64,000 bases of DNA from NCBI RefSeq assembly GCF_003148625.1, contig NZ_QGGO01000007.1, positions 62,001 through 126,000 on the forward strand, in the 5' to 3' direction. Shown here piece after piece: positions 1-64,000 of this stretch (within the stretch, counting starts at the first letter, position 1; each line of letters starts with the position of its first letter). The notes below the pieces were generated by a model, which had not been told where the DNA came from, ran no database searches, and saw only the letters and a program-made list of their open reading frames with translations. The translations under genes and the position numbers were made by a program. This DNA is from Arcicella aurantiaca. Its GTDB lineage: Bacteria; Bacteroidota; Bacteroidia; Cytophagales; Spirosomataceae.

Positions 1-1958
1 CGAAGGAAACTTGTAAGGCAAATTCTGATACCATAGTGGTTACACAAAAGTCGGACACAAAATTGGATATTAAAATTGGCAGTTATACCAGTTCTCGCAA
101 TAATGAAGTACAGACTTACATTTATCCCTATTTAGAAAAATCAGGGTCTTCGTTTTCACTTTACAAATTGTATAAAGATAATCAACTGTATGCCGAAGGA
201 AGTGGAAGTGAGGTAGAGATTAAGGGAACAGGAAAATATTTCTTTAAAGTATCTAAAGGCAATTGTGAAGCACTATCTTCTGTTTTTGACTACAAAGGCG
301 TAAAAAATGATACGATTCTAAATGATAGATATTTATATTATGGTAATGGAAATTACGATTTTTCAAGCCGAAAAATACAAATATGTGATACCTCGATAGT
401 TAGATATTTTTATAGTTATCTACAGTCAGACTATAACACATCAATTGTGCGAAGAAAATTAACCGCTTATAAAGACGGAAAAGTGCTACCTGTTTATAAT
501 GGAAATGCTCCTGTTTATCCTTCTATACGCTATATACCAAATGAATCTCAGTTTAATCTGTATTTTAGAGGTCAAGGAAGTTATTATGTAGTGGAAGAAA
601 TAACTTTTGCAGATAGTTCCAAGTATAAATATACCTATGGAAAAATTGACGTGAGTGTGAGTAACATGATTAGCTTGGGTTCACAAAATAACATTTCAAC
701 CTGTGCCGATTCTACTTCTATTTATGGCTCTTATTATTCGCAAGGACAACGCCCAATTTTATTTACTTGGAAAAAAGATGGCGTCGTTTATAAAAAAACA
801 ACAGATTACAACAATATAAATTTAATCGTAAAACAGTCTGGTAATTATGCTTTAGAAACAACCTTCAAAGGTGGATGTATGGCTGTATCTTCCACTAATA
901 AAGTTGTACTAAATAAAATGTTGATAAGTGTTGATACCACTTCTCGTTTTTTATGTGACGGAACATCAATCTCTTTATTAAATTCATATCCGATTGGTTA
1001 TCTAAGTGATACCGCTAAAATTAGCTATCAATGGATGAAAGACGGAAAGGATATTGCTCTGGCAAATGGCAAAATCATACCTAATAACTATATCCCCGTT
1101 TTTTCTTTGAAAGAAGCAGGTGTTTATTCGGTAAAAACTCTGCAAGGTAAATGTGAAGGAGTATCATCAAATATTAATGTCAAGATAGAAACAGTTCCAA
1201 ATAACATTAATTACGTCGATTCAGTACGTTTCTGCCAAACTCAAACCATTGATTTGAAAACTACTGATAATGCAAGTTTGTCATATTTATGGGAGCGTGA
1301 TGGCGATTTCTTGAAAGATGCCAATAAAGCAACTCTAAATATCAATCAGGGAGGTGTTTATCGTGTGTTAAATAGAAAAGGAAGTTGTTGGAACTATACG
1401 CCTAAAGTTAGAGCGAAGGTCTTAGAAAATATTTTACCAACTGCAGTTATTTCTGGTAGTAAAGACCTGAATTATGCTGATACTGCTAAGGTGTCAATTG
1501 CCTTTACATCACACGCCCCGTGGACGTTCAAATTGTCGGATGGAAAAGAATACACCGCTACCAAGTCGCCGTTTGAAGTGTCATTAAGACCACAATTTTC
1601 AACAAATTATACGCTTTCTGAAGTTAAAAATGTTTGTGGTGTAGGTACTGTATCGGGCGAAGCCAATATTAAAATTTTAATACTTGCTTCAGAACCAGAG
1701 GAGGGTGTTAGCTTAAATGTATTTCCTGTGCCAACGCAAGAAGATGTGACGATTCAATTAATGACAGACAAGCCAGAAGTAATGGAATGGACGCTTTCAA
1801 ACTTATCAGGAGGTATCGTTCAGCGTGAAGTAAGTGTAAATAGAAGTTCAAAACATGAAGCCAATATTTCACTCAAAGAACTTCCAGAAGGCACCTATTT
1901 ATTACGAATTCAAGCAGGAGAAAAGAGTTTATATCGTAAAATCATGAAAACTCATTAA
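1..1958 (+). CDS. T9SS-secreted Ig-like repeat protein, 5' end outside window
   Basis: The reading frame is open from the first bases of the window, so the N-terminus lies upstream; a GTG at 36 is not the true start. What is visible is a chain of immunoglobulin-like modules marked by recurring W-K/R-x-D-G patterns (around bases 768, 1030 and 1290) and paired cysteines, ending in a type A T9SS C-terminal sorting domain from about base 1705 (starts NVFPVPT, ends LPEGTYLLRI..KSLYRKIMK). Such proteins are exported by the Sec system, moved across the outer membrane by T9SS and processed by PorU (present at 49.8 kb). The exact role (adhesin, matrix protein) cannot be told from the sequence. Confidence 0.85.
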   Translation, partial: KETCKANSDTIVVTQKSDTKLDIKIGSYTSSRNNEVQTYIYPYLEKSGSSFSLYKLYKDNQLYAEGSGSEVEIKGTGKYFFKVSKGNCEALSSVFDYKGVKNDTILNDRYLYYGNGNYDFSSRKIQICDTSIVRYFYSYLQSDYNTSIVRRKLTAYKDGKVLPVYNGNAPVYPSIRYIPNESQFNLYFRGQGSYYVVEEITFADSSKYKYTYGKIDVSVSNMISLGSQNNISTCADSTSIYGSYYSQGQRPILFTWKKDGVVYKKTTDYNNINLIVKQSGNYALETTFKGGCMAVSSTNKVVLNKMLISVDTTSRFLCDGTSISLLNSYPIGYLSDTAKISYQWMKDGKDIALANGKIIPNNYIPVFSLKEAGVYSVKTLQGKCEGVSSNINVKIETVPNNINYVDSVRFCQTQTIDLKTTDNASLSYLWERDGDFLKDANKATLNINQGGVYRVLNRKGSCWNYTPKVRAKVLENILPTAVISGSKDLNYADTAKVSIAFTSHAPWTFKLSDGKEYTATKSPFEVSLRPQFSTNYTLSEVKNVCGVGTVSGEANIKILILASEPEEGVSLNVFPVPTQEDVTIQLMTDKPEVMEWTLSNLSGGIVQREVSVNRSSKHEANISLKELPEGTYLLRIQAGEKSLYRKIMKTH

Positions 1959-1965
1959 AATGAAT

Positions 1966-2005
1966 TTAGGCGTTATTAACGGTAGGTTCTGTTAATAACG
2001 CCTAA
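1966..2005. terminator. 15-bp perfect inverted repeat after secreted-protein gene
   Basis: Arms TTAGGCGTTATTAAC (1966-1980) and its exact reverse complement (1991-2005) enclose a 10-nt loop, 8 bases after the stop codon. There is no long T-run, so it may be a stabiliser or terminator hairpin rather than a classic intrinsic terminator. Confidence 0.55.
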
Positions 2006-2088
2006 TAACTATTTATCAAAAAGAAATTATTAAACGATTTCCAACGTTTTGAGAATAGCAGGTGTCTTTAAAGAAAATATTTACAATT

Positions 2089-2523
2089 ATGAAAGCAATC
2101 GCAATTTTCTTCTCAATCCTTTTGGTAGCGTGTACTTCAAAAGAAGACTCTCTTTTATTGTCAGAAAGTAGTCTTAATGTATCTATTGTTGGTAAATGGG
2201 CTCCAACTTATTTTACCCAAACAAAAAACGCAGATGGTACTTTTGGCGAATGGCATCGTATCAATACTTTCGTGGCTTTGCCTGTATATGAATTTACAAG
2301 TGACGGACAATTTTTAACTGATGGAAAGCCTGCGGCAAACTGTTGTTTTGCAGGAAATAAGTATAGCGTTGCAGTGAATAAAATTTCTTTTACAGAAACA
2401 AAAAATTGCCCAGAAGCTCTTTGTATGGCTTGTCCTTCCAGTTGGACTATCAGCGAAATCAAGGGTGATACCTTAATTTTAGAAGAATGTATGGCAAGAA
2501 ATAAATTTGTAAAAACAAAATAA
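2089..2523 (+). CDS. lipocalin-like lipoprotein
   Basis: 144 residues. The ATG at 2089 is preferred over an in-frame GTG at 2062 because it gives a compact signal peptide (MKAIAIFFSILLVAC) with a lipobox LVAC, so Cys15 should be lipidated. The mature part begins with a VGKWAPTYF segment typical of small lipocalin-like stress or surface proteins of Bacteroidetes and has seven further cysteines, including a CC pair and a CMAC motif, which is unusual for a periplasmic lipoprotein of this size and suggests disulphides or metal binding. No pathway can be named. Confidence 0.75.
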   Translation: MKAIAIFFSILLVACTSKEDSLLLSESSLNVSIVGKWAPTYFTQTKNADGTFGEWHRINTFVALPVYEFTSDGQFLTDGKPAANCCFAGNKYSVAVNKISFTETKNCPEALCMACPSSWTISEIKGDTLILEECMARNKFVKTK

Positions 2524-2625
2524 TTGCCAATTAATATGATTATTTAAAGTATAAATTGTAATAATAAAATTTATTAGTATTTGATTAGATTATTTTCAAT
2601 AATTTGCTATTGAAAACAATAATCT

Positions 2626-4203
2626 ATGAATCGTCAAGAACAACTCAAAAAGTTACAAACCACTACTGAATTTGATATTTGCATAATTGGAGGAGGAGCA
2701 ACAGGGGCAGGAATTGCCCTCGATGCCGTGATGAGAGGATTAAAAGTAATGCTTATTGATAAAAATGATTTTGCTGCTCAAACTTCTTCTAAATCAACGA
2801 AATTGATTCACGGAGGAGTTCGATACTTGGAGCAAGCGGTCAAAAAATTAGATTGGGAGCAGTATAAAATGGTACGAAAAGCCCTGCGTGAACGTGAAAT
2901 TTTACTCCAAAATGCCCCACATTTATCCCGTCCGTTGGCATTACTTACGCCATGTTTTAATTTCATAGAAGGAGTTTATTATACCATTGGCATGAAAATG
3001 TACGAGTGGATTGCGGGTTCGCAAAACATTGCTAAAAGCGAATGGCTTTCAAAGAAAACGGCTTTAAAATTGATTCCTGAATTGAAATCAAAAAAAATGA
3101 GTTCAGCAGTTTTGTATTATGATGGTCAGTTGGATGATGCTCGTTATTGTTTGGCACTCCTCCAAACTGCTGAAGACAAAGGGGCTACTATTTTGAATTA
3201 TACCCAAGCGATAAAATTTAATAAAAACGAAGATACTGGTCGTCTCAAATCATTAATTGTTAAAGATTTAATTAATCAAACTGATTTGACAATCAATGCA
3301 AAAGTATTCATTAATGCCACAGGGCCTTTTGCGGATAGCATCAGAACGATGGCGAGTTCAAAGCTAAAACCACGTATCAAAGTTAGTCGTGGGGCTCATA
3401 TTGTGTTGCCTCGTAGCGTAATGCAAGGAGATACCGCCATTCTTGTACCTAAAACTGACGACGGACGTGTAATTTTTATGATTCCTTGGCAAGACCAAGT
3501 GTTGGTAGGAACGACCGACGAAGCCGATGAACTTTCTGAAACGCCAAAATTAGAAGATTACGAAAAAACATATTTATTGGAATATGTCAATCGTTATCTT
3601 GATAAAAACGTTACGCCTGACCAAGTAAAAAGTGGTTTTGCGGGACTCAGACCGCTTTTACAGGCTCAGTTACAATCGGCTATGAATTCAGATACAAAAT
3701 CTTTAGTGCGTGACCATGAAGTAGAAATTGACCGTCGTTCTAAATTAGTAAGCATCATGGGCGGAAAATGGACAACTTACCGAATCATGGCAAAAGATAC
3801 TTTGGATGAAGTTTATAGAGAAGTCTTCAAAAAAGAAACGGTAAAATGTACAACGGAGCATCAAGTGCTTTTTGGCGGAGAAAATTATCGTTTTGAAGAC
3901 TGGCAAAATTTAGTAAATCAATATCAAATTTCAGAAATTGTTGCGAAGCATTTACTGAAAAAATATGGGGTGAATGCTAAAAAAGTGCTTGAATTGACAG
4001 TGAATCAACCTGTTTTAAAAGAATTGCTAAATCCTGAACACCCATTTATTAAGGCAGAAATTAAGTACGTTATTCAGTCGGAAATGGCTCAAACTATTGA
4101 TGATGTTTTAGAAAGAAGATTGGGTTTCCGTTTACGTGATGAATCAGCTTCAAAAGCCGTTGAACCGTATGTGAAGGAGATTTTAGGCGAGAATTTCAAT
4201 TAA
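2626..4203 (+). CDS. glpD: aerobic glycerol-3-phosphate dehydrogenase
   Basis: 525 residues, normal length for GlpD/GlpA. It oxidises sn-glycerol 3-phosphate to dihydroxyacetone phosphate at the membrane and passes electrons to quinone. The FAD dinucleotide-binding motif IIGGGATGAGIALDA is at residues 20-34, followed by the family hallmark TSSKSTKLIHGGVRYLE at about 52-68 and a C-terminal DAO_C domain (from about 400). No glycerol kinase or facilitator is adjacent, so the enzyme probably serves phospholipid-derived glycerol phosphate or a remote glp locus. Start ATG 2626 places the FAD motif at the expected distance from the N-terminus. Confidence 0.95.
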   Translation: MNRQEQLKKLQTTTEFDICIIGGGATGAGIALDAVMRGLKVMLIDKNDFAAQTSSKSTKLIHGGVRYLEQAVKKLDWEQYKMVRKALREREILLQNAPHLSRPLALLTPCFNFIEGVYYTIGMKMYEWIAGSQNIAKSEWLSKKTALKLIPELKSKKMSSAVLYYDGQLDDARYCLALLQTAEDKGATILNYTQAIKFNKNEDTGRLKSLIVKDLINQTDLTINAKVFINATGPFADSIRTMASSKLKPRIKVSRGAHIVLPRSVMQGDTAILVPKTDDGRVIFMIPWQDQVLVGTTDEADELSETPKLEDYEKTYLLEYVNRYLDKNVTPDQVKSGFAGLRPLLQAQLQSAMNSDTKSLVRDHEVEIDRRSKLVSIMGGKWTTYRIMAKDTLDEVYREVFKKETVKCTTEHQVLFGGENYRFEDWQNLVNQYQISEIVAKHLLKKYGVNAKKVLELTVNQPVLKELLNPEHPFIKAEIKYVIQSEMAQTIDDVLERRLGFRLRDESASKAVEPYVKEILGENFN

Positions 4204-4233
4204 CTCTTAGTACACTGTTTTATAAGTTATTTC

Positions 4234-4267
4234 AACTTCCCGAAAGTTTTAGAACTTTCGGGAAGTT
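4234..4267. repeat. dispersed palindrome, copy 1 (15-bp arms)
   Basis: AACTTCCCGAAAGTT (4234-4248) and its exact reverse complement (4253-4267) flank a 4-nt loop, 30 bases after glpD. A nearly identical palindrome recurs at 21573-21603, also just after a gene end, so this is a dispersed element and not merely a local terminator. Confidence 0.8.
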
Positions 4268-4311
4268 CCCCAATCAAAGGTTTTGGGATAAAAATTATTC
4301 GAACCAATGAT

Positions 4312-4449
4312 TTACTTCTCATTTCTACATCTGTCCGAGCAGTATTTTACTTCTTCCCAAACCTTTTCCCATTTTTTTCGCCACGTAAATGGTCGCCCGC
4401 AAGTGATGCAGACTTTATTGGGCAAATCAGACTTTTTACGCATTTTCAT
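4312..4449 (-). CDS. DUF2256 small zinc-ribbon-like protein
   Basis: A 45-residue protein, [13 protein letters not shown] at its start, with [14 protein letters not shown] in the middle and a YCSDRCR motif near the end. This is the full DUF2256 pattern: two Cys-x2-Cys type pairs (CxxC...CxxxC) around the conserved [11 protein letters not shown] core, a predicted small zinc-binding protein of unknown role. It is encoded opposite to its neighbours in the 400-base gap between glpD and the thioesterase gene. The family is often seen near cryptochrome/photolyase or stress genes, but none is nearby here. Confidence 0.9.
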
Positions 4450-4600
4450 GATATAAAATAATTTTCATAATGTTGATTTTAGATTTGTTAATTCTTCAAG
4501 ATTTGACAAATCTTCATTTGGTTCTAAATAAATAAAGGAATCAACTTATCTTCGGTAAAATAATCAACCATTAAATCGAAAGATTGTTTACTAAAATCAA

Positions 4601-5023
4601 ATGTCAGATTTACTAAAAGATTACCCTTGTATTATTTCTCAGCAAGTTCAATGGGGCGATATGGACGCCGCCAATCACGTCAATAACACCGTTTATTTAC
4701 GTTATTTTGAATCGGCTCGTGTTGACTTTTTCAATAGCATTGACTTTATGGATTTTACAGGAGAAGAAAGCGTTGGTCCAATTTTAGCAGAGACAAATTG
4801 CAAATACAAAGCTCCTTTAACCTTTCCAGATAATATCAAAATCACGGCACGAATATTGCCCGATTCTATCACGGAATACGGCTTTACTATGCAACACGTT
4901 GTTTACAGTGAAAAACTCCAAAGAATTGCCGCCGAAGGTACTTCTCGGATTGTTTGTTATGATTATAAAAATAAACGCAAAGCCTTGATTCCGAGTAATT
5001 TGTTAGATAAACTGAGGGTTTAG
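4601..5023 (+). CDS. acyl-CoA thioesterase, 4HBT hotdog family
   Basis: 140 residues, single hotdog domain. Residues 16-40 (VQWGDMDAANHVNNTVYLRY) match the 4-hydroxybenzoyl-CoA thioesterase/FadM-type signature with the catalytic aspartate in the D-x-x-x-H-V-N-N context. The enzyme would hydrolyse an acyl-CoA in the cytosol; the precise chain length or substrate cannot be deduced. No acyl-CoA pathway genes are adjacent. Confidence 0.9.
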   Translation: MSDLLKDYPCIISQQVQWGDMDAANHVNNTVYLRYFESARVDFFNSIDFMDFTGEESVGPILAETNCKYKAPLTFPDNIKITARILPDSITEYGFTMQHVVYSEKLQRIAAEGTSRIVCYDYKNKRKALIPSNLLDKLRV

Positions 5024-5066
5024 TTTTTGTAAAACCAATATCCTAAATTCTCACAAAATATAGACA

Positions 5067-7385
5067 ATGAACCGCCATTCATTCGTAAAATTATTTTGTA
5101 GGAAGTCATTTCTACTGCTTTTCCTGTATGCACTCTTGCACGTGTGTATATCTACCCATGCTCAAACGACTCCACCTTCCATTCTTTGGAAAAAAACATT
5201 AGGTGGAACGCTCAACGAAACACTCAATTCAACTTACGAAACAACCGATGGAGGTTACATTTTGGGAGGACAAACGTCTTCTTCTGATGGAGACGTTCAG
5301 GGAAGCCGAAAAGGTCTTTTAGATGCTTGGGTCGTGAAAATTAATGCCACAGGAACAATTGAATGGCAAAAGGATTTTGGAGGCTCACGAGATGACGTTG
5401 TTACGTCGGTCAAAGAAACTTCTGACCAAGGATTTATCGTGGAGGGCTATACGGCATCAACTGATGGAGATTTTTCTACCAATCATGGAGGAACGGATAT
5501 TTTCGTAATAAAACTTTCAAAAACGGGTTTTGTTGAATGGACAAAGTGTTTTGGGGGTACATTAGACGAAAAAAGTGGAGAAATTGTCGTGAGTTCAGAA
5601 GGTGGATATTTGTTTACAGGAAGTGCAAAATCTTTCAATGGAGACCTCACAGGGCAGTCGCCATCTGATGCAGACGCATGGGTCATGAAAATTAGTAGTA
5701 CAGGCACAATTCAATGGCAAAGATTATTCAATGGCCCATATACAGACATTTGCAAAGCTGCCAAACAATTACCAGATAAAAATTATGTTTTGGTGAATAA
5801 CACAGGGACGGTAGCAGGAACGAATCAACGAGAAGATATTTTTGTGTCGATTGTTAAACCTAACGGAAATGTGTCATCACAAGCAAGTTATGGTGGTAGT
5901 CGGCAAGAATTTGCTTCATGCTTGGAACTTACGCCCGATGGCGGTTTTGTAATTTTGGGTAAAACAAATTCAAATAATGGCTCAGTGACCCAAAATCAAG
6001 GAGATTTTGATGTTTGGATTTTGAAAATGAATGCTTCAGCAAGTTTACAATGGAAAAAAACTTTTGGTGGGAGTAGAGTTGACGGCGGTGTTTCAACGGA
6101 AGCTTGGGGCAGTATTCATGCAACTGATGATGATGGGTATATTTTTACGAGTAGTACCAATTCAACCGATGGTGATGTTGCTATACCAACAACTGCTTGG
6201 AGTGGCTCACAAGCACGTGTCTGGGTCGTGAAATTGAATTGTAAGCAAAATATTCAATGGCAACAAGTTTTAGGAGGAAATGCAGGAGATTATGGCATAT
6301 TTGCCAAACAAAATTCTGACCGTAGTTATTTTATCACTGCCAATGCAACCTCTAACGATGGTGATGTTACAGGTAATAAAGGAAGTCGAGATTTTTGGCT
6401 AATTAAAACCAATCCCGAACCTAAATTAAAACCCAATTTGGCAGTTTCAGGTTCTATTCCATTTTGCGAAGGCAATTCTATTAAGCTAAATGGAGATTTA
6501 GGTCCTCTGTACAATTACCAATGGCAAAAAGATGATGTTGACATTCTTGGAGAAACATCAACAAGGTTAACCGTTAGTCAATCAGGGACTTATAAAATAG
6601 TTGCGAAGTCAAAAGATTGTCCAAAACCACAAGCTGATACATCTATAATTGTAGTTGTTACCCCAAAACCAGTCCTTGTTTTACCAAAAGATACTACTTT
6701 TTGTACTACGCCCATGAAATTGATTGTAGGCACAACCACTCCTGTAAGTGGAGCCACCTATGCTTGGTCTTCGGGTGAAACTACCTCTGCAATTACACCA
6801 ACAGCAAACGGAAAATATGAAGTAACGGTATCTGCTGGTGGTTGTGTGGTAAAGACAGCATCAAACGTGAAAAAAGGCACATTACCCCTTGTCAATTTAC
6901 CAACTCAAATTGAAGATTGTTTTGATGTAAGCACCCCTTATATTTTGAGTGCAGGAACTGATGCCACTTGGAAATATCGATGGTTGCCCAATAATGAAAC
7001 TTCCAATAACATAAATATCTCTCAAGCAGGCACTTATAAAGTAAAAGTTACCAATGCGGATAATTGTTCGGTGGAAAAGACCGTGCAAATGATTTTGAAA
7101 TGTGTTTCCAAAATTTATGCTCCTAATATTTTTACCCCCAATGCCGATGGTAACAATGATGCTTTCTTGATTGTAGCACAAGATGTAACTGATTTTGAAC
7201 TAAAAATTTACGACCGTTGGGGTGAATTAGTTTTTATGACTATCTCTCAAACAGATGGTTGGGATGGTGTTTATCGTGGTCAAAATGCACCAGAAGGCAC
7301 TTACACTTGGCAAATGAAATATAAAAATAGTAATCAGCCATTTGAGATACTCACAAAATCAGGAACTGTGATGTTAACAAGATAA
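5067..7385 (+). CDS. T9SS type B-sorted secreted protein with propeller-like repeats
   Basis: 772 residues. Signal peptide 1-33 ends ISTHAQ. Residues about 40-440 contain seven or so degenerate repeats of the form W-x-K-x-x-G-G-x-x-x-D with GGYILGG/GGFVILG and S-x-DGDV loops, the pattern of delta-60 or propeller-like surface repeats. Two Ig-like segments (455-600) follow. The C-terminus (from about 685, APNIFTPNADGNNDAF ... YDRWGELVF ... APEGTYTWQM) is the gliding-motility-associated type B T9SS domain, which targets proteins to the surface through the PorU/PorV machinery or its variants. Function is unknown; probably an adhesin or cell-surface filament component. Confidence 0.9.
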   Translation: MNRHSFVKLFCRKSFLLLFLYALLHVCISTHAQTTPPSILWKKTLGGTLNETLNSTYETTDGGYILGGQTSSSDGDVQGSRKGLLDAWVVKINATGTIEWQKDFGGSRDDVVTSVKETSDQGFIVEGYTASTDGDFSTNHGGTDIFVIKLSKTGFVEWTKCFGGTLDEKSGEIVVSSEGGYLFTGSAKSFNGDLTGQSPSDADAWVMKISSTGTIQWQRLFNGPYTDICKAAKQLPDKNYVLVNNTGTVAGTNQREDIFVSIVKPNGNVSSQASYGGSRQEFASCLELTPDGGFVILGKTNSNNGSVTQNQGDFDVWILKMNASASLQWKKTFGGSRVDGGVSTEAWGSIHATDDDGYIFTSSTNSTDGDVAIPTTAWSGSQARVWVVKLNCKQNIQWQQVLGGNAGDYGIFAKQNSDRSYFITANATSNDGDVTGNKGSRDFWLIKTNPEPKLKPNLAVSGSIPFCEGNSIKLNGDLGPLYNYQWQKDDVDILGETSTRLTVSQSGTYKIVAKSKDCPKPQADTSIIVVVTPKPVLVLPKDTTFCTTPMKLIVGTTTPVSGATYAWSSGETTSAITPTANGKYEVTVSAGGCVVKTASNVKKGTLPLVNLPTQIEDCFDVSTPYILSAGTDATWKYRWLPNNETSNNINISQAGTYKVKVTNADNCSVEKTVQMILKCVSKIYAPNIFTPNADGNNDAFLIVAQDVTDFELKIYDRWGELVFMTISQTDGWDGVYRGQNAPEGTYTWQMKYKNSNQPFEILTKSGTVMLTR

Positions 7386-7437
7386 ATAAGAAGTTAAAAC
7401 TTAACACTTTCTTAAAAGGAATAAAATTTGCATTCAA

Positions 7438-7445
7438 TAGTTTTG
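7438..7445 (+). promoter_or_regulatory. candidate Bacteroidetes -7 box for LytTR gene
   Basis: TAGTTTTG fits TAnnTTTG. A well-spaced upstream TTTG is missing, so support is partial. The ATG of the LytTR gene follows 50 bases later. Confidence 0.35.
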
Positions 7446-7495
7446 CTTGAAATTTGTATCATCAAATCAGCACAACTAACTCATCAACGAAAAAT

Positions 7496-7843
7496 ATGCA
7501 AGTTTTTAAAAATAAGAGAGATAACCTCTTAATTATTGACCAAAAGAAGAAAAAAACGCTTGACATTAGCCAGATTATTATGCTCAGAGGCTTTGTTAAC
7601 TATACCTGTTTTTATCTCCAAAATGGAAAACAAAGCGTTTCTGCCCGTACCCTAAAACATTATGAAGGATTGTTGAATGATAAGGGCTTTATCCGAATTC
7701 ATCGTGGCTTTTTAGTCAATCAAAAGTGTATTCTAAAACATAATGTAGCAACTTCTCAATTAATTTTAGTGGAAGGTCATGAAGCTGAAATTTCCCGCCG
7801 ACGAAAAAATGAGTATTTGAAAGGTCTTGAAAATCTGAGTTAA
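7496..7843 (+). CDS. stand-alone LytTR DNA-binding protein
   Basis: 115 residues from ATG 7496; an upstream TTG (7454) sits only 9 bases after the putative -7 box and is unlikely to be used. Almost the whole protein is a LytTR domain: IIMLRGFVNYTCFYLQNGK near residue 28, then ARTLKHYEGLL and the diagnostic FIRIHRGFLVNQKCI. There is no receiver domain, so activity must be controlled by abundance, a partner, or by a small ligand. A second protein of the same design lies at 38412-38789. Targets are unknown. Confidence 0.88.
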   Translation: MQVFKNKRDNLLIIDQKKKKTLDISQIIMLRGFVNYTCFYLQNGKQSVSARTLKHYEGLLNDKGFIRIHRGFLVNQKCILKHNVATSQLILVEGHEAEISRRRKNEYLKGLENLS

Positions 7844-7990
7844 AGGTTTCTACATTCTTCTTCTTTCAATAAATGGAGGTTGTTCTTCCCGTTTTTTTTG
7901 CGTAAAATTGTTATCTTAAATAGGGATAAATCAGAAGGAGAAAGCCTTTAATGAAACTCTTTCTGAAAATAACAATCCGAAATTCAAAAG

Positions 7991-8950
7991 ATGACTTCAC
8001 GAGAAAAAATAAAATTAGTTTTTGATGAAATGGGGAAGGTCGTTGTTGGTCATGAAAAACTGACTAATCGACTTTTAATTGGACTTTTTACGGGTGGTCA
8101 CGTGCTTTTGGAAGGAGTTCCGGGATTGGCTAAGACATTGGCAGTCAATACTTTGTCTAAAATTCTCGCCTTGCATTTTCACCGTATTCAATTTACGCCT
8201 GATTTACTTCCTGCCGACCTTATCGGGACAATGATTTATAGCCGTAAATCAGATGATTTTGAGGTAAAAAAAGGACCAATTTTTGCCAATATCATCCTTG
8301 CCGATGAAATAAATAGAGCTCCAGCTAAAGTACAATCTGCATTGTTGGAAGCCATGCAAGAAAAACAAGTTACCATCGGTGACGAAACTTATCCTCTTGA
8401 TAAACCATTTTTGGTATTAGCGACTCAAAATCCCGTTGAACAGGAGGGAACATTCCCATTGCCCGAAGCACAAGTGGATAGATTTATGCTCAAGGTTTTT
8501 GTGGATTATCTGAATAAAGAGCAAGAATTGGAAGTGATGCGAAAAATGTCAAATATGGAGTTTAGCTATCAGCCAAAAGCCATTTTGAGTAAAGAAGATA
8601 TTTTTGAAATTCGTAAAGAAATTAATAATATCACCATTTCTGAAACCTTAGAAAAATATATTATTGAGTTGATTTTTGCCACTCGTAAACCTGCCGACTA
8701 TGGAATGCGAGAAGAAGGTCGTTATGTTCAGTTTGGGGCATCGCCACGGGCGAGTATCAACATGAATTTGGCTTCTAAAGTATTGGCGTATTTAGATGGT
8801 AGAGATTACGTTTTGCCAGAAGATATTAAAGAAATTGCTCCAGATGTTCTAAATCATAGAATTATGCTCAATTACGAAGCCGAAGCCGATGGAATTACCA
8901 CCATGCAAGTAATTGACACTATTTTGAGACGTGTCGCTATTGGAAGGTAG
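7991..8950 (+). CDS. MoxR-family AAA+ ATPase
   Basis: 319 residues. Walker A is EGVPGLAKT (about 37-45), Walker B IILADEINRAP (about 100-110), sensor 1 ATQNPVEQEGTFPLPEAQ (about 137), and the C-terminal lid contains the GASPRA motif (about 254) seen in MoxR/RavA proteins. These ATPases act as chaperones maturing metal- or von-Willebrand-domain proteins and usually stand first in a moxR-DUF58-BatA-type operon. Here the next 320 bases are repeats and the following gene is convergent, so the partner genes are missing from the locus. Confidence 0.92.
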   Translation: MTSREKIKLVFDEMGKVVVGHEKLTNRLLIGLFTGGHVLLEGVPGLAKTLAVNTLSKILALHFHRIQFTPDLLPADLIGTMIYSRKSDDFEVKKGPIFANIILADEINRAPAKVQSALLEAMQEKQVTIGDETYPLDKPFLVLATQNPVEQEGTFPLPEAQVDRFMLKVFVDYLNKEQELEVMRKMSNMEFSYQPKAILSKEDIFEIRKEINNITISETLEKYIIELIFATRKPADYGMREEGRYVQFGASPRASINMNLASKVLAYLDGRDYVLPEDIKEIAPDVLNHRIMLNYEAEADGITTMQVIDTILRRVAIGR

Positions 8951-9272
8951 ATTGGTTACTGGTTATTAGTAGATTGGTTACTGGTTACTGGTTATTAGTA
9001 GATTGGTTACTGGATATTGGTAGATTGGTTACTGGATATTGGTAGATTGGTTATTGGTTACTGGATATTGGTAGATTGGTTATTGGATATTGGTAGATTG
9101 GTTACTGGATATTGGTAGATTGGTTACTGGATATTGGTTACTGGATATTGGTTACTGGTAGATTGGTTATTGGTAGATTGGTTATTGGGGAGTTTTATAC
9201 AATACTTCACCAATTAACTAATTCTCCAATAACCAATAACCAATATCCAATAACCAATAACTAATAACTAAT
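8951..9272. repeat. repeat array of GATTGGTTA(C/T)TGG words folding back on itself
   Basis: From the moxR stop codon to about 9190 the sequence is made of variants of ATTGGTTACTGG, GATATTGGTTA and TTATTAGTAGATTGG. After a short unrelated spacer (about 9191-9214) the same words appear as reverse complement (9215-9270: CCAATAACCAATAACC, CCAATATCCAATAACC). The two halves can pair as a long imperfect stem with small bulges. It fills the entire space between two convergent genes and may work as a bidirectional terminator. It encodes nothing convincing in any frame. Confidence 0.9.
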
Positions 9273-9749
9273 CTAAAACGCTAACATTTTTACGGCTGTA
9301 ATGGCTGCTTCATCACCTTTATTGCCATGAATTCCTCCCGCACGGTCAAGTGCTTGTTGTTCCGTATTGGGCGTTAATACCCCAAAAATTACAGGTTTAT
9401 CGTATTTTAAACTCACGTTTGTCAATCCCTGAGCCACGGCGTGATTGATATAATCATTGTGTTTTGTTTCTCCCTGAATTACGCAACCAATGCAAATAAC
9501 GGCATCAATGTCATTTTTTTGAGCCATTTTCTGAGCTGCAAAAGTCAACTCATAACTACCCGGAACATTTGCTCTAACGATATTTTCTGGTTTTGCTCCG
9601 TACTCCAAAAGCGTTTTTGCTGCACCTTGTGCAAGAGCTTCTGTTACTTGTTCATTCCATTCTGCTACTACTAATGCAAAACGTTTTTCACTAATATCTG
9701 GAAGATTATCCGTTGAAAAGATACTTAAATTTTTATGTGCTGAAGACAT
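9273..9749 (-). CDS. ribH: 6,7-dimethyl-8-ribityllumazine synthase
   Basis: 158 residues from ATG 9749 (seven extra residues would come from a weaker upstream start). RibH condenses 5-amino-6-ribitylamino-uracil with 3,4-dihydroxy-2-butanone 4-phosphate, the penultimate riboflavin step. Typical segments are RFALVVAEWNEQVTEAL, the substrate loop VPGSYELTFAAQ, VICIGCVIQGETKHNDYIN and FGVLTPNTEQQALDRAGG. It lies downstream of a membrane-anchored TPR protein on the same strand, a pairing common in Bacteroidetes, but a hairpin between them (9795-9828) may uncouple expression. The other rib genes are elsewhere. Confidence 0.96.
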   Translation of the reverse strand: MSSAHKNLSIFSTDNLPDISEKRFALVVAEWNEQVTEALAQGAAKTLLEYGAKPENIVRANVPGSYELTFAAQKMAQKNDIDAVICIGCVIQGETKHNDYINHAVAQGLTNVSLKYDKPVIFGVLTPNTEQQALDRAGGIHGNKGDEAAITAVKMLAF

Positions 9750-9794
9750 GATTTTAATTAAAATTAACAAGTGATAATTGATAACCGAAAAAAG

Positions 9795-9828
9795 AAAAAG
9801 GAATAGAACGTGAGTCCGATTCCTTTTT
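9795..9828 (-). terminator. hairpin between TPR gene and ribH
   Basis: AAAAAGGAAT (9795-9804) pairs with ATTCCTTTTT (9819-9828), extended inward by GAAC/GT pairs; read on the minus strand it ends in a T-run after the stop codon of the TPR gene. Confidence 0.6.
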
Positions 9829-9876
9829 CAATGTTGATAATTTAATTGTCAACTATTCATTATCAATTGTAAATTA

Positions 9877-10560
9877 TTACTCAGCTCCTTCTAAAACAGC
9901 CTTGAATTTTTTTGCATTGATAGCTTCTGAAGATTCAGCATATTTTTCAACTACTTCGTTATAAATAGCTAATGCCTCTTTTTGCTCTTTGTTAGCTTCG
10001 TAAGCAGCCGCTAATTTCATCATATAAGTAGGCGTGAAAAACTTATTTGCCTTATATTCAGATGCTTTTTTGTAATAATCAATAGCGTCGCTGTATGCTT
10101 TCTTTTCAGAATAAGCGTCGCCAATTAATGAATAAGCACGAGCTTGAACCAATAAATCAGAACTACTGAAAGATTTTAATTGTTCGATAGCTTTATCGAA
10201 TTTACCTTCTTTCAAGTTAGCAACACCTGCATAAAAATTAGCTAAATTTCCAGTGTTTCCACCGAAATCAGAAGCAATTTTTTCCATGTCTTTGGCTGCA
10301 ACTTTATTTGAATCTGCTTCAAATTTATAAACTGCACCAAACAATTTAGCTTGTCCTTCCTCATCTTGTGAAGAAGTATAATATTTGTAACCGAAATAGC
10401 CAAATAGCCCTATTACTAAAGCACCTACTACGCCATAGATTATAGTTTTATTTTTTTCTACAGTAGTCTGAACTACATTTATTTCATGCTGTAATTCGTG
10501 TTGTAAGCCCTCAGCACTTTCTAAAAATTCAAGTGGTGATTTTTCTTCTTTCTTTGCCAT
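9877..10560 (-). CDS. membrane-anchored TPR protein, YfgM-like
   Basis: 227 residues. The N-terminal 38 residues are charged and cytoplasmic, one transmembrane helix spans about 40-62 (IIYGVVGALVIGLFGYFGY), and the rest is a TPR-like helical array (repeats near 120, 155, 190: LKEGKFDKAIEQL, AYSDAIDYYKKA, EALAIYNEVV). This layout equals YfgM, a helper of the Sec translocon and periplasmic chaperones in proteobacteria; equivalence in Bacteroidetes is inference. It precedes ribH on the same strand. A TAATTTTG promoter element lies about 110 bases upstream. Confidence 0.8.
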   Translation of the reverse strand: MAKKEEKSPLEFLESAEGLQHELQHEINVVQTTVEKNKTIIYGVVGALVIGLFGYFGYKYYTSSQDEEGQAKLFGAVYKFEADSNKVAAKDMEKIASDFGGNTGNLANFYAGVANLKEGKFDKAIEQLKSFSSSDLLVQARAYSLIGDAYSEKKAYSDAIDYYKKASEYKANKFFTPTYMMKLAAAYEANKEQKEALAIYNEVVEKYAESSEAINAKKFKAVLEGAE

Positions 10561-10667
10561 TTGTTGGTTTATTGTTATTGTTAATGGTTAATCGTCTTTG
10601 TAAGGAATTGAAAATGAGTTTAAAAGACAATTAACTTATTGAAAGTTCCTGATTGAAAATCGGACTG

Positions 10668-10675
10668 CAAAATTA
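10668..10675 (-). promoter_or_regulatory. candidate -7 box upstream of YfgM-like gene
   Basis: Minus-strand TAATTTTG fits TAnnTTTG, 108 bases before the start codon. No exact -33 TTTG was found at the right distance. Confidence 0.4.
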
Positions 10676-10743
10676 TGAAAAGTCTTGGAATATTCCACGT
10701 TTGGACTGAATCTTTTAAAGGGTAAGTCAAAAAGAATGCCAAT

Positions 10744-11090
10744 GTCTGTTTAGAGAATAGAGAATAGAGTTTAGATTATAGAGAGTAGAGTTTAGATTAT
10801 AGAGAGTAGAGTTTAGAGAATAGATGTTAGAGTATTTTCATTCAACTGTGTCAAGTATTTTTAAAAGTGGTCTCATTGCCTTGAAATAAACATTTTTGAA
10901 ACCAAAAGTAGAAATTGACACAGTTTGATGAAAAGACCCAGATGTTAAAGTAAATAGTGATGTTTTTTCTCTAACCTCTAATCTCTGTAATCTGTTCTCT
11001 AACCTCTAATCTCTGTAATCTAATATCTATTCTCTAATCTCTGTAATCTATTCTCTAAACTCTAACCTCTAATATCTATTCTCTAAAAAA
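10744..11090. repeat. large composite inverted repeat of AGAGAATAGAG/TTTAGAG words
   Basis: Bases 10753-10830 are built from AGAGAATAGAG, TTTAGATTATAGAG and AGAGTAGAG words; bases 10960-11088 contain their reverse complements (CTCTAATCTCTGTAATCT, CTCTAAACTCTAACC). The middle has its own inverted repeat: CATTCAACTGTGTCAA (10839-10854) against TTGACACAGTTTGATG (10915-10930), 14 of 16 positions paired. It occupies most of the 530-base gap between two minus-strand genes. No open frame in it looks coding. Confidence 0.88.
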
Positions 11091-11092
11091 AA

Positions 11093-12325
11093 TCATCTTC
11101 CTCGAAGCCAATTCTCTGGATTGATTTTGTCAAAATTCTTCCAAACCTGAAAATTGATTTCTGATGTTCCGTCATTATCGGTGGCAACTACGCCAATTTT
11201 TTGCCCTGAATGAATTTTTTGTCCTGTCGAAACATTTACGTTTGATAACTTACTATAAACCGTAAAGTAATCTCCATGTTGAACCGCCACAATCATATTT
11301 GCCCCGGGAATTGAAACTACTGATTGTACAATTCCATCATAAACCACTTTTACGTCATTTCCAGCACTCGTCTGAATATCCACGCCATTGTTGTTGGTTT
11401 TGATGCCTTTCAAGACTGGGTGACGATGAACCCCAAAATGGTCTGAAATAAAGCCAGAACCGACAGGCCAAGGCATTCGTCCACGCAAAGCAGAAAATGA
11501 TGTTGCCAATTTACTTTCTTCGGCATTCATGGCAATTGATTTATTAGAAGATTCTGCTTTGTTTGATTTGTTGGCATCGTTTGCCCTACTATTGCGTTCA
11601 CGTTCTTGCGAGCGTTTAATTTCTCGTTCTACAATGCGGGCAATCATATTTTCCAATCGTTCAACGGCTTGTTTGTTACTTGCCAATTGATTTTTGAGCA
11701 CTCTTTCTTTTTGATTTAACTGAGAAACTACGTCTGATTGTTTCCCTTTCAAAACCTGCAAACTTTGTGTTTCCGTGATTTTTTCCCGTAATACAGAAGC
11801 CTGTTCTTGTTTTTTCTGTAAAACTTTTACTTGCTCGGCTAATAATTCTGTTCTTACTTTTTGGATAAGAACAGCTTGTTTTTCACGTGCTTCCGAATAT
11901 TGTTGAAGATATTTGTAGCGTCTTACTAATTGATTGAAATTGGCTGACGAAAACAAGAAACTCAATTTATTGAATTTATTACTTGTTTTGGCAGAAGCGA
12001 AAATCATTTTGGCATATTCTGCTTTCAGTTTTTCTAAATTGCCAGATAATTCTGTTGTTACTCTGGTAAGTTCTTGTGCCTCATTTTCAAGGAGTTGCTG
12101 ATTTTCAGAAATGATGTCAATTTGTCGAGACTGCTTATTGATTCGCTCTCCGATTGCATTTAATTTCCCTACACTTACCTCTTTTTTCTGCTCCGTTTTT
12201 TCAATGATTTTGTTGATTTCTTGAATTTTTTGGAGGTTATCACGTTTAGCTGCTTCTAATCTTGCACGTCGATTAGACTTGCGTCTGTTCTGTCCGAAAC
12301 TGTCAGAAATTGATAAACATAACAA
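11093..12325 (-). CDS. EnvC-like murein hydrolase activator (degenerate LytM domain)
   Basis: At least 410 residues. A long coiled coil (residues about 15-250, rich in E, K, Q) precedes a C-terminal M23/LytM domain (about 285-405; GSGFISDHFGVHRHPVLKG). The zinc motif is degenerate: the usual H-x-G/x-x-D reads NNNGVD, and the usual H-x-H reads YSKLSN, as in EnvC-type activators that switch on amidases rather than cut peptidoglycan. The TTG at 12325 falls inside the hydrophobic core of a signal peptide. In-frame sequence continues upstream to 12394 (KAAPKLFSG then LLLVLLCLSISDSFGQ) with no ATG or GTG, so the real start is probably a rare codon such as ATT 12394 or ATC 12376. It follows the DUF4292 gene by about 40-110 bases and likely shares its transcript. 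Confidence 0.85.
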   Translation of the reverse strand: MLCLSISDSFGQNRRKSNRRARLEAAKRDNLQKIQEINKIIEKTEQKKEVSVGKLNAIGERINKQSRQIDIISENQQLLENEAQELTRVTTELSGNLEKLKAEYAKMIFASAKTSNKFNKLSFLFSSANFNQLVRRYKYLQQYSEAREKQAVLIQKVRTELLAEQVKVLQKKQEQASVLREKITETQSLQVLKGKQSDVVSQLNQKERVLKNQLASNKQAVERLENMIARIVEREIKRSQERERNSRANDANKSNKAESSNKSIAMNAEESKLATSFSALRGRMPWPVGSGFISDHFGVHRHPVLKGIKTNNNGVDIQTSAGNDVKVVYDGIVQSVVSIPGANMIVAVQHGDYFTVYSKLSNVNVSTGQKIHSGQKIGVVATDNDGTSEINFQVWKNFDKINPENWLRGR

Positions 12326-12433
12326 AACAAGAAGCAGTCCTGAAAATAATTTCGGGGCTGCTTTTGTGAATGAGATATGTTGTAAGGAGTTAATAAGTTT
12401 ACAGTGATTAAGTTTAATTTTTATTCAATAATT

Positions 12434-13288
12434 TTATTGAAACTTAAAGGGAAATTCCAAAGGAGTATCCGACAATTCTACTTTTGTGTGTTTCAACTGA
12501 ATTAAAGTCTGATAAAATTTTTGGTCGTCTGGCGACTGTACATCCAATGTCAGCACACTTGTATAAGGGAAAAGATACTGATTCAAAGTGGTAAAATCTT
12601 CAAAATCAAGCGTCATTTTTCGCTGTGTTGGTAATTGGTCTTCAAGCATGACTTTTTTCAATTTTCGGTCAAACTCTCCAACATAATTATCAACCGTAAC
12701 TTTGCCCTCTTTTTGTTTTAAAAGAAAGAATCCTTTTTCTTTTGAAACTTTATATTTCTTTTTAATGGGTTGACTTCCAATTATTGCAGATTGAATGATA
12801 TTAAAATTTAAGTTGAAGTTAAAATCCTTACTTAAATCATCAAAGCTATATTTATGATATTCTTTTTTTAATGTTTTTTTATTGAATTGATACAAAAAAA
12901 TTGAATCAGGCTTAATATATGCCCTTACAACTTCGCCCACGATTCCCCACGAGACAGATAGCCAAATTATACTGTCTTTTTGTATTCTAATATTTGCACT
13001 GGCATCAAAATTATCATTTGCTGTTTTCAATAATACTTTTGACTTCGCTTTCAAATATTTAAAGTCAATTTCATCAATTTTTACTTTTTCTTCCTCCATT
13101 TCTCCTGCTTTTACGGGATTGTTGGGCGATGTGACAACTTGGACAGAATCTTTAACAATGGAAGGTGTATTGACTACTTGAAGGGAATCTTTAACTTCTG
13201 GTAAAGCAGTAGTTTGATTTATCTGCTGACGTTTACAAGAGGCAAAAAAAAGTATTGATGCAAGAAGGAATAAAATGGATTTGTTCAT
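12434..13288 (-). CDS. DUF4292 lipoprotein
   Basis: 284 residues, signal peptide with lipobox ASC (MNKSILFLLASILFFASC), so lipidated at Cys19. Residues 85-284 are the DUF4292 domain, recognisable by the ANIRIQKDSIIWLSV stretch and the strand-rich pattern of LolA/LolB-like half barrels; the family may handle lipids or lipoproteins at the envelope, which is inference. It is sandwiched between a large TPR protein and an EnvC-like protein on the same strand, a gene order repeatedly seen in Bacteroidetes, suggesting a joint role in envelope assembly. Confidence 0.85.
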   Translation of the reverse strand: MNKSILFLLASILFFASCKRQQINQTTALPEVKDSLQVVNTPSIVKDSVQVVTSPNNPVKAGEMEEEKVKIDEIDFKYLKAKSKVLLKTANDNFDASANIRIQKDSIIWLSVSWGIVGEVVRAYIKPDSIFLYQFNKKTLKKEYHKYSFDDLSKDFNFNLNFNIIQSAIIGSQPIKKKYKVSKEKGFFLLKQKEGKVTVDNYVGEFDRKLKKVMLEDQLPTQRKMTLDFEDFTTLNQYLFPYTSVLTLDVQSPDDQKFYQTLIQLKHTKVELSDTPLEFPFKFQ

Positions 13289-13307
13289 TTTTAGGGTTAT
13301 TTATGAA

Positions 13308-13351
13308 GTAGCACAGGTTTTAACCTGTTTGGAATATAGATAATGTGCTAC
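13308..13351. repeat. nested palindrome between TPR and DUF4292 genes
   Basis: Outer arms GTAGCACA (13308-13315) and TGTGCTAC (13344-13351) enclose an inner palindrome AGGTTTTAACCT (13315-13326). The core CACAGGTTT..AACCTG also appears at 35481-35581. It overlaps the region just before the DUF4292 start. Confidence 0.7.
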
Positions 13352-13352
13352 T

Positions 13353-15092
13353 TTATTCAATAAGCTTCATTTCAGCTATTTTTTGATTGATTAAAGTGCT
13401 GGTTGTGCCAACAATTTTTGCTTTTTTCCATTGTTCAACGGCTTTATCTCTTTCGCCTAATTGAAATAAAACATCGCCATAATGTTCTACAATCACACCA
13501 CTTTTATTTTTTTTCTGGTCATTCAGTTCAACGGCTCTTTCCAAAAATGGCTTTGCTTTTTTGTAGTCTTTCATCACATACAACACCCATGCGTAAGTGT
13601 CTAAATAGGTGGCATCGTCTGGATGTTTTTCTACTAATAATTCTGCCAATTGAGAGGCACGCACTAATTTTTCTTTCCTTAAAGATAAAAAGTAACTATA
13701 ATTATTAAGAACATGGTCGTTTGAAGGATTTTCTTTCAAAGCTGCTTCGTAGGCATCGTCCGACTTTTCATGTTTGTTCAAACTATTATAAGTATCGCCC
13801 AATAAAGCGTAAATATGTTGAGTCAAATCTGAACCTTCAGGGGCAAGTCGGCGGGCTTCTTCCAACGACTCCACCGCTTTTGCATGATTACGCTTTTGAT
13901 AATATGCCGAACCATTTAAGTACCAAAATGCTGATTGATTTGGGAAAACCTCAATGGCTTCTTCGCTATGGACAATGGCACTATCAACCTGTTTCAATCT
14001 GAAATCCATATTGATGATATTTCCCCAAACCTCATTGACTGATTTATCCAAACGGGCAGCTTTCACATATTCGTCTCTTGCACCTTTTTCGTCTCCTTTT
14101 TGAAGTAACAAATCACCATAAATGGCATGAGATTTTGGGTCGTTTGGATTTTGTTTTACCAACGATTTTACCAGATTAAAAGCAGTTTCTCTTGATTTTT
14201 CATCTTTTACCATGCTCATGTATCCCATCAAAATTCTGGCTTTGGTAGTAGCGTCTAAATTATTATCAGCAAATGCTAATTCTAATTCACGATTACACTT
14301 TTCCATATCGCCTTTTTCTTGATACAATTGTGCCAACATTACGTGAGCTTGGGCGTTATCAGGATTAAGTTTTAGAATTTTCTCAAGGTATGGAATGGCT
14401 TTTTCGCTTTGCTTATTAGACATCAATAATTCAGCTTGGTCGATGCTAAATTCAATTTCTTCTGGGTCAGACGAAACCAATTTCTCACCTTCCTTCACGG
14501 CATCATCAACCTTGCCAATTTTCATCAAAACCATTTGTTTCTGACGAGTCACTTCTTCATTTACACCCATGATTCGTTCAGCACGGTCATAAGATTTTAA
14601 GGCTTCGTCGTACTGATTATCAAAAATATAAACCGCCGCTTGCTCAACGTGGTATTCTGCTTTTGAAGGATTTTGGGCAATTAAATTTTGATAAACTTTC
14701 GCTGCTTCTTCGTATTTGTGCTTGCGGACGTACAAATCCGCTAATAATTCACCGTAGTTAGCATTTTCTGGGTCTTGTTGAACCGCCTTTTCGGCAAAAA
14801 GAATGGCTTTATCTTCCTCTTTTAATTTTTGGTAATTATTAGACAATGCGTAAAAAATACCACTATTATCAGGGGTAATTTCAAGGGCTTTTTGGTATGA
14901 TGGAACAGCTCTTTCATAGTCTTCCATCATATAAAACTTCATTCCTTCCGTAAAATAGGCTTCAGCTTCTTGAAGTTGAGAAGAAGTGTATTCTCCTTTT
15001 TTCTTTGAATCTTTCTTTTGAGAAAAGGATAATTGGCTGAATACCAGAAGAGTAAACAGGAGGGTGGATATATTTTTATAATTAAATATCAT
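13353..15092 (-). CDS. secreted TPR-repeat protein
   Basis: 579 residues from ATG 15092, chosen because it starts a clean signal peptide (MIFNYKNISTLLFTLLVFSQLSFSQ); an upstream ATG at 15140 would add 16 residues ahead of it. The mature protein is about fourteen tetratricopeptide repeats, e.g. YERAVPSYQKALEI, YDEALKSYDRAERI, SEKAIPYLEKILKL, HAKAVESLEEARRL. Such arrays scaffold protein complexes, here in the periplasm. Downstream genes encode a DUF4292 lipoprotein and the EnvC-like protein, which fits an envelope assembly role. No enzymatic motif is visible. Confidence 0.9.
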   Translation of the reverse strand: MIFNYKNISTLLFTLLVFSQLSFSQKKDSKKKGEYTSSQLQEAEAYFTEGMKFYMMEDYERAVPSYQKALEITPDNSGIFYALSNNYQKLKEEDKAILFAEKAVQQDPENANYGELLADLYVRKHKYEEAAKVYQNLIAQNPSKAEYHVEQAAVYIFDNQYDEALKSYDRAERIMGVNEEVTRQKQMVLMKIGKVDDAVKEGEKLVSSDPEEIEFSIDQAELLMSNKQSEKAIPYLEKILKLNPDNAQAHVMLAQLYQEKGDMEKCNRELELAFADNNLDATTKARILMGYMSMVKDEKSRETAFNLVKSLVKQNPNDPKSHAIYGDLLLQKGDEKGARDEYVKAARLDKSVNEVWGNIINMDFRLKQVDSAIVHSEEAIEVFPNQSAFWYLNGSAYYQKRNHAKAVESLEEARRLAPEGSDLTQHIYALLGDTYNSLNKHEKSDDAYEAALKENPSNDHVLNNYSYFLSLRKEKLVRASQLAELLVEKHPDDATYLDTYAWVLYVMKDYKKAKPFLERAVELNDQKKNKSGVIVEHYGDVLFQLGERDKAVEQWKKAKIVGTTSTLINQKIAEMKLIE

Positions 15093-15140
15093 CGAAAAAT
15101 TACCAGTAAATATAGAAACACTTAAAATATCAAAAAACAC

Positions 15141-15397
15141 TCAAAATCTACTCACTTTAAAATTCAATATTATCGTGTCTTATATCGCTATTTAATAGAT
15201 ATGCTAAGAAAAAAGGTTTTCAAGAAATTATAAATTTATCAATAAATCATAATTTCTTGCAATTTAATAAAAATACGGCTAATAGATTGTATTACAGTAT
15301 TTCCAGCGAAAATATTTGCAATATTTATACCATACATAACGAAAAACATTGATTCTTGGTATTTTATTATTTTTTTGAAAATTGCTTTCCATAAATC
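15141..15397. other. AT-rich divergent intergenic region
   Basis: About 315 bases separate the divergent TPR and dehydrogenase genes. They hold one inverted repeat, CAAGAAATTAT (15221-15231) with its reverse complement at 15249-15259, and the promoter described next. No small gene was recognised. Confidence 0.6.
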
Positions 15398-15430
15398 TTT
15401 GAAAGCCTGTTAAAAACAAGTGTATTTTTG
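15398..15430 (+). promoter_or_regulatory. Bacteroidetes-type promoter of aldehyde dehydrogenase gene
   Basis: TTTG at 15398-15401 and TATTTTTG at 15423-15430, separated by 21 bases, match the -33/-7 consensus. The ATG at 15456 follows after 25 bases, which also argues against the upstream GTG at 15420. Confidence 0.6.
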
Positions 15431-15455
15431 TACTAAAATTTACTCAAAACCAATC

Positions 15456-16919
15456 ATGCAACAGGTCAATGACATAATGCTTCAAGCGGCAGAAGCGTTC
15501 AAAAAATATCGTAAAATTTCGGGAAAAGAAAAGGCAGTTTTTCTAAGAACAATTGCTGATGAAATTGAGGCTTTGGGAATGGAATTAATCCAAACTGCCA
15601 TGGAAGAAACAAATTTGCCAGAAGCTCGTTTACTTGGAGAACGTGGACGCACGATTTTTCAGCTAAATACTTTTGCCAATTTGTTGGAAGAAGGCTCTTG
15701 GGTAGCAGCTCGCATTGATACGGCAGACCCTCATCGTCAGCCAATTCCTAAAGTGGATTTACGTAAAATGTTAGTTCCCATTGGTACGGTTGCCGTTTTT
15801 GGAGCGAGTAATTTTCCATTTGCTTATTCAACGGCGGGTGGCGATACGGCTTCGGCTTTAGCTGCTGGTTGTCCTGTGGTGGTAAAAGGTCATCCTGCCC
15901 ACGCACGCACGTCAGCGATGGTTGCAAAGGCAGTTTTAAACGCTGTTGAGCGTACAAATATGCCCGAAGGCGTATTTGCACATTTGGAAAGTGGCGATGG
16001 ATTTGAGGTTGGAAGAGCCTTAGTGATGCACCCAGAAACAAAAGCAGTTGGTTTTACGGGTTCGTTCGCAGGAGGAAAAGCTTTGTTTGATATGGCAAAT
16101 CAAAGGAAAGAGCCAATCCCTGTTTTTTCAGAAATGGGCAGTGTAAATCCAGTTATTTTGATGCCCGAAAAAATGGCTAATGATGCCGAAAATGTAGCTT
16201 TTATTTATGCCAATTCAATTACTTTGGGTGTTGGTCAATTTTGTACAAATCCGGGATTGATTATTGGCATTGAGAATGAAAATCTTGAAAAATTCATGGA
16301 TGTTTTGTCAGATGAAATTGAGAAAGTTGTTCCTGCTACCATGTTAAATACAGGAATTTATAAGAATTTTGAAGCGAAGAAATCACTTGCTTTGGCTCAA
16401 GATGGTGTTATTACGGAGTCTGTTTCCAAAATTGAAAAAACCGTTGAAATTCAAGGAACAGCCACGATTGCCTCCGTTTCGGCAGATGTTTTCTTAAAAA
16501 ATCCAACCTTGCATCAAGAGGTTTTTGGCCCTTTTTCTTTAGTAGTAAAATGTAAAGATTTAGCTCAATTAACGGAGGTTTTAGGACATTTGGAAGGACA
16601 ACTTACCGCAACTTTAATGGCGACAGAATCGGAACTCCAAACCAATGAAGAAATTGTTGATATTTTAAGAAATATATCTGGAAGATTAAACTTTAATAAT
16701 GTGCCAACAGGCGTTGAAGTTTGTTTTGCCATGCAACACGGAGGACCCTTTCCAGCTTCTACCGACGGACGTTTTACTTCGGTTGGACCAGACGCTATTA
16801 AACGATTTGTGCGTCCAGCCAGCTATCAAAGTTTTCCAGATAGTTTACTACCCGATGAATTGAAACAGAATAATCCATTGAATATCTGGCGAATGGTGGA
16901 TAATGAGTGGACGAAGTAA
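15456..16919 (+). CDS. NADP-type aldehyde dehydrogenase, ketoglutarate semialdehyde family
   Basis: 487 residues. The catalytic cysteine lies in GQFCTNPG (about residue 267) and the general-base glutamate in FSEMGSVNP (about 228); NAD(P) contacts are in VFGASNFPFAYST and VVKGHPAHARTS. The sequence pattern is that of 2,5-dioxovalerate (alpha-ketoglutarate semialdehyde) dehydrogenases, which finish the breakdown of pentoses, sugar acids or hydroxyproline by forming 2-oxoglutarate. No sugar-acid or hydroxyproline genes flank it, so the feeding pathway is unknown. ATG 15456 is supported by the promoter just upstream. Confidence 0.88.
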   Translation: MQQVNDIMLQAAEAFKKYRKISGKEKAVFLRTIADEIEALGMELIQTAMEETNLPEARLLGERGRTIFQLNTFANLLEEGSWVAARIDTADPHRQPIPKVDLRKMLVPIGTVAVFGASNFPFAYSTAGGDTASALAAGCPVVVKGHPAHARTSAMVAKAVLNAVERTNMPEGVFAHLESGDGFEVGRALVMHPETKAVGFTGSFAGGKALFDMANQRKEPIPVFSEMGSVNPVILMPEKMANDAENVAFIYANSITLGVGQFCTNPGLIIGIENENLEKFMDVLSDEIEKVVPATMLNTGIYKNFEAKKSLALAQDGVITESVSKIEKTVEIQGTATIASVSADVFLKNPTLHQEVFGPFSLVVKCKDLAQLTEVLGHLEGQLTATLMATESELQTNEEIVDILRNISGRLNFNNVPTGVEVCFAMQHGGPFPASTDGRFTSVGPDAIKRFVRPASYQSFPDSLLPDELKQNNPLNIWRMVDNEWTK

Positions 16920-16980
16920 GGATAAATATCGTATGGTAAGGTTTGTCAATTTTTAAACCTTAAATTTGTGTTGGTTTATG

Positions 16981-17071
16981 CCACAAAGTGATGAACTCCT
17001 AAACGTTGTTAACCATCAAAACGCTGACAACGTTATTATCTTATTGAAATAAAGTCTTCGTGACTTAGTGG
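16981..17071. repeat. nested imperfect palindrome before toxin-antitoxin operon
   Basis: Outer arms CCACAAAGTGATGAA (16981-16995) and TTCGTGACTTAGTGG (17057-17071) pair at 12 of 15 positions; inner arms AACGTTGT (17002-17009) and ACAACGTT (17027-17034) pair exactly. It lies between the dehydrogenase stop and the first gene of the overlapping operon. Confidence 0.65.
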
Positions 17072-17113
17072 CGAGAAAAAGACCCATAATTACAATCAGT
17101 AGAAAATTAAGAA

Positions 17114-17662
17114 ATGAGTGTAGAAATAAAATATTTGAGTAAATTAAGAGATGACAAAACCTTCGTATATATTTACACAGACAGTTATAGCGAAGCCGAT
17201 TATGGCTTTATTATTGATTTCAATGAAGAGTTTTTAGTCCTTAAAAAGTTTAATGATGAAAGTTTATTTGATGGAATTTCAATTCTGAGAAGAGATAATA
17301 TTACTCGAATCAACTGGGGAGGAAATGATATTGAAAATACCTTCAAATTGATTTTCAAGAAAGAATACGAATCGGAAGTAAAAAATATCAATTTGGAGTC
17401 TATTGAAACTATTATAAAATCCGCTTTTGATAATTTTAATCATCTAACCGTCCGAATCCAAGACCTTGACAGTAGCGTTTATATTATCGGTCAATTGGAA
17501 GATATTGACGAAGAAACGTTGGTAATTAATGCTTTCGGAACAAAATCAACCTTAGATAGAAGTTTTCTAATGGTTTCCCTTGAAAATATTACCAGAGTAG
17601 ATGCAGGTGGAATTTATGAAAGAAACTTACAGATATTATTTGATAAAAAAGCACAATCATGA
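17114..17662 (+). CDS. duplicated small-barrel protein in toxin-antitoxin operon, unknown function
   Basis: 182 residues, not recognised as a named family. It consists of two copies of one fold: residues about 13-85 and 105-178 both run through five predicted strands and share an NITR(I/V)xxGG turn followed by (F/L)(K/Q)(L/I)(I/L)F. The layout resembles Sm-like or PRC-type small barrels. The ORF stops in an ATGA overlap with the antitoxin gene, so it is translationally coupled to it. It could be an accessory or regulatory subunit of the toxin-antitoxin pair, or simply a neighbour; the sequence alone does not decide. Confidence 0.75.
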   Translation: MSVEIKYLSKLRDDKTFVYIYTDSYSEADYGFIIDFNEEFLVLKKFNDESLFDGISILRRDNITRINWGGNDIENTFKLIFKKEYESEVKNINLESIETIIKSAFDNFNHLTVRIQDLDSSVYIIGQLEDIDEETLVINAFGTKSTLDRSFLMVSLENITRVDAGGIYERNLQILFDKKAQS

Positions 17663-17910
17663 GACAATTAACAATTTCAATACCTGATAATCACGCTTCT
17701 TTTTTTCTAAAAGTGGTTAAAGCCTTTGATTTCGCAAAGGTTGAAAAAAATATTAAGGTAGAAGAACCTTCTTTATCGGCTGAACAAAAGCGGATTCTTG
17801 ATGGAATTTCAGAGGCTGTAAATGAAATAAACCTACATAAACAAGGAAAAATAAAATTACAATCAGGCGATGAATTTTTGAACGAATTAAAGAGGGAGGG
17901 ATATTTATGA
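17659..17910 (+). CDS. antitoxin of RelE/ParE-type pair
   Basis: 83 residues. The N-terminus (MRQLTISIPDNHASFFLKVVKAF) is a short strand plus helix typical of small Bacteroidetes antitoxins, followed by a linker and a C-terminal toxin-wrapping tail (EFLNELKREGYL). ATG overlaps the previous stop (ATGA) and its own stop overlaps the toxin start in the same way. Identity rests mainly on position before a RelE-like gene, on size and on the tail pattern. Confidence 0.8.
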   Translation: MRQLTISIPDNHASFFLKVVKAFDFAKVEKNIKVEEPSLSAEQKRILDGISEAVNEINLHKQGKIKLQSGDEFLNELKREGYL

Positions 17911-18236
17911 CAGAATTAATTGTTACAAATTATTTTAGTCGTGAAGCTAAACCTTTGGCTAAAAAGTATCGCTCACTTGCTTCTGAAATAGTCTTACTTT
18001 TTGAATCACTCAAAACAGACCCAATTCAAGGAGATGCTTTACCGTTAGGTTGCTACAAAATTCGTCTCGCTATTGAATCCAAAGGAAAGGGGAAAAGAGG
18101 TGGTGCAAGAGTGATTACACATTTTCATATAAAAGATGATGAAATTTACCTCATCTCAATTTATGATAAATCAGAACAAGAAGACATTTCAGATAAAGAA
18201 TTATTGAGACGTTTAAAAGCCTTAGATTTGGCGTGA
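17907..18236 (+). CDS. RelE/ParE-superfamily toxin
   Basis: 109 residues. The RelE fold pattern is visible: FSREAKPLAKKYRSL helices, then a strand block with GCYKIRLAIESKGKGKRGGARVI and FHIKDDEIYLISIYDKSEQ, ending in a helix. Toxins of this class cleave mRNA at the ribosome or poison gyrase; HigB/RelE-like activity is the more likely here given the K-rich G-K-G-K-R-G-G loop, but that is inference. The stop TGA overlaps a GTG that opens the dxr frame, which would couple the toxin to an essential isoprenoid gene. Confidence 0.85.
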   Translation: MTELIVTNYFSREAKPLAKKYRSLASEIVLLFESLKTDPIQGDALPLGCYKIRLAIESKGKGKRGGARVITHFHIKDDEIYLISIYDKSEQEDISDKELLRRLKALDLA

Positions 18237-18247
18237 ACGTAAATTAT

Positions 18248-19399
18248 ATGCAAAAAAGAAGAATAGCCATTCTTGGCTCAACGGGTTCGATTGGCACACA
18301 GGCATTAGAAGTCATTGAAGCGAATCCAGATAGTTTTGAAGTAGAAATTTTAACGGCTCAAAACAACGCCGATTTATTGATTGAACAAAGTATTAAGTTC
18401 AATCCAAATTGTGTAGTTATTACCAACGAAACCCTTTATGACAAAGTTTTTACGGCTCTTTCGCATACCGACGTGAAGGTTTACGCAGGTATGAAAGCTG
18501 TTGAGGATGTTGTGCAAATGGAAACTGTTGATATGGTTTTGACCTCAATGGTTGGTTACGCAGGACTTTTACCAACGATTAAAGCCATTGAAGCAGGTAA
18601 ACACATTGCCCTTGCTAATAAAGAAACGTTAGTAGTCGCAGGTGAAATTATTACGAAACTTGCAGAAGAAAAAGGCGTAAATATCTACCCCGTTGATTCT
18701 GAACATTCGGCTATTTTTCAATGTTTGGTCGGAGAATTTCATAATCCCATTGAAAAGATAATTTTGACGGCTTCGGGTGGTCCTTTTCGTGGAAAACAAC
18801 GAGCGGAGTTAGAAACTGTAACGAAAGCTCAGGCATTAAAACATCCAAATTGGGTAATGGGAGCAAAAATTACCATTGATTCTGCCAGTTTGATGAATAA
18901 AGGTTTGGAGGTGATTGAAGCAAAATGGCTTTTTGGTTTACAAGCCTCTCAAATTGAAGTCGTAGTGCATCCGCAGTCAATCATTCATTCATTAGTTCAG
19001 TTTGAAGACGGTTCGATGAAGGCACAAATGGGTTTGCCCGATATGAAATTACCGATTCAGTTTGCCTTGGGTTTCCCCAACAGACTAAAATCAGATTTTC
19101 CACGTTTTGACTTCACAAAATATCCGTCTCTCACATTTGAACAGCCCGATAAAAAAACATTTCGTAACTTGCAATTAGCTTTTGACGCAATGGAAAAAGG
19201 CGGAAATTTACCTTGTATCATGAATGCCGCCAACGAAGTAGCCGTAGAAGCATTTTTACAAGACAAAATAGGGTTCTTAGCCATGTCAGATTTCATTGAA
19301 ACTTGTATGAACAAAGTAACGTTTATTCAAAAACCAAGCATTGATGATTACGTGCAAACGGATGAGGAGACAAGACGATTTGCGAGGGAGTTATTGTAA
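18248..19399 (+). CDS. dxr: 1-deoxy-D-xylulose 5-phosphate reductoisomerase
   Basis: 383 residues from ATG 18248; a GTG at 18233 overlapping the toxin stop would add five residues. Dxr converts DXP to MEP with NADPH, the committed step of the non-mevalonate isoprenoid pathway. Visible hallmarks: NADPH motif ILGSTGSIGTQALEV at the N-terminus, ALANKETLVVAGE (about 120), metal and substrate site PVDSEHSAIFQCL (about 147) and ASGGPFRG, SASLMNKGLEVIEA. In many Bacteroidetes dxr sits directly before rseP; here a toxin-antitoxin locus separates them. Polyprenyl synthase, which uses the products, is at 32.6 kb. Confidence 0.96.
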   Translation: MQKRRIAILGSTGSIGTQALEVIEANPDSFEVEILTAQNNADLLIEQSIKFNPNCVVITNETLYDKVFTALSHTDVKVYAGMKAVEDVVQMETVDMVLTSMVGYAGLLPTIKAIEAGKHIALANKETLVVAGEIITKLAEEKGVNIYPVDSEHSAIFQCLVGEFHNPIEKIILTASGGPFRGKQRAELETVTKAQALKHPNWVMGAKITIDSASLMNKGLEVIEAKWLFGLQASQIEVVVHPQSIIHSLVQFEDGSMKAQMGLPDMKLPIQFALGFPNRLKSDFPRFDFTKYPSLTFEQPDKKTFRNLQLAFDAMEKGGNLPCIMNAANEVAVEAFLQDKIGFLAMSDFIETCMNKVTFIQKPSIDDYVQTDEETRRFARELL

Positions 19400-19436
19400 T
19401 TTTGATTACCCATTTCATAAAATACTATCAATTTTT

Positions 19437-19697
19437 ATGACAATACAAGCATCATCTCAGACACAGGCACTTATTTTGTTATTCAAAACAATGCCAGAAC
19501 AGACTCAAAAAGAGTTTACTGAATGGATTGTTGAACACCCAAAAACTTGGGAGCATTCAACCGAAGAAGAAAATAGCAACTTTTGGTTAGCTGCTTCGTC
19601 AGATGCTTTGGAGCAACTTTGGGATGACCCCGCAGAAGATGTTTGGGACGAAATCTATAAAAAACAGAAAGCGGATGGCAGATTACAAGCAATTTGA
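19437..19697 (+). CDS. antitoxin of MazF/PemK-like locus
   Basis: 86 residues from ATG 19437 (an upstream in-frame start at 19341 lies inside dxr). The protein is acidic and helical, with PEQTQKEFTEWIVEH, a SSDALEQLWDDPAEDVWDEIY segment and a basic tail; this S-x-x-x-L-x-x-x-W-D-x-PxxDxWD pattern is common in antitoxins preceding PemK-type toxins in Bacteroidetes. The ATG of the broken toxin (19675) overlaps its 3' end by 23 bases, the usual arrangement. Confidence 0.8.
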   Translation: MTIQASSQTQALILLFKTMPEQTQKEFTEWIVEHPKTWEHSTEEENSNFWLAASSDALEQLWDDPAEDVWDEIYKKQKADGRLQAI

Positions 19698-20070
19698 TAT
19701 TATTTGGGTGTAATTTCCGTTTTCAGATAAACCAAATACATCCAAGAAACGACCCGCAATAATTGTTAGTAATGAAGAGAGTAACCTTTTAGATAATGAT
19801 TTATTGGTTTGTCCAATTACCTCAAAGATTAGAGAAGATAGCTTTGCTGTATTACTAACAAAAGAAATGCTTTCAAGTTCATTAGAAATAGAAAGTGAAG
19901 TTCGTTGTAATAAGGTAACAACAATAAGAAATAATTTGATAATTTCTAAAATTGGAGAGTTATTACCAGAATATTACGATAAAATTTTGGAAAAAATTAA
20001 GAGTGCTTTTGATAATTTTTCAATAGATTTAAGTGAAAAGTCCATTAAAGCAAAACATATCGACAGTTAA
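19675..20070 (+). pseudogene. MazF/PemK-family toxin broken by one in-frame stop
   Basis: Reading from ATG 19675 gives MADYKQFDIIWV, then TAA at 19711, then in the same frame FPFSDKPNTSKKRPAIIVSN, LVCPITSK, and SEVRCNKVTTIRNNLIISKIG to a stop at 20068. The pieces together are a complete PemK/MazF toxin: D-I-I-W-V-x-F-P-F, K-K-R-P-A-(I/L)-V-S-N and the C-terminal K-I-G are family hallmarks. One C-to-T change (CAA or CAG to TAA/TAG type) explains the break. The rest of the frame is undamaged, so the loss is recent, or a reading error or readthrough should be considered. Confidence 0.85.
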
Positions 20071-20157
20071 AAAATAATATTTAATAAATTTCATTAAGTG
20101 AAGATTGAAATATTGGGATAAAACTCACAATTCACTCATTCACAATTCACTCAATAC

Positions 20158-21504
20158 ATGGAAGGTTTAGTAATGGCGGGACAGTTGATTTTAGCACTGT
20201 CAATTTTAGTTAGTTTACACGAATTTGGGCATTATATCACAGCAAAGTGGTTCAAAATGCGAGTAGATAAATTTTATCTTTTCTTCGATTTTTTATTCCC
20301 TGTTCCTACGGTTTTAAATTTTGCTTTGTTTAAAAAGAAAGTTGGCGAAACTGAATATGGTATCGGTTGGTTTCCGTTGGGTGGTTACGTTTCTATTGCA
20401 GGAATGATTGACGAAACGCAAGATGCGTCTAAATTAGCCACTGTTCCAGAACCTTGGGAATTTAGAGGCAAACCTGCTTGGCAACGTCTTATCGTAATGT
20501 TGGGTGGTATCATTGTTAATATTATTTTAGGAATCCTTATTTTCTGGGGTATTCGTTATCATTCTGGAAATAATTATGTAACGCTTTCTGAAGTAAACAA
20601 GCAAGGTATTTTTGCAGGAAAAATTGCAGAAGAAGTTGGCTTCAAAACTGGCGATAAGATTTTAAAAGTAAATGGCAATGTTCCCGTGCGTTTTGATGAA
20701 GTTACCAAACTAATCATGGAAGATGATGCCAAATATACCATCGAACGCAATGGCGAAACCAAAGAAATAACCTTACCAAAAGGCTTTTTAGATAAATTAG
20801 CTGATGGGAAAAAAGGAGAATTTATCCAAGAAGGTTTACCATTTGACATTAAAGAAGTTGCCGAAAATGAAGGCGGTGGCGGTGCTTTTAAAGCAGGTTT
20901 GAAAACAGGAGATAAATTTGTGAATGTTGCAGGAAAGCCTGTAAAATTCTATCAAGAATTAGCTCCAATCTTGATGGATAACAAAGGCAAAACTGTCTCA
21001 GCTATCATCGACAGAAAAGGTGCTTTAGATACTTTGAAAATTAGTGTTTCGAGTGAAGGTAAAATTGGTATCAGACCAAATTCATTGTTGAAAGATACTC
21101 ACGAAGATTATACCATTGGACAAGCATTCAACGCTGGTTTTGTAGAAGCATTTGCCGTTGTTGGAACAAATTTGAAAGGTTTTAAAAAGATTTTCAAAGG
21201 AGAAGTTTCTGCTTCAAATGCCGTGAGTGGTCCAGTGGGAATTGCAAAGATTTTTGGTGGAAAATGGGATTGGGCTAATTTCTGGTTTTTAACTGGGTTA
21301 TTATCCATGTCATTAGCATTTATGAATGCACTTCCAATTCCTGCTTTAGATGGTGGACATGCTCTTTTCTTGATTTGGGAAATGATTACGGGTAAAACGC
21401 CTTCAATCAGAGTGCAAGAAATTGCACAACAAGTGGGAACGGTGATTCTTTTAGGATTAATGGTTTTTGCTTTCGGAAACGATATTTTCAAGATTTTTAA
21501 GTAA
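20158..21504 (+). CDS. rseP: RIP metalloprotease, site-2 protease
   Basis: 448 residues. The zinc motif HEFGH is at residues 21-25 in the first membrane helix and the second active-site motif NALPIPALDGGH near 391-402, as in RseP/MmpA. Two PDZ-like domains occupy roughly 130-320. The enzyme cleaves membrane-bound anti-sigma factors or signal peptides within the bilayer. A pair of ACAATTCACTCA repeats lies in the short leader. The gene is separated from dxr by a decayed toxin-antitoxin locus and is followed by two hairpins (21573-21650). Confidence 0.95.
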   Translation: MEGLVMAGQLILALSILVSLHEFGHYITAKWFKMRVDKFYLFFDFLFPVPTVLNFALFKKKVGETEYGIGWFPLGGYVSIAGMIDETQDASKLATVPEPWEFRGKPAWQRLIVMLGGIIVNIILGILIFWGIRYHSGNNYVTLSEVNKQGIFAGKIAEEVGFKTGDKILKVNGNVPVRFDEVTKLIMEDDAKYTIERNGETKEITLPKGFLDKLADGKKGEFIQEGLPFDIKEVAENEGGGGAFKAGLKTGDKFVNVAGKPVKFYQELAPILMDNKGKTVSAIIDRKGALDTLKISVSSEGKIGIRPNSLLKDTHEDYTIGQAFNAGFVEAFAVVGTNLKGFKKIFKGEVSASNAVSGPVGIAKIFGGKWDWANFWFLTGLLSMSLAFMNALPIPALDGGHALFLIWEMITGKTPSIRVQEIAQQVGTVILLGLMVFAFGNDIFKIFK

Positions 21505-21572
21505 TCGTAACTCGATGTTTTCGCATCGAAATTGAATGATTTTTTTGCAAAGAAATAACAAGAGTAGTTTCA

Positions 21573-21603
21573 ACTTCCCGAAAGTTTTAAACTTTCGGGA
21601 AGT
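21573..21603. repeat. dispersed palindrome, copy 2
   Basis: ACTTCCCGAAAGTT (21573-21586) and its exact reverse complement (21590-21603) with a 3-nt loop; same sequence family as 4234-4267. It follows rseP by 68 bases. Confidence 0.8.
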
Positions 21604-21615
21604 CACTAAATCAAT

Positions 21616-21650
21616 AAAACCTGCAAGTCTCAAAAACACTTGCAGGTTTT
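21616..21650 (+). terminator. hairpin with T-rich tail after rseP
   Basis: AAAACCTGCAAGT (21616-21628) pairs exactly with 21638-21650 around a 9-nt loop, and the plus strand continues TGGTTTTAGG. It may terminate rseP transcription, but it lies only 11 bases ahead of the next start codon. Confidence 0.55.
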
Positions 21651-21661
21651 TGGTTTTAGGA

Positions 21662-22150
21662 ATGATTCTAATCCTACAAACTTCTTTTACACCTTCTTCT
21701 CATAACCTGAATACGCATGATTTCCATACAAGCTTGACTGAAATGCGTTATAATGCCAAGTCAAAATCCTTTGAAATTAGCCTTAGACTTTTTACCGATG
21801 ACCTGCAAAAAGCTATTTCTGCCAATAATCAAAATCGGAAAATTGTGATTGAAAATACCGATAAAAATGATGCTCTGGTTGAAGCTTATGTACGCAAATA
21901 TTTTACGATAATCAATCCTAAAAATCAAAGAATTGCTTTTCAGTATGTCGGAAAAGAAAATGAAGGAGAAGCTACTTGGGTGTATTTGGAAATGCCTGTA
22001 AATGAATCGCTTAATGGTTCAAGAATTCAAAATATTGTTTTGTTTGATATGTTTGACGACCAAACAAATATCGTAAATCTGTTCTTTCAAAATCAGAAGA
22101 AATCGTATTTGTTTAATTCAAAAAATAAGGTTTTTACGATTGAAATTTAA
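21662..22150 (+). CDS. DUF6702 family protein
   Basis: 162 residues from ATG 21662. The conserved part begins HDFHTSLTEMRYNAKSKSFEISLRLFTDDLQKAI, the pattern of a Bacteroidetes periplasmic family (DUF6702) of unknown function often located near rseP. The start is uncertain: frame continues upstream and would give a better signal peptide (KNTCRFLVLG before MILILQTSF), but that part is encoded within hairpin 21616-21650 and lacks an ATG; the far upstream ATG at 21536 reads through both hairpins and is unlikely. Confidence 0.75.
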   Translation: MILILQTSFTPSSHNLNTHDFHTSLTEMRYNAKSKSFEISLRLFTDDLQKAISANNQNRKIVIENTDKNDALVEAYVRKYFTIINPKNQRIAFQYVGKENEGEATWVYLEMPVNESLNGSRIQNIVLFDMFDDQTNIVNLFFQNQKKSYLFNSKNKVFTIEI

Positions 22151-22265
22151 TAAAGAATGCACAGCGACGATTTAAGCGAACTATCCATTAGATGTTAGTT
22201 TATTATTGTATTTCACAATACCTTTATGAAATTATAACGCTACGCTAAGACCTAACCACTGAAAA

Positions 22266-23273
22266 CTAACCCCTAATTATAGCCAATAAATCGGCTTTAA
22301 TTCCTTGCCAATCTTGGTTCAAATTTAGTGTTTCAACCCTGATTGTGTGTCCTTCGTGCGTATAGGACAAACTCAACGACTTTTCAATAGTTGGATAAAT
22401 CAAAATCCCCTCAGCTTGTGTATCTTCTTGATTTTTCAAATAAGCAAAAAGTTGATACAAATGTGGCGAATGGATTTTTTCTGAATGATAGTATTGCTGT
22501 AAAGTCTGGGTATAATATTTAGCATCAATTATCAGTTTTTTACCATTCAATTTCATGGAAATATCAGTTTGCATTTTTGGTAAAAAATGAGCGTTTTCTC
22601 CCGCCATTTTCCAATGTAAATCTTCTCGGTAAACTTTGGCTTCGGGAACTTCAATTTTATAAAAATTACGAATAAACTCTTCAAAAACCTTCGCCATTTG
22701 CCTTTCATTTTGTACAAAATCCCTAAAAGTAAATCGTCCTTCTATTTGGTTAGGTATTAAATTTTGATAGATTAACTCGCTGATATTCAATAGAAAACGG
22801 TATAGTATGTTACTTTTGGGTGTATTAATATGTCTGAAAATACCTTCTGAAATCTTAATTTCACTTACTTCATTCATTCGCCACAAAATTGACTTGATTT
22901 CATGTCTTAATTTTATGTCTAATTCCTCCGTTCTGTAAAGATTTACGAATGTTGTTTTCAGTATTTGATTAGGTAAAATGTCAATCGAAAGTTCATCATA
23001 TTCACAAACAGCAAGTCCTTTTACAAATAAATTCCTTTTGAAAGATTGACTAATATCTAATTTACCTTTTATACCCTGATAGGTTTCCGTTTGCAATAAA
23101 TATTGTTGTTCTAAACCTCTTTTTAATAATGTTTTTGAACCACTTAGAAATATTTTTGTCAATAAATTGAGTAAATCAGGCGATTCATCGCTTGAAATTT
23201 CAATTAAATCTCTTTCCTCCAACCTGTTCCAAGCGTAGCAAAGTAAATAATATATGTTTTGAATTGGAATCAA
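22266..23273 (-). CDS. mcrC: McrC, nuclease subunit of McrBC restriction system
   Basis: 335 residues. The N-terminus (IPIQNIYYLLCYAWNRLEE) is the standard opening of McrC proteins; the nuclease core of the PD-(D/E)xK class is at about 235-258 (TDISMKLNG, then LIIDAKYY), followed by HLYQLFAYL. McrC is recruited by McrB hexamers and cuts DNA carrying modified bases. The start is TTG 23273, directly preceded by an in-frame stop, 14 bases after mcrB ends, so the two are co-transcribed and probably translationally coupled. The C-terminus is complete. Confidence 0.92.
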   Translation of the reverse strand: MIPIQNIYYLLCYAWNRLEERDLIEISSDESPDLLNLLTKIFLSGSKTLLKRGLEQQYLLQTETYQGIKGKLDISQSFKRNLFVKGLAVCEYDELSIDILPNQILKTTFVNLYRTEELDIKLRHEIKSILWRMNEVSEIKISEGIFRHINTPKSNILYRFLLNISELIYQNLIPNQIEGRFTFRDFVQNERQMAKVFEEFIRNFYKIEVPEAKVYREDLHWKMAGENAHFLPKMQTDISMKLNGKKLIIDAKYYTQTLQQYYHSEKIHSPHLYQLFAYLKNQEDTQAEGILIYPTIEKSLSLSYTHEGHTIRVETLNLNQDWQGIKADLLAIIRG

Positions 23274-23287
23274 TTATTGGGAGATAG

Positions 23288-24619
23288 TCAAATTTTTTCA
23301 ATCAACTTATTAATTTCTACTTTGGCTTTTTCTTCATTATCAAACCAATATTCTCCTAAAAGTGGAGCAATTTCCAAATTGATAATTCTTTTATACCATT
23401 TTTGTGGATTATCATTTTCATTAAAATTGGAGAAATAACTATGTCCAATTTGAAAACCCTTTCCAAGATTTCTATCATTCAAAATCTTATAGTTCAAAGC
23501 CGAAATGCGTAAGGTTATTTCTTCGGCAAATGATGCTGAAATGCCTTTCGCCATCAAAAAATCAATAAATTTTTGATTAAATAATGGTTCAAGAGCGATG
23601 AACGCAAACCTACGGCGTAAAGCGTAATCTATTATTGCCAAAGAACGGTCTGCGGTGTTCATTGTACCAATAATGTGTAGATTATCGGGTACATAAAATG
23701 GTTCAGAGTCTTTATCGCCATAAGTTAGAGGCATTTCATTGGCTCGTCCACGTTTATCAGACTCTATCAGTAGCAGTAATTCTCCAAAAATCTTACTCAA
23801 ATTTCCTCGATTAATTTCATCAATAATAAAGAAATGGTCAATTCCAGAATTACGTTGAGCTTGCCGACAAAAATCATAAAAAATACCATTTTTTAGCTTA
23901 AAACCTCCATTATCATCTGGTCTTAAACCTTGAATAAAATCTTCATAAGAGTACGATTGATGAAATTGTACCATTTTAATTCTATTATCGTCCTGTGTGC
24001 CAATTAAAGTGTATGCCAAGCGTTTGGCTATAAAAGTTTTTCCGACACCGGGAGGTCCTTGTAAAATGATGTTTTTCTTATATTTGAGGGTATCAACAAT
24101 GTCATCAAATTTATCATCTTCAATAAAAAGGTCGTTTAAGGCTTCCTTTTTTTCATAAGGAAGTAAAATGTCTTCATGTTGTAATGACTCCTTCTGTGCA
24201 TCAATCATCGCTTGAATCGCCTCAAATTCATCTTCTGTTAACTTGAATAAACTTCCTTGATTGTTTTTAAGAATTTCAGAACCTTTAAAGAAATGGATAG
24301 CTTTTAATTCCGACCAATCTATCGGTTCTGGGATTTTGTCTATCAATTTAAACGAAATAACTTCATCATGTTTTGAGTCTCGATGGAGTGGCTCTGTGAT
24401 TTCAAAAATGGCTTTTACTTGCTTAACCGGTGTAGATTCATACCCGATAAGCCAATCGCCTTTTTGCACCATTTCAAAGTTTTTATAGATTCTTCGTTTA
24501 TTCCCGAATTCATTATAAGAGGTATAATGCAAAATTTGGTCAACCTTTAATGAATTGATTGTCCAGATTCGAGGATTAGCGTTTAGCCACCAATAGTTTC
24601 GAGTTTTTCTATCTTGCAT
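23288..24619 (-). CDS. mcrB: McrB GTPase with N-terminal EVE domain
   Basis: 443 residues. Residues 1 to about 130 form an EVE domain (YWWLNANPRIWTI, then GDWLIGYESTPVKQV), a fold related to PUA/YTH that binds modified bases such as 5-methyl- or hydroxymethyl-cytosine. The rest is the McrB AAA+ GTPase: Walker A GPPGVGKTF (about 188), Walker B FFIIDEINRGNLSKIFGE (about 258), and the McrB signature MNTADRSLAIIDYALRRRF (about 320). Paired with mcrC downstream it makes a type IV, modification-dependent defence system whose specificity is probably set by the EVE domain instead of the classic McrB N-terminal domain. Confidence 0.93.
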   Translation of the reverse strand: MQDRKTRNYWWLNANPRIWTINSLKVDQILHYTSYNEFGNKRRIYKNFEMVQKGDWLIGYESTPVKQVKAIFEITEPLHRDSKHDEVISFKLIDKIPEPIDWSELKAIHFFKGSEILKNNQGSLFKLTEDEFEAIQAMIDAQKESLQHEDILLPYEKKEALNDLFIEDDKFDDIVDTLKYKKNIILQGPPGVGKTFIAKRLAYTLIGTQDDNRIKMVQFHQSYSYEDFIQGLRPDDNGGFKLKNGIFYDFCRQAQRNSGIDHFFIIDEINRGNLSKIFGELLLLIESDKRGRANEMPLTYGDKDSEPFYVPDNLHIIGTMNTADRSLAIIDYALRRRFAFIALEPLFNQKFIDFLMAKGISASFAEEITLRISALNYKILNDRNLGKGFQIGHSYFSNFNENDNPQKWYKRIINLEIAPLLGEYWFDNEEKAKVEINKLIEKI

Positions 24620-24641
24620 TTATTTGAATTTTGGAGGATAA

Positions 24642-24649
24642 CAAATATA
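24642..24649 (-). promoter_or_regulatory. candidate -7 box of mcrBC
   Basis: Minus-strand TATATTTG fits TAnnTTTG, 22 bases before the mcrB ATG. No perfect -33 element was seen. Confidence 0.45.
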
Positions 24650-24673
24650 GTCAAAAGAGTTTTACATTAGTCA

Positions 24674-24704
24674 TAAAAAAAGAGCCTTGACATTGTCAAG
24701 ACTC
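24674..24704 (-). terminator. terminator of lipoprotein copy A
   Basis: On the minus strand GAGTCTTGACA pairs with TGTCAAGGCTC (one G-T wobble) and is followed by seven Ts. It lies between the lipoprotein stop and mcrB promoter region. Confidence 0.75.
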
Positions 24705-24741
24705 CCTTGTGTTTTCTTTCGAAAGAAACTTTTGGTACTAA

Positions 24742-24924
24742 TTACTTAGCAGCAGCAGTATCAGCAGCCATAGCAGCAGCAGTATCAACAACAGCAGCAG
24801 TATCAACAGCAACAGTAGTATCAACAGTTACTGAATCAGTTGCAGTAGTTTCAGCTTTTTTCTCAGAACAAGCAGCTAATGACATCATTGAAGCTACTAA
24901 TGCGAATGCAAAGAATTTTTTCAT
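24742..24924 (-). CDS. small Ala/Thr/Val-rich lipoprotein, tandem copy A
   Basis: 60 residues from ATG 24924. Signal peptide with lipobox (MKKFFAFALVASMMSLAAC), then SEKKAET and a low-complexity tail of VDT(A/T)A units ending AMAADTAAAK. It resembles the entericidin-like small lipoproteins that are abundant in Bacteroidetes outer membranes. The preceding copy B encodes the same protein apart from the last residues. Bases 24772-24926 are identical to 25090-25244. Tail length differs between copies, consistent with slippage in the GCAGCAGTATCAACA units. Confidence 0.85.
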   Translation of the reverse strand: MKKFFAFALVASMMSLAACSEKKAETTATDSVTVDTTVAVDTAAVVDTAAAMAADTAAAK

Positions 24925-24926
24925 TT
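24772..24926. repeat. 155-bp exact direct repeat, unit A
   Basis: By direct reading this stretch is identical to 25090-25244 at every base, including synonymous positions and the first bases upstream of the start codon. It spans the signal peptide and most of the lipoprotein tail. Confidence 0.9.
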
Positions 24927-24998
24927 TTATTGTTAAGTTATTGTAATAATTTCTCAAATATTGTTTTTCTAAAGAAGGAGAATTTTAAATCTTAAAGC

Positions 24999-25028
24999 AT
25001 AAAAGTCCTGACTGTGTCAAGACTTTTA
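24999..25028 (-). terminator. terminator of lipoprotein copy B
   Basis: Minus-strand AAAAGTCTTGAC pairs with GTCAGGACTTTT (one mismatch). The stem is related to, but not the same as, the terminator of copy A. Confidence 0.65.
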
Positions 25029-25062
25029 TATGTTCTCTTTCGAAAGAAACTATTGGCTCTAA

Positions 25063-25242
25063 TTACTTAGCAGCAGCAGCAGTATCAACAGCAGCAGCAG
25101 TATCAACAACAGCAGCAGTATCAACAGCAACAGTAGTATCAACAGTTACTGAATCAGTTGCAGTAGTTTCAGCTTTTTTCTCAGAACAAGCAGCTAATGA
25201 CATCATTGAAGCTACTAATGCGAATGCAAAGAATTTTTTCAT
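25063..25242 (-). CDS. small Ala/Thr/Val-rich lipoprotein, tandem copy B
   Basis: 59 residues from ATG 25242. Same signal peptide and SEKKAET linker as copy A; the tail ends VVDTAAAVDTAAAAK. A TAAATTTG promoter element lies 31 bases upstream, which copy A lacks, so copy B may be the ancestral gene and copy A could depend on readthrough or its own weaker promoter. The stop is followed by the palindrome CTTTCGAAAG, also present after copy A. Confidence 0.85.
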   Translation of the reverse strand: MKKFFAFALVASMMSLAACSEKKAETTATDSVTVDTTVAVDTAAVVDTAAAVDTAAAAK

Positions 25243-25244
25243 TT
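25090..25244. repeat. 155-bp exact direct repeat, unit B
   Basis: Identical to 24772-24926. The spacing between the two units is about 318 bases start to start. Confidence 0.9.
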
Positions 25245-25272
25245 CTGTGGTGAATTTGGGTTTGATTTGATA

Positions 25273-25280
25273 CAAATTTA
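25273..25280 (-). promoter_or_regulatory. candidate -7 box of lipoprotein copy B
   Basis: Minus-strand TAAATTTG fits TAnnTTTG; a near-match CTTG to the -33 TTTG lies about 20 bases further upstream (25301-25304 read as CAAG on plus). Confidence 0.5.
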
Positions 25281-25495
25281 TGTACAAGTTTTATTCTGTG
25301 CAAGAAATCTTAATGAAATTTTAATAATTCTTAAAAGTTCTTTCTTTTTGATTGGTTTTTCTAAAAAAAGTACAAATTTTTTCTTAAAACTACCTTAAAC
25401 TTAAGGGTATTTTCACCTTTTGAAGATATTTGAAGATGTTTTTTGACTACTTAAATCTTGGATAAGTAATATTTATGATTTTTTTTCATCAAAAA

Positions 25496-25519
25496 AGGCT
25501 TTCGCTAAAACGAAAGCCT
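25496..25519 (-). terminator. terminator of nuo-gtrA transcript
   Basis: AGGCTTTCG (25496-25504) and CGAAAGCCT (25511-25519) form a 9-bp stem; the minus strand continues with a run of Ts. It follows the gtrA-like stop by 15 bases. Confidence 0.8.
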
Positions 25520-25533
25520 CTTAAATTTCATGC

Positions 25534-26022
25534 TTATGAAACTAATTTTTTCAATCTATCATAAAAGCCTGTACTCCTAAAAGTAAATGTTTTATGTAAA
25601 ATATAATTAAATACAAAACTGACGCCCATTCCAACTATCTGACAGCCTAACTCGTTTAAGTTCATTGGCTTTTCTGAAAATGGTAGTATTATCGTGTTTT
25701 TACCTAATGTTGATTCTACAAATTTGAGAGATGTAACAGAGAAAAAAACCGTTATTCCCCAAGAACCAACTGCTACCATCATAAACTTGAGCATCTCCCT
25801 GCGAGTTTGATTGGTATTTCGAGCATCAAAAGCGAACATTTTAGTCAAAACAAAACCAACAATGAACGATATAAGATAAGCCAACGATACGGCAGAACTG
25901 TATGAAAAATGAAATGTGTTCCGAAGAATACTTCCAGCTATCAGTTGAACTGCTGCTCCCGTTCCTGCTACTAAAAAATAGGCAATAAGGTCTTTTTTAT
26001 TGATTAAGTTTGATTTCGGCAA
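25534..26022 (-). CDS. GtrA-family membrane protein
   Basis: 162 residues with four predicted membrane helices (about 12-30, 38-56, 75-97, 125-145) and the FxxxFxxGFxxTKMFAFDA-type segment typical of GtrA/DPMS-like flippases, which move lipid-linked sugars or assist polysaccharide synthesis. It starts at TTG 26022, four bases after the nuoN stop, so it is probably translated from the nuo transcript although it has no functional link to complex I. No glycosyltransferase is adjacent. Confidence 0.85.
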   Translation of the reverse strand: MPKSNLINKKDLIAYFLVAGTGAAVQLIAGSILRNTFHFSYSSAVSLAYLISFIVGFVLTKMFAFDARNTNQTRREMLKFMMVAVGSWGITVFFSVTSLKFVESTLGKNTIILPFSEKPMNLNELGCQIVGMGVSFVFNYILHKTFTFRSTGFYDRLKKLVS

Positions 26023-26026
26023 TGTG

Positions 26027-27442
26027 TTAGAAAAGTTTTTTGACTAAGTCTGGAGCAATTCCCAAAATGATAGTCAAGGCTGTTGTTAAGATTAGAGTAT
26101 ATTTATAAATGGGTGAAATTTCGATTTTTTCAGTATCTCCATTTCTCATGTATGCTGCGATAATTGGCTTGAAATAGTAATAAATACCAATTGCTGACAT
26201 TAAAATTGCGATTACCAATAAACCTTTAAATAATATTGATGGATTAGCAAAAGCATCAGTAAAGATAAAGAATTTACCGAAAAATCCTGCCGTTAAAGGA
26301 ATTCCTGCCAATGACAACATTGAAACTGTTAATACAAATGCCAAGAATGGATTGTTTTTCGCTAAACCGTTTAAAGCATCAAAACTTTCATCTGCTTTTC
26401 CTGCTTTTGCTTTCGCTTCTGAAACTACAATTAATACAGCAAATGCTGAAATGGTAGCAATCGAATATGCCAATGAGTAAAATAATATTGATGAGTTTGT
26501 TTCAGGGCGTTTTGCCAATACTGTAATTAATAAATATCCTGCGTGAGAGATACTTGAGTATGCCAACATACGCTTGAAGCTTTGTTGATAAACTGCTGTA
26601 ATATTACCGATGATTAATGTTAAACCTGTAATATATACTAATGGATTTCCCCAAAGACCGTACATTCCTGGAAATGAAGTAGATAATAAACGGTATGTTG
26701 CGGCAACACCTGCTGTTTTCACAACTGTTGACATGAAGGCTGTAAAAATGGTTGGAGCTCCGTCATAAACGTCTGGTGTCCAGAAGTGAAAAGGTGCGGC
26801 TGAGATTTTAAATAACAAACCTACCATTATCAAAATGGTACCTGCCATCAAGATTGGACCATATTGTCCGCCCATTTGTGCTTTTGCTTCGTTTACTGCC
26901 GCTCCAATTCCATGAATTTGGAATGAACCAGTAGCTCCGTAAACTAATGCTACACCAAAAAGTAAAATACCTGTTGCGAATGAACCCATCAAAAAATACT
27001 TCAATGCTGCTTCATTTGAACGTAAATTACGCTTATCAGAACCTGTAAGTACATACATGGATACCGAAAGAATCTCTAAACCTACAAAAAGCATGATTAA
27101 GTTTTCGTAAGTTACCATCATGATTGCCCCAACAACTGAGAAAAGCATAATGGCGTAGTATTCAGCAGGGTGAGAATGTTCTTCATCATCGCCAAAGTGT
27201 CTTGAAATTGCAACGACTAAAAGTGCTGCAACTAAGATTACGGTACTAAAATTGATGGATAAATTATCGGTTTTTAGCATACCGTTGAACCAAAAATACT
27301 CATGATTCCAGTCTGCAAAATTTAGCCCCAAAGCAATGAGGATAAAAATTAAGGTTGCAGGTAATAAGATTTTACGGTTGTTTAAAAACCCTAAAAACAA
27401 ACTACTTATTCCAAAAAGTGATAATGCTATAATTGCGTTCAT
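26027..27442 (-). CDS. nuoN: NADH-quinone oxidoreductase subunit N
   Basis: 471 residues, about 14 membrane helices. Antiporter-like proton channel subunit of complex I; contains the conserved LEILSVSMYVLTG segment (about 118) with the key glutamate, KYFLMGSFATGI, and the lysine-bearing FKISAAPFHFWTPDVYDGAP (about 207-227). Last of the nuoKLMN block, followed by a gtrA-like gene. Confidence 0.96.
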   Translation of the reverse strand: MNAIIALSLFGISSLFLGFLNNRKILLPATLIFILIALGLNFADWNHEYFWFNGMLKTDNLSINFSTVILVAALLVVAISRHFGDDEEHSHPAEYYAIMLFSVVGAIMMVTYENLIMLFVGLEILSVSMYVLTGSDKRNLRSNEAALKYFLMGSFATGILLFGVALVYGATGSFQIHGIGAAVNEAKAQMGGQYGPILMAGTILIMVGLLFKISAAPFHFWTPDVYDGAPTIFTAFMSTVVKTAGVAATYRLLSTSFPGMYGLWGNPLVYITGLTLIIGNITAVYQQSFKRMLAYSSISHAGYLLITVLAKRPETNSSILFYSLAYSIATISAFAVLIVVSEAKAKAGKADESFDALNGLAKNNPFLAFVLTVSMLSLAGIPLTAGFFGKFFIFTDAFANPSILFKGLLVIAILMSAIGIYYYFKPIIAAYMRNGDTEKIEISPIYKYTLILTTALTIILGIAPDLVKKLF

Positions 27443-27452
27443 AATATCAGTG

Positions 27453-27596
27453 ATTAGGGGTTAGGGGTTAGGGGTTAGGGGTTAGTACAAGTTAGTAGTT
27501 ATCGGTTTGGTACAATTATTTGTATAAATGTTCGACCGAAATTCTATATCTTGATTTCTAAAACCTAAAACCAAATACCTAAAACCTCTATTACTT
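27453..27596. repeat. GGGGTTA word repeat with reverse-complement tail
   Basis: Between nuoM and nuoN, GGGGTTA occurs four times in tandem (27457-27485), and 27558-27596 carries CCTAAAACC-type words of the opposite orientation. The two parts can pair imperfectly. Similar CCCCTAA words occur at 31096-31131. Confidence 0.75.
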
Positions 27597-29045
27597 AATG
27601 ATTGATAATAATTGAATAACGGCTGGTTCTGTTAATTTTAAGAACATATTAGGAGCAAGTCCTAAGGCAATAACCATAAATGACAAAGGAAATAATACTG
27701 CTTTTTCTGAGAAAGTTAAGTCTGTAAATCCTTCAGTGATTTTTGAGGTTATTCCAAACATTGATTTCTGAACCATTCTCAACATATACACTGCACCCAA
27801 AATGATTGTTAATCCTGCTATTGCTCCAACCCATGCGTTGTAAGCGTAAACTCCTTTCAATAATAAAAATTCACCCACAAAACCATTCGTTAATGGAAGT
27901 GCAACCGAACCTAACATTAAAATGATGAAGTAAACCGTTAAGTTTGGCGTTGTTTGCGTGATACCACCTAAACGAGCTAATTCACGAGAATTTGTACGTT
28001 GTTGGATAATTTCAACGATGAAGAAAAGACCTACTACGTTGATACCGTGAGCCAACATTTGAATTAAGGCTCCTTGAATACCGTCAATATTTCCACTGAA
28101 AATACCTGCCGACATCAAACCTACGTGTGCAAATGATGAATACGCAATTAAACGTTTCATGTCTTTTTGCTGAATGGCGATGATTGAACCGTACACAATA
28201 CCGATTACTGAAAGAATAACGGCAATCATTCCGTACTTATCAACCGCTGCTGGAACGATTGGCAACACAAAGCGAATCAAACCGTAAGTACCCATTTTCA
28301 ACATGATACCTGACAATAACATCGTACCAGCCGTTGGAGCTTCTACGTAAGTATCTGGTTGCCAAGTGTGGAACGGGAACAATGGCATTTTGATAGCAAA
28401 AGCAATAAAGAATGCTCCAAAAATATAGCTTTGTTGCGTAATATCTAACATTTTCGCTGCCTCATAGATTGAAGCAAAGTCTGATTTATGAGCAATACCT
28501 GGTGTTTGAAGATACAAATAAACCAAAGCCAACAACATAAATAACGACCCGAAAATGGTGTAAACAAAGAATTTGAAAGTAACCTTAATACGGTTTTCAC
28601 CTCCCCAAATAGCAGCGATGAAATACACTGGAATTAGGGCTGCTTCAAAGAAGAAATAGAATAAGAAAATATCTCTTGCGGTAAATACACCAATCAATGC
28701 CGCTTGCATAAACAAGATTAGAGCATAGAAAGTTGGAGCATTTTTGTAATCATTCCCGTAAGTAGAAAGAATGATAAATGGAACCATCAAAGTGGTAAGA
28801 CAAACCAGAATTAAGCTGATTCCGTCGATACCTACTGAGAATTTAATTCCCGCTGAATGAATCCAGTCAAAACTTGTAGCAAATTGCGTAGTTGCATCAG
28901 GTACAAATGAGCCATAAATGAATAGGCCCAAAGCTAATTCTGCAAATGCAAAAGCAGCAGCAACTTTTTTAGTATTTTCCCCTTTTGTCGTGAGGGTGAT
29001 AAGCCCTGCAATGATGGGTAGGAGAATTAGTGAAATTGTTAGCAT
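27591..29045 (-). CDS. nuoM: NADH-quinone oxidoreductase subunit M
   Basis: 484 residues, polytopic. Typical NuoM motifs: FFFEAALIPVYFIAAIWGG (about 132), FKFFVYTIFGSLFML, the lysine-containing FAIKMPLFPFHTWQPDTYVEAP (about 215) and IAYSSFAHVGLMSAG. Part of the membrane proton-pumping arm of complex I. Fourteen bases separate it from nuoL, which indicates a shared transcript. Confidence 0.97.
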   Translation of the reverse strand: MLTISLILLPIIAGLITLTTKGENTKKVAAAFAFAELALGLFIYGSFVPDATTQFATSFDWIHSAGIKFSVGIDGISLILVCLTTLMVPFIILSTYGNDYKNAPTFYALILFMQAALIGVFTARDIFLFYFFFEAALIPVYFIAAIWGGENRIKVTFKFFVYTIFGSLFMLLALVYLYLQTPGIAHKSDFASIYEAAKMLDITQQSYIFGAFFIAFAIKMPLFPFHTWQPDTYVEAPTAGTMLLSGIMLKMGTYGLIRFVLPIVPAAVDKYGMIAVILSVIGIVYGSIIAIQQKDMKRLIAYSSFAHVGLMSAGIFSGNIDGIQGALIQMLAHGINVVGLFFIVEIIQQRTNSRELARLGGITQTTPNLTVYFIILMLGSVALPLTNGFVGEFLLLKGVYAYNAWVGAIAGLTIILGAVYMLRMVQKSMFGITSKITEGFTDLTFSEKAVLFPLSFMVIALGLAPNMFLKLTEPAVIQLLSIIK

Positions 29046-29059
29046 CTTTATATTTTATA

Positions 29060-30961
29060 TTACCCTAAAATAAAACTTTTCAAACTATAGATAATGATGA
29101 TGGCGATTGACAATACCATGGCAAAAATGTAGTAACCCGTAGTGCCATTTTGTAATAAACGAGCTTCTGCCGATAATGCTTTTACCAATTTGCCTATGCC
29201 TTCTACAATTAAATCTATTACTAAGAATTCAAATACAGAAGAGAAGAAATTAGACAATGCCGTGATGGGTTTCACAAATACTTTATCATAAAGTTCGTCG
29301 ATATAGTATTTATTGTAAACAACTTTCTGGAATCCAGATACTTGTTCGTCAGCCACAGGAATGGTCTTTTTACCTACATAAATTACATAAGCTAAACCTG
29401 CTGAAACCAAAGCGGCAATTACAGAAACAATCATTAACGTTTTTTCCAATGATTCATCAACTGCGGCGTGTTCTACATTAGAATGGGCAAAAAGTGGAGC
29501 CATAAATTCAGCTAAACTTGCGTGTCCTCCAAAAATATGTGGCAAATTGAAGAATCCACCCGCTGCCGAAAGCACTGCCAAAATCATTAATGGAGCAGTC
29601 ATCGTAATTGGTGATTCGTGTAAATGATGTTCTTGTTCGTGCGTTCCTCTGAATTCTCCGAAGAATGTCAAGAATAACAAACGGAACATATAGAATGAAG
29701 TCATCATTGAACCAAATACTGCAAAACCCCACATAACTTTGTCATGTTCGAAAACGTGAGCTAAAATTTCGTCTTTCGAGAAGAAACCTGCAAATGGAGG
29801 AATACCTGAAATGGCAATAGTTGCAATTAAGAACGTAATAAATGTGATTGGTAACGCTTTACGCAAACCTCCCATTTTACGAATATCTTGCTCGTCTGAC
29901 ATAGCATGAATCACAGAACCTGCTCCCAAGAATAATAATGCTTTGAAGAAGGCGTGAGTCATTACGTGGAAGAATGACGAAGAATAAGCCATTACACCCA
30001 AGCCCATAAACATATATCCCAATTGAGAAACCGTTGAGTAAGCCAATACTTTTTTAATATCGTTTTGGAATAAACCAATTGAAGCTGCTAAAATTGCCGT
30101 TGCAGTACCAACCCAAGCCACAATGTGTAAGGTATCTGGTGCAAGCGAATACATGAAGTTTGAACGGATAATCATGTAAATACCCGCTGTTACCATTGTA
30201 GCTGCGTGGATAAGTGCAGATACTGGCGTTGGACCTGCCATCGCATCTGGTAACCATGTATATAATGGAATTTGAGCTGATTTCCCCATTGCTCCTACAA
30301 ACAATAAAATTGTAATGTAGAATAAAGTTTTATCGCCCGAAGCATATCCACCGTCAGTTACTCTTTCTAATACGTCTGCATATTCAACAGAACCGAAATG
30401 CGTGATGATTAAGAAAATACCTAACAAAAAGCCTAAGTCACCGATACGGTTCATAATAAAGGCTTTACGAGCAGCATTTCCGTAGTTGTTGTTTTTGTTC
30501 CAGAATCCAATTAATAGATAAGAACATAAACCTACGCCTTCCCAACCAATGAACATTACCACGTAATTTGACCCCATTACTAAAAGTAGCATGAAGAATA
30601 AAAAAAGGTTTAGGAAAGCGAAAAACTTACCGAAACCTTCGTCGTGGCTCATGTAGCCGATTGAATAAATATGAATTAATGAACCAACTCCCGTGATGAT
30701 TAACAACATCAATAAAGATAATTGGTCAATAAGGAATGACATTGAGATATTCAATTTTCCGACGGTAATCCAATCGAAAACTGAAACTATTTGTGGTTTT
30801 CCGTCAAAACCAAAGAATAAAGACAACACACAAGCAAAAGATGCTAAGGCTGCTCCCGTACTAATGATTCCTGCCAATGACTTGGGTACATGGCGAAACC
30901 CGATTCCATTAATAAGGAAACCAAGGAGAGGAAGAAGTGGAATTAGTGTAATTAAAGACAT
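29060..30961 (-). CDS. nuoL: NADH-quinone oxidoreductase subunit L
   Basis: 633 residues, normal length including the C-terminal lateral helix region. Characteristic stretches: GWEGVGLCSYLLIGFW (about 139), KAFIMNRIGDLGF, GKSAQIPLYTWLPDAMAGPTPVSALIHAATMV (about 226-257) and TVSQLGYMF. Distal proton-channel subunit of complex I. It is 169 bases from nuoK, a gap filled with short repeat words, so the nuoK-nuoL spacing is longer than usual. Confidence 0.97.
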   Translation of the reverse strand: MSLITLIPLLPLLGFLINGIGFRHVPKSLAGIISTGAALASFACVLSLFFGFDGKPQIVSVFDWITVGKLNISMSFLIDQLSLLMLLIITGVGSLIHIYSIGYMSHDEGFGKFFAFLNLFLFFMLLLVMGSNYVVMFIGWEGVGLCSYLLIGFWNKNNNYGNAARKAFIMNRIGDLGFLLGIFLIITHFGSVEYADVLERVTDGGYASGDKTLFYITILLFVGAMGKSAQIPLYTWLPDAMAGPTPVSALIHAATMVTAGIYMIIRSNFMYSLAPDTLHIVAWVGTATAILAASIGLFQNDIKKVLAYSTVSQLGYMFMGLGVMAYSSSFFHVMTHAFFKALLFLGAGSVIHAMSDEQDIRKMGGLRKALPITFITFLIATIAISGIPPFAGFFSKDEILAHVFEHDKVMWGFAVFGSMMTSFYMFRLLFLTFFGEFRGTHEQEHHLHESPITMTAPLMILAVLSAAGGFFNLPHIFGGHASLAEFMAPLFAHSNVEHAAVDESLEKTLMIVSVIAALVSAGLAYVIYVGKKTIPVADEQVSGFQKVVYNKYYIDELYDKVFVKPITALSNFFSSVFEFLVIDLIVEGIGKLVKALSAEARLLQNGTTGYYIFAMVLSIAIIIIYSLKSFILG

Positions 30962-31130
30962 ATTTTTTAGCTATGAGTGATGAGCTATGAGTTATAAATT
31001 TGTGAAGTGCTTATCTCCATAATAACTAATTAACTCAATTCTAAGTATCTGTAAAGAATTAGTTTAAGATTTAGCATTAGTGTTATTTTCTGAACACTAA
31101 CCCCTAATTTCTAAAACCTAACCCCTAACA
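30962..31130. repeat. gap between nuoK and nuoL with short repeat words
   Basis: Starts with two GCTATGAGT words (30969-30995) and ends with CACTAACCCCTAA and CCTAACCCCTAAC (31096-31128), the reverse-complement form of the word found between nuoM and nuoN. No gene is visible. Confidence 0.6.
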
Positions 31131-31457
31131 TTACCATTTCAATTTATTCAACAAGCCAACATCAATAGTTTGGATATTTCTGTAAATCATAACGATAATT
31201 GCCAGACCAACTGCTACTTCCGCAGCCGCTACAGCCATGATGAAAAATACAAAAATTTGCCCAGATGGGTCAGACTTGTACGATGAAAATGCTGCTAAGA
31301 GAAGATTCACAGAGTTGAGCATTAACTCAACAGACATGAAAATGATAATGGCATTTCGGCGAGTCAATACGCCGATGATTCCGATGCAAAAAAGTGCTGT
31401 ACTGAACCAAATGTAGTAGTTCAAAGGAATTTGTCGGATAATGTCAGGTATTTGCAT
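31131..31457 (-). CDS. nuoK: NADH-quinone oxidoreductase subunit K
   Basis: 108 residues, three membrane helices. Conserved glutamate segments VELMLNSVNLLL (about 42) and FIMAVAAAEVAVGLAIIV (about 72) are intact; they line the proton path near the quinone site. First gene of the nuoKLMN block; the expected upstream nuoJ is absent and a DnaQ-like exonuclease gene lies there instead. Confidence 0.95.
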   Translation of the reverse strand: MQIPDIIRQIPLNYYIWFSTALFCIGIIGVLTRRNAIIIFMSVELMLNSVNLLLAAFSSYKSDPSGQIFVFFIMAVAAAEVAVGLAIIVMIYRNIQTIDVGLLNKLKW

Positions 31458-31482
31458 AATGCTTGGTTTACGTAATAAGATG

Positions 31483-31490
31483 CAAAAATA
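31483..31490 (-). promoter_or_regulatory. candidate -7 box of nuoKLMN
   Basis: Minus-strand TATTTTTG fits TAnnTTTG and lies 26 bases before the nuoK ATG, between nuoK and the exonuclease stop. It would give the nuoKLMN block its own promoter. Confidence 0.5.
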
Positions 31491-31523
31491 CGGTTTTGCC
31501 TTTAAAATTGAAACGATTATTTT

Positions 31524-32339
31524 CTACTTATTGTTAAAAGCTCTCAACTTTATTTCTGTTAATTTTCTTTTGGTGTCCATCGGGAAATCTCCTTTCATCA
31601 TCCAATCATAATAAGATGGCTCTTCTTTTAAGACTTGTAAGACGGGTTTGCCTGCGTGTTTCCCAAAATTAATTACTTCAATGCCATCTTTGTTATAGGT
31701 TATTCTTTGGGCAAAATCGACTATTTTTGAAGCAGTTATCTCATGTAAAGCATCCATGTCGTTCTTTACAGGTTCAATTTCTTCACCTTGTGCATTCTTG
31801 ATTTTTACGCCTGCATAATGTTGAACTTGAGCGTTAAGAACTTCTAAAGTAGCGATAGTATCGGCTTCGGCAGAGTGGGCGTCAATTAATTCTTTTTGAC
31901 AATAAAATTTATAAGCAGCTCCCAGATTACGAGGTTCCATCAAATGGAAAATACGTTGAGCGTCAATCAAACGACGATTTTTTACGTCGAAATCAACGTC
32001 ATTTCTTAGGAATTCTTCCACTAACATTGGCACATCAAAGCGATTAGAATTGAAACCCGCCAAGTCACAACCTTCCAAAAACTGAGCCATTGATTTGGCA
32101 ATTTGTTTGAAATTTGGCTCGTTTGCTACGTCTTCGTCATAGATTCCGTGTACTAAAGACGACTCCAAAGGAATGGGCATTCCCGGATTTACTCTTCTGG
32201 TTTTTACCGTAACAGTTCCATCAATATTAGCTTTGGCGATACTGATTTCTACAATACGGTCTTTAATCATATTGATACCCGTAGTTTCTAAATCGAAAAC
32301 TGCGAGTGGCTTACGGAGTTTTAATTGATGAGTTAACAT
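31524..32339 (-). CDS. DnaQ-like 3'-5' exonuclease
   Basis: 271 residues. DEDDh exonuclease motifs are complete: Exo I VFDLETTG (D16, E18), Exo II LAGFNSNRFDVPML (about 93-106), Exo III HSAEADTIAT (about 155-164). The C-terminal 50 residues (VINFGKHAGKPVLQVL..EPSYYDWMM) are the extra DUF3820-like domain also seen in exonuclease X-type proteins. Likely a DNA or RNA trimming nuclease in repair or turnover; it could also be called DNA polymerase III epsilon-like, but it lacks a polymerase-binding tail that I can identify. Confidence 0.88.
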   Translation of the reverse strand: MLTHQLKLRKPLAVFDLETTGINMIKDRIVEISIAKANIDGTVTVKTRRVNPGMPIPLESSLVHGIYDEDVANEPNFKQIAKSMAQFLEGCDLAGFNSNRFDVPMLVEEFLRNDVDFDVKNRRLIDAQRIFHLMEPRNLGAAYKFYCQKELIDAHSAEADTIATLEVLNAQVQHYAGVKIKNAQGEEIEPVKNDMDALHEITASKIVDFAQRITYNKDGIEVINFGKHAGKPVLQVLKEEPSYYDWMMKGDFPMDTKRKLTEIKLRAFNNK

Positions 32340-32440
32340 TATGCTTGTTTACAGTTTGGGAATTTTAATGTAAAGTTCCTTCGACCGCAAAGTTAGCCAA
32401 AATAAATCTGAAACGAGTAAGGGGTTTAAATTCTTCTTTC

Positions 32441-32448
32441 TAAATTTG
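32441..32448 (+). promoter_or_regulatory. candidate -7 box of polyprenyl synthase gene
   Basis: TAAATTTG fits TAnnTTTG, 107 bases upstream of ATG 32555. Spacing to a -33 motif is not ideal. Confidence 0.4.
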
Positions 32449-32554
32449 GTGGAATTTAATGTTTGCAAAAACATGAGTTCGGTTTTTTAGTTGAATTAAA
32501 AATGGGTAATCCACTCATTCATTTAGAAATTCATTTTACAAATATCATTTTTTG

Positions 32555-33526
32555 ATGACTACCAAAAACTTCCAACAAGCTCTCAACGAAGAATTTTCTC
32601 AACAGACTTACGGTGAAAATCCTCCAGAATTATACGAACCAATCCGTTATTTGATGTCATTAGGTGGCAAACGATTACGTCCAATGATGACTTTAATGGC
32701 AACTGCTTTATTCACAGACGATTGGCAAAAAGCCGTGAAACCTGCTTCTGCGGTTGAGGTGTTTCATAATTTCACTTTGATGCACGACGATATTATGGAT
32801 AATGCTCCGCTTCGTCGTGGAAAACCAACGGTTCATGAAAAATGGAATGCTAATATTGCCATTCTTTCGGGTGATGTAATGCTCGTGCAGGCGTATGAAT
32901 TATTGATGGAAGTGGAAGATAGTCGTTTCAAAAAAGCCATGAAACGCTTTAATCGCACGGCGGCTGAGGTTTGCGAAGGTCAGCAATTGGATATGAATTT
33001 CGAGAGTCGTGAAAACGTAACCGAAGCCGAATATTTGGAAATGATTAAGCTAAAAACTTCCGTTTTATTAGGTTATGCCTTAGAATTAGGCGGAATTATT
33101 GGCGGAGCAAGTGATAAATCATGTGAATTATTATACGAAGTTGGTATTAATATCGGCTTAGGATTTCAATTAAAAGATGATTTATTGGACGTTTACGGTG
33201 ACCCTGAGAAATTTGGAAAGCAAGTGGGAGGCGATATTATTTCTAACAAAAAAACCTATATGCTCATCGAAGCCATTGAAAAAGCAACGGGCGAAACCAA
33301 AGAATCTTTAAATTATTGGTTAAATGCCAAGGAATTTGACAATGCCGAGAAAGTAAAAGCCGTTACTGAAATCTATGATAAATTGGGTATCAAACAATTA
33401 GCCGAAGCCAAAATCAATGCGTATTTTGATAAAGGTTTGGAATGTCTTGCCAAATTGAAAGTTGAAGACGAACGAAAAACCGAACTAAAAGCATTTGCTG
33501 AAATGTTGATTGACAGAGAAGTATAA
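32555..33526 (+). CDS. polyprenyl diphosphate synthase
   Basis: 323 residues from ATG 32555 (a TTG three bases earlier adds one residue). Chain-elongating trans-prenyltransferase: GGKRLRP near residue 34, first aspartate-rich motif DDIMDNAPLRRG at about 78, KTSVLLGYALELGGI, and second motif FQLKDDLLDVYGD at about 205. It makes farnesyl/geranylgeranyl or longer diphosphates for quinones, lipid carriers or carotenoids. Chain length cannot be read reliably. It depends on the dxr pathway at 18 kb. Confidence 0.93.
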   Translation: MTTKNFQQALNEEFSQQTYGENPPELYEPIRYLMSLGGKRLRPMMTLMATALFTDDWQKAVKPASAVEVFHNFTLMHDDIMDNAPLRRGKPTVHEKWNANIAILSGDVMLVQAYELLMEVEDSRFKKAMKRFNRTAAEVCEGQQLDMNFESRENVTEAEYLEMIKLKTSVLLGYALELGGIIGGASDKSCELLYEVGINIGLGFQLKDDLLDVYGDPEKFGKQVGGDIISNKKTYMLIEAIEKATGETKESLNYWLNAKEFDNAEKVKAVTEIYDKLGIKQLAEAKINAYFDKGLECLAKLKVEDERKTELKAFAEMLIDREV

Positions 33527-33573
33527 TCAGTGAACAATTAACAGATAACAGTTAACATTTTTAAAAGAAGCCC

Positions 33574-34200
33574 ATGTCATTAACTTTCATTTTTATAGGA
33601 ATTACCGTTGTTTTGAGTCTTTACGCTTGGAACAATTACAGTATTATGCACAAATGGATAATGAATCCATATTCAGTGCAGAGAAATCAAGAATATTACC
33701 GTTTTCTAACGTCGGGTTTTCTTCATGCAGATTATGGACATTTGTTTTTTAATATGTTGAGTTTATACTTTTTTGGAGCGAATGTAGAGTATTACTTTTC
33801 TGTTTTATTCGGCGAAAGTACAGGAAGTCTTTTATACGCTGCTTTATATTTAATAGGAATTATTGTTGCCAATTATCCTGATTTTGCAAAATATAAAAAT
33901 AATAGCGGATATAATGCACTTGGGGCATCTGGAGGGGTTTCTGCCGTTGTTTTTTCGGCAATTTTATTTAATCCAACTGATACAATTTTGATTTACTTTA
34001 TTCCAATGCCAGCCTTTATGTATGCGGTACTTTATTCGTTTTATTCATATTATATGTCAAAACGAAATTTGGATAATATCGGACACTCGGCTCACCTTTA
34101 CGGGGCGGGTTTTGGAGTTGTGTTTACCTTATTATTAAAACCTGCTTTAGCTTTGAGTTGTATGGCTCAGATAACGGAATATTTACAGCGGTTTTTATAG
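33574..34200 (+). CDS. rhomboid-family intramembrane serine protease
   Basis: 208 residues with about six membrane helices. Rhomboid features in order: FLHADYGHLFFNMLSLYFFG (about 49), catalytic serine in ALGASGGVSAVVFS (about 116) and catalytic histidine in IGHSAHLYGAGFG (about 170). It would cleave substrates within the membrane. The stop codon lies inside a 25-bp-arm palindrome shared with the convergent cutC gene. Confidence 0.92.
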   Translation: MSLTFIFIGITVVLSLYAWNNYSIMHKWIMNPYSVQRNQEYYRFLTSGFLHADYGHLFFNMLSLYFFGANVEYYFSVLFGESTGSLLYAALYLIGIIVANYPDFAKYKNNSGYNALGASGGVSAVVFSAILFNPTDTILIYFIPMPAFMYAVLYSFYSYYMSKRNLDNIGHSAHLYGAGFGVVFTLLLKPALALSCMAQITEYLQRFL

Positions 34201-34260
34201 TAACACAGACTTCAGTCTGTCTGTAACGATTAACGGACAGACTGAAGTTTGTGTTACTAT
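34197..34260. terminator. 25-bp-arm palindrome holding the stop codons of two convergent genes
   Basis: Arms 34197-34221 and 34236-34260 pair at 24 of 25 positions around a 14-nt loop. The plus-strand stop TAG (34198-34200) and the minus-strand stop of cutC (34257-34259) both fall inside the arms. It should act as a bidirectional terminator and mRNA 3' stabiliser. Confidence 0.85.
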
Positions 34261-35006
34261 AATAAATCCACCACCGCCCGAATTTTATCCGCATCTGAAT
34301 AAACAATATCATATTCTGGAACTTCCGATAGTCCTCCCATTGCAATTCCTTCTTTTCTAAAAACCATTTCAGAATCTCTACTTGATTTTCCTGTTAGGTG
34401 TAAGGCATTTACGCCTGTACTCGCAAGGGTTTGTGCATTTTGTACATTTACGCCACTTCCTGCCATGATTTGAATCCTTCCATCGGCACGTTTTACCAAT
34501 TCTGTAAGGTCTTCAATTCCTTCCATTACCGTATTTTTTTGTCCAGAGGTTAAAATTCTATGACAACCCGCTTCAATAATATCTTCGAGGGCTTCAAAAT
34601 AATCACGAGCCATATCAATAGCTCGGTGAAAAGTAACTTGTAGTGGTTTTGCTAATTCAACCAATTCTTTTGTTTGAGCAATATTTACCCGACCATCTTT
34701 TTGTAAAACTCCCAAAACGATGCCGTCGCATCCCAGCGATTTTACAACTTGAATGTCAGCTTTCATAACTTCAATTTCGTCATCAGCATAACAAAAATCA
34801 CCCCCACGTGGGCGAATCATGGCATGAATTTCGATAGAAGTTTGTTGTTTAGCTAAAGAGATTAAACCTGCTGATGGTGTTGTGCCACCTTCGTACATGG
34901 CAGCACAAAGTTCAATACGTTTTGCTCCCCCTTTTTCGGCAGCAAGGCACGATTCGAGCGAGAAAGCACACACCTCAATGACAGGTGAAAACTTAGTAAG
35001 AGTCAT
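34257..35006 (-). CDS. cutC: CutC family protein
   Basis: 249 residues from ATG 35006 (an upstream start would add eight residues lacking conservation). TIM-barrel CutC fold: VIEVCAFSLESCLAAEKGGAKRIELC at the N-terminus, MIRPRGGDFCYADDEI (about 63), DGIVLGVLQKDGRVN and TFHRAIDMA. Named for copper homeostasis, although the biochemical activity of the family is unsettled. No copper genes are nearby. Confidence 0.93.
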   Translation of the reverse strand: MTLTKFSPVIEVCAFSLESCLAAEKGGAKRIELCAAMYEGGTTPSAGLISLAKQQTSIEIHAMIRPRGGDFCYADDEIEVMKADIQVVKSLGCDGIVLGVLQKDGRVNIAQTKELVELAKPLQVTFHRAIDMARDYFEALEDIIEAGCHRILTSGQKNTVMEGIEDLTELVKRADGRIQIMAGSGVNVQNAQTLASTGVNALHLTGKSSRDSEMVFRKEGIAMGGLSEVPEYDIVYSDADKIRAVVDLL

Positions 35007-35112
35007 AGAAATAAAATTTATTTTAGGCAAAATATAATGTTTTCAGAAAATTTGTGTTATTTGGAAGTAATAATTTTTAAATGGAAACAGTTTTTCATAA
35101 GGAAAAAAATTA

Positions 35113-35120
35113 TACTTTTG
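35113..35120 (+). promoter_or_regulatory. candidate -7 box of DUF2795 gene
   Basis: TACTTTTG fits TAnnTTTG, 93 bases before the ATG; a TTTTT run rather than TTTG lies at the -33 position. Confidence 0.45.
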
Positions 35121-35213
35121 CAATCCTAAGAAAAAAAGCGAAAAATACGAAGTATAATAAACTTATTTTCAGGGTTTTAAATTAGTAATTAATCGTAACC
35201 AAATTCATAGATT

Positions 35214-35435
35214 ATGTACTGGACACTTGAATTGGCATCATACCTTGAAGATGCACCATGGCCTGCAACCAAAGATGAACTTATTGACTACGCTATCCGT
35301 ACAGGGTCGCCATTAGAAGTAGTTGAAAACCTACAAGAACTTGAAGACGACGGTCAACCGTATGAAAGCATCGAAGAAATTTGGCCAGATTATCCGACCA
35401 AAGACGATTTCTTCTTTAATGAAGACGAATATTGA
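35214..35435 (+). CDS. DUF2795 small acidic protein
   Basis: 73 residues, very acidic and strongly patterned: MYWTLELASYLEDAPWPAT, DELIDYAIRTGSPLEV, IEEIWPDYPTKDDFFFNEDEY. This is a compact family conserved across Bacteroidetes, of unknown function, with a helix-turn-helix-like core. It stands alone with its own promoter box and a strong terminator (35446-35472), which suggests a high, constant expression level. Confidence 0.9.
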   Translation: MYWTLELASYLEDAPWPATKDELIDYAIRTGSPLEVVENLQELEDDGQPYESIEEIWPDYPTKDDFFFNEDEY

Positions 35436-35445
35436 CAATACAAGA

Positions 35446-35472
35446 ATGCCACCCGCAAGGTGGCATTTTTTG
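35446..35472 (+). terminator. intrinsic terminator after DUF2795 gene
   Basis: AATGCCACC (35446-35454) and GGTGGCATT (35460-35468) with a 5-nt loop, followed by a T-run. Confidence 0.9.
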
Positions 35473-35480
35473 TTTATTTT

Positions 35481-35581
35481 GTAGGGCAGGTTTCCAACCT
35501 GTCCAGAACGAATCAATGATAGACAGGGAGCAATCTGTTCAAATATATAAATGACTCACAGGTTGGAAACCTGTGGTACAA
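35481..35581. repeat. paired GGTTTCCAACC palindromes ending at the pepA start
   Basis: GCAGGTTTCCAACCTGTCC (35487-35505) and CACAGGTTGGAAACCTGTG (35558-35576) are each self-complementary and also complementary to each other across 53 bases. The second one ends 8 bases before the aminopeptidase ATG. The CACAGGTT core is shared with 13308-13326. Confidence 0.8.
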
Positions 35582-35584
35582 AAC

Positions 35585-37036
35585 ATGAAAATCAACCATA
35601 TTACTCAATTAAATGCTGACTCAAAGGTTATCGTTCAGTCTTTTTTACAAGATGGAAACTTTGATGGTAAACTTCAAAAATCGTGTGCTGATTATGCTCT
35701 TAATTTTGATTTAGTAAATCAGGATTTCAAAGCTGATTTGAAGGAATTTCAAATCTTTTATAATGCTGAAAATCAGAAAATTATATTTTTAGGTTTAGGT
35801 AAGAAACCTAATTCGTTAGATATTATTAAAGCCTTTAGAACGCTATTCTTAAAACAAAAAACGAAACTTCCTGATGGCGTAACGATTGATGTTCAGAATC
35901 TACCTAATGAATGGATTGAATACGCCGTGATTGGCTCAATGTTGGGCGGTTATGATTTGGATTTATACAAAACTGATAGAAAAGGGACATCGCCAATTTT
36001 TCAGAAAAATGGGATTTTAAATATCCTTTCATCTCTTGAAAATACGAATGATATTATCTCAAGAGCAAAAGCCATTGCCAAAACGCAAATGCAGATTTTT
36101 GACTTGATGAATGCACCTGCCAATAAAAAAACGCCTCAAACGTTGGCAGATTGGGCATTGAATTCGGGTAAAAAGTTTGGATATTCTGTCAATATTTTAG
36201 AAAAACAACAACTGAAATCACAGAAATTAGAAGCTCTTTTAGCCGTTGGGCAAGGTAGCGAACATTCCCCTGTTTTGATTGTGATGGAATATAAATCGCC
36301 AGAAGCGAAACAAAAAGTAGGTTTAGTTGGGAAAGGCGTAACGTTTGATACGGGCGGAATTTCGATAAAATCTTCGACTAATATGCACCTAATGAAGTCG
36401 GATATGGGCGGAGCAGCCGCAGTGTTGGGAACGATAGAATTGGCGGCAAAATTACAATTACCAGTTCATTTAATTGGCGTAATTCCTGCCTGTGAAAATG
36501 CTGTTGATGGAAAATCTTTCAAACCAAGCGATGTAATTGGTTCATATTCTGGAAAAACCATTGAAATAATTGATACCGATGCCGAAGGTCGTTTGATTTT
36601 AGCAGATGGTTTAAATTATCTTGTGAAAAATTATCAACCCGATACCATGATTGACTTGGCAACGCTCACGGGTAGTTGTGTGGCGACGTTGGGGTATCAT
36701 GCAGCAGGTTTATTTACAAATAATGATGAATTAGCCCAAAAACTTGCCCAAGCAGGCGACCAAACAGGAGAACGATTGTGGCGTTTACCACTTTGGGACG
36801 TTTATAAAGAAGATATTACCTCAGACGTTGCCGATGTCCGTAATTATTCGGGTAAACCAATGGCGGGGGCAATTTCAGCCACTAAGTTTTTAGAGGTTTT
36901 TACCGAAAATCACCAAAATTGGGCTCATCTTGATATTGCAGGAACAGCTTTTGGAGATATTGAATTTGCTCCACAAAGAGCAGGAACAGCCTTTGGAGTT
37001 AGGTTGTTGTTGGAGTTTTTGGAGAAGATGGTTTAG
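35585..37036 (+). CDS. leucyl aminopeptidase, M17 family
   Basis: 483 residues from ATG 35585; the upstream GTG lies within a repeat. The catalytic C-terminal domain has the M17 metal-binding motifs VGKGVTFDTGGISIKS (about 249-264), MKSDMGGAAAVLG and DTDAEGRLILADGL (about 331-344), with two-zinc ligands intact. A cytosolic or secreted-by-lysis exopeptidase that removes N-terminal residues in peptide recycling. The N-terminal domain is divergent, as usual in the family. Confidence 0.93.
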   Translation: MKINHITQLNADSKVIVQSFLQDGNFDGKLQKSCADYALNFDLVNQDFKADLKEFQIFYNAENQKIIFLGLGKKPNSLDIIKAFRTLFLKQKTKLPDGVTIDVQNLPNEWIEYAVIGSMLGGYDLDLYKTDRKGTSPIFQKNGILNILSSLENTNDIISRAKAIAKTQMQIFDLMNAPANKKTPQTLADWALNSGKKFGYSVNILEKQQLKSQKLEALLAVGQGSEHSPVLIVMEYKSPEAKQKVGLVGKGVTFDTGGISIKSSTNMHLMKSDMGGAAAVLGTIELAAKLQLPVHLIGVIPACENAVDGKSFKPSDVIGSYSGKTIEIIDTDAEGRLILADGLNYLVKNYQPDTMIDLATLTGSCVATLGYHAAGLFTNNDELAQKLAQAGDQTGERLWRLPLWDVYKEDITSDVADVRNYSGKPMAGAISATKFLEVFTENHQNWAHLDIAGTAFGDIEFAPQRAGTAFGVRLLLEFLEKMV

Positions 37037-37068
37037 GCTATTGATTTTCAGGAAATTAATGACTAATT

Positions 37069-37183
37069 TAAACCGTATGGAACATAGAACACGGATTTTA
37101 CAGATTGGACACTGATTCATAATATGTAAATATCATTTTAAAAATAAAATCCGTGTCTAATCTGTAAAATCTGTGTTCCGTTT
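37069..37183. repeat. inverted repeat of the ACACGGATTTTACAGATT word
   Basis: The arm at about 37079-37117 (GGAACATAGAACACGG, TTTTACAGATTGGACAC) matches the reverse complement of 37147-37183 with few differences. It fills the gap between the aminopeptidase and ATP-grasp genes. Confidence 0.8.
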
Positions 37184-37200
37184 AAAATTCTAAAATCAAG

Positions 37201-38415
37201 ATGACTCAATCGCTCTCTTTCCTCTGTATTTCAACTTTTTTTAAAGGCAACGAATTTTTACGCTCATGCAAGCAAGCGGGGAATACTGTTTATCTTTTGA
37301 CCAATAAAAAATTAGAACATAAACCTTGGGCTCGTGAATTTATTGACGAAGTTTTTTATCTGGAAGAAAAACCTGACGGCTCATTTTCTATGGATGAAAT
37401 CATTGCGGGTTTGGCATACATGATGCGGTCGAAAAAAGTGGATAGAATTGTGGCTTTGGATGATTTTGATGTTGAAAAAGCGGCTCATTTACGGGAACAT
37501 TTTCGTATAGCAGGAATGGGACAAACCACCAGCCGACATTTTAGAGATAAATTGGCTATGCGAATGAAAGCTCAAGAAGCAGGTGTAAAAGTGCCGATGT
37601 TCACAAGTCTATTTAATGACCATGATATTTTTGAATTTACTCAAAAAGTAACTTTTCCTTGTGTTGTCAAACCACGTTCTGAAGCTTCTGCAACAGGTAT
37701 TAAGAAGGTATATAATTCAGAACAATTATGGGAAGTGGTTCATCATCTGGGTGACAAACGACATGAATATTTAGTAGAACAATTCCGACCTGGTGACGTT
37801 TTTCATGTAGATTCGCTTTCGGTAGATGGTAAATTTGTTTTTACTCGTTGTAGTCAATATCTATCAACGCCAATGGAAGTGGCTCATGGTGGAGGAATTT
37901 TTCGCTCTGTAACAGTTCCATTTGGCTCAAAAGATGATAAAGCCTTACAGAAAGCCAATACGCAGGTAATGAAAGCATTTGGTATGAAATATTCGGCAAG
38001 TCATTCTGAATTTATCAAAGACCATGAAACGGGTGAAATTATCTTTTTAGAGACTGCTTCGAGAGTAGGAGGGGCAAATTTAGCCGAAATGGTTGAGGCT
38101 TCTTCTGGAATAAATCTTTGGCGTGAATGGGCAAAAATAGAAACAGCCATGGCAAAAGGTGAAGACTATACTTTGCCAGCGGTTGAAAATAACTATTCGG
38201 GGATTATTATCTCCTTGTCAAATCAGCAACACCCTAATACTGAAAGTTTCAATGACTCTGAAATCTATTGGCGGATAGACTTAGAGTACCACATTGGATT
38301 TATTGTAAAGTCAAATAGTCGAGAAAAAGTAGTCGAATTATTAGACAATTATGCACAAAAAATCTATGATAATTTTCACGCTTCTGCTCCAATACCTGAT
38401 AAATCCGCACATTAA
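37201..38415 (+). CDS. ATP-grasp ligase of unknown substrate
   Basis: 404 residues. N-terminal Rossmann-like domain (1-110), then an ATP-grasp domain: FRDKLAMRMKAQEAGVKVP (about 119), VTFPCVVKPRSEASATGIKKV (about 151), HEYLVEQFRPGDVFHVDS (about 187) and the Mg-binding EIIFLETASRVGGANLAEM (about 279). It should join a carboxylate to an amine or similar nucleophile. The class resembles carnosine-synthase- or peptide-ligase-like enzymes used for small peptides. No biosynthetic partner is adjacent; the convergent LytTR gene overlaps its stop codon. Confidence 0.85.
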   Translation: MTQSLSFLCISTFFKGNEFLRSCKQAGNTVYLLTNKKLEHKPWAREFIDEVFYLEEKPDGSFSMDEIIAGLAYMMRSKKVDRIVALDDFDVEKAAHLREHFRIAGMGQTTSRHFRDKLAMRMKAQEAGVKVPMFTSLFNDHDIFEFTQKVTFPCVVKPRSEASATGIKKVYNSEQLWEVVHHLGDKRHEYLVEQFRPGDVFHVDSLSVDGKFVFTRCSQYLSTPMEVAHGGGIFRSVTVPFGSKDDKALQKANTQVMKAFGMKYSASHSEFIKDHETGEIIFLETASRVGGANLAEMVEASSGINLWREWAKIETAMAKGEDYTLPAVENNYSGIIISLSNQQHPNTESFNDSEIYWRIDLEYHIGFIVKSNSREKVVELLDNYAQKIYDNFHASAPIPDKSAH

Positions 38416-38789
38416 GAAATAAGGGCTTTGATTGATGTAAGCGAAGCCCGATTCATTTGTTTTTCAAAAAACTCCTTCTTTCTTCGGGACGTCGAAACGG
38501 TATAGTCATTCGTCAAACGAGCTTGTCCTAAAGTTGAATCATACGCTTGTAAGTGTTCAGAATTAATCAGAAATGCTCTGTGAATTCTGTAAAAGCGGTA
38601 ATTCAGTAATAATTCCTCAAAAGATTTCAAGGTTTTAGAAACCATCATCTTCTTGCCATTTTTCAAATAAATAATAGTATAATTTACCTGAGCTTCGAGC
38701 ATAATAATGTTTGAAATATCAATTTGTATTTTGCTTTTATACACATATAAATTGAGTTTAGATATGCTTAAATCATTTACGGTGTTCAT
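38412..38789 (-). CDS. stand-alone LytTR DNA-binding protein
   Basis: 125 residues. A single LytTR domain with IIMLEAQVNYTIIYLKNGKKMM, SKTLKSFEELLLNYRF and YRIHRAFLINSEHL; no receiver, membrane or sensor part. Its architecture equals that of 7496-7843, but the sequences are clearly divergent, so they are separate regulators and not a recent duplication. The stop codon overlaps that of the convergent ATP-grasp gene by four bases. Confidence 0.88.
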   Translation of the reverse strand: MNTVNDLSISKLNLYVYKSKIQIDISNIIMLEAQVNYTIIYLKNGKKMMVSKTLKSFEELLLNYRFYRIHRAFLINSEHLQAYDSTLGQARLTNDYTVSTSRRKKEFFEKQMNRASLTSIKALIS

Positions 38790-38978
38790 GTTTATGGGGA
38801 ATTTGGAGGCTTGACAATTTAGTTTTTTGTTTAGTTCAGTAAGATATACGACTGAGAATGAACAAAATGGCTATTTTAAATTTCCCAAATTTAATTTCAA
38901 TGATTATTTTTTGAAGCAAATTACTTTCCTATTTTTTCCCTTATATTTACTTTAAGAAATAAACACTACCAAAAATTT

Positions 38979-39830
38979 ATGAAAAGTTCCCGTTTTATTA
39001 CCGAAACCTTCCCTTTAGCCTTTCTCAATAAAGATTTTGACTTTAAAACCTTGCGAGATGACATCAAAAAACGTTATTTTTTTTATAATCAATTGGATAC
39101 AGACCGATTTCCAATTTTTGAATATAATACCAATAGAAAAAATTATGAATCATTGAAAGAAGCCTTTGAAGAAGAGTTTTTTGTTCAAAGAGGAATTAGT
39201 AGAACAAAGAATAATTTACATATCCCAAGCACAAATACGTTGGCTCTGCTTTTTACCGATAATAATTATACACCAAGCCAAAAGATTTTAAATACTTGTC
39301 GCTCATTTGCAAAAGAAAGTGGTAATAAAACGAATTTTGTACTTGAAGATGAACGTGTAAACTCATTGCCAAAATCCACGCCTACAAAGAGTATGTTTAC
39401 ATTAAGTAGAATATTACTTTTTTTAGGTATTACGCTGCTTTTGAGTTTTGTTTTTTATCAATTATTTATTCATAAACATGAAAGACTATACATTAAAAGT
39501 CCTTCTACAAATACTATCGTTCCCCGTATTGTATCTATTGAAGGTACAGCAGAAAAGGCAAGTGAAGTTTGGGTCGTTGTGAAATCTAAAAGTACAAACA
39601 AGTATTATGTTCAACAGCCAATAGAAATCCAAAATGGAAAAGATTGGGTTGGAAGAGTTATCATTGGTAGTGTAAGTAGCGAAGATGTAGGGCAGGCCTT
39701 TGAAATTAAAGCCTTTTTGAATCCTGCAAAGAAACTAAAAAAAGGAGATGAATTGCCTGCATGGCCAGCCTCGGAAGTATCCACAGAAGGTATTGAAGTT
39801 ATTCGTGGTTCAAAGCTTACAGAAGAATAG
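38979..39830 (+). CDS. membrane-anchored protein with extracytoplasmic beta domain, unknown
   Basis: 283 residues, no recognised name. Residues 1-143 are soluble and rich in aromatic and charged residues; one transmembrane helix lies at about 144-163 (ILLFLGITLLLSFVFYQLF); residues 175-283 form a strand-rich domain beginning IKSPSTNTIVPRIVSIEGTAEKASEVWVVVKS, which resembles Ig-like or Fn3-like modules seen behind a single helix in bacterial surface or conflict proteins. It has no signal peptide, so topology is N-terminus in, beta domain out. Neighbours give no clue. Confidence 0.75.
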   Translation: MKSSRFITETFPLAFLNKDFDFKTLRDDIKKRYFFYNQLDTDRFPIFEYNTNRKNYESLKEAFEEEFFVQRGISRTKNNLHIPSTNTLALLFTDNNYTPSQKILNTCRSFAKESGNKTNFVLEDERVNSLPKSTPTKSMFTLSRILLFLGITLLLSFVFYQLFIHKHERLYIKSPSTNTIVPRIVSIEGTAEKASEVWVVVKSKSTNKYYVQQPIEIQNGKDWVGRVIIGSVSSEDVGQAFEIKAFLNPAKKLKKGDELPAWPASEVSTEGIEVIRGSKLTEE

Positions 39831-40017
39831 TATTTCAAACAGCATACATATTTGCCATTTTCGCCCAATCGTGATTATTGAAGTGTTGGTAATATTATTT
39901 TGTTAGTTGTTCATTAGGATTTTCTTTTTAACTGTTAAAGTAGTTTTAACAGGATAATAAGGATATAATGACGGTTAAAAGAATGATTTTTAGTGTTTTA
40001 ATCAATTCTGAAATCCC

Positions 40018-40905
40018 CTACTTTCTACTATAATAATATAGTTTGATAGGCATTTTATTAGGACCTTCCTCGCTAATGGTATAATATCCTGCTCCGTCTT
40101 GACCAAAGCAAATTCCTTCACCTTGTGCTTCGGCATTATAAGGAAGCATCGTTGGCGTGCGTTTCAATGCTTCTGGAACGCTCTCATTACTGCCACGTCT
40201 CCAATGAAAAATTTGAAGGTAATTTTTGATAATAATTTCTTGATTATCTGCTGAAATATTACCGTCAGTAATGAAAAGTGGTGTGGCAGTTCCAGTTGAA
40301 AATGCTAATTCTTGGACAAATTCTGCTGTCATCGTTGTAGTATATGACTGCGGATATGGCAAACGATAAAGGCGTTTTAAATTATCTCTTTTACTAACAA
40401 TATAAATGTCTTTTGAAACTTGGTCAACTAAAAAACATTCAACGTCTCTTGCTCCATCAGGATATTTATACGTTATTTTTTGTACGTTTTTTAAAGTATT
40501 GGTCTGCGGAGTTGCACTGGTAATAGTTGGCTCAGGTACACGATAAATGGCAGAGGTAGCGTATTCTGCATTATTATCCCCAATTTCACCGATGTATAAA
40601 TATGAGCCTTCTGTAAATTTGGCAATCGCAATTGCCTCCCAGTCACGATTAGTAGCTCCTTCTAAATAAAACTCACGAGTGCCTTTACCGTTAACATCTA
40701 TCGAAAAAATACGATTGTTATCTCCGCTGTCATTGTGCGTCCAAAGTAAGCCTTTGTTCTGATAACTCGACACAATGCCTGATGCCTCCTTTATCTGCGT
40801 ATTTTCAATGATTCCTAAATCTTGAGCATCATTGAAATTATCCGAAGGGGAAACTGCTTTTTGACATGATAGCAGAGGCAAAAGGAATAAGAGGTATTTT
40901 TTCAT
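40018..40905 (-). CDS. putative propeller-type lipoprotein
   Basis: 295 residues from ATG 40905, which starts a lipoprotein signal (MKKYLLFLLPLLSC). Mature part shows repeated blade-like segments: EASGIVSSYQNKGLLWTHNDSGD, DWEAIAIAKF..YLYIGEIGDN, DVECFLVDQVSKDIYIVSK and EGICFGQDGAGYYTISEEG, like the esterase/phytase-type beta-propeller families. It starts 11 bases after gldE ends and occupies the place where gldD usually follows gldE, but it is not GldD-like in length or pattern. Confidence 0.75.
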   Translation of the reverse strand: MKKYLLFLLPLLSCQKAVSPSDNFNDAQDLGIIENTQIKEASGIVSSYQNKGLLWTHNDSGDNNRIFSIDVNGKGTREFYLEGATNRDWEAIAIAKFTEGSYLYIGEIGDNNAEYATSAIYRVPEPTITSATPQTNTLKNVQKITYKYPDGARDVECFLVDQVSKDIYIVSKRDNLKRLYRLPYPQSYTTTMTAEFVQELAFSTGTATPLFITDGNISADNQEIIIKNYLQIFHWRRGSNESVPEALKRTPTMLPYNAEAQGEGICFGQDGAGYYTISEEGPNKMPIKLYYYSRK

Positions 40906-40915
40906 GATTTTTGTC

Positions 40916-42283
40916 TTACGAAAGCTCTTTACTGACTTCGTCAATTTCCAGCTTAGGAGTTACTTTCACTTTTTTAATTCTTCGAGTATCTACCGAAGCA
41001 ATTCTAAATTTGTATTTTTCGTATTCAATTTCTTCGCCAGCATGAGGCAAGCGAGTAAACAATTCTATAATAAGTCCGCCTAATGATTCGCTATCGCCTC
41101 TGACTTTATCAAAATAATCGTTGTCAACATCTAACGCACGACATACATCATTTAGTGCAACTTTTCCTTCAAATTCAAAAGAACCATCAGGCAATTTTAC
41201 GTAACCTAAATCTTCAACGTCTGATTCATCATGAATATCTCCAACAATTTCCTCAATAATATCTTCCATCGTTACGAGTCCTTCGGTTTCGCCGTATTCA
41301 TTTACAACGAGTGCCATGTGAACTCTTTTCTCTTGAAAATCATAAAGTAAATCATCAATTTTTTTACTTTCAGGAATAAAAAATGGTTGACGAATTAATT
41401 CTTGCCAAACATAATGCTCGTCTTTTTCAAGATGTGGAAGTAAGTCTTTGATATAAAGAACACCCTCAATTTTATCAATGGTTTCTTTGTAAACAGGTAC
41501 ACGTGAATATCCAGATTTATTGATTTTATCCATCAACTCATGGAAATCGTAAGTAATATCAAATGCTGTAATATCTCTTCTCGAACGCATCACACTTTTG
41601 GCAGAAATACTTCCAAAATTGACAATGCCTTTCAAAATATCTTTTTCTTGTTCTGAAGTATCTTTTCCTGTGGTTATTTCCAAGGCGTGATTCAATTCAT
41701 CAGCCGTGATGGTATAGCCTTTTCGTTCAACACGTTTTTCAATGATATTACTGATTCCTAATAATAATGACGAAAGTGGCTGGAAAATGGTTGTAGCAAT
41801 GCTAATTAAGGGAGCAGTTATTCTGGCAAAACGTAAATTATTTTGTTGAGCCCATACTTTTGGAATTAATTCTCCGAAAAAGGTAATGATAAAAGTTACG
41901 CCTACTAATAGAATTAAAGTAGCGACTAAGCCTTCTTTTTGCTCTTCGCCCACAATTTGTTCAGTAACATACGTTGAAATGGTGATGAAGGTAATATTTA
42001 CTAAATTGATGAAAATCAGTAAAGTTGCCAGTAATAATTGAGGTTTATCTAATAATTTGGCAATAGTTCTTTCACTGCTACTTTCACTTTCACGACAAGC
42101 AGAACGTTCTTCGGCAGAAAGAGAAAAGAAGGCAACCTCAGAGCCTGCCAACATCGCAGAAAGTAAAAGCAAACCAATTAAAACAAGTGCGTTGATTCCA
42201 TAAACGCTGTATGAAGAGGTGCTTTCAACTTGTGCCAAAAGCACCCAAATCGGGTGAGGTTCGTCGGATAATCGTGTTTCCAA
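40916..42283 (-). CDS. gldE: GldE-like CBS-domain membrane protein
   Basis: 455 residues. DUF21 membrane domain (about 28-200, LLLLSAMLAGSEVAFFSLSAEERSA), two CBS domains (about 205-335; VYKETIDKIEGVLYIKDLLPHL and ALVVNEYGETEGLVTMEDIIEEIVGDI) and a CorC/HlyC transporter-associated domain (about 350-440). This is the CorC-type architecture of GldE, needed for gliding and T9SS activity in Flavobacteria; the gene order mutY-ssb-gldE matches that of gliding Bacteroidetes and supports the name. The start is TTG 42283, with no in-frame ATG before the first helix. Confidence 0.85.
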   Translation of the reverse strand: METRLSDEPHPIWVLLAQVESTSSYSVYGINALVLIGLLLLSAMLAGSEVAFFSLSAEERSACRESESSSERTIAKLLDKPQLLLATLLIFINLVNITFITISTYVTEQIVGEEQKEGLVATLILLVGVTFIITFFGELIPKVWAQQNNLRFARITAPLISIATTIFQPLSSLLLGISNIIEKRVERKGYTITADELNHALEITTGKDTSEQEKDILKGIVNFGSISAKSVMRSRRDITAFDITYDFHELMDKINKSGYSRVPVYKETIDKIEGVLYIKDLLPHLEKDEHYVWQELIRQPFFIPESKKIDDLLYDFQEKRVHMALVVNEYGETEGLVTMEDIIEEIVGDIHDESDVEDLGYVKLPDGSFEFEGKVALNDVCRALDVDNDYFDKVRGDSESLGGLIIELFTRLPHAGEEIEYEKYKFRIASVDTRRIKKVKVTPKLEIDEVSKELS

Positions 42284-42301
42284 TGGAAATTGTGTTGAAG
42301 T

Positions 42302-42390
42302 TTTAGTTTTTAGGGGTAGGTTTTAGAAATTAGGTATTGATTTTACTCCCTAACAGATTCCTAAAACCTAACCTCTAAAACCTTAAAATA
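42302..42390. repeat. TTTAGGGGTAGG / CCTAAAACC inverted word repeat
   Basis: Bases 42303-42336 (TTTTTAGGGGTAGG, TTTTAGAAATTAGG) are mirrored as reverse complement in 42346-42384 (CCCTAACAG, CCTAAAACCTAACCTC). It fills the ssb-gldE gap. Confidence 0.65.
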
Positions 42391-42392
42391 AC

Positions 42393-42857
42393 TTAAAATG
42401 GTAAATCGTCACTACCTTCTCCGCCAGCATTTGTATTGAATTCTGGAGTAGGAGGTGTTGTTTGTACTGGAGCTGGGCGTGGAGCTTGTGGTGCAGGTGC
42501 TGAACCGCCACCCTCTTGATTATCTCTACGTCCACCCACCAAAGTCATCGCAGTTCCTCTGATTTTGGTAACTCTGCGATTGATATTATCTTTATCCGTA
42601 TATTCTTCGGTACGGATTTTACCTTCTACATAAACTGAATCCCCCTTGTGAAGATATTGTTCAGCGATATTCGCCAAATTATCCCACAGTTCAATTCTGT
42701 GCCATTCGGTTTGTTCTACCCTAACACCGTCTTTGTTGTTGTAAGCTTCAGATGTAGCAATGTTGAATGTAGCCACTTTAGAGCCACTCGGTAGAGAACG
42801 AATCTCAGGGTCAGCCCCAAGATTTCCTAATAAAATTACTTTGTTTACGCCAGCCAT
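42393..42857 (-). CDS. ssb: single-stranded DNA-binding protein
   Basis: 154 residues. OB fold 1-105 (NKVILLGNLGADPEIRSLPSG, TEWHRIELWDNLANIAEQYLHKGDSVYVEG), a Pro/Ala/Gly-rich linker and the acidic protein-interaction tip DDLPF. Part of the conserved mutY-ssb-gldE order. Confidence 0.97.
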   Translation of the reverse strand: MAGVNKVILLGNLGADPEIRSLPSGSKVATFNIATSEAYNNKDGVRVEQTEWHRIELWDNLANIAEQYLHKGDSVYVEGKIRTEEYTDKDNINRRVTKIRGTAMTLVGGRRDNQEGGGSAPAPQAPRPAPVQTTPPTPEFNTNAGGEGSDDLPF

Positions 42858-42902
42858 ATCTATGGTTTTTGTTTAAATTTTTATGAATTTACTGAAAATA
42901 GA

Positions 42903-43967
42903 TTAAAATACGAAGTCAATTAAGTAATTATTCACTAAGGTAGATTTGGGTAAATTATCAACTTCATCAAGGGAAAACCATTTTAAATCTGAAGGCAAAT
43001 TTATAAGAAAATCATCATTGATTACTAAATGCCAAAATTTTGTATGGATTCTTTGATGCGTCAAAACGTGAGTATAAGTTTTGGATTCTCTTTTCACAAC
43101 TGAGTTTTTCAAAACGTTATGTAAAAAGGTATCCTCCCCAATAATGTCGTCAAACGCTTGAATATTTTCCGCAAATTCCTTTAGGTAAAAATCATACATA
43201 CCCGACCATACATCCTTGTGTGTACGCTCGTGCATGGCAAAATTACGATTTTGTTCAATCACAAAATAATTAAAAAAACGTTCTCTAACTTTTACCTTTT
43301 TAGATTTTACAGGTAAAATACCCACTTTTCCTGTTGCATTGGCTACACATTCAAACGTTAAAGGACAAAACATACAGTTAGGTGAAGCAGGCGTACATTG
43401 CATTGCTCCAAATTCCATGATGGCTTGATTGTGAATATCTATATTTTTTTCTGGGAGAACGGCTTCTGCTAACTTTGTAAAAACCTTTTTAGCTTCATTA
43501 CTCGCAATGTCTGTTTCCTCTCCAAAAACTCTTGAAAGTACCCGATAAACATTTCCATCTAAAACAGCAACCTTTTCACCAAAGGCAAACGAAGCAATAG
43601 CAGCAGCCGTATAAGTACCAATACCTTTTAGTTTTAATAATTCAGAATAAGTATTTGGAAATTCGCCACCATAATTTTCTATCACCATTTTAGCGGTTGT
43701 ATGTAAATTTCTGGCTCTTGAATAATAGCCTAAACCTTGCCAAAGTCGTAACACATCCTTTTCATCTGCCGTCGCCAAATCCTGTACAGTTGGGAAAGCC
43801 TCAATAAATTTATAATAATAAGGCATTCCTTGCACCACCCGAGTTTGTTGAAGAATAACCTCCGAAAGCCAAATAAAATAAGGGTTGTGAATGTCTCGCC
43901 AAGGTAAATTTCTTTTGTTTTGATGATACCAAGTGGTTATTTTTTGGGAAAATATATGGTCTTGCAT
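42903..43967 (-). CDS. mutY: A/G-specific adenine DNA glycosylase
   Basis: 354 residues from ATG 43967. Removes adenine mispaired with 8-oxoguanine. Visible: WLSEVILQQTRVVQG (about 34), helix-hairpin-helix LKGIGTYTAAAIASFAFG with the catalytic aspartate in AVLDGNVYRVLSR, the 4Fe-4S ligands C-x6-C-x2-C-x5-C (CTPASPNC..CPLTFEC) and a C-terminal NUDIX-like domain for 8-oxoG reading. An upstream in-frame start at 44006 would add 13 residues with no match to the family. Confidence 0.95.
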   Translation of the reverse strand: MQDHIFSQKITTWYHQNKRNLPWRDIHNPYFIWLSEVILQQTRVVQGMPYYYKFIEAFPTVQDLATADEKDVLRLWQGLGYYSRARNLHTTAKMVIENYGGEFPNTYSELLKLKGIGTYTAAAIASFAFGEKVAVLDGNVYRVLSRVFGEETDIASNEAKKVFTKLAEAVLPEKNIDIHNQAIMEFGAMQCTPASPNCMFCPLTFECVANATGKVGILPVKSKKVKVRERFFNYFVIEQNRNFAMHERTHKDVWSGMYDFYLKEFAENIQAFDDIIGEDTFLHNVLKNSVVKRESKTYTHVLTHQRIHTKFWHLVINDDFLINLPSDLKWFSLDEVDNLPKSTLVNNYLIDFVF

Positions 43968-44006
43968 TGGTTGATTTTGCGGATAAATAGAATACTTTTT
44001 AAACAA

Positions 44007-44187
44007 TATTTAGGAGTGAATATATCCACAAGTTACAATCTTCTTTTACAAACATAATAAAATGAAAATAATCAAATAGATAAGTTTAATTATCATTTGT
44101 ACGCTCAAATGTCTAACAATTAAGCATTTACAAAAAAAAAGTTATGACAATTATTTTCTGTTTCTTTCATAATTAAAAGCAAAACCG
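44007..44187. other. mutY-HU divergent intergenic region, proximal part
   Basis: AT-rich, divergent upstream region with a long A-run near 44130. Nothing beyond the HU promoter at 44188 was recognised. Confidence 0.5.
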
Positions 44188-44195
44188 TACCTTTG
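44188..44195 (+). promoter_or_regulatory. candidate -7 box of HU gene
   Basis: TACCTTTG fits TAnnTTTG. It leaves a leader of about 130 bases before the GTG start, long for a small DNA-binding protein. Confidence 0.5.
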
Positions 44196-44328
44196 TGTCC
44201 CCTAATGCTAAAGGGTTTACAAAAATGGTGATATTGGTTCATGAAAATTGAGCTAAAGTCTTCATTATCAGCTAAAAAGGAAGCAACCATTATTGTTTAA
44301 TATATTTTTAACTTAAAATTTTCAACAA

Positions 44329-44616
44329 GTGACTAAGGCAGACGTAATCGTAGAAATCGCAGACAAGACTGGCATCGACAAAGCAGATGTTTCAAGTGCA
44401 ATTGAGTCTTTTTTCTCAGTAATTAAGGACAATCTCGCAAATGGAGAGGCTGTATATGTAAGAGGGTTCGGTAGCTTCGTGAACAAGAAGAGAGCTCATA
44501 AAATTGCTCGTAATATCTCAAAAAATACAACAATCGAGATTCCTGAACATTTTATCCCAAGTTTCAAACCTGCAAAAACATTTGTTGAGCAAGTAAAATC
44601 TAACGCAAAGTTGTAA
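44329..44616 (+). CDS. HU-family DNA-binding protein
   Basis: 95 residues, starting at GTG 44329 (TKADVIVEIADKTGIDKADVSSAIESFF). The HU signature GEAVYVRGFGSFVNKKRAHKIARN spans the beta-arm. Nucleoid protein that bends DNA non-specifically. GTG is the only plausible start in frame and agrees with the family N-terminus. Followed by a TPR gene and RNase G/E gene, an order common in Bacteroidetes. Confidence 0.94.
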   Translation: MTKADVIVEIADKTGIDKADVSSAIESFFSVIKDNLANGEAVYVRGFGSFVNKKRAHKIARNISKNTTIEIPEHFIPSFKPAKTFVEQVKSNAKL

Positions 44617-44741
44617 TTTAGTTAATAGTTATTGGTTATTAGTTTACAAATTTTTGTCTGAAACTATTAATTATTACAATAGGTTTGATAATTATTCCCA
44701 ACTAATAACTAATAACCTACAACAACTAACTATCTTTATAG
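44617..44741. repeat. GTTATTGGTTATTAG word pair in opposite orientations
   Basis: GTTAATAGTTATTGG (44620s) is followed about 60 bases later by ACTAATAACTAATAACC (44701-44717). It fills the gap between HU and the TPR gene. Confidence 0.6.
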
Positions 44742-45596
44742 ATGCAAAAGTCTTTTATAGTAATCATTGGTATCGCACTTGCCACAGTTGGCGGATTATA
44801 TAGTTTGCCAAAAGTAGTCGTGAACGATGAAAAAAAGACCTTAGAACAACCCAATAAAGAAACTACTACTGGTTCAGCCAATCGTGATAAAGGTGTAAAA
44901 GAGGAAACTCCACAAGTTACTGAAAGCCACACAGAGTCATTGTCGAAAGAACAACAAACAGTAATAGATAATTTGAAGGGAGTTTACACGAAAGCAAGTG
45001 GTAAGGGCAAAATAAAGCCAGCCGAAGATTTAATTAATCAGTTTGTAAAATATACTCGTTACGATAGTGCGGCTTATTATGCAGACGAAATTGTTAAAAT
45101 TGACCCTTCGGAAAACAATTTGATGAAAGCGGGTGGTTTATATTATGAAGCCTTCACTTATGCTCTCCAAAGCGACAAGACAGTAAAGATGGGAGAGAAG
45201 GCTCGTGAGGTTTATCAAAAAGTTTTGGATAAAAACCCTAATAATCTCTTGGCAAAAACCAATATGGCAATGACATATACCGCAACTCAAACGCCAATGC
45301 AAGGAATTACGATGTTGAGAGAAGTTATTGCTAAAGAGCCAGATTATGAGCCAGCCTTGTTTAGTTTAGGAATCTTATCGATACGGTCAAACCAATTTGG
45401 AAAAGCCGTTGACCGTTTCAAGCAAATACTGAAGAACAATCCCGCAAATTCAAAGGCGGCATTAAATTTGGGATATTGCTTAGCAGAGTTAGATAGAAAA
45501 GAAGAAGCCACGCAGATTTTAGAAAAAGTCTTGAAAAATAGCCAAGACCCACAAGAAAAAGCTGCTGCCAACGATATTTTATCAAAGTTACATTAG
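44742..45596 (+). CDS. TPR-repeat protein with N-terminal membrane anchor
   Basis: 284 residues. A membrane anchor or uncleaved signal lies at 4-20 (SFIVIIGIALATVGGLY), a low-complexity linker rich in E, T, K at 25-65, then TPR-like repeats from about 95 (VKIDPSENNLMKAGG, YQKVLDKNPNNLLA, FKQILKNNPANSKAALNLGYCLAELD). Probably a periplasmic scaffold. It lies between HU and RNase G/E genes, as in related genomes. Confidence 0.88.
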   Translation: MQKSFIVIIGIALATVGGLYSLPKVVVNDEKKTLEQPNKETTTGSANRDKGVKEETPQVTESHTESLSKEQQTVIDNLKGVYTKASGKGKIKPAEDLINQFVKYTRYDSAAYYADEIVKIDPSENNLMKAGGLYYEAFTYALQSDKTVKMGEKAREVYQKVLDKNPNNLLAKTNMAMTYTATQTPMQGITMLREVIAKEPDYEPALFSLGILSIRSNQFGKAVDRFKQILKNNPANSKAALNLGYCLAELDRKEEATQILEKVLKNSQDPQEKAAANDILSKLH

Positions 45597-45759
45597 AGTT
45601 CAAATTGCAGAGAATAGATTGTAGAGTAAAGATTATATAGAAAAGAAGTTATATTCAGTATATTATGCTCAATGATTACAAACTTGGTTTCTATCATCTA
45701 ATCTCTAAACTCTATCATCTAATCAAATATTTTTTTAACATTTAAAACCTTTTACAATC
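45597..45759. repeat. AGAGAATAGATTGTAGAG words with reverse-complement CTAATCTCTAAACTC
   Basis: Short words at 45609-45635 recur as complement at 45696-45724. It uses the same AGAGAATAGA vocabulary as 10744-11090. Confidence 0.6.
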
Positions 45760-45849
45760 ATGCCTTGCGGAAAGAAAAGAAAGAGACATAAGATCTCAAC
45801 GCACAAAAGAAAGAAGCGTCTTAGAAAGAATAGACATAAGAAGAAATAG
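45760..45849 (+). CDS. AURKAIP1/COX24-like small ribosomal protein
   Basis: 29 residues: MPCGKKRKRHK then ISTHKRKKRLRKNRHKKK. This short, extremely basic sequence with the KRxxHKxxTHKRKKRLRKNRHK pattern is the bacterial form of the AURKAIP1/COX24 domain (mitochondrial mS38, related to bS22), a small-subunit ribosomal protein. Too short for normal gene finding. It is followed by a terminator hairpin at 45924-45965 and precedes the RNase G/E gene. The CDS is preceded by AAACCTTTTACAATC, with no Shine-Dalgarno sequence, as usual in Bacteroidetes. Confidence 0.9.
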   Translation: MPCGKKRKRHKISTHKRKKRLRKNRHKKK

Positions 45850-46419
45850 TTTAGGGATTAGAGGTTAGACTTAGTGTTTTTTAATTTATTAATAGACCTA
45901 ATCCCCAACCCCTGAACCCTTTATAAAAACAGGCAAAATTCATACAATGGAATTTGCCTGTTTTTGTCGTTTTGTGAGATTGTTGTCTTGAAAAATAATT
46001 TAGTTACTTAATGTTTTCATTTTCAGGCATTTATGTAATTATCGGTTATGACATTTGGTAAAGATTGGTATTCGGTCGTCGGTATTTAGGCTTTTCATTA
46101 AACGCCCAAATCTGTACAATTACTCTTCTTTCTTCTATAAAACCAAGCACGTCACCCACATTTAAAAGTCGAACTAAGAAAAATATTATAGACAAAATTT
46201 TATTAATTATTGATTAAGAGGTGTGAGTATTGAGCCATGAGTTCGTTAAAATACACAGATACACGCCTGACAGTTGGATACAACGTCAATGATTTCCCTG
46301 ATTTAGAAATCGTATTTCTTTTTCTCAACAGGCTCGAACATATCTATAATTTATTGATTATTAGAGGCTTACCTAAGAACACTCACGACGCATATTTTCT
46401 TCTCATTTTGTCAATCTAA
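45850..46419. other. 570-base gene-free stretch ahead of rng
   Basis: Contains an inverted word repeat (TTTAGGGATTAGAGG near 45850-45870 against CCTAATCCCCAACCCC near 45899-45914), a terminator (45924-45965) and about 400 bases of low-complexity sequence. A 60-codon ORF (46237-46419) ends directly at the rng start codon but shows no protein-like pattern. It may be a long 5' leader of the RNase G/E mRNA. Confidence 0.55.
45924..45965 (+). terminator. intrinsic terminator after AURKAIP1-like gene
   Basis: AAAAACAGGCAAAATTC (45925-45941) pairs with GGAATTTGCCTGTTTTT (45949-45965) with one bulge, with T-run. Confidence 0.8.
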
Positions 46420-47991
46420 ATGCTAAATTCACCTGTGAGTAACGAATTAATTATCAATTCGACTCCCAAAGGTGACCGCATCGCTCTGTTGCAAGACAAG
46501 CGTATTGTGGAGTATCACTTAGAGGAGTCCGAGCCACACTTTTCTGTTGGAGATATTTATCTCGGAACGGTCAAGAAGATGGTTACGGGATTAAATGCTG
46601 CCTTTATTGACATTGGTTATGAGAAAGACGCCTTTCTTCACTACCACGATTTAGGCCCAAACGTTAATTCCCTAAACAAGTTTACGAAAGAAGTTATTGC
46701 TGAAAGAATAAAATCTGGACGTTTAGATAATTTCAAGTTAGAGCCAGAAATTGACAAACACGATAAAATTGATAAGGTGTTGAGTAAAAACACGCCAATT
46801 TTAGTGCAGGTTGTCAAAGAACCTATTTCAACAAAAGGACCACGTTTGTCTTGCGATATTTCTATCGCTGGACGTTATACTGTGTTAGTACCTTTTTCAA
46901 ATGGGGTAAATATCTCGAAAAAAATTACAGCAAAAACCGAACGTCAACGTCTGCAAAGATTAATGTCGTCGATTAAACCTGCCAATTTCGGGGTAATTGT
47001 TAGAACAGTCGCAGAAGGCAAAGAAGTAGAGGAATTGGATAAAGACCTCCGTGAATCAATTGCCAAATGGGATGCGGGTATGAAAGCTCTGAAAAGTGCT
47101 AAACCCCGTGATAAAATAATCGGAGAGATGAGTCGAGCAACATCAATGTTGAGAGACTTATTGAATGAAAACTTCGATAGCGTTGTTGTTGATACGCCCG
47201 AATTATACCAAGAAGCTCGTAATTATGTACTAAATATTGCTCCTGAAAAAGAGAAAATTGTTAAGTTACATCAAGGAAAAACGAAAGTTTTTGAGCAATT
47301 AGGTATTGAAAAACAATTGAAAATGTTGTTTGGACGTTCGGTAAGTTTGCCACAAGGCGGTTATTTGATAGTTGAACACACAGAGGCATTACACGTAATT
47401 GACGTCAATTCGGGAAATAAATCTAATAGTGAAGAAGACCAAGAAGCTACCGCATTAAGCGTAAACCGAGAAGCAGCAAAAGAGATTGCTCGTCAGTTGA
47501 GATTGCGAGATATGGGCGGAATCATCGTTATTGACTTTATTGATATGAAGAAAGCTGAAAACAAAAAGCTGATTCAAGACATCATGAAGGAAGAAATGAA
47601 ATCTGACCGTTCTAAGTTCACAATTTTACCATTGACGAAGTTTGGCTTGATGCAGATTACTCGCCAGCGTGTACGTCCAGAAATGAATGTTATCACGGCA
47701 GAAAATTGTCCTGCTTGTGGAGGAACTGGAAAAATTACAGCAAGTATTGCTATTTCAGATATTATCGAACATCATTTAGAGCATATTCTGGAAAAGCAAA
47801 ACGAGAAAAAACCAACCATTATCTTGCATCCGTTCTTGCACGCATACTTTACCAAAGGTTTTCCGTCGAGACGAATGAAATGGTTTTTCAAGTATAAAAC
47901 TTGGGTAAATCTAATTCAAGATACTTCATTTGGTATTACTGATTTCAAATTTTTGAATGACCACAGTGAGCCAATTGAATTGATGGGATAA
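46420..47991 (+). CDS. rng: ribonuclease G/E family
   Basis: 523 residues, RNase G-length (no long C-terminal scaffold). S1 domain about 36-130 (FSVGDIYLGTVKKMVTGLNAAFIDIG), catalytic aspartates in ALHVIDVNSGNKS (about 322) and GIIVIDFIDMKK (about 366), Zn-link NCPACGGTGKI (about 427). It processes rRNA and degrades mRNA in the cytoplasm. Downstream intrinsic terminator 47995-48032. The unusual leader upstream may serve autoregulation as for E. coli rne, which is inference. Confidence 0.95.
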   Translation: MLNSPVSNELIINSTPKGDRIALLQDKRIVEYHLEESEPHFSVGDIYLGTVKKMVTGLNAAFIDIGYEKDAFLHYHDLGPNVNSLNKFTKEVIAERIKSGRLDNFKLEPEIDKHDKIDKVLSKNTPILVQVVKEPISTKGPRLSCDISIAGRYTVLVPFSNGVNISKKITAKTERQRLQRLMSSIKPANFGVIVRTVAEGKEVEELDKDLRESIAKWDAGMKALKSAKPRDKIIGEMSRATSMLRDLLNENFDSVVVDTPELYQEARNYVLNIAPEKEKIVKLHQGKTKVFEQLGIEKQLKMLFGRSVSLPQGGYLIVEHTEALHVIDVNSGNKSNSEEDQEATALSVNREAAKEIARQLRLRDMGGIIVIDFIDMKKAENKKLIQDIMKEEMKSDRSKFTILPLTKFGLMQITRQRVRPEMNVITAENCPACGGTGKITASIAISDIIEHHLEHILEKQNEKKPTIILHPFLHAYFTKGFPSRRMKWFFKYKTWVNLIQDTSFGITDFKFLNDHSEPIELMG

Positions 47992-47994
47992 AAT

Positions 47995-48032
47995 AAAAAA
48001 GCCTGATTATTGAAAAATAGTCAGGCTTTTTT
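47995..48032. terminator. intrinsic terminator after rng, bidirectional
   Basis: AAAAAAGCCTGATTATT (47995-48011) pairs with AATAGTCAGGCTTTTTT (48016-48032). A-run on one side and T-run on the other serve both rng and the convergent rpn-type gene. Confidence 0.9.
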
Positions 48033-48051
48033 ATTTTGAAATATGTGTTTT

Positions 48052-48957
48052 CTAATGAGAAGAATTCTTTATTTTTTGTATAATTTCTTCTACTTTTTGC
48101 AAAGGAAGTTCAAATGACTTAGCGATAATTTCTGCCGAAAAACCATTTTTAATTAAGCCTTTTATGTGGTTTAAAGTAGTTTTTTCAGTAGCTTCCAATG
48201 TAATTTCTTCTGCGATAGTCATGGCGATATTTGTTACAGTTTTTGAAACTTTAGTAAAGATAATAATTAAGTCATTTGATGTCAAGTTGATACCGTTATC
48301 AATATATTTAAAGACAGAGTGAATAAATTCAACTTCATGGGCTGCATCTAAAGCATTGAGTTTTTCTACCCAAAAAGATTCTAATTGAAGAAATTTTTCC
48401 TTTTCATCTCGACTATGTTTTAAAAGCATTGCTGCTGTGCTGAGAAATGTATTCTTAAAATTGGCGATTTGATAATCTTCCCAATTATTCAATGAAAAAA
48501 GTAGATAATCAAACTCAGGTAGAAATTGCTGAAGGTCAATGTGGATTTTACTAAAATAGCTTTTCATCGTAGTTTTCTTCCAAAGGGTCGTACCATGATG
48601 AATGATAATTGGAATAACAATAGAAGGTTTTTTATCTTGTTTTTCTTCCTCTTTCCAAATATTCAACATATACTGTAAAAGTTGCCAATGAGGATGTTTT
48701 TCAGAATATGATTTATGTTCAAAAAGCAAGGTTATTAGAATATCTTGTCCAGCAAATTCTGTTTGATAAGCCAAATCAGCAAAGTGTTCCGATAAATCGG
48801 CTTCAGTGAAAGACGAATTTGTTAGTTGAAGTTTTCCAAGATTAATTCTTTCACGTAGATTTATGGGGAAAACTTCTTCAATAAAACTTTGAACAACCTC
48901 TAAGCGAGAGAACGATTCTTTGAAGAATTTGTCGTGAGGATTATTAATATTAATCAT
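48052..48957 (-). CDS. Rpn-family PD-(D/E)xK nuclease
   Basis: 301 residues. The N-terminal half is a Rpn/transposase_31-type nuclease: HDKFFKESFSRLEVVQSFIEEVFP at the start, then FADLAYQTEFA, ILITLLFEHKSYSE (PD-(D/E)xK core, about 75-95), and PIIIHHGTTLW. Rpn proteins are DNA endonucleases linked to recombination and, in Escherichia coli, to phage defence controlled by an antitoxin translated from an internal start in the same gene. A C-terminal region from Met232 (MTIAEEITLEATEKTTL) is separable. It has its own promoter. Confidence 0.88.
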   Translation of the reverse strand: MININNPHDKFFKESFSRLEVVQSFIEEVFPINLRERINLGKLQLTNSSFTEADLSEHFADLAYQTEFAGQDILITLLFEHKSYSEKHPHWQLLQYMLNIWKEEEKQDKKPSIVIPIIIHHGTTLWKKTTMKSYFSKIHIDLQQFLPEFDYLLFSLNNWEDYQIANFKNTFLSTAAMLLKHSRDEKEKFLQLESFWVEKLNALDAAHEVEFIHSVFKYIDNGINLTSNDLIIIFTKVSKTVTNIAMTIAEEITLEATEKTTLNHIKGLIKNGFSAEIIAKSFELPLQKVEEIIQKIKNSSH

Positions 48958-48985
48958 TTTGTAGAGATAAATTATTTAGTTTTCT

Positions 48986-49016
48986 CAAAGATACTGGTTT
49001 CATTATTCTAATCAAA
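48986..49016 (-). promoter_or_regulatory. Bacteroidetes-type promoter of Rpn gene
   Basis: On the minus strand TTTG (49013-49016) and TATCTTTG (48986-48993) are separated by 19 bases, a full match to the -33/-7 consensus, 29 bases before the start codon. Confidence 0.65.
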
Positions 49017-49051
49017 TGACACTTTAAATAACGCCAAACCAAAGAATTTTC

Positions 49052-49059
49052 TATCTTTG
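49052..49059 (+). promoter_or_regulatory. candidate -7 box of SprT-like gene
   Basis: TATCTTTG fits TAnnTTTG, 21 bases before ATG 49081. The upstream TTG at 49057 lies inside the box, so it cannot be the start. Confidence 0.5.
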
Positions 49060-49080
49060 TATAAAGTCATACCAACCAAA

Positions 49081-49686
49081 ATGAATAACGATTTAGCCAT
49101 TTTTCAAAAATATTTTCCAGAAACTACTACCGAATATTGCTACAAACTTTGGAAGGAATATCAGTTTAAATTCAAGATAACTCGCCCACGTCAATCTAAA
49201 TTGGGAGATTATTGCTACCGTCGTGACCGAGGACATCAAATTACCGTTAATGCCAATCTTAATCCATATTCATTTTTGGTAACTTACATTCATGAAGTGG
49301 CTCATTTGCAGACTTTTAAAAAGTATGGAAATAAACCCGAACCGCACGGAAAAGAATGGAAACGCTATTTTAGAGAAACCTTTCAACCTTTACTACAACC
49401 CGCAATTTTGCCTATTGAATTATTGAATCCTCTCATTGATTATCTCAAAAATCCAGCAGCTACTACGCAAGGTGCTAAGCCTTTAATGATAGCTCTGAGG
49501 CAATTTGATACCAATATTGAAGAAGGAACAATTGTGCTTACAAGTTTGCAAGCAGGAGAAAACTTTGAACTCAACGGACGTATTTTTACAAAAGGAGAAT
49601 TGCGTAGAACCCGATTTTTATGTACCGACCACAAAAATGGAAAACGCTATGTTGTTTCTTCAAATGCTTTGGTGAAAAAGGTGTAA
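49081..49686 (+). CDS. SprT-like zinc metalloprotein
   Basis: 201 residues from ATG 49081. The zinc motif HEVAH (about 77-81, YIHEVAHLQTF) with PHGKEWKRYFRE downstream matches SprT/SPRTN-type domains, which in eukaryotes digest DNA-protein crosslinks; bacterial roles are unclear. The C-terminal 60 residues include a DHKNGKRYVVSSNALVKKV segment that may form a zinc-ribbon-like or RNA-binding tail but lacks a second CxxC pair. Divergent from the Rpn gene with a shared 120-base promoter region. Confidence 0.85.
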   Translation: MNNDLAIFQKYFPETTTEYCYKLWKEYQFKFKITRPRQSKLGDYCYRRDRGHQITVNANLNPYSFLVTYIHEVAHLQTFKKYGNKPEPHGKEWKRYFRETFQPLLQPAILPIELLNPLIDYLKNPAATTQGAKPLMIALRQFDTNIEEGTIVLTSLQAGENFELNGRIFTKGELRRTRFLCTDHKNGKRYVVSSNALVKKV

Positions 49687-49754
49687 ATCTTGTCTATTCT
49701 TAATAATTTTAATTCCTTCGCATCGTTAACTTTTAGTAGAAATTAATTAGCATC

Positions 49755-52700
49755 TTGAAACTAAAACTACCATATACCATCCTTATTTTCTTTGTTTTTT
49801 CACTTCCAAAATCGTTGGCTCAAAACTCGGTTTTAGCAAAAGGGGATTGGGTGAAAATTGGTGTCGCTAATGCTGGAATCTATAAATTAGATGCTTCGTT
49901 TTTCCAAAAGGTAGGTTTTAATATTGCTCAAATTAATCCTCAAAATATAAAAATTTATGGAAACGGAGGTGGAATGTTGCCTCAAGCAAATAATATATCC
50001 CGCCCAAAAGATTTAATTGAAAATGCCATTGCAGTTGAAGGAGAAACCGATGAAAAGTTTGATAATCAAGATTTTGTGTTGTTTTATGGGCAAAGTCCTC
50101 ATAAAATTATGTATGATTCATTGAGCAAATCATTTAGTCATCAGTTCAATCTTTATGCCGATACAACATTCTACTTTTTGACAGTTTCAGAAACGAAAGG
50201 GTTAAGAATCAAAGACCAAAATTCCATATCGGCTACACAAGAAATTTCCACTTTTGATGATTATGATTTTCATGAAGTTGACCGAAAAAATATTCTTGCT
50301 CAAGCTCCTTTTGCAGGTTCTGGACGTGAGTGGGTAGGGGAAGAGTTTAGTGGTAATTTGGAACAAATTTTTACTTTCAATCAAACGGGAATTATAGTTA
50401 ACTCCCCTCTGAAAATTATAACTTCGTTAGCCGCATCAGCTTTTGGACAAACTGAATTTGCCGTAAAAGCCAACGGATTGTCTGTGGGAACTACTACGTT
50501 AAATGCCATTGGTGAAGACCGTTATGACTATAAAGGCTCTTTCAGTTCAAAATCATTCATAATAAATCCTGATTTTACCAATGCCACGGATTTAAAAATA
50601 GGTTTAACCTACAACAGAAAATCTTTAAACGCAGGAGTTGGATATTTGAATTTCTTGGGAGTTCAAACCGTTCGTAATCTTAAACTGTATGGTAATCAGA
50701 CCGCCTTTAGGTCTCTTGAAAGTCTTAAATATTACAGTGTGAAATTTTCATTAAATGAAACTAATACAAATTTGAAAATTTGGGACATTTCAAATCCTTT
50801 TCTACCTCAAAATCAATTATTTACAGTACAAAATCAAAAAATAGTTTTTGGCATAAATTCAACATCTTTAAAGGAATTTATTGTTTACAACAATGCTGGT
50901 TTTTTAGAACCTATTTCTTCTCAAAAGATTAAAAACCAGAATTTACAAAATTTAGAAATCCCTGATTTGTTGATTGTTACTTCTGAATCTTTACGAAAAC
51001 AAGCCAATCGTTTAGCCGATTTCCGAAGACAACATGACAAATTAGTAGTACAAGTGGTTTCAACTCAAGAGATTTATCATGAGTTTTCTTCTGGCAGACA
51101 AGATATTTCTGCCATTCGAGATTTTGTGAAAACTTTGTACGAGCGTAATTCAACGAAATTGAAGTATTTGTTACTATTTGGAGACGCTTCGTTTGACTAC
51201 AAAAAAAGATTGAATGTCATTACAAACGAAACCAAAGAAATTTTAATACCAACTTATCAAAGTAGAGAGTCACTACACCCAATTTATAGTTTTTCGTCGG
51301 ACGATTATTATGGGTTTTTGAGTAATAATGAAGGAACTTGGGAAGAAAATGGCAGTGGAAACCATACTTTAGAAATAGGAATTGGGCGTTTACCCGTAAA
51401 AAGTGTGCAGGAAGCTGACGACATTGTCAATAAACTTATTCATTATAGTGCTGATAAAACCACTGTTGGCGACTGGAGAAGCAAACTCGCTTTTATTGCC
51501 GATAATGGAGATGGAAATATACATCAAGAAGATGCTGATTCTTTTGCCAAAAAAGTAGATGCTCAAACAGGAGTTTATAAAAAAGAAAAGGTTTATTTAG
51601 ATGCCTTTCCGTTGGTGTCTTTGCCTGAAGGGCAACGTTCGCCAGAAGCAAAAAAAGCCATTAATCAAGCATTTCAAAACGGTGTGTTGATAATGAACTA
51701 TAATGGTCATGGAGCGGAGTCTGGGTGGACAGATGAGCAAATTCTAAGCATTAGTGATATTGTTAATTTGACAAATTATAATACGCTTCCCTTGATGTTA
51801 ACAGCAACTTGTCAATTTGGACGATTTGATGACCCCAACCAAGTTTCGGGAGCAGAACTTTCTTTATTAAATGCAAAAGGTGGAGCTATTGCCTTATTAA
51901 CCACTACTCGCCCTGTTTTTCAGAATACCAATTTTGTGATAAATCAAGCCTTTTATGAGTCAATTTTTAAGCCAATAAATGGGCAAATGCCACGTTTGGG
52001 AGACGTGATGGTTTATACCAAAAATAATAGTTTACAAGGAGTTATCAATAGAAATTTCACCTTACTTGGTGACCCCTCATTACGTTTGAATTATCCAGAA
52101 AATGACGTAATCCTTACGAAAATAAATGGTAAAACAATTCTTCAAGGTGATACACTCAAAGCTCTGACAAAAGTTGTTTTGGAAGGAGAAATTGTAACAA
52201 GAGATTCAAAAACAAAAAACACTAATTTTAACGGAATCGCTCAGATTACAGTTTACGACAAACAAAAGAATCTTCAAACATTAGGAAATCAAGGAAGTAA
52301 ATTTGTCTATCAAGATTATCAAAACAAACTTTTTGATGGGCAAGTAAAAGTTCAAAATGGTAGTTTCTTATGTTCATTTGTAGTACCCAAAGATATAAAC
52401 TACCAATATGGTGAAGGTAAAATATTTGTATATGCTCAAACAACTGATGCAACCTCTGACGGCTTGGGTTCGTCTAAACTAATAGTAGGTGGTGCAAACA
52501 ATCAAAGTTTAATTGACAATCAACCTCCTAAAATTAAAATGTTTCTCAATGATGAAACCTTTGTTGATGGCGGACAAACCAATAATAGTCCTGTTTTAAT
52601 AGCAAAAATTTCGGATGAAAACGGTATAAATATTGCAACAGATGGCTTAGGACATCAACTCCTTTTAACGATTGATGATACAAGTAAAGTGTTTGTTAAT

Positions 52701-53171
52701 CAGCATTTTACAAATAGTTTAGACGATTATACATCAGGTCAAATTCAATATAATTTTACCAATTTACCAATAGGAAAACATAAGCTGAAATTAAAAATTT
52801 GGGATAATTACAATAATTCAACAGAATCTACGTTAAGGTTTGAGGTAAATAGTGCTAAAAATAATTTACTTAAAAGCGTATTTTGTTATCCTAATCCTTT
52901 TATCCAAACAACTAATTTTAGTTTCGAGCATGAAAGAGTAGGCGAAGACTTTAATGTAATCATCGAAATATATGATAGTTATGGTCGATTAATAAAGCAG
53001 ATTAGTGAAAATGTGTACCAAATAAGTAGTCCATTTGATAAAATTTCGTGGAATCTTGCAGAAGATTCCGTTCCGATTGTTACAGGTAACTACTTTTATC
53101 GTATTTTTGCAAAATCACTAACAACAAGTTACCAAGCCTCAGGAAGTGGTAAAATAGTGTCCGTTAAATAA
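49755..53171 (+). CDS. porU: T9SS gingipain-type signal peptidase PorU
   Basis: 1138 residues. PorU is the cell-surface C25 cysteine protease that removes T9SS C-terminal signals and attaches cargo. Signal peptide 1-22 (ends SLAQ). C25 catalytic residues: His about 651 in MNYNGHGAESGW and Cys about 684 in LTATCQFGRFDD. A T9SS-type C-terminal domain (about 1040-1138; VFCYPNPF ... ENVYQISSPF) is present, as PorU is itself a T9SS cargo. The only in-frame start is TTG 49755 after an upstream stop at 49737. porV follows, the usual arrangement. Confidence 0.94.
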   Translation: MKLKLPYTILIFFVFSLPKSLAQNSVLAKGDWVKIGVANAGIYKLDASFFQKVGFNIAQINPQNIKIYGNGGGMLPQANNISRPKDLIENAIAVEGETDEKFDNQDFVLFYGQSPHKIMYDSLSKSFSHQFNLYADTTFYFLTVSETKGLRIKDQNSISATQEISTFDDYDFHEVDRKNILAQAPFAGSGREWVGEEFSGNLEQIFTFNQTGIIVNSPLKIITSLAASAFGQTEFAVKANGLSVGTTTLNAIGEDRYDYKGSFSSKSFIINPDFTNATDLKIGLTYNRKSLNAGVGYLNFLGVQTVRNLKLYGNQTAFRSLESLKYYSVKFSLNETNTNLKIWDISNPFLPQNQLFTVQNQKIVFGINSTSLKEFIVYNNAGFLEPISSQKIKNQNLQNLEIPDLLIVTSESLRKQANRLADFRRQHDKLVVQVVSTQEIYHEFSSGRQDISAIRDFVKTLYERNSTKLKYLLLFGDASFDYKKRLNVITNETKEILIPTYQSRESLHPIYSFSSDDYYGFLSNNEGTWEENGSGNHTLEIGIGRLPVKSVQEADDIVNKLIHYSADKTTVGDWRSKLAFIADNGDGNIHQEDADSFAKKVDAQTGVYKKEKVYLDAFPLVSLPEGQRSPEAKKAINQAFQNGVLIMNYNGHGAESGWTDEQILSISDIVNLTNYNTLPLMLTATCQFGRFDDPNQVSGAELSLLNAKGGAIALLTTTRPVFQNTNFVINQAFYESIFKPINGQMPRLGDVMVYTKNNSLQGVINRNFTLLGDPSLRLNYPENDVILTKINGKTILQGDTLKALTKVVLEGEIVTRDSKTKNTNFNGIAQITVYDKQKNLQTLGNQGSKFVYQDYQNKLFDGQVKVQNGSFLCSFVVPKDINYQYGEGKIFVYAQTTDATSDGLGSSKLIVGGANNQSLIDNQPPKIKMFLNDETFVDGGQTNNSPVLIAKISDENGINIATDGLGHQLLLTIDDTSKVFVNQHFTNSLDDYTSGQIQYNFTNLPIGKHKLKLKIWDNYNNSTESTLRFEVNSAKNNLLKSVFCYPNPFIQTTNFSFEHERVGEDFNVIIEIYDSYGRLIKQISENVYQISSPFDKISWNLAEDSVPIVTGNYFYRIFAKSLTTSYQASGSGKIVSVK

Positions 53172-53313
53172 TTTACTATTGTGAATTTAACAGTAAGTTT
53201 TGCTTAGAAAAGGTTTATTGATTACTTTTGAGAATACCCAACGGATTTCTGTTAGTTGATATTTTACAATGCGTTATTAAGCCTCGTTTCGAGAAACTTT
53301 AACCTTAAAGACA

Positions 53314-54495
53314 ATGATTAAAAATGTTACTAACGCTCTTAGAGCGTCTTTAATGCTTGGATTAACTATGTCAACTGCGACAATTTTCGCACAGACAACT
53401 GTACCTCTATCTTCAGATACACGTATTCCTACCCCAGCTATTCCATCATTAATCATTACTCCTGATGCACGTTCTGCGGGTATGGGTGATGCCGGTGTTG
53501 CTATTTCAGCTGGAGATGGTGATGCAAACTCAATTTTCTGGAATCCAGGTAAAATGCCATTTGCAGGTAAAGACATGGGCGTTTCGTTATCATATACGCC
53601 TTGGTTACGTCAATTGGTAAACGATATGGCATTACTTAATGGTAGTTTTTACAAAAAAATTAAGAACAACCAAGTAATTGGTGCTTCAATCCATTATTTT
53701 GACCAAGGACTTTTCCAAGCTACTGATAACACTGGTAATTCTTTAGGTAATTATAATTCAAAAGAATATGCAATTTCTATTTCATATTCACGCAAATTGT
53801 CTGAAAAGTTAGGTTTGGGTGTAAATATCAAATATATTAATTCTACTTTGTTAAGTGGTTTAGCAACTACTTCATCTTTAGGTTTTAATGTTCAACCAGC
53901 TTCAACTGTAGCAGCCGATATTGGTTTATTCCATACGTCAAAAAGTGATAAAAAATGGAACTATAACTGGGGTTTGATGATTCAAAATATTACGGGTAGA
54001 GTTTCTTACGGTGGTTCAGAATCTAACTTTGTTCCTACAAACTTCAAAGCAGGTTTAGCCGCAATTAATACGATTGATGCTCATAACAAATTGACATTAA
54101 CAGTTGATATTAATAAACTGATGGTACCAACGCCAACAATTGACCCTGCAACAGGTAAATTGAAACAACCAAGTACAGCTATTGGCGGTATTTTAGGTTC
54201 ATTTGGTGATGCTCCAGATGGTTTCGGAGAAGAATTAAAAGAAATTAATCTTTCATTAGGTGGTGAATATTTATACAACGATATGTTTGCTGCTCGTTTA
54301 GGTTATTTCCATAGAAGTACTGACAAAGGTGGTAATCCTTATTTTACAGCAGGTTTCGGTGTTAAATTAGAGAAAAAATACGGTTTAGATTTTGCTTATT
54401 TAATCCCTTCAGGAAGCGGAAGTCCTTTAGCACAAACGTTAAGAATTTCACTTCATGCTAATTTTAATGCAGCTCCAAAAGTAATTGCTAATTAG
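53314..54495 (+). CDS. porV: T9SS outer-membrane protein PorV
   Basis: 393 residues. Signal peptide 1-27 (ends TIFAQ), then the family motif PSLIITPDARSAGMGDAGVAIS and a FadL-like 14-strand barrel with GLAT, FHRSTDKGGNPYFTAGFG. PorV (LptO) shuttles cargo from the T9SS translocon to PorU. porU lies 142 bases upstream on the same strand with no terminator between, so they are probably co-transcribed. Confidence 0.95.
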   Translation: MIKNVTNALRASLMLGLTMSTATIFAQTTVPLSSDTRIPTPAIPSLIITPDARSAGMGDAGVAISAGDGDANSIFWNPGKMPFAGKDMGVSLSYTPWLRQLVNDMALLNGSFYKKIKNNQVIGASIHYFDQGLFQATDNTGNSLGNYNSKEYAISISYSRKLSEKLGLGVNIKYINSTLLSGLATTSSLGFNVQPASTVAADIGLFHTSKSDKKWNYNWGLMIQNITGRVSYGGSESNFVPTNFKAGLAAINTIDAHNKLTLTVDINKLMVPTPTIDPATGKLKQPSTAIGGILGSFGDAPDGFGEELKEINLSLGGEYLYNDMFAARLGYFHRSTDKGGNPYFTAGFGVKLEKKYGLDFAYLIPSGSGSPLAQTLRISLHANFNAAPKVIAN

Positions 54496-54534
54496 AATTT
54501 GTCGGAATTATTATTCCGAATCATATAATTTCTT

Positions 54535-54566
54535 AAAAATGACATTTCTTCGGAAGTGTCATTTTT
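54535..54566 (+). terminator. terminator of porUV with a UUCG loop
   Basis: AAAAATGACATTTC and GAAGTGTCATTTTT pair around TTCG, giving an extra-stable C(UUCG)G loop followed by a T-rich tail. One T-G wobble interrupts the stem. Confidence 0.85.
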
Positions 54567-54640
54567 GTTTGTAACCACATAGAAATAATAGCTTCGTAAC
54601 TTTAAGTCACGGTTCTATTATATTAAACACTAAATAAGCT

Positions 54641-55918
54641 ATGTTAGATAGAACAATAAGTCCTGATTTTCAAACAATTCAAAACATAAATATTCCGCCA
54701 GTACAAGTAATTACTTTATCAAACGGAATTTCTCTGTATGTTATAAATGTTGGCGAACAGCCAGTCATTAAAGTAGAGTTTAGTTTTGATGCAGGTAATT
54801 TACAAGAATCACAAAATGGCGTTTCTTTATTTACAGCCAAAATGATTACCGAAGGGACAACAAAATATAACTCCGCAGAGATTAGTGAATATTTTGATAA
54901 ATTCGGGTCATTTACAGAGTCTGGACAAGGTTTAGACCGTGCAAGTTTTACTGTTTATGGATTAAAAAAACATCTTTCCTCATTATTGCCAATGGTGCAA
55001 GAATTGTTAAACGATGCCGTTTTTCCAGAAGGAGAATTAGAAACGTTAAAGAAAATTCAACAACAAACGCTACAAGTTAACTCAGGTAAAACTGCGTTTA
55101 TTGCCAATAAAACATTTCGGAAAAAGATTTTTGGAGACTCACATCCTTATGGGAATTCAATTTCAGAAGAAGCAATTCAAGCAGTAAATCAAGATTTACT
55201 TATCAATTTTTACAGTGATTTTTGGAAAGGAAAGCCTTTCAAAATTTTTCTATCAGGTAATGTTGGCGAAGCTGAAATAGCATTAATAGAGCAGTATTTT
55301 GGGAAAACCGATTTGGGAAAAAGTCCTCTTAAAAAGGAATACTCTTTGGCAATGTTCAATAAAGGCGAGAATGTGTTGGTAGAGAAAGAAGGGGCTGTTC
55401 AATCGTCTATACGTATGGGTAAGCAGTTTATGACTCGTAAACATCCAGACTTCTTTACAATGTTGTTATTAAATGAAACTTTAGGTGGTTATTTTGGCTC
55501 AAGATTAATGAAAAATATTCGAGAAGATAAAGGCTTCACTTATGGAATTTCGTCCAATTTAGCGTTGTTTGGACAAGCTGGCTACTTTGTAATTGGAACA
55601 GATGTAAAAAAGGAATTTACTCAGCAAACAATTGACGAAATTCATAAGGAAATTAAAATTTTGCAAACCGAATTAATATCAAGTAATGAGTTAGAAACCG
55701 TAAAAAATTATATGATAGGTTCATTTGCAGGGTCATTAAATACACCATTTGATATTGCAGACAGATATAAAGTAATCTTTTCAGAGAATCTTTCCTTAGA
55801 TTTTTATCAAAATTATATTTCTAATATTCAACAAATTTCAGATGTTATGCTTTTAGAAGCAGCGAATAAATATCTGGATATAGATTCGCTTTTTGAGATT
55901 GTTGTGGGAGGAAAATAG
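54641..55918 (+). CDS. M16-family peptidase-like protein, no zinc motif
   Basis: 425 residues. Pattern of the non-catalytic M16 subunit: VEFSFDAGNLQESQNGVSLFTAKMITEGT, where an active enzyme would have HxxEH; it is missing. The C-terminal half keeps the substrate-clamp pair GGYFGSRLMKNIREDKGFTYGISS. In Bacteroidetes and mitochondria such inactive partners pair with an active M16 protein; none is adjacent here. Perhaps a chaperone-like or binding subunit. Confidence 0.88.
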   Translation: MLDRTISPDFQTIQNINIPPVQVITLSNGISLYVINVGEQPVIKVEFSFDAGNLQESQNGVSLFTAKMITEGTTKYNSAEISEYFDKFGSFTESGQGLDRASFTVYGLKKHLSSLLPMVQELLNDAVFPEGELETLKKIQQQTLQVNSGKTAFIANKTFRKKIFGDSHPYGNSISEEAIQAVNQDLLINFYSDFWKGKPFKIFLSGNVGEAEIALIEQYFGKTDLGKSPLKKEYSLAMFNKGENVLVEKEGAVQSSIRMGKQFMTRKHPDFFTMLLLNETLGGYFGSRLMKNIREDKGFTYGISSNLALFGQAGYFVIGTDVKKEFTQQTIDEIHKEIKILQTELISSNELETVKNYMIGSFAGSLNTPFDIADRYKVIFSENLSLDFYQNYISNIQQISDVMLLEAANKYLDIDSLFEIVVGGK

Positions 55919-56043
55919 GGAATTTATATAGAAATGTAACTGTTTGATTTTTAGTATTTTATGATGTTTTTTCATTTAAAGTCTTTCATTTGAAATTTAT
56001 ATCTTGAGAATATTAAAAAAAAATAAAAACTTTTTAAGACATA
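55919..56043. other. AT-rich spacer before ribosomal protein genes
   Basis: No gene, repeat or hairpin recognised other than the rpmG promoter that follows. Confidence 0.5.
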
Positions 56044-56075
56044 TTTGCCTAAAACTCAAAGATTTACTACCTTTG
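56044..56075 (+). promoter_or_regulatory. Bacteroidetes-type promoter of bL33 gene
   Basis: TTTG (56044-56047) and TACCTTTG (56068-56075) with 20 bases between them, a full consensus match. The leader to the ATG is about 130 bases. Confidence 0.65.
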
Positions 56076-56206
56076 CAGTCCTGTTTGGGAAATAGCTAAT
56101 CGTTATTGGTTGTTGCTTATTCATAAGTAACTTATAATCAGTTGATAACAATGATGATTGCTTCATTTACGTCACAACGATTAACGCATAATTTTATCAT
56201 AAAGCA

Positions 56207-56389
56207 ATGGCTAAGAAAGGCAATAGAATCCAAGTAATTTTGGAATGTACTGAACAAAAAACATCAGGAGTTCCAGGAATGTCTCGTTACATTACCAAAA
56301 AGAATCGTAAAAATACTACAGCTCGTTTAGAGTTGAAAAAATACAATCCTTTCTTGAAGAAAGTAACGGTACACAAAGAAATCAAGTAA
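56207..56389 (+). CDS. rpmG: 50S ribosomal protein bL33
   Basis: 60 residues: [45 protein letters not shown]. Usual length and pattern of the zinc-free L33 type. Bacteroidetes normally have rpmB (bL28) directly before it and DUF4295 after; rpmB is not present upstream here. Confidence 0.97.
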
Positions 56390-56481
56390 TCCACTTAGGA
56401 GTTAGACACATATAGAATTACAAGTGATGCTTGTCATCATTTTAATTTTAAATTATCAACTTCATAACTTATTATAAAAAA

Positions 56482-56634
56482 ATGGCAAAGAAGGTAGTTG
56501 CAACCCTGAAAAAAGAAGGTGGTGTAAAATACGCTAAAGTTATTAAAGCTGTAAAAAGCCCTGTAACTGGTGCTTATACATTCAAAGAAGAAATCATTCT
56601 TCAAGATGAAGTACAAGCAGCTTTCAAAGGATAG
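56482..56634 (+). CDS. DUF4295 protein, probable Bacteroidetes ribosomal protein
   Basis: 50 residues: MAKKVVATLKKEGG, VKYAKVIKAVKSPVTGAYTF, KEEIILQDEVQAAFKG. This is the complete DUF4295 pattern, a Bacteroidetes-specific small basic protein always found after rpmG; from memory it is assigned to the large ribosomal subunit (bL38), which I cannot verify here. Co-transcribed with rpmG across a 92-base gap and ended by the terminator at 56655-56690. Confidence 0.9.
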   Translation: MAKKVVATLKKEGGVKYAKVIKAVKSPVTGAYTFKEEIILQDEVQAAFKG

Positions 56635-56654
56635 TATATCCGAAAGACTTAATT

Positions 56655-56690
56655 AAAGCCTCTATTGTGAACCAATAGAGGCTTTTTATT
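56655..56690 (+). terminator. terminator of rpmG-DUF4295 operon
   Basis: AAAGCCTCTATTG (56655-56667) and CAATAGAGGCTTT (56673-56685) with a 5-nt loop and T-run. Confidence 0.9.
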
Positions 56691-57026
56691 TAATAATAGC
56701 TTTAAATAAGAATGAATACACCTACTGAAAGTTAATCGTTAATCCTGATAGATATTGTGTTGAATAATATTGAGAAAAAAGCCCAAAGAAAGATTCTAAG
56801 GGCTTTTGCAGTCTCCATAAGCTATTTTATATTGTCTTTTAGTTTTATGTCATATTTACGAAGTAACTATCATAATAGTTTGTACTGTGTTAAGAATAAG
56901 TGAATTTTAGGTCAAATGAACTCAATCGATACTAAGACGTAAAAAAGAATAAAAAGGTTGTGTTATGAGCAAAAAAAGTCCTCTCGAAGTTATCAAGAGG
57001 ACTTTTTGTATATAAACCTTAATTGA
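56691..57026. other. gap with two further terminator hairpins
   Basis: GAAAAAAGCCC...GGGCTTTTGC near 56770-56806 and AAAGTCCTCTCGA...TCAAGAGGACTTTTTG near 56977-57008 are both hairpins with T-runs. The second serves the converging minus-strand gene (57027-58811), the first has no obvious upstream gene and may mark a lost or non-coding transcript. Confidence 0.6.
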
Positions 57027-58811
57027 TTATTTTTTAGGTTTGTCAGGAATGATACGAATATCTTCTGGTTTTTTAGGGTCAATATAGAATTTATATTTAG
57101 CCACAGTACCAGTTGGTTTACAATCTCCTGCATTCAAACGTTGAACTTCATATTCATATACTGCTGGATTCTTTGGAAGTGGAAGATCCTTAGGCCATTT
57201 GATATTTGGGTCAGTAGCAACGTTTTCGTAGTTAACAGTTGAGCTATAAGTTTTTACACCAGTAGCACCTGAAACAGATTTCTTACGTCTTGGAACTAAA
57301 CGTTTTGGTTTAGCAACCGCCACTGCATCAGCAGGTTTAGCAGGAGCAACAGTTGTTGCTTTACGAGCTTTACGACGTGGCTTGTAAGCTGAAGAACCTC
57401 CGAAATATTTTGTAGCTGTTGAGCCTCCAAAAATTTTGAACATATATTGGTCTTCAACAGGTTTTGCAACAATATTCTGAACAACTGGTTTAGCTCTGTA
57501 TCCAAAACTTGCAGCAGATGCTTCAGATAAACATTTTCCTTCTACACTTGACTGAACTGTGTAGTAATAGAAGCTACAATCATCTCCATTTACTAATGAA
57601 ACGTTTGCTGGTAAGCTCAAGTTAGCATTTTTAGTAGTTTGTTGATAGATTGGAGTTCCAGAACCGTCAGCTTTGTAAAGTTTGAAGATATATTCTTCAT
57701 TCTCTGGAGTTGCAGAAGTGCTTTTCCAACGGAAAGAAGGAATTGTAGTTGAGCCATTATCATACATCATTCCGTTTTCTCCTTGTAAAGTAGGAATAGC
57801 ACAAACAACTGGTGCTGGAGGAGGAGGTAATAATGAATAAATCGTATTTCCTGTTTTCTCTCCAAATGTGTGAGAAAGAGCTAAACCGAAGTTACAACCA
57901 CCATGAGTACGAGTATATTCTCTGGTTAATACTTTAATTGATGAAGGAGTCACATCTCCACCATCTACTGTATAAGGAGTTGAAGTTAAGAATCCTTGTC
58001 CATTTAATCCAACTGCCCAGTTTTTAGCAAAATTGTAAAGAATGTCAACACTTAATAAACCACCTAATTGGTTTTTTGATGCTGAAGGCGAAGTACGGAA
58101 TATGATAGCATCAGCACCTAAAGCACCTGTTGTTACAGCACCAAATCTTGGAGCTGAACTATTGAATAAACCTCCTTTTAAATCAACATCAACATTAATT
58201 TTCTTACTTACTGGTAAAGCTAATGCAGGTCCGATTAATAAATAGAAATCTTCGTAGTTTCCTTGAGTATCATATTTAACTGAACTTGGAGCGATTCTTT
58301 CACTTAAAGGTCTTGTCGCATTTATGATATTTATATTTTTAGCAATTTGACCATCTGCACCTTTGTAATCATCACTCACCCCAAAATTTTGGTATCCTCC
58401 CATTAAACCTAATCCTAAGATTCCCCAGAAACGATTTATTGAAAGGGTATTGTAAGCACCTGGCTTTAAAAACAATGATTTGTCTTCTCCTTCTTTACAA
58501 AAAGGAATGGCAACACCAACACGGTCTGTAAGTTTCCAATAACTTTTTGGTTTAGTTGAACGCAAAACGTTGCTGTTTTTATAAAAAGCTGAATCAAGGT
58601 AATAACCATCTGCTACTGTTTTTACAACCTGTCCGTTTGAATAGGTAGTAGTAGTGATTCCGTTATCGGTTAAAGAGCTAACGATTGTAGGTTTAGTCTT
58701 CAAGTCTTGGGCTGATGCTAAGTGACCTATACTAAGGCAGGTCAATAGCCCCATAGTTAACCTTTTTGTAGTTTTCTGCAAAAGGCTATTTCCTGAAAAA
58801 ATCTGTGTCAT
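57027..58811 (-). CDS. outer-membrane barrel protein with basic insert, unknown
   Basis: 594 residues; signal peptide 1-34 (ends LASA, then QDLKTKP). Residues about 75-320 look like an outer-membrane barrel (FWGILGLGLMGGYQNFG, NVDVDLKGGLFN, CNFGLALSHTFGEKTGN). About 335-440 is an Ig/Fn3-like domain, and 440-594 holds a strongly basic stretch (YKPRRKARKATT, KPKRLVPRRKKS) flanking an Ala/Pro/Val linker. The unusual basic patch could bind polyanions or peptidoglycan. No family was recognised. Confidence 0.75.
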   Translation of the reverse strand: MTQIFSGNSLLQKTTKRLTMGLLTCLSIGHLASAQDLKTKPTIVSSLTDNGITTTTYSNGQVVKTVADGYYLDSAFYKNSNVLRSTKPKSYWKLTDRVGVAIPFCKEGEDKSLFLKPGAYNTLSINRFWGILGLGLMGGYQNFGVSDDYKGADGQIAKNINIINATRPLSERIAPSSVKYDTQGNYEDFYLLIGPALALPVSKKINVDVDLKGGLFNSSAPRFGAVTTGALGADAIIFRTSPSASKNQLGGLLSVDILYNFAKNWAVGLNGQGFLTSTPYTVDGGDVTPSSIKVLTREYTRTHGGCNFGLALSHTFGEKTGNTIYSLLPPPPAPVVCAIPTLQGENGMMYDNGSTTIPSFRWKSTSATPENEEYIFKLYKADGSGTPIYQQTTKNANLSLPANVSLVNGDDCSFYYYTVQSSVEGKCLSEASAASFGYRAKPVVQNIVAKPVEDQYMFKIFGGSTATKYFGGSSAYKPRRKARKATTVAPAKPADAVAVAKPKRLVPRRKKSVSGATGVKTYSSTVNYENVATDPNIKWPKDLPLPKNPAVYEYEVQRLNAGDCKPTGTVAKYKFYIDPKKPEDIRIIPDKPKK

Positions 58812-59141
58812 ATTTACTTAATTTTGATAAAATGATAAAGTTTTGCGACGGACTAATTTAGTAGTTTGACAATTCTTGTGAGTAAAAGTAACGCTTTTTC
58901 TAAAAAAACAAGTGCTAAAATGCGAAAATTCATATTTTTTTCACAAAAAAACGTGATATACTCTGCTTTTAGGCGTTATTACGCACGATTAATCTTAATT
59001 TTGTGATAATTCTATTGTTGCACAAATATACAACAAGCGTGCCGATATGTGAATACCGTAAACTCAAAGTGTTTTTACTTCGTATGAAACATATTTTTAC
59101 CTGATAATTATCTTCTTTTTTAAATCTTAATTAGAAAATTC
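58812..59141. other. divergent promoter region of panB and barrel gene
   Basis: 330 AT-rich bases. TATATTTG on the minus strand (59023-59030) and TAATTTTG on the plus strand (58996-59003) fit TAnnTTTG; neither has a perfect -33 partner. TTTAGGCGTTATTA near 58969 resembles the palindrome arm at 1965-1980, probably by chance. Confidence 0.5.
58996..59003 (+). promoter_or_regulatory. candidate -7 box of panB
   Basis: TAATTTTG fits TAnnTTTG, 138 bases before the panB ATG. Confidence 0.4.
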
Positions 59142-59957
59142 ATGTCTGTACATACTGAAATTAAGCGAGTTACGACGCATATTTTGCAAGAAATGAAAAA
59201 CCGAGGAGAGAAAATTTCTTGCCTTACTGCTTATGATTATTCAATGGCTCGTATCGTTGATGCGGCTGGTGTTGATTTAATACTTGTTGGTGATTCTGCT
59301 TCAAATGTGATGGCTGGGCATGAAACTACGCTTCCAATCACGCTTGACCAAATGATTTACCATGCTACTTCGGTGGTAAAAGCTGTAAAAAGAGCATTGG
59401 TTGTAGTTGACATTCCTTTTGGGTCTTACCAAGGAAATTCTACTGAGGCATTACGTTCTGCCATTAGAATTATGAAAGAATCTGGTGCTCATGCTGTAAA
59501 GATGGAAGGTGGTTCCGAAATTAAAGAATCGATTGTTAGGGTTTTAAGTGCTGGGATACCTGTAATGGGGCATTTGGGGCTTACTCCTCAGTCAATTTAT
59601 AAATTTGGAACTTATACCGTTAGAGCAAAAGAAGAAGAGGAAGCCAAAAAATTGATGGAGGATGCCAAAATGTTGGACGAAGTTGGTGCTTTTGGTGTTG
59701 TTTTAGAGAAAATTCCTTCTGACTTGACTAAAAAAGTTTCTCAAAGTATTACAATTCCTACCGTTGGTATTGGTGCTGGAGCTGATGCAGACGGACAGAT
59801 TTTGGTTGTTCATGATATGTTAGGAATAAATAAGGAGTTTAAACCGAGATTCCTCCGTAGATATGCTGATTTAGACGGTATAATGAATGAGGCTATTTCT
59901 CAATATGTTAAAGATGTGAAGTCGGTTGATTTCCCAAGCGAAAAAGAAAGTTACTAA
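59142..59957 (+). CDS. panB: 3-methyl-2-oxobutanoate hydroxymethyltransferase
   Basis: 271 residues. PanB makes ketopantoate from 2-oxoisovalerate and methylene-THF for pantothenate and CoA. Visible: [86 protein letters not shown]. panC and panD are elsewhere. The following gap carries repeat words. Confidence 0.96.
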
Positions 59958-60100
59958 AATTTAGGGATTAGGTGTTGGGGATTAGGGAGAAGTTAGCGAG
60001 TAAAGAGGTAAATATTGAGTTGTCAAAATCTCAAATTTATATCCAAATTTCTAATACCCAATTCCTGAATCCTAACCACCAATCACTAAACACTTAAAAA
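59958..60100. repeat. TTTAGGGATTAGG / CCTAATCCC inverted word repeat
   Basis: TTTAGGGATTAGG and GGGGATTAGGG (59960-59990) are mirrored by CTAATACCCAATTCC and CCTAACCACC (60048-60082). Fills the gap between panB and the pseudouridine synthase gene. Confidence 0.7.
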
Positions 60101-60826
60101 ATGAAAGATTTTCACGTAGTTTATGAAGATAACCACATCATTGTGGTAAATAAAAGAGCTGGTATCTTGGTTCAAGGAGATTCTACTGGCGACCGTACTC
60201 TTACTGATGCTGTTAAGGATTATATCAAAAAGGAATATGGTAAGCCTGGTGATGTATTCCTGCACCCTGTGCATCGGCTCGACCGTCCTGTGAGTGGGCT
60301 TGTTGTTTTTGCTCGTACCTCAAAAGGGCTTGAAAGAATGATGGAGCTTTTTCGAAAAAGAGATATTCGAAAAACTTATTGGGCAGTTGTTAGACGAAGA
60401 CCAAAAGACCTTAAAGGTAAATTGACTCATTGGTTGATTAAGGATGAATCAAAAAATGTGGTGACTGCTTATGAAGAAGAAGTGAAAGGTTCGCAGAAAG
60501 CAGAGTTAAATTATAGAGTGCTTGGAGAAATTAATAAATTTTTCCTTTTGGAGGTTGAATTATTGACAGGAAGACCGCACCAAATCAGAGTTCAACTCGC
60601 CACGATTGGAAGTCCTATTCGTGGCGATTTGAAGTATGGTTATGATAGACCAAATGCTGATGCGAGTATAAATCTTCATGCCAGACAAGTTTATTTTATT
60701 CATCCTGTCAAGAAAGAACCAATAATTTGTAAAGCGGCTGTTCCTCCAAATGCTTTTTGGGAGGAATTCTTAGAACTTGACCCTGATGAGTTTAAGCAAA
60801 AAAATCTTGGTTATCTTCATGAATAA
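60101..60826 (+). CDS. RluA-family pseudouridine synthase
   Basis: 241 residues, single catalytic domain without an S4 domain. Motif HPVHRLDRPVSGLVVFARTSKG holds the catalytic aspartate (about residue 57); LLTGRPHQIRVQLATIGSPIRGDLKYG completes the RluA signature. It isomerises uridine in rRNA or tRNA. A small hydrophobic ORF on the opposite strand overlaps its last 35 bases. Confidence 0.93.
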   Translation: MKDFHVVYEDNHIIVVNKRAGILVQGDSTGDRTLTDAVKDYIKKEYGKPGDVFLHPVHRLDRPVSGLVVFARTSKGLERMMELFRKRDIRKTYWAVVRRRPKDLKGKLTHWLIKDESKNVVTAYEEEVKGSQKAELNYRVLGEINKFFLLEVELLTGRPHQIRVQLATIGSPIRGDLKYGYDRPNADASINLHARQVYFIHPVKKEPIICKAAVPPNAFWEEFLELDPDEFKQKNLGYLHE

Positions 60827-60977
60827 GGGGCGAATAAACATCGTTCCTTATTTGGTCAACTAATCCCAAAAAAGCATGCTTAATTCCTTGTAAAGCTCCC
60901 GATGCAATACTCAAAGGAAGAATTAATGGCAAAAAAATAAGCCATTGCAATATCATAAATTGATTTAGTTTTTTCAT
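60792..60977 (-). CDS. possible small membrane protein overlapping rluA-type gene
   Basis: 61 residues from ATG 60977: MKKLNQFMILQWLIFLPLILPLSIASG, then GIKHAFLGLVDQIRNDV and a polar tail. One or two hydrophobic helices after a Lys-rich start make a plausible small membrane protein. It overlaps the end of the pseudouridine synthase gene by 35 bases on the other strand. It could still be a chance ORF. Confidence 0.45.
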   Translation of the reverse strand: MKKLNQFMILQWLIFLPLILPLSIASGALQGIKHAFLGLVDQIRNDVYSPLIHEDNQDFFA

Positions 60978-61210
60978 ATTGATTTTGATAGCGGTCAAAA
61001 TTGTTTGATAATTTCATTTACAAGAAGATAATGTTCTTATTTTGAATTATTTAAAGACAAATTTCGTGCCGAAGTGGTTTGGTTATAGATTCATTTATAT
61101 CGTAAAAATAAAAATTATTCTTTGAATAACAACATTATTTCAATGAATAATCTTTATTTTTTTCGATATGATTACATTTAGTTTATATATAAAAAAAATT
61201 GTGGAGAAAA

Positions 61211-61246
61211 TAAAAAGCCATGACTGATAACAGTCATGGCTTTTTA
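61211..61246. terminator. bidirectional terminator before yceI-type gene
   Basis: AAAAAGCCATGACTG (61212-61226) and CAGTCATGGCTTTTT (61231-61245) form an exact 15-bp stem with A- and T-runs on both sides. Confidence 0.9.
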
Positions 61247-61261
61247 GGGTATTTCATCACT

Positions 61262-61813
61262 TTATTTCTTTACATAAGGGCTAAATATATATTTTGATTT
61301 TACTGCGATTACTTCTGCAATTTTGGAGAAAACGAGTTTGGGAACATCAATTTTGTGGTCAACAAGTTTTACATCAAAATTGCTGGTTAATGTTATCTTC
61401 TGATTATCCACAGTGAGTTTCCCTTTTATTTCACGTGCTTGCGTTATTCCATGCAAAGTTAGTTGCCCTTTGGCTGTAACGTCGTAAGTGCCGTTTTTAG
61501 TTAAGTCAATATCTTCAACAATTTTTCCCTTGAAAAGACCTGTTGGAAATTTATCAGATTCGATATAGTTTTCATTGAAATGTTCCTGCATCAGTTTGTT
61601 TGGAAAGTCAAAGGCGGTCATTTTCATGCTCACGGCAATTTCCTTAGTTGAGGTATTAAGAATTGCCCCGACGGTTTTGTTGACACCAGAAATATTTTCT
61701 ACTGGCGTTTCTGAAAAAAAACTCGTTTCTCCGCTTTGGGTAGAAAAAAGTTGCCCGAAAGTTGTACTTGAGGTTAAGCAAGTAATAATAATTAATTTAA
61801 TGAAATTTTTCAT
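61262..61813 (-). CDS. YceI-family periplasmic protein
   Basis: 183 residues from ATG 61813, which opens a clear signal peptide (MKNFIKLIIITCLTSSTTFGQ). YceI lipocalin-type domain: FFSETPVENISGVNK, AVSMKMTAFDFPNKLMQEHF, FKGKIVEDIDLTKNGTYDVTAKGQLTLHG. These bind isoprenoid-quinone-like ligands. Third gene of the Rieske-DUF5777-YceI set. Confidence 0.9.
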   Translation of the reverse strand: MKNFIKLIIITCLTSSTTFGQLFSTQSGETSFFSETPVENISGVNKTVGAILNTSTKEIAVSMKMTAFDFPNKLMQEHFNENYIESDKFPTGLFKGKIVEDIDLTKNGTYDVTAKGQLTLHGITQAREIKGKLTVDNQKITLTSNFDVKLVDHKIDVPKLVFSKIAEVIAVKSKYIFSPYVKK

Positions 61814-61884
61814 AACGATTAATGTTTGCTTGATATACGTTAATCTTGAATTATAGGATTGAATTAAGAATGACAATTTAGTTT

Positions 61885-62790
61885 TTATTTATTCATTCCT
61901 TTAGCTCGTTTATCAAAGCTAAAGCTTCTTGAAATATTAAAGCCATAGAAAATTCCTCCATCGCTCCATTGTTTGGTAGTTTGTGCAATAAATTGACGTT
62001 CAATCATTCCTCTTGAATTGGTTAAATGAAACTGAAAAACGTGTCCGCCTGTCTCAATATCAAAACCAAGTGCTAATGAATTATGATAGTTACTTGAACT
62101 TGGTCTGTTAAAATTTGCATAATATTCTGCACTGAGGCTAAGTCTTTTACTTAATTTCAAACGTCCACCAGCACCCAATGCCAGTATATTGTTGGGAGTA
62201 TCTGTTGTTTCTGCCTTATTAAAATGTAAAAAGGTAGGCATCAATTGTAAGGATAGTTTATCGTTGAATTTTCTCGCTATAATTGCTTGTCCTGTGTAGG
62301 TCATTCTTTCAAGATTATCATAGTATTTCATGACTGTTCCAGATTCTAACGCCGAACCTGTGGCAACTGTACTGATGGCATTGCTACCATATAATGTTAA
62401 GGTTACGGGTATGAGGTTAGACTGACGAAGGAGTTTGTATTTAGCATAAAAGTCATACATTTTTTCCTGAGAACTTCTCCCTGCACCGATTGTCAGTTGG
62501 TCGGTTATTCCATATTCTAAACCTAATCTGATACGGGCTTCGTCAAGACCAAAGAAATTCTCGATAAAGCCAGAGTTGATTGCTCCAAAACGGTGTGAAA
62601 TCCAGAAATTCAAATGGTTTTTATTAACGGTTTCAATGGTTTGTCCATTTATTAGTCTCGTTCCTTTGAAAGTAGCGGTAGCGTAGTCAACTTGATTTTT
62701 ACTTTCTGTATCAAGAATTTTCATCAAGTCATCTTGTGAAAATATTGGAGATGATATCGTACATAACAATATAATAAATAGCTTTTTCAT
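61885..62790 (-). CDS. DUF5777-type outer-membrane barrel
   Basis: 301 residues with signal peptide (MKKLFIILLCTISSPIFSQ). Pattern FWISHRFGAINSGFIENFFGLDEARIRLGLEYGITDQLTIGAGRSS followed by barrel-like alternating strands is that of the DUF5777 family, which in Bacteroidetes clusters with YceI proteins and respiratory or redox proteins. Function is unknown; perhaps uptake of a hydrophobic ligand. Confidence 0.87.
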   Translation of the reverse strand: MKKLFIILLCTISSPIFSQDDLMKILDTESKNQVDYATATFKGTRLINGQTIETVNKNHLNFWISHRFGAINSGFIENFFGLDEARIRLGLEYGITDQLTIGAGRSSQEKMYDFYAKYKLLRQSNLIPVTLTLYGSNAISTVATGSALESGTVMKYYDNLERMTYTGQAIIARKFNDKLSLQLMPTFLHFNKAETTDTPNNILALGAGGRLKLSKRLSLSAEYYANFNRPSSSNYHNSLALGFDIETGGHVFQFHLTNSRGMIERQFIAQTTKQWSDGGIFYGFNISRSFSFDKRAKGMNK

Positions 62791-62829
62791 GATTGATTAT
62801 GATATTGGATTGGAATAAAGGATAATGTA

Positions 62830-62864
62830 TTTTCAAGCACCATTCATGTAGAAGGTGCTTGAAA
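62830..62864 (-). terminator. hairpin between Rieske and DUF5777 genes
   Basis: TTTTCAAGCACC and GGTGCTTGAAAA form a 12-bp stem (62830-62841 with 62853-62864); minus-strand reading places it just after the Rieske gene. It may attenuate transcription into the downstream genes. Confidence 0.65.
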
Positions 62865-62881
62865 AATTATATGAGGTAGGG

Positions 62882-63337
62882 TTAAATCGTGACAGTCAAA
62901 ACATTGCCTGTTTGAGATACTTTGTAGGTTGTTAAAGCTCTTGAAGCAACTGAAAGGGCATTTCCTTTATTGTCGAAGGTAGCTCCATGAGCGGTACACA
63001 TAAACTTGTTTGTGGCATATTGTACCTTTAGTTGTCCTTCATGGGTACATACCAATGTAACTGCAACATAGCCATTATCGCTTGTATTGGCAATCACAAT
63101 ACTATTGGCACTATCCACATGATAGCCGCCTTTGGTTAATAATTTAGCATAAGCGGTAGTTCCCATGTCAAATGTCACTGTTTTTCCCGTAGAGGTAGCA
63201 GGTGTAGTACTTTCTTCGTTTTTACAAGAAGTCATAGTTACACCACAATAGACAGCCATGAGACTTGCTCCACTGAGTCCTAATTTTTTCAAAAAGTCAT
63301 GACGATTAATTTTTTCTACTTGATTTTCGTTTTGCAT
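62882..63337 (-). CDS. Rieske-type 2Fe-2S protein
   Basis: 151 residues. N-terminus NRHDFLKKLGLSGASLMAVYC is a signal or lipoprotein-like anchor without twin arginines. Rieske cluster ligands are present: CTHEG (C-x-H) and MCTAHGATF (C-x2-H), 14 residues apart. The protein resembles small periplasmic ferredoxin-like Rieske proteins with a cytochrome-independent role. First of the three-gene set controlled perhaps by the Rrf2 gene upstream. Confidence 0.88.
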   Translation of the reverse strand: MQNENQVEKINRHDFLKKLGLSGASLMAVYCGVTMTSCKNEESTTPATSTGKTVTFDMGTTAYAKLLTKGGYHVDSANSIVIANTSDNGYVAVTLVCTHEGQLKVQYATNKFMCTAHGATFDNKGNALSVASRALTTYKVSQTGNVLTVTI

Positions 63338-63684
63338 TTTAATAGAGGGTTTAAATGAATTGAGTTAAAAATGTTTTACGTTTTACTTTAAAACGTATCT
63401 GGTAAGTGGGTATTTACTTGATAGCAGTTTTTGTGTTTTATATACGTAGAATAATCCATGAGAGTTGCGTTGGTTTGAAAAAAAATCTTTTGCAAATTTT
63501 GTAGAAATAGACTGATAATCAAAAGCTTAGATTTTCTTCTGAAGATTTTTCCCTAAAACGAAAAAATATTATTAGTAGTATCGAAGAATTATAATGACGG
63601 GCAAAGAAAAAAGCATTGGGATTGCCAATGCTTTTTGAATTCTTTTGTTTTATTGATGATGTGTTAAAAACTTGATAGAATAAG
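63338..63684. other. Rieske-Rrf2 spacer
   Basis: 347 bases. It contains one hairpin, AAAAGCATTGG (63610s) with CCAATGCTTTT, which ends the Rrf2 gene; otherwise AT-rich sequence with no gene recognised. An Rrf2 operator may lie here but was not identified. Confidence 0.5.
63608..63637 (-). terminator. terminator of Rrf2 gene
   Basis: An AAAAAGCATTGG...CCAATGCTTTTT hairpin with a T-run on the minus strand, about 50 bases after the Rrf2 stop. Confidence 0.8.
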
Positions 63685-64000
63685 TTAATTGTTAATCAAG
63701 TCTAACAAGGTATTTTGTTCTAATACCACTAAGTTGGCGTCACGCCATTTTACCATTACTTCACGAAGTGAACAAGTTTCTTCATCTCCGCAGTCGTCGC
63801 ATTTTCCATAAAAATGTAAAGAAACGCATAACGTAGGAGAGATTGGCCCATCAATAATGCGGATAATTTTGGCAAAAGTTACTTGGTCTGGTGGGATTCT
63901 TAAATAATATCCGCCACCTTTTCCTTTCTGACTTTGTAAAATACCATGATTACGCAATTCCAATAAAATTGCTTCTAAGAATTTCTTAGGAATATTTTCT
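63685..64000 (-). CDS. Rrf2-family regulator, 5' end outside window
   Basis: The frame is open to the window edge: ENIPKKFLEAILLELRNHGILQSQKGKGGGYYLR is the Rrf2 winged-helix core (recognition helix and GGY wing). The C-terminus has the cysteine cluster CVSLHFYGKCDDCGDEETC that in many family members binds an Fe-S cluster. The protein probably senses redox or iron-sulphur state or nitric oxide and is a candidate regulator of the Rieske-DUF5777-YceI genes downstream. Confidence 0.9.
   Translation of the reverse strand, partial: ENIPKKFLEAILLELRNHGILQSQKGKGGGYYLRIPPDQVTFAKIIRIIDGPISPTLCVSLHFYGKCDDCGDEETCSLREVMVKWRDANLVVLEQNTLLDLINN

Follow-up and report, generated by a model that had tools for sequence, protein, structure and literature searches.

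Hairpins of seven-nucleotide words between genes of Arcicella aurantiaca and the exchange of their words at orthologous gaps

How an intergenic gap comes to be filled by short, near-repeated words on one side and by their complement on the other is the question raised by positions 8951-9272 of the window, the 64,000-nucleotide stretch of Arcicella aurantiaca DNA analysed here. The host, a freshwater bacterium of the order Cytophagales, has a genome of 5.93 Mb. The gap lies between convergent genes for a MoxR-type AAA ATPase (7991-8950, plus strand) and ribH (9273-9770, minus strand; Pfam assignment for the flanking gene) and is made up of three features:

8951..9190, plus strand: 5′ arm of a heptad hairpin, 32 words (by tiling and TRF), starting right after the ATPase stop codon
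9191..9208, no strand: unpaired spacer (loop) between the arms, 18 nt
9209..9272, plus strand: 3′ arm, CCAATAA/CCAATAT/CTAATAA words, abutting the ribH stop codon

Tiling of 8951-9190 left no remainder and yielded TGGTTAC ten times, TGGATAT seven times, TGGTTAT six times, TGGTAGAT seven times and TAGTAGAT twice, together with end pieces. These TGG or TAG words are 7 or 8 nt long, and TGGTTAC-TGGATAT-TGGTAGAT forms a higher-order unit of 22 nt that is missing from the 3′ arm. The reverse complement of 9209-9272 comprises eight words, TAGTTAT TAGTTAT TGGTTAT TGGATAT TGGTTAT TGGTTAT TGGAGAAT TAGTTAAT. Because the 22-nt unit occurs in the left arm alone, and 32 words face 8, the two arms have expanded separately. 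An earlier note, made from the letters of the window, had described this gap as words followed by their complement, which is borne out by the complete tiling, by an inverted-repeat score of 37.2 (at most 17.0 in 100 dinucleotide shuffles) and by a lag-7 identity of 0.58 (at most 0.35 in 100 such shuffles). The RNA fold z was −6.8. A search of the gap for a terminator-like site, consisting of a G-C stem followed by a T-tract, found none, and Rfam gave 0 matches across the 64-kb window.

Further word arrays and fold-backs were located in the window:

10750..10836, plus strand: 5′ arm of a heptad hairpin, TAGAGAA/TAGAGTT/TAGATTA words
10980..11065, plus strand: 3′ arm of the same hairpin, TCTCTAA/CCTCTAA words, the array going on to about 11086
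27454..27485, plus strand: TTAGGGG array of 4.6 copies on the 5′ side of its gap, where the sister genome G005 has TATCAGT words
27558..27587, plus strand: CTAAAACCTAAAACC array on the 3′ side of that gap
42301..42330, plus strand: 5′ arm of a heptad hairpin, TTTTAGG words
42357..42388, plus strand: 3′ arm of that hairpin, CCTAAAA words
44619..44644, plus strand: 5′ arm of a hairpin, TAGTTAT/TGGTTAT words; four sisters carry TTTATGAG words
44707..44732, plus strand: 3′ arm of that hairpin, AACTAAT words
45609..45618, plus strand: AGAGAATAGA word of a further short fold-back, common to the 10744 gap
59961..59985, plus strand: 5′ arm of a heptad hairpin, TTAGGGA/TTGGGGA words
60051..60075, plus strand: 3′ arm of that hairpin, CCTAA-type words

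Twelve gaps had been named in the earlier note as long palindromes made of words. Ten, including 8951, scored clearly above all 40 shuffles; 13308 was marginal (8.0 vs 7.0), and 16981 fell below (8.4 vs 10.0). Construction from words held for 8951, 10744, 27453, 42302 and 59958, whereas 1966, 4234, 13308, 34197 and 35481 each consist of one palindrome, in most cases of the REP/MITE type. Gap 37069 is an intermediate case, a hairpin of 8-9-nt words, and two word arrays lie outside the list (44617 and, judged by eye, 45597). The earlier observation mixes two classes, namely heptad hairpins and REP/MITE-like dispersed palindromes. Among the words said to be common to distant gaps, AGAGAATAGA (10744 and 45609) gave 7 matches against 0.08 expected, and AACTTCCCGAAAGTT (4234 and 21573) is genuinely shared but as part of a dispersed palindromic element. 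The sharing of CCCCTAA (27457 and 31096) was not significant, with 9 matches against 4.85 expected and 7 of 100 shuffles reaching 9.

Genome-wide counts were made on a 464-kb sample of the host genome containing 285 gaps, in which heptad hairpins were assigned by an automatic rule. Intergenic identity peaked at lag 7, with harmonics at 14, 21 and 28, whereas coding DNA displayed period 3 only. Period-7 arrays numbered 48, against 1.7 by chance; period 8 was modestly raised (10 vs 2.6), and periods 5, 6 and 9-12 did not exceed chance. That such structures fill most gaps was an overstatement: heptad hairpins occupied 38 of the 285 gaps, and a hairpin score of at least 13 of any kind, which roughly 10% of shuffled gaps also attain, was found in 135. 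The 5′-arm words of the 38 belong to TTAGG-like (12), CAGTTA-like (6), TAGTTAT (4), TATGAG (4) and GTGAATT (4) families plus single cases, giving at least eight families in one genome; identical words in reverse order occurred twice among the heptad hairpins. A limited lexicon was not supported statistically in tests of heptamer sharing between hairpins beyond composition, first-order shuffles sharing more, and exact TTAGGGATTAGGGATTAGG, found in 4 of 296 genomes with a reversed control about equal, was too rare to inform on it.

The arms of heptad hairpins have a marked polarity. In the 5′ arm, G exceeded C in 29 cases versus 5 and T exceeded A in 28 versus 9, whereas other hairpins lacked this polarity (G over C, 51 vs 42; T over A, 39 vs 58). 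Polarity was common to the hairpins, with 128 pairs against 77 under random flips, and was also seen in single arrays sorted by gap side, including those in gaps with non-complementary arms. Since a hairpin reads the same on both strands, the polarity is independent of gene direction.

Placement relative to genes was similarly distinctive. Between co-directional genes, heptad hairpins started a median of 4.5 nt past the stop codon, against 26 nt for other hairpins (p = 3.6e-4), and ended a median of 20 nt ahead of the next start. The stop codon was overrun by some arrays; at locus L118, a CAGTTATCAGTGAA array around the gap 6913-7147 crosses the stop codon and reaches into the last part of the reading frame before it. 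On approximate ORF calls, heptad hairpins were present in 7 of 49 convergent, 26 of 185 tandem and 5 of 51 divergent gaps, the last comparing with 33 of 234 for all others. A T5 tract stood at the base of 3 of 38 heptad hairpins and 21 of 97 other hairpins (p = 0.08, suggestive only). The earlier assertion that the structures are more than ordinary terminators is upheld for the word arrays by the flagged gap, which has no terminator-like site, by the scarcity of T-tracts and by a polarity opposite to that of A...T bidirectional terminators. At L119:18132-18347 and L125:2831-3029, heptamer arms enclose a bidirectional terminator of the ordinary kind (AAAAAAGCCAGTT...AACTGGCTTTTTT) and look as though they had grown around a hairpin already in place.

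Orthologous gaps were identified through flanking genes in eight Arcicella genomes, A. rosea S00070 being G001 and G005 the closest relative by flanking proteins (96% identity). The earlier note had proposed comparing the same gaps in relatives and had taken a lack of fold-back there as speaking against its observation; fold-back was mostly kept, and the words differed. At gap 44617, TAGTTAT/TGGTTAT words are present in the host, G006 and G004, and TTTATGAG words in G005, G007, G003 and G002. Gap 59958 contains TTAGGG in the host, G002 and G004, TCGTAAG-type words in G005 and GGATT-type words in G006; in A. rosea it is 51 nt long, with a weak short hairpin and no heptad array. At gap 8951, TGGTTAT in the host corresponds to an ACAGATT-type palindrome in G005, TTCGATG in G002 and G004 and a remnant in G006. 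At gap 27443, TTAGGGG follows ATCAGT in the host, and TATCAGT copies are followed by TTAGGGA in G005; these mixed words suggest word takeover between vocabularies.

A strong fold was found in almost every sister at gaps 42284, 44617 and 59958, at an identity to the host that was often near random, whereas divergent gaps behaved in the opposite way, with sequence kept and mostly no fold. Under a strict rule, and on few gaps with several related species per gap, a sister carried a heptad hairpin in 14 of 37 cases where the host has one and in 1 of 52 otherwise (p = 9e-6); any hairpin was present in 26 of the 37. Median 7-mer overlap between species was 0.09 at heptad gaps, against 0.26 in divergent gaps. 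In 25 of 28 comparisons (p = 4e-7), run on arms not picked for complementarity, the two arms of one species were more complementary to each other than the mean of cross-species pairings of 5′ with 3′ arm at that gap. Both arms change together, which calls either for arm-to-arm copying or for exchange of the entire hairpin in one step. With flanking genes ∼10-20% divergent, single mutational steps lie beyond the resolution of this comparison.

Heptad hairpins were common in the host and likewise in two other genomes, Arcicella G006, where 10 of 71 gaps carried one, and Fibrella, where 6 of 27 did. By contrast, A. rosea had one in 92 gaps (p = 2.5e-4 against the 38 of 285 in the host), and they were nearly absent from most other Cytophagales sampled, the non-Arcicella samples being small (about 20-40 kb). 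Such near-absence calls for a difference between lineages, which neither SbcD nor reverse transcriptase supplied, and this weighs against the explanation favoured below. Loss of SbcD as a permissive factor was rejected, SbcD being intact in the host and present in all genomes searched but one, which is incomplete.

The explanation favoured here, to which we would give an even chance, is that the word arrays are fast-evolving tandem-repeat hairpins generated by 7-nt slippage and intrastrand (snap-back) template switching and tolerated between genes. A 7-nt word beside a gene end would be multiplied by slippage; the nascent G/T-rich strand would fold back and copy the array, laying down its complement across the gap, and G·T wobbles may, we infer, let this strand prime on itself. 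Repeated snap-back copying would keep the arms alike, and slippage of whole words would lengthen each arm alone, producing unequal arms and higher-order units. Occasional takeover by another word would change the vocabulary while the fold-back stayed. As coding sequence and promoters bound the arrays, these would take up the room that begins at the stop codon. Such a cause would need neither a dedicated enzyme nor an essential function. Intrastrand template switching should favour G-C and U-A pairs with G/U placed 5′, correction being to the 5′ base (Monttinen and Loytynoja, PMC8794818); the polarity of the arrays is the bias derived there, in an argument that concerned RNA stems under selection. 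The period of 7 is left unexplained by slippage; a polymerase footprint has been proposed as its origin, as cited in PMC4679880 and PMC4692102. Persistence of a hairpin at one gap could reflect selection for the hairpin instead.

The main competing explanation is that selection maintains the hairpins for a role at mRNA 3′ ends. Heptad hairpins would then protect mRNA 3′ ends, act in Rho-type or hairpin-only termination or block convergent read-through, and their words would be free to change because only the fold matters. The start close behind stop codons and the C/A-rich 3′ arms fit such elements, although T-tracts are rare and the flagged gap is devoid of a terminator-like site. Folds are stronger in convergent than in divergent gaps (median z −6.5 vs −1.2), yet heptad hairpins show no enrichment in convergent gaps, as the counts above indicate. 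Retention of the fold, often at near-random identity, at 42284, 44617 and 59958, in contrast to divergent gaps, which retain sequence and mostly have no fold, also agrees with selection, as does the occurrence of classical terminators, REP palindromes and heptad hairpins at one and the same orthologous gap (13289, 12326 and 27443). However, A. rosea manages almost without heptad hairpins, and the polarity extends to arrays in gaps with non-complementary arms. On this evidence selected 3′-end elements are a possible, though improbable, account. We put forward with comparable reserve that the 3′ ends of genes, in Arcicella and some of its relatives, are served by hairpins that keep their fold and place while intrastrand template switching exchanges their sequence one word at a time, with a small heptamer lexicon in common.

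The REP/MITE-like dispersed palindromes (4234, 13308, 34201 and 35481) are a class apart from heptad hairpins, and include the following:

4234..4267, no strand: AACTTCCCGAAAGTT palindrome of a dispersed REP/MITE-like element, with a second copy at 21572-21604
13308..13352, no strand: GTAG-tagged REP-like palindrome (GTAGCACAGGTTTTAACCTGT...)
34201..34256, no strand: AGACTTCAGTCTGT dispersed palindrome

In the gaps named by the earlier note, such elements comprise AACTTCCCGAAAGTT, ACAGACTTCAGTCTGT, CAGGTTTCCAACCTG and GTAG-tagged hairpins. They are similar, in some families near-identical, dispersed copies of up to 185 nt at 97%, whereas heptad arrays resemble one another at the word level only. 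A link of the arrays to RAYT genes, raised in that note, was not supported. Seven Y1_Tnp (RAYT-family) matches are present in the host, as are REP-like palindromes, some of them GTAG-tagged, and repeated palindromes flank the two strongest RAYT loci; these palindromes, however, have no words in common with the arrays, and the other five loci, when viewed, contained no heptad arrays. A. rosea has six RAYT-family matches yet is nearly array-free, and heptad hairpins, by eye, lack a fixed foot tetranucleotide. It is thus very unlikely that the arrays are mobile palindromes spread by a Y1 transposase, and a RAYT as their driver is rejected on distribution and flank anatomy. RAYT or related mobilisation may apply to the REP-like class.

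At one RAYT locus (L151, G000:C15:68200-72200), a RAYT-type gene follows a tandem BIME-like array in the gap 920-1811 that mixes GTAGATTAAAATCTACCGCTACA and AAGTTCCGTAGGAACGGACA palindromes; at another RAYT locus, L150, the repeat array is a different one, of CTACGAAGCA. Four places, L118:5142-5335, L119:8445-8674, L132:15020-15301 and L123:8181-8571, carry a dispersed palindrome of ∼190 nt (ATAGACCACAGATTGAACGGATTTTACAGATT..., flanks CGGAACAATA...GTTTGTC) at 76-85% identity, and its ACAGATT vocabulary is like that in gap 8951 of G005. Comparison of window positions 4204-4600 with sister locus L033 revealed a AACTTCCCGAAA palindrome common to both, the loop in L033 having three inserted CCATAACGGAGTTA-type copies.

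The G-rich words might alternatively form G-quadruplexes or i-motifs, as proposed for the Xanthomonas GGGAATC repeats. TTAGGG-like words are the commonest family (12 of 38), and the placement rule is that of Rehm et al. (PMC4692102), but the CAGTTAT, TAGTTAT, TATGAGT and GTGAATT families have no G-runs, and words with and without G-runs swap at one gap, which makes this explanation slightly harder still to credit than mobile palindromes. Least credible is a dedicated templated enzyme, telomerase-like or a defence reverse transcriptase, that writes heptamers into gaps: it would suit the perfect single-period tiling and the tally of RVT_1 genes (two in the host, one in heptad-rich G006, none in A. 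rosea), but the many word families per genome would require many templates, and a reverse transcriptase is rejected as the source by the lack of any match in the carriers G003, G004, G005 and G007 and in the heptad-rich Fibrella G015.

Cyanobacterial genomes may show the same many-word pattern. The anatomy of the arrays is already known from heptamers of Xanthomonas and Nostoc, GGGAATC and GGGGA(C/T)T, which are intergenic, lie beside or overlap stop codons on the coding strand and stand on the non-coding strand upstream of ORFs, with many inverted convergent pairs; they vary in length and sequence at the same genes between related species (Rehm et al. 2015, PMC4692102). Likeness to the Arcicella arrays extends to 7-nt intergenic units, inverted convergent pairs and a G-rich strand directed outward from gene ends near stop codons. 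Scarcity between divergent genes is a further trait of the Rehm type, to be set beside the 5 of 51 divergent and 33 of 234 other gaps counted above on approximate ORF calls. They differ in having one word family per organism, a single quadruplex-capable G-run word, whereas Arcicella has its eight or more families, several without G-runs, exchanged at orthologous gaps. Exchange of heptamer classes is known in one Nostoc stem, P6b of the tRNA-Leu (trnL) intron, with Class I (TDNGATT) and Class II (NNTGAGT) repeats (Kaasalainen et al. 2015, PMC4476775). There, too, heptamer words form complementary arms, and word classes have been replaced independently with the fold kept, but at a single group I intron site rather than at many intergenic sites in another phylum. 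Direct repeats of TAACTGA, mostly upstream of start codons, were reported from Beggiatoaceae, Cyanobacteria and five Bacteroidetes, with horizontal transfer suggested (MacGregor 2015, PMC4679880); the CAGTTAT/AACTGAT family of Arcicella is the same heptamer in another register or strand, but sits in fold-back pairs as one family among several.

Heptamers are over-represented among prokaryotic long simple sequence repeats, for which polymerase slippage was proposed (Mrazek and colleagues, as cited in PMC4679880 and PMC4692102; PMC4060949). Arcicella likewise has 7-nt tandem units in excess in intergenic DNA; paired arms, polarity and comparison of orthologous gaps do not feature in those accounts as represented in these sources. 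GTAG/CGTC REP elements with RAYTs are intergenic palindromes mostly downstream of genes (PMC3733652); such elements coexist with the arrays in the Arcicella genome but, unlike the gap-specific heptad arrays, consist of short, scattered copies that bear a tetranucleotide tag and go with a transposase. A literature search, which most subscription journals lay outside, found no published account for Bacteroidota beyond TAACTGA. What is new is the genome-wide, many-family form, in which words are exchanged at orthologous gaps and the two arms change jointly.

If the proposal of conserved hairpins with replaceable words is true, Arcicella would offer a genome-wide instance in which structure is inherited and sequence is not. 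The heptad hairpins provide dozens of sites per genome at which the proposed making and maintenance of hairpins through template switching can be followed between close species. The pattern joins three scattered reports, on the Xanthomonas/Nostoc heptamers, Nostoc P6b and the TAACTGA repeats, under a common rule of 7-nt words with the G/T-rich strand leading away from the gene and its complement across the gap. It is a warning, too, that an RNA fold conserved while the sequence is not does not by itself prove a functional RNA, and it turns the 7-nt period into a testable question.

Elsewhere in the window, positions 24620-25533 contain two adjacent, near-identical minus-strand stretches with many CAGCAGCAGTATCAAC repeats, which resemble a duplicated gene for a small, low-complexity, secreted or lipoprotein-like peptide that was not called at 80 aa.

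Follow-up and report, generated by a model that had tools for sequence, protein, structure and literature searches.

In Arcicella aurantiaca, a chromosomal type II toxin-antitoxin pair that forms an accessory insertion in the interval from dxr to rseP, with a toxin of the PemK/MazF family, has very probably had this toxin inactivated: codon 13 of the toxin gene is a premature TAA. The pair lies in the window, that is, the whole stretch of 64,000 nucleotides that was analysed, to which all positions given here refer, and on its plus strand, as do all features described below unless otherwise stated. The interrupted toxin gene (19675-20070) is recognised by its PF02452 match, its relatives and their alignment; the in-frame TAA (19711-19713) is read directly in the translation, and both nearest relatives have a sense codon at this place. 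Upstream of it, an antitoxin frame of 86 amino acids (19437-19697) is open. The locus is probably best regarded as an ordinary case of a chromosomal PemK/MazF-type toxin that was inactivated recently, its antitoxin having been kept.

The toxin frame translates as MADYKQFDIIWV, followed by TAA and then by FPFSDK and the remainder of the protein. A single internal stop is present, with 118 uninterrupted codons downstream of it, in agreement with the first-pass annotation, which had described one in-frame stop at 19711 in a MazF/PemK-type toxin and no other lesion. When the stop is replaced by X, the translation matches the Pfam family PemK_toxin (PF02452) over profile positions 1-108 of 109, with an E value of 7.4e-20 and 71.6 bits against a curated cut-off of 23.1. 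Because of this match and of the full-length alignment of the two nearest relatives, the frame cannot be regarded as a chance one. The further claim that everything apart from the stop matches a complete toxin holds for the conserved core and fails for the last 15 or so residues, which are unconserved and vary among relatives, the gene coding for 131 residues here and for about 124 or 115 in the two nearest relatives.

The catalytic residues of the family are still encoded 3' of the stop. In particular, alignment and structure-profile matching place R26 (codon 19750-19752) and T49 (codon 19819-19821) on the catalytic Arg25 and Thr48 of Bacillus MazF, and both belong to the nine invariant columns of an alignment of 13 toxins. 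The profile of this alignment, searched against solved structures, retrieves MazF/EndoA chains with an E value of about 5e-8, R26 and T49 sitting on R25 and T48 of 4me7; the toxin used as a single sequence had no match among the solved structures. As stated in the available part of PMC7354611, Arg25 and Thr48 are the key catalytic residues of Bacillus cereus MazF, and a change in either severely reduces its activity. The window toxin thus resembles the MazF/PemK/EndoA mRNA interferases (PF02452; for example B. subtilis EndoA/MazF, 4mdx and 4me7) in its full-length family match and in the corresponding places of the catalytic Arg and Thr, and differs from them in being broken at codon 13 and in its score with the NCBIfam MazF equivalog model, its sole NCBIfam match, which at 27.6 bits is far under the 120-bit cut-off. 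PADLOC, queried with toxin and antitoxin, returned no match for either. Judging from its family, the toxin would formerly have been an mRNA-cleaving ribonuclease.

The layout is that of a type II pair, with a small antitoxin gene placed directly upstream of the toxin gene and overlapping its start by 23 bases (19675-19697, from the ORF coordinates), and the same gene order is found in the two nearest relatives. The 86-residue antitoxin frame, drawn from the ORF list and supported by its relatives, contains no stop, as had been noted before. It belongs to no Pfam or NCBIfam family, and a MazE-type assignment finds no support, there being nothing in Pfam (E values up to 1) or in NCBIfam (E values up to 0.1) that it matches; four related antitoxins scanned against Pfam likewise had no family match. 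Antitoxin-like frames at other toxin loci (L012-L017 and L068-L070) share a C-terminal, W-rich acidic motif and differ in their N-terminal parts. Of the two genes of the pair, only the antitoxin is still able to make its protein: since the toxin stops at codon 13, the locus is a remnant and not a working pair.

Relatives were sought in 222 genomes of the family, an E value of 0.001 or better being taken as a match, and this family-wide search found the toxin in 84 genomes and the antitoxin in 12. The closest toxins, each about 65% identical to that of the window, belong to G042, an Arcicella metagenome-assembled genome, and to G121, a member of another genus. Both align over the same length as the window toxin and have a sense codon at position 13, the single TAA of the G121 toxin being its natural gene end. 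Their antitoxins are 80% (G042) and 69% (G121) identical to that of the window. A scan of the genome contigs with the antitoxin had found no relative, and its relatives were then sought by whole-genome searches. Phage or plasmid cargo is not indicated, as no relatives were found in viral contigs or in plasmid records, the collections covered by this search.

The position of the pair is variable within the genus. An interval comparison was made across eight genomes, the window genome (G000) included, in all of which dxr was found and the interval to rseP could be read. The borders of this slot are, on the left, dxr (DXP reductoisomerase, 18245-19399) and, on the right, an rseP-like M50 peptidase gene (20158-21504). 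The toxin-antitoxin pair occupies the slot in two of the eight genomes (the window genome and G042), one kind of gene does so in three (G040, G043 and G045), and no gene is present in the other three (G041, G044 and G039). The product of the G040 gene matches the Pfam family Uma2 (PF05685, E value 1.8e-33), and the copies of G043 and G045 are named Uma2-like by sequence similarity to it. In G041, the nearest genome as measured by dxr (98% identical), the interval is short, contiguous and devoid of genes. Consequently, the pair is best described as accessory, inserted into a slot whose content turns over. As G042 carries its pair at the same dxr-rseP position and the DNA to the right of it is similar to that of the window, the insertion would either have been inherited from a common ancestor or exchanged along with its surroundings.

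The neighbourhood contains other elements. Just upstream of dxr, a second small pair (17659-18236) consists of an 83-amino-acid frame plus a toxin of the RelE family (PF06296, E value 2.9e-7). G041 and G045 have the whole pair, and in G042 a match of 29 residues to the first gene is all that is seen. As this pair differs among genomes, both sides of dxr are variable within the genus. A short repeated stretch (CACAATTCACTC-like) at 20119-20150 has near-identical copies on several other contigs, several of them clustered on contig C11. On the minus strand, 22266-24619 encodes a McrC-like protein (PF10117, E value 5.9e-35) and a protein with EVE and AAA_5 domains, which together look like a McrBC-type restriction system.

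With regard to age, no second lesion is seen in the 118 codons after the TAA. In simple simulations of neutral decay over 118 codons at 0.1 changes per site, a second lesion arose in 70%, 90% and 98% of trials with indel rates per substitution of 0, 0.05 and 0.1, respectively. Moreover, relative-rate counts reveal no significant excess of unique sites on the window branch, with 39 in the window against 31 in G042 for the toxin (P 0.40) and 12 against 19 for the antitoxin (P 0.28). Since a second lesion is missing and no such excess is observed, these data point to a recent lesion, as the first-pass annotation had proposed, without assigning it a date. The stop codon itself is likely to derive from a single base change. 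That exactly one base was involved is uncertain, because the codon next to it likewise departs from those of the relatives and because the toxin body has possibly been exchanged by recombination.

This last possibility stems from the uneven similarity between the window genome and G042, which resemble each other through the antitoxin and up to toxin codon 11, the resemblance being much weaker beyond. The drop in similarity to this same-genus copy, visible both at informative sites and at third positions, falls within 19692-19707, a possible recombination junction. Specifically, up to 19707 there are 51 sites grouping the window genome with G042 and 31 for the other two groupings combined; from 19708 onward the corresponding counts are 29 and 70 (Fisher P 1.2e-5). 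The best break falls at 19692-19698, and none of 2000 permutations gave one of equal strength. Third positions behave similarly, their identity falling from 57/79 in the antitoxin and 10/11 in toxin codons 1-11 to 49/100 in toxin codons 14-113. The window toxin body is no closer to that of G042, a member of the same genus, than to that of G121, a member of another, and in a protein tree of 11 toxins G042 and G121 group together (support 88/85) with the window toxin outside. With the toxin body no closer to its own genus, a plain account of a single base altered in a gene passed down by descent may be incomplete. One could therefore propose that the toxin body was gained by recombination at the antitoxin/toxin junction and that the stop then silenced a mismatched toxin, which the resident antitoxin was unable to hold. 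The signal is carried by only three sequences, however, and constraint differs between antitoxin and toxin. In addition, the flanking genes themselves show third-position identities of 252/383 (dxr) and 254/448 (rseP), and when these flanks are pooled for comparison, the toxin body lies only mildly below them (P 0.024) and the antitoxin only mildly above (P 0.053), contrasts that are mild enough for unequal constraint or chance to account for them. An antitoxin tree, in turn, leaves window, G042 and G121 without a resolved order; any of the copies may be the exchanged one, and the mismatch is putative. For these reasons, the exchange of the toxin body is treated as a lead, and the scenario in which it preceded the stop is considered unlikely. 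Slightly less likely again is its most elaborate form, in which the junction would be a recombination joint where toxin bodies are swapped next to an antitoxin that stays in place, and in which the nonsense codon would be the answer to the mismatch, leaving a chimeric fossil.

An error of sequencing or assembly, with the pair in fact intact, is improbable to a still greater degree. It would fit with the good preservation of the frame, in which the TAA is the sole lesion, and with the state of the genome, which is a draft of 70 contigs. Isolated substitution errors are rare in drafts of such quality, though, the assembly being reported as 99.88% complete with 1.5% contamination, and the difference of the neighbouring codon from the relatives means that the local sequence is more than an intact copy with one wrong letter.

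The least probable account is that the stop is real and the toxin is nevertheless produced, through readthrough, suppression or a start further downstream. It can appeal to the fully kept frame after the stop and to the TTG at 19804, but that frame resumes in the same phase, so that the stop would not be circumvented by one frameshift. The suppressor whose search had been recommended did not emerge: none of the genome's 35 tRNA matches, all covered by ARAGORN, has a stop-reading anticodon, in a set that is incomplete in that it contains no tRNA-Ile. Within the same set of matches, there was no sign of a change of genetic code. As for the TTG, which the first-pass annotation had put forward as an alternative start, the residual frame that it opens (19804-20070, 88 amino acids, from the ORF list and Pfam) still matches PF02452 from profile position 39 onward (37 bits, E value 4.4e-9); it begins at residue 44 and lacks the first 43 residues, including R26, the counterpart of the Arg25 required for full MazF activity, and would not yield a complete toxin.

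If the toxin was inactivated by the nonsense codon, as preferred here, ribosomes translating its gene would release a 12-residue peptide with neither catalytic residue, while the antitoxin would still be produced without its toxin partner. Within the window genome, 19675-20070 is the only PF02452 match, and no other toxin of this family is present; any protective role that the antitoxin may have would therefore need to be directed at incoming genes. The lesion is presumably young, and the antitoxin would either be neutral or offer some slight benefit when related toxins enter the cell.

The frequency of this kind of decay was assessed in a survey of 98 toxin loci, the window included (38 in a first batch and 60 in a second), from which roughly two dozen weaker toxin matches were left out. 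One locus (L021), near a contig end and with an upstream part that is not toxin-like, was excluded, and another (L109), with a possibly shortened end, was not counted as broken; in the second batch, many rows were flagged for a profile match starting a few residues in and were judged by start codons and frame lengths. At six of the 97 assessable loci the toxin frame is broken, namely in the window and at L013, L025, L069, L090 and L134, and in all six an antitoxin-like frame upstream is open. The other five, which belong to other genomes and have differing antitoxins, are distinguished from the window by the nature of the damage: frameshifts near codons 9-10 (L013 and L025), two in-frame TGA codons (L069, whose frames recur at L076 in Raineya orbicola), a stop near codon 50 (L090), and an early stop together with a frameshift (L134). 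In the first 38 loci, three of the four broken toxins (L009, L013 and L025, the window included) had their lesion at about codons 9-13, which suggested a clustering near the toxin start. This idea was post hoc and was abandoned when the 60 further loci added L090 and L134.

Disruption of the toxin frame while the antitoxin stays open is a common way for such pairs to decay and has been well described before. In the available part of PMC7354431, a parE pseudogene is reported to leave a lone ParD in Caulobacter and a frameshifted yacB to keep its antitoxin in Shigella. Chromosomal pairs are said to decay by deletion or nonsense mutations in the accessible text of PMC7167474, whose reference list includes the ccdO157 paper, and an excerpt of PMC10790755 describes orphan antitoxins as abundant in E. 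coli, with anti-addiction listed as a possible role. As far as these partial sources go, the parE, yacB and ccdO157 cases share with the window a broken toxin and a kept antitoxin, and they differ from it in toxin family or lesion, the window toxin being of PemK/MazF type, belonging to a member of the Bacteroidota and having one nonsense codon as its lesion. A literature search combining Arcicella with toxin-antitoxin yielded no paper.

In conclusion, the locus adds one more clean example of the decay of a chromosomal toxin-antitoxin pair in which the toxin is lost first and the antitoxin is retained. Its added value is mild and mainly comparative: as the same gap holds the pair, a different gene or no gene in closely related species, turnover can be traced across the genus. 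Further genomes could also serve to test whether, as is possible, the toxin body was swapped while the antitoxin was retained.
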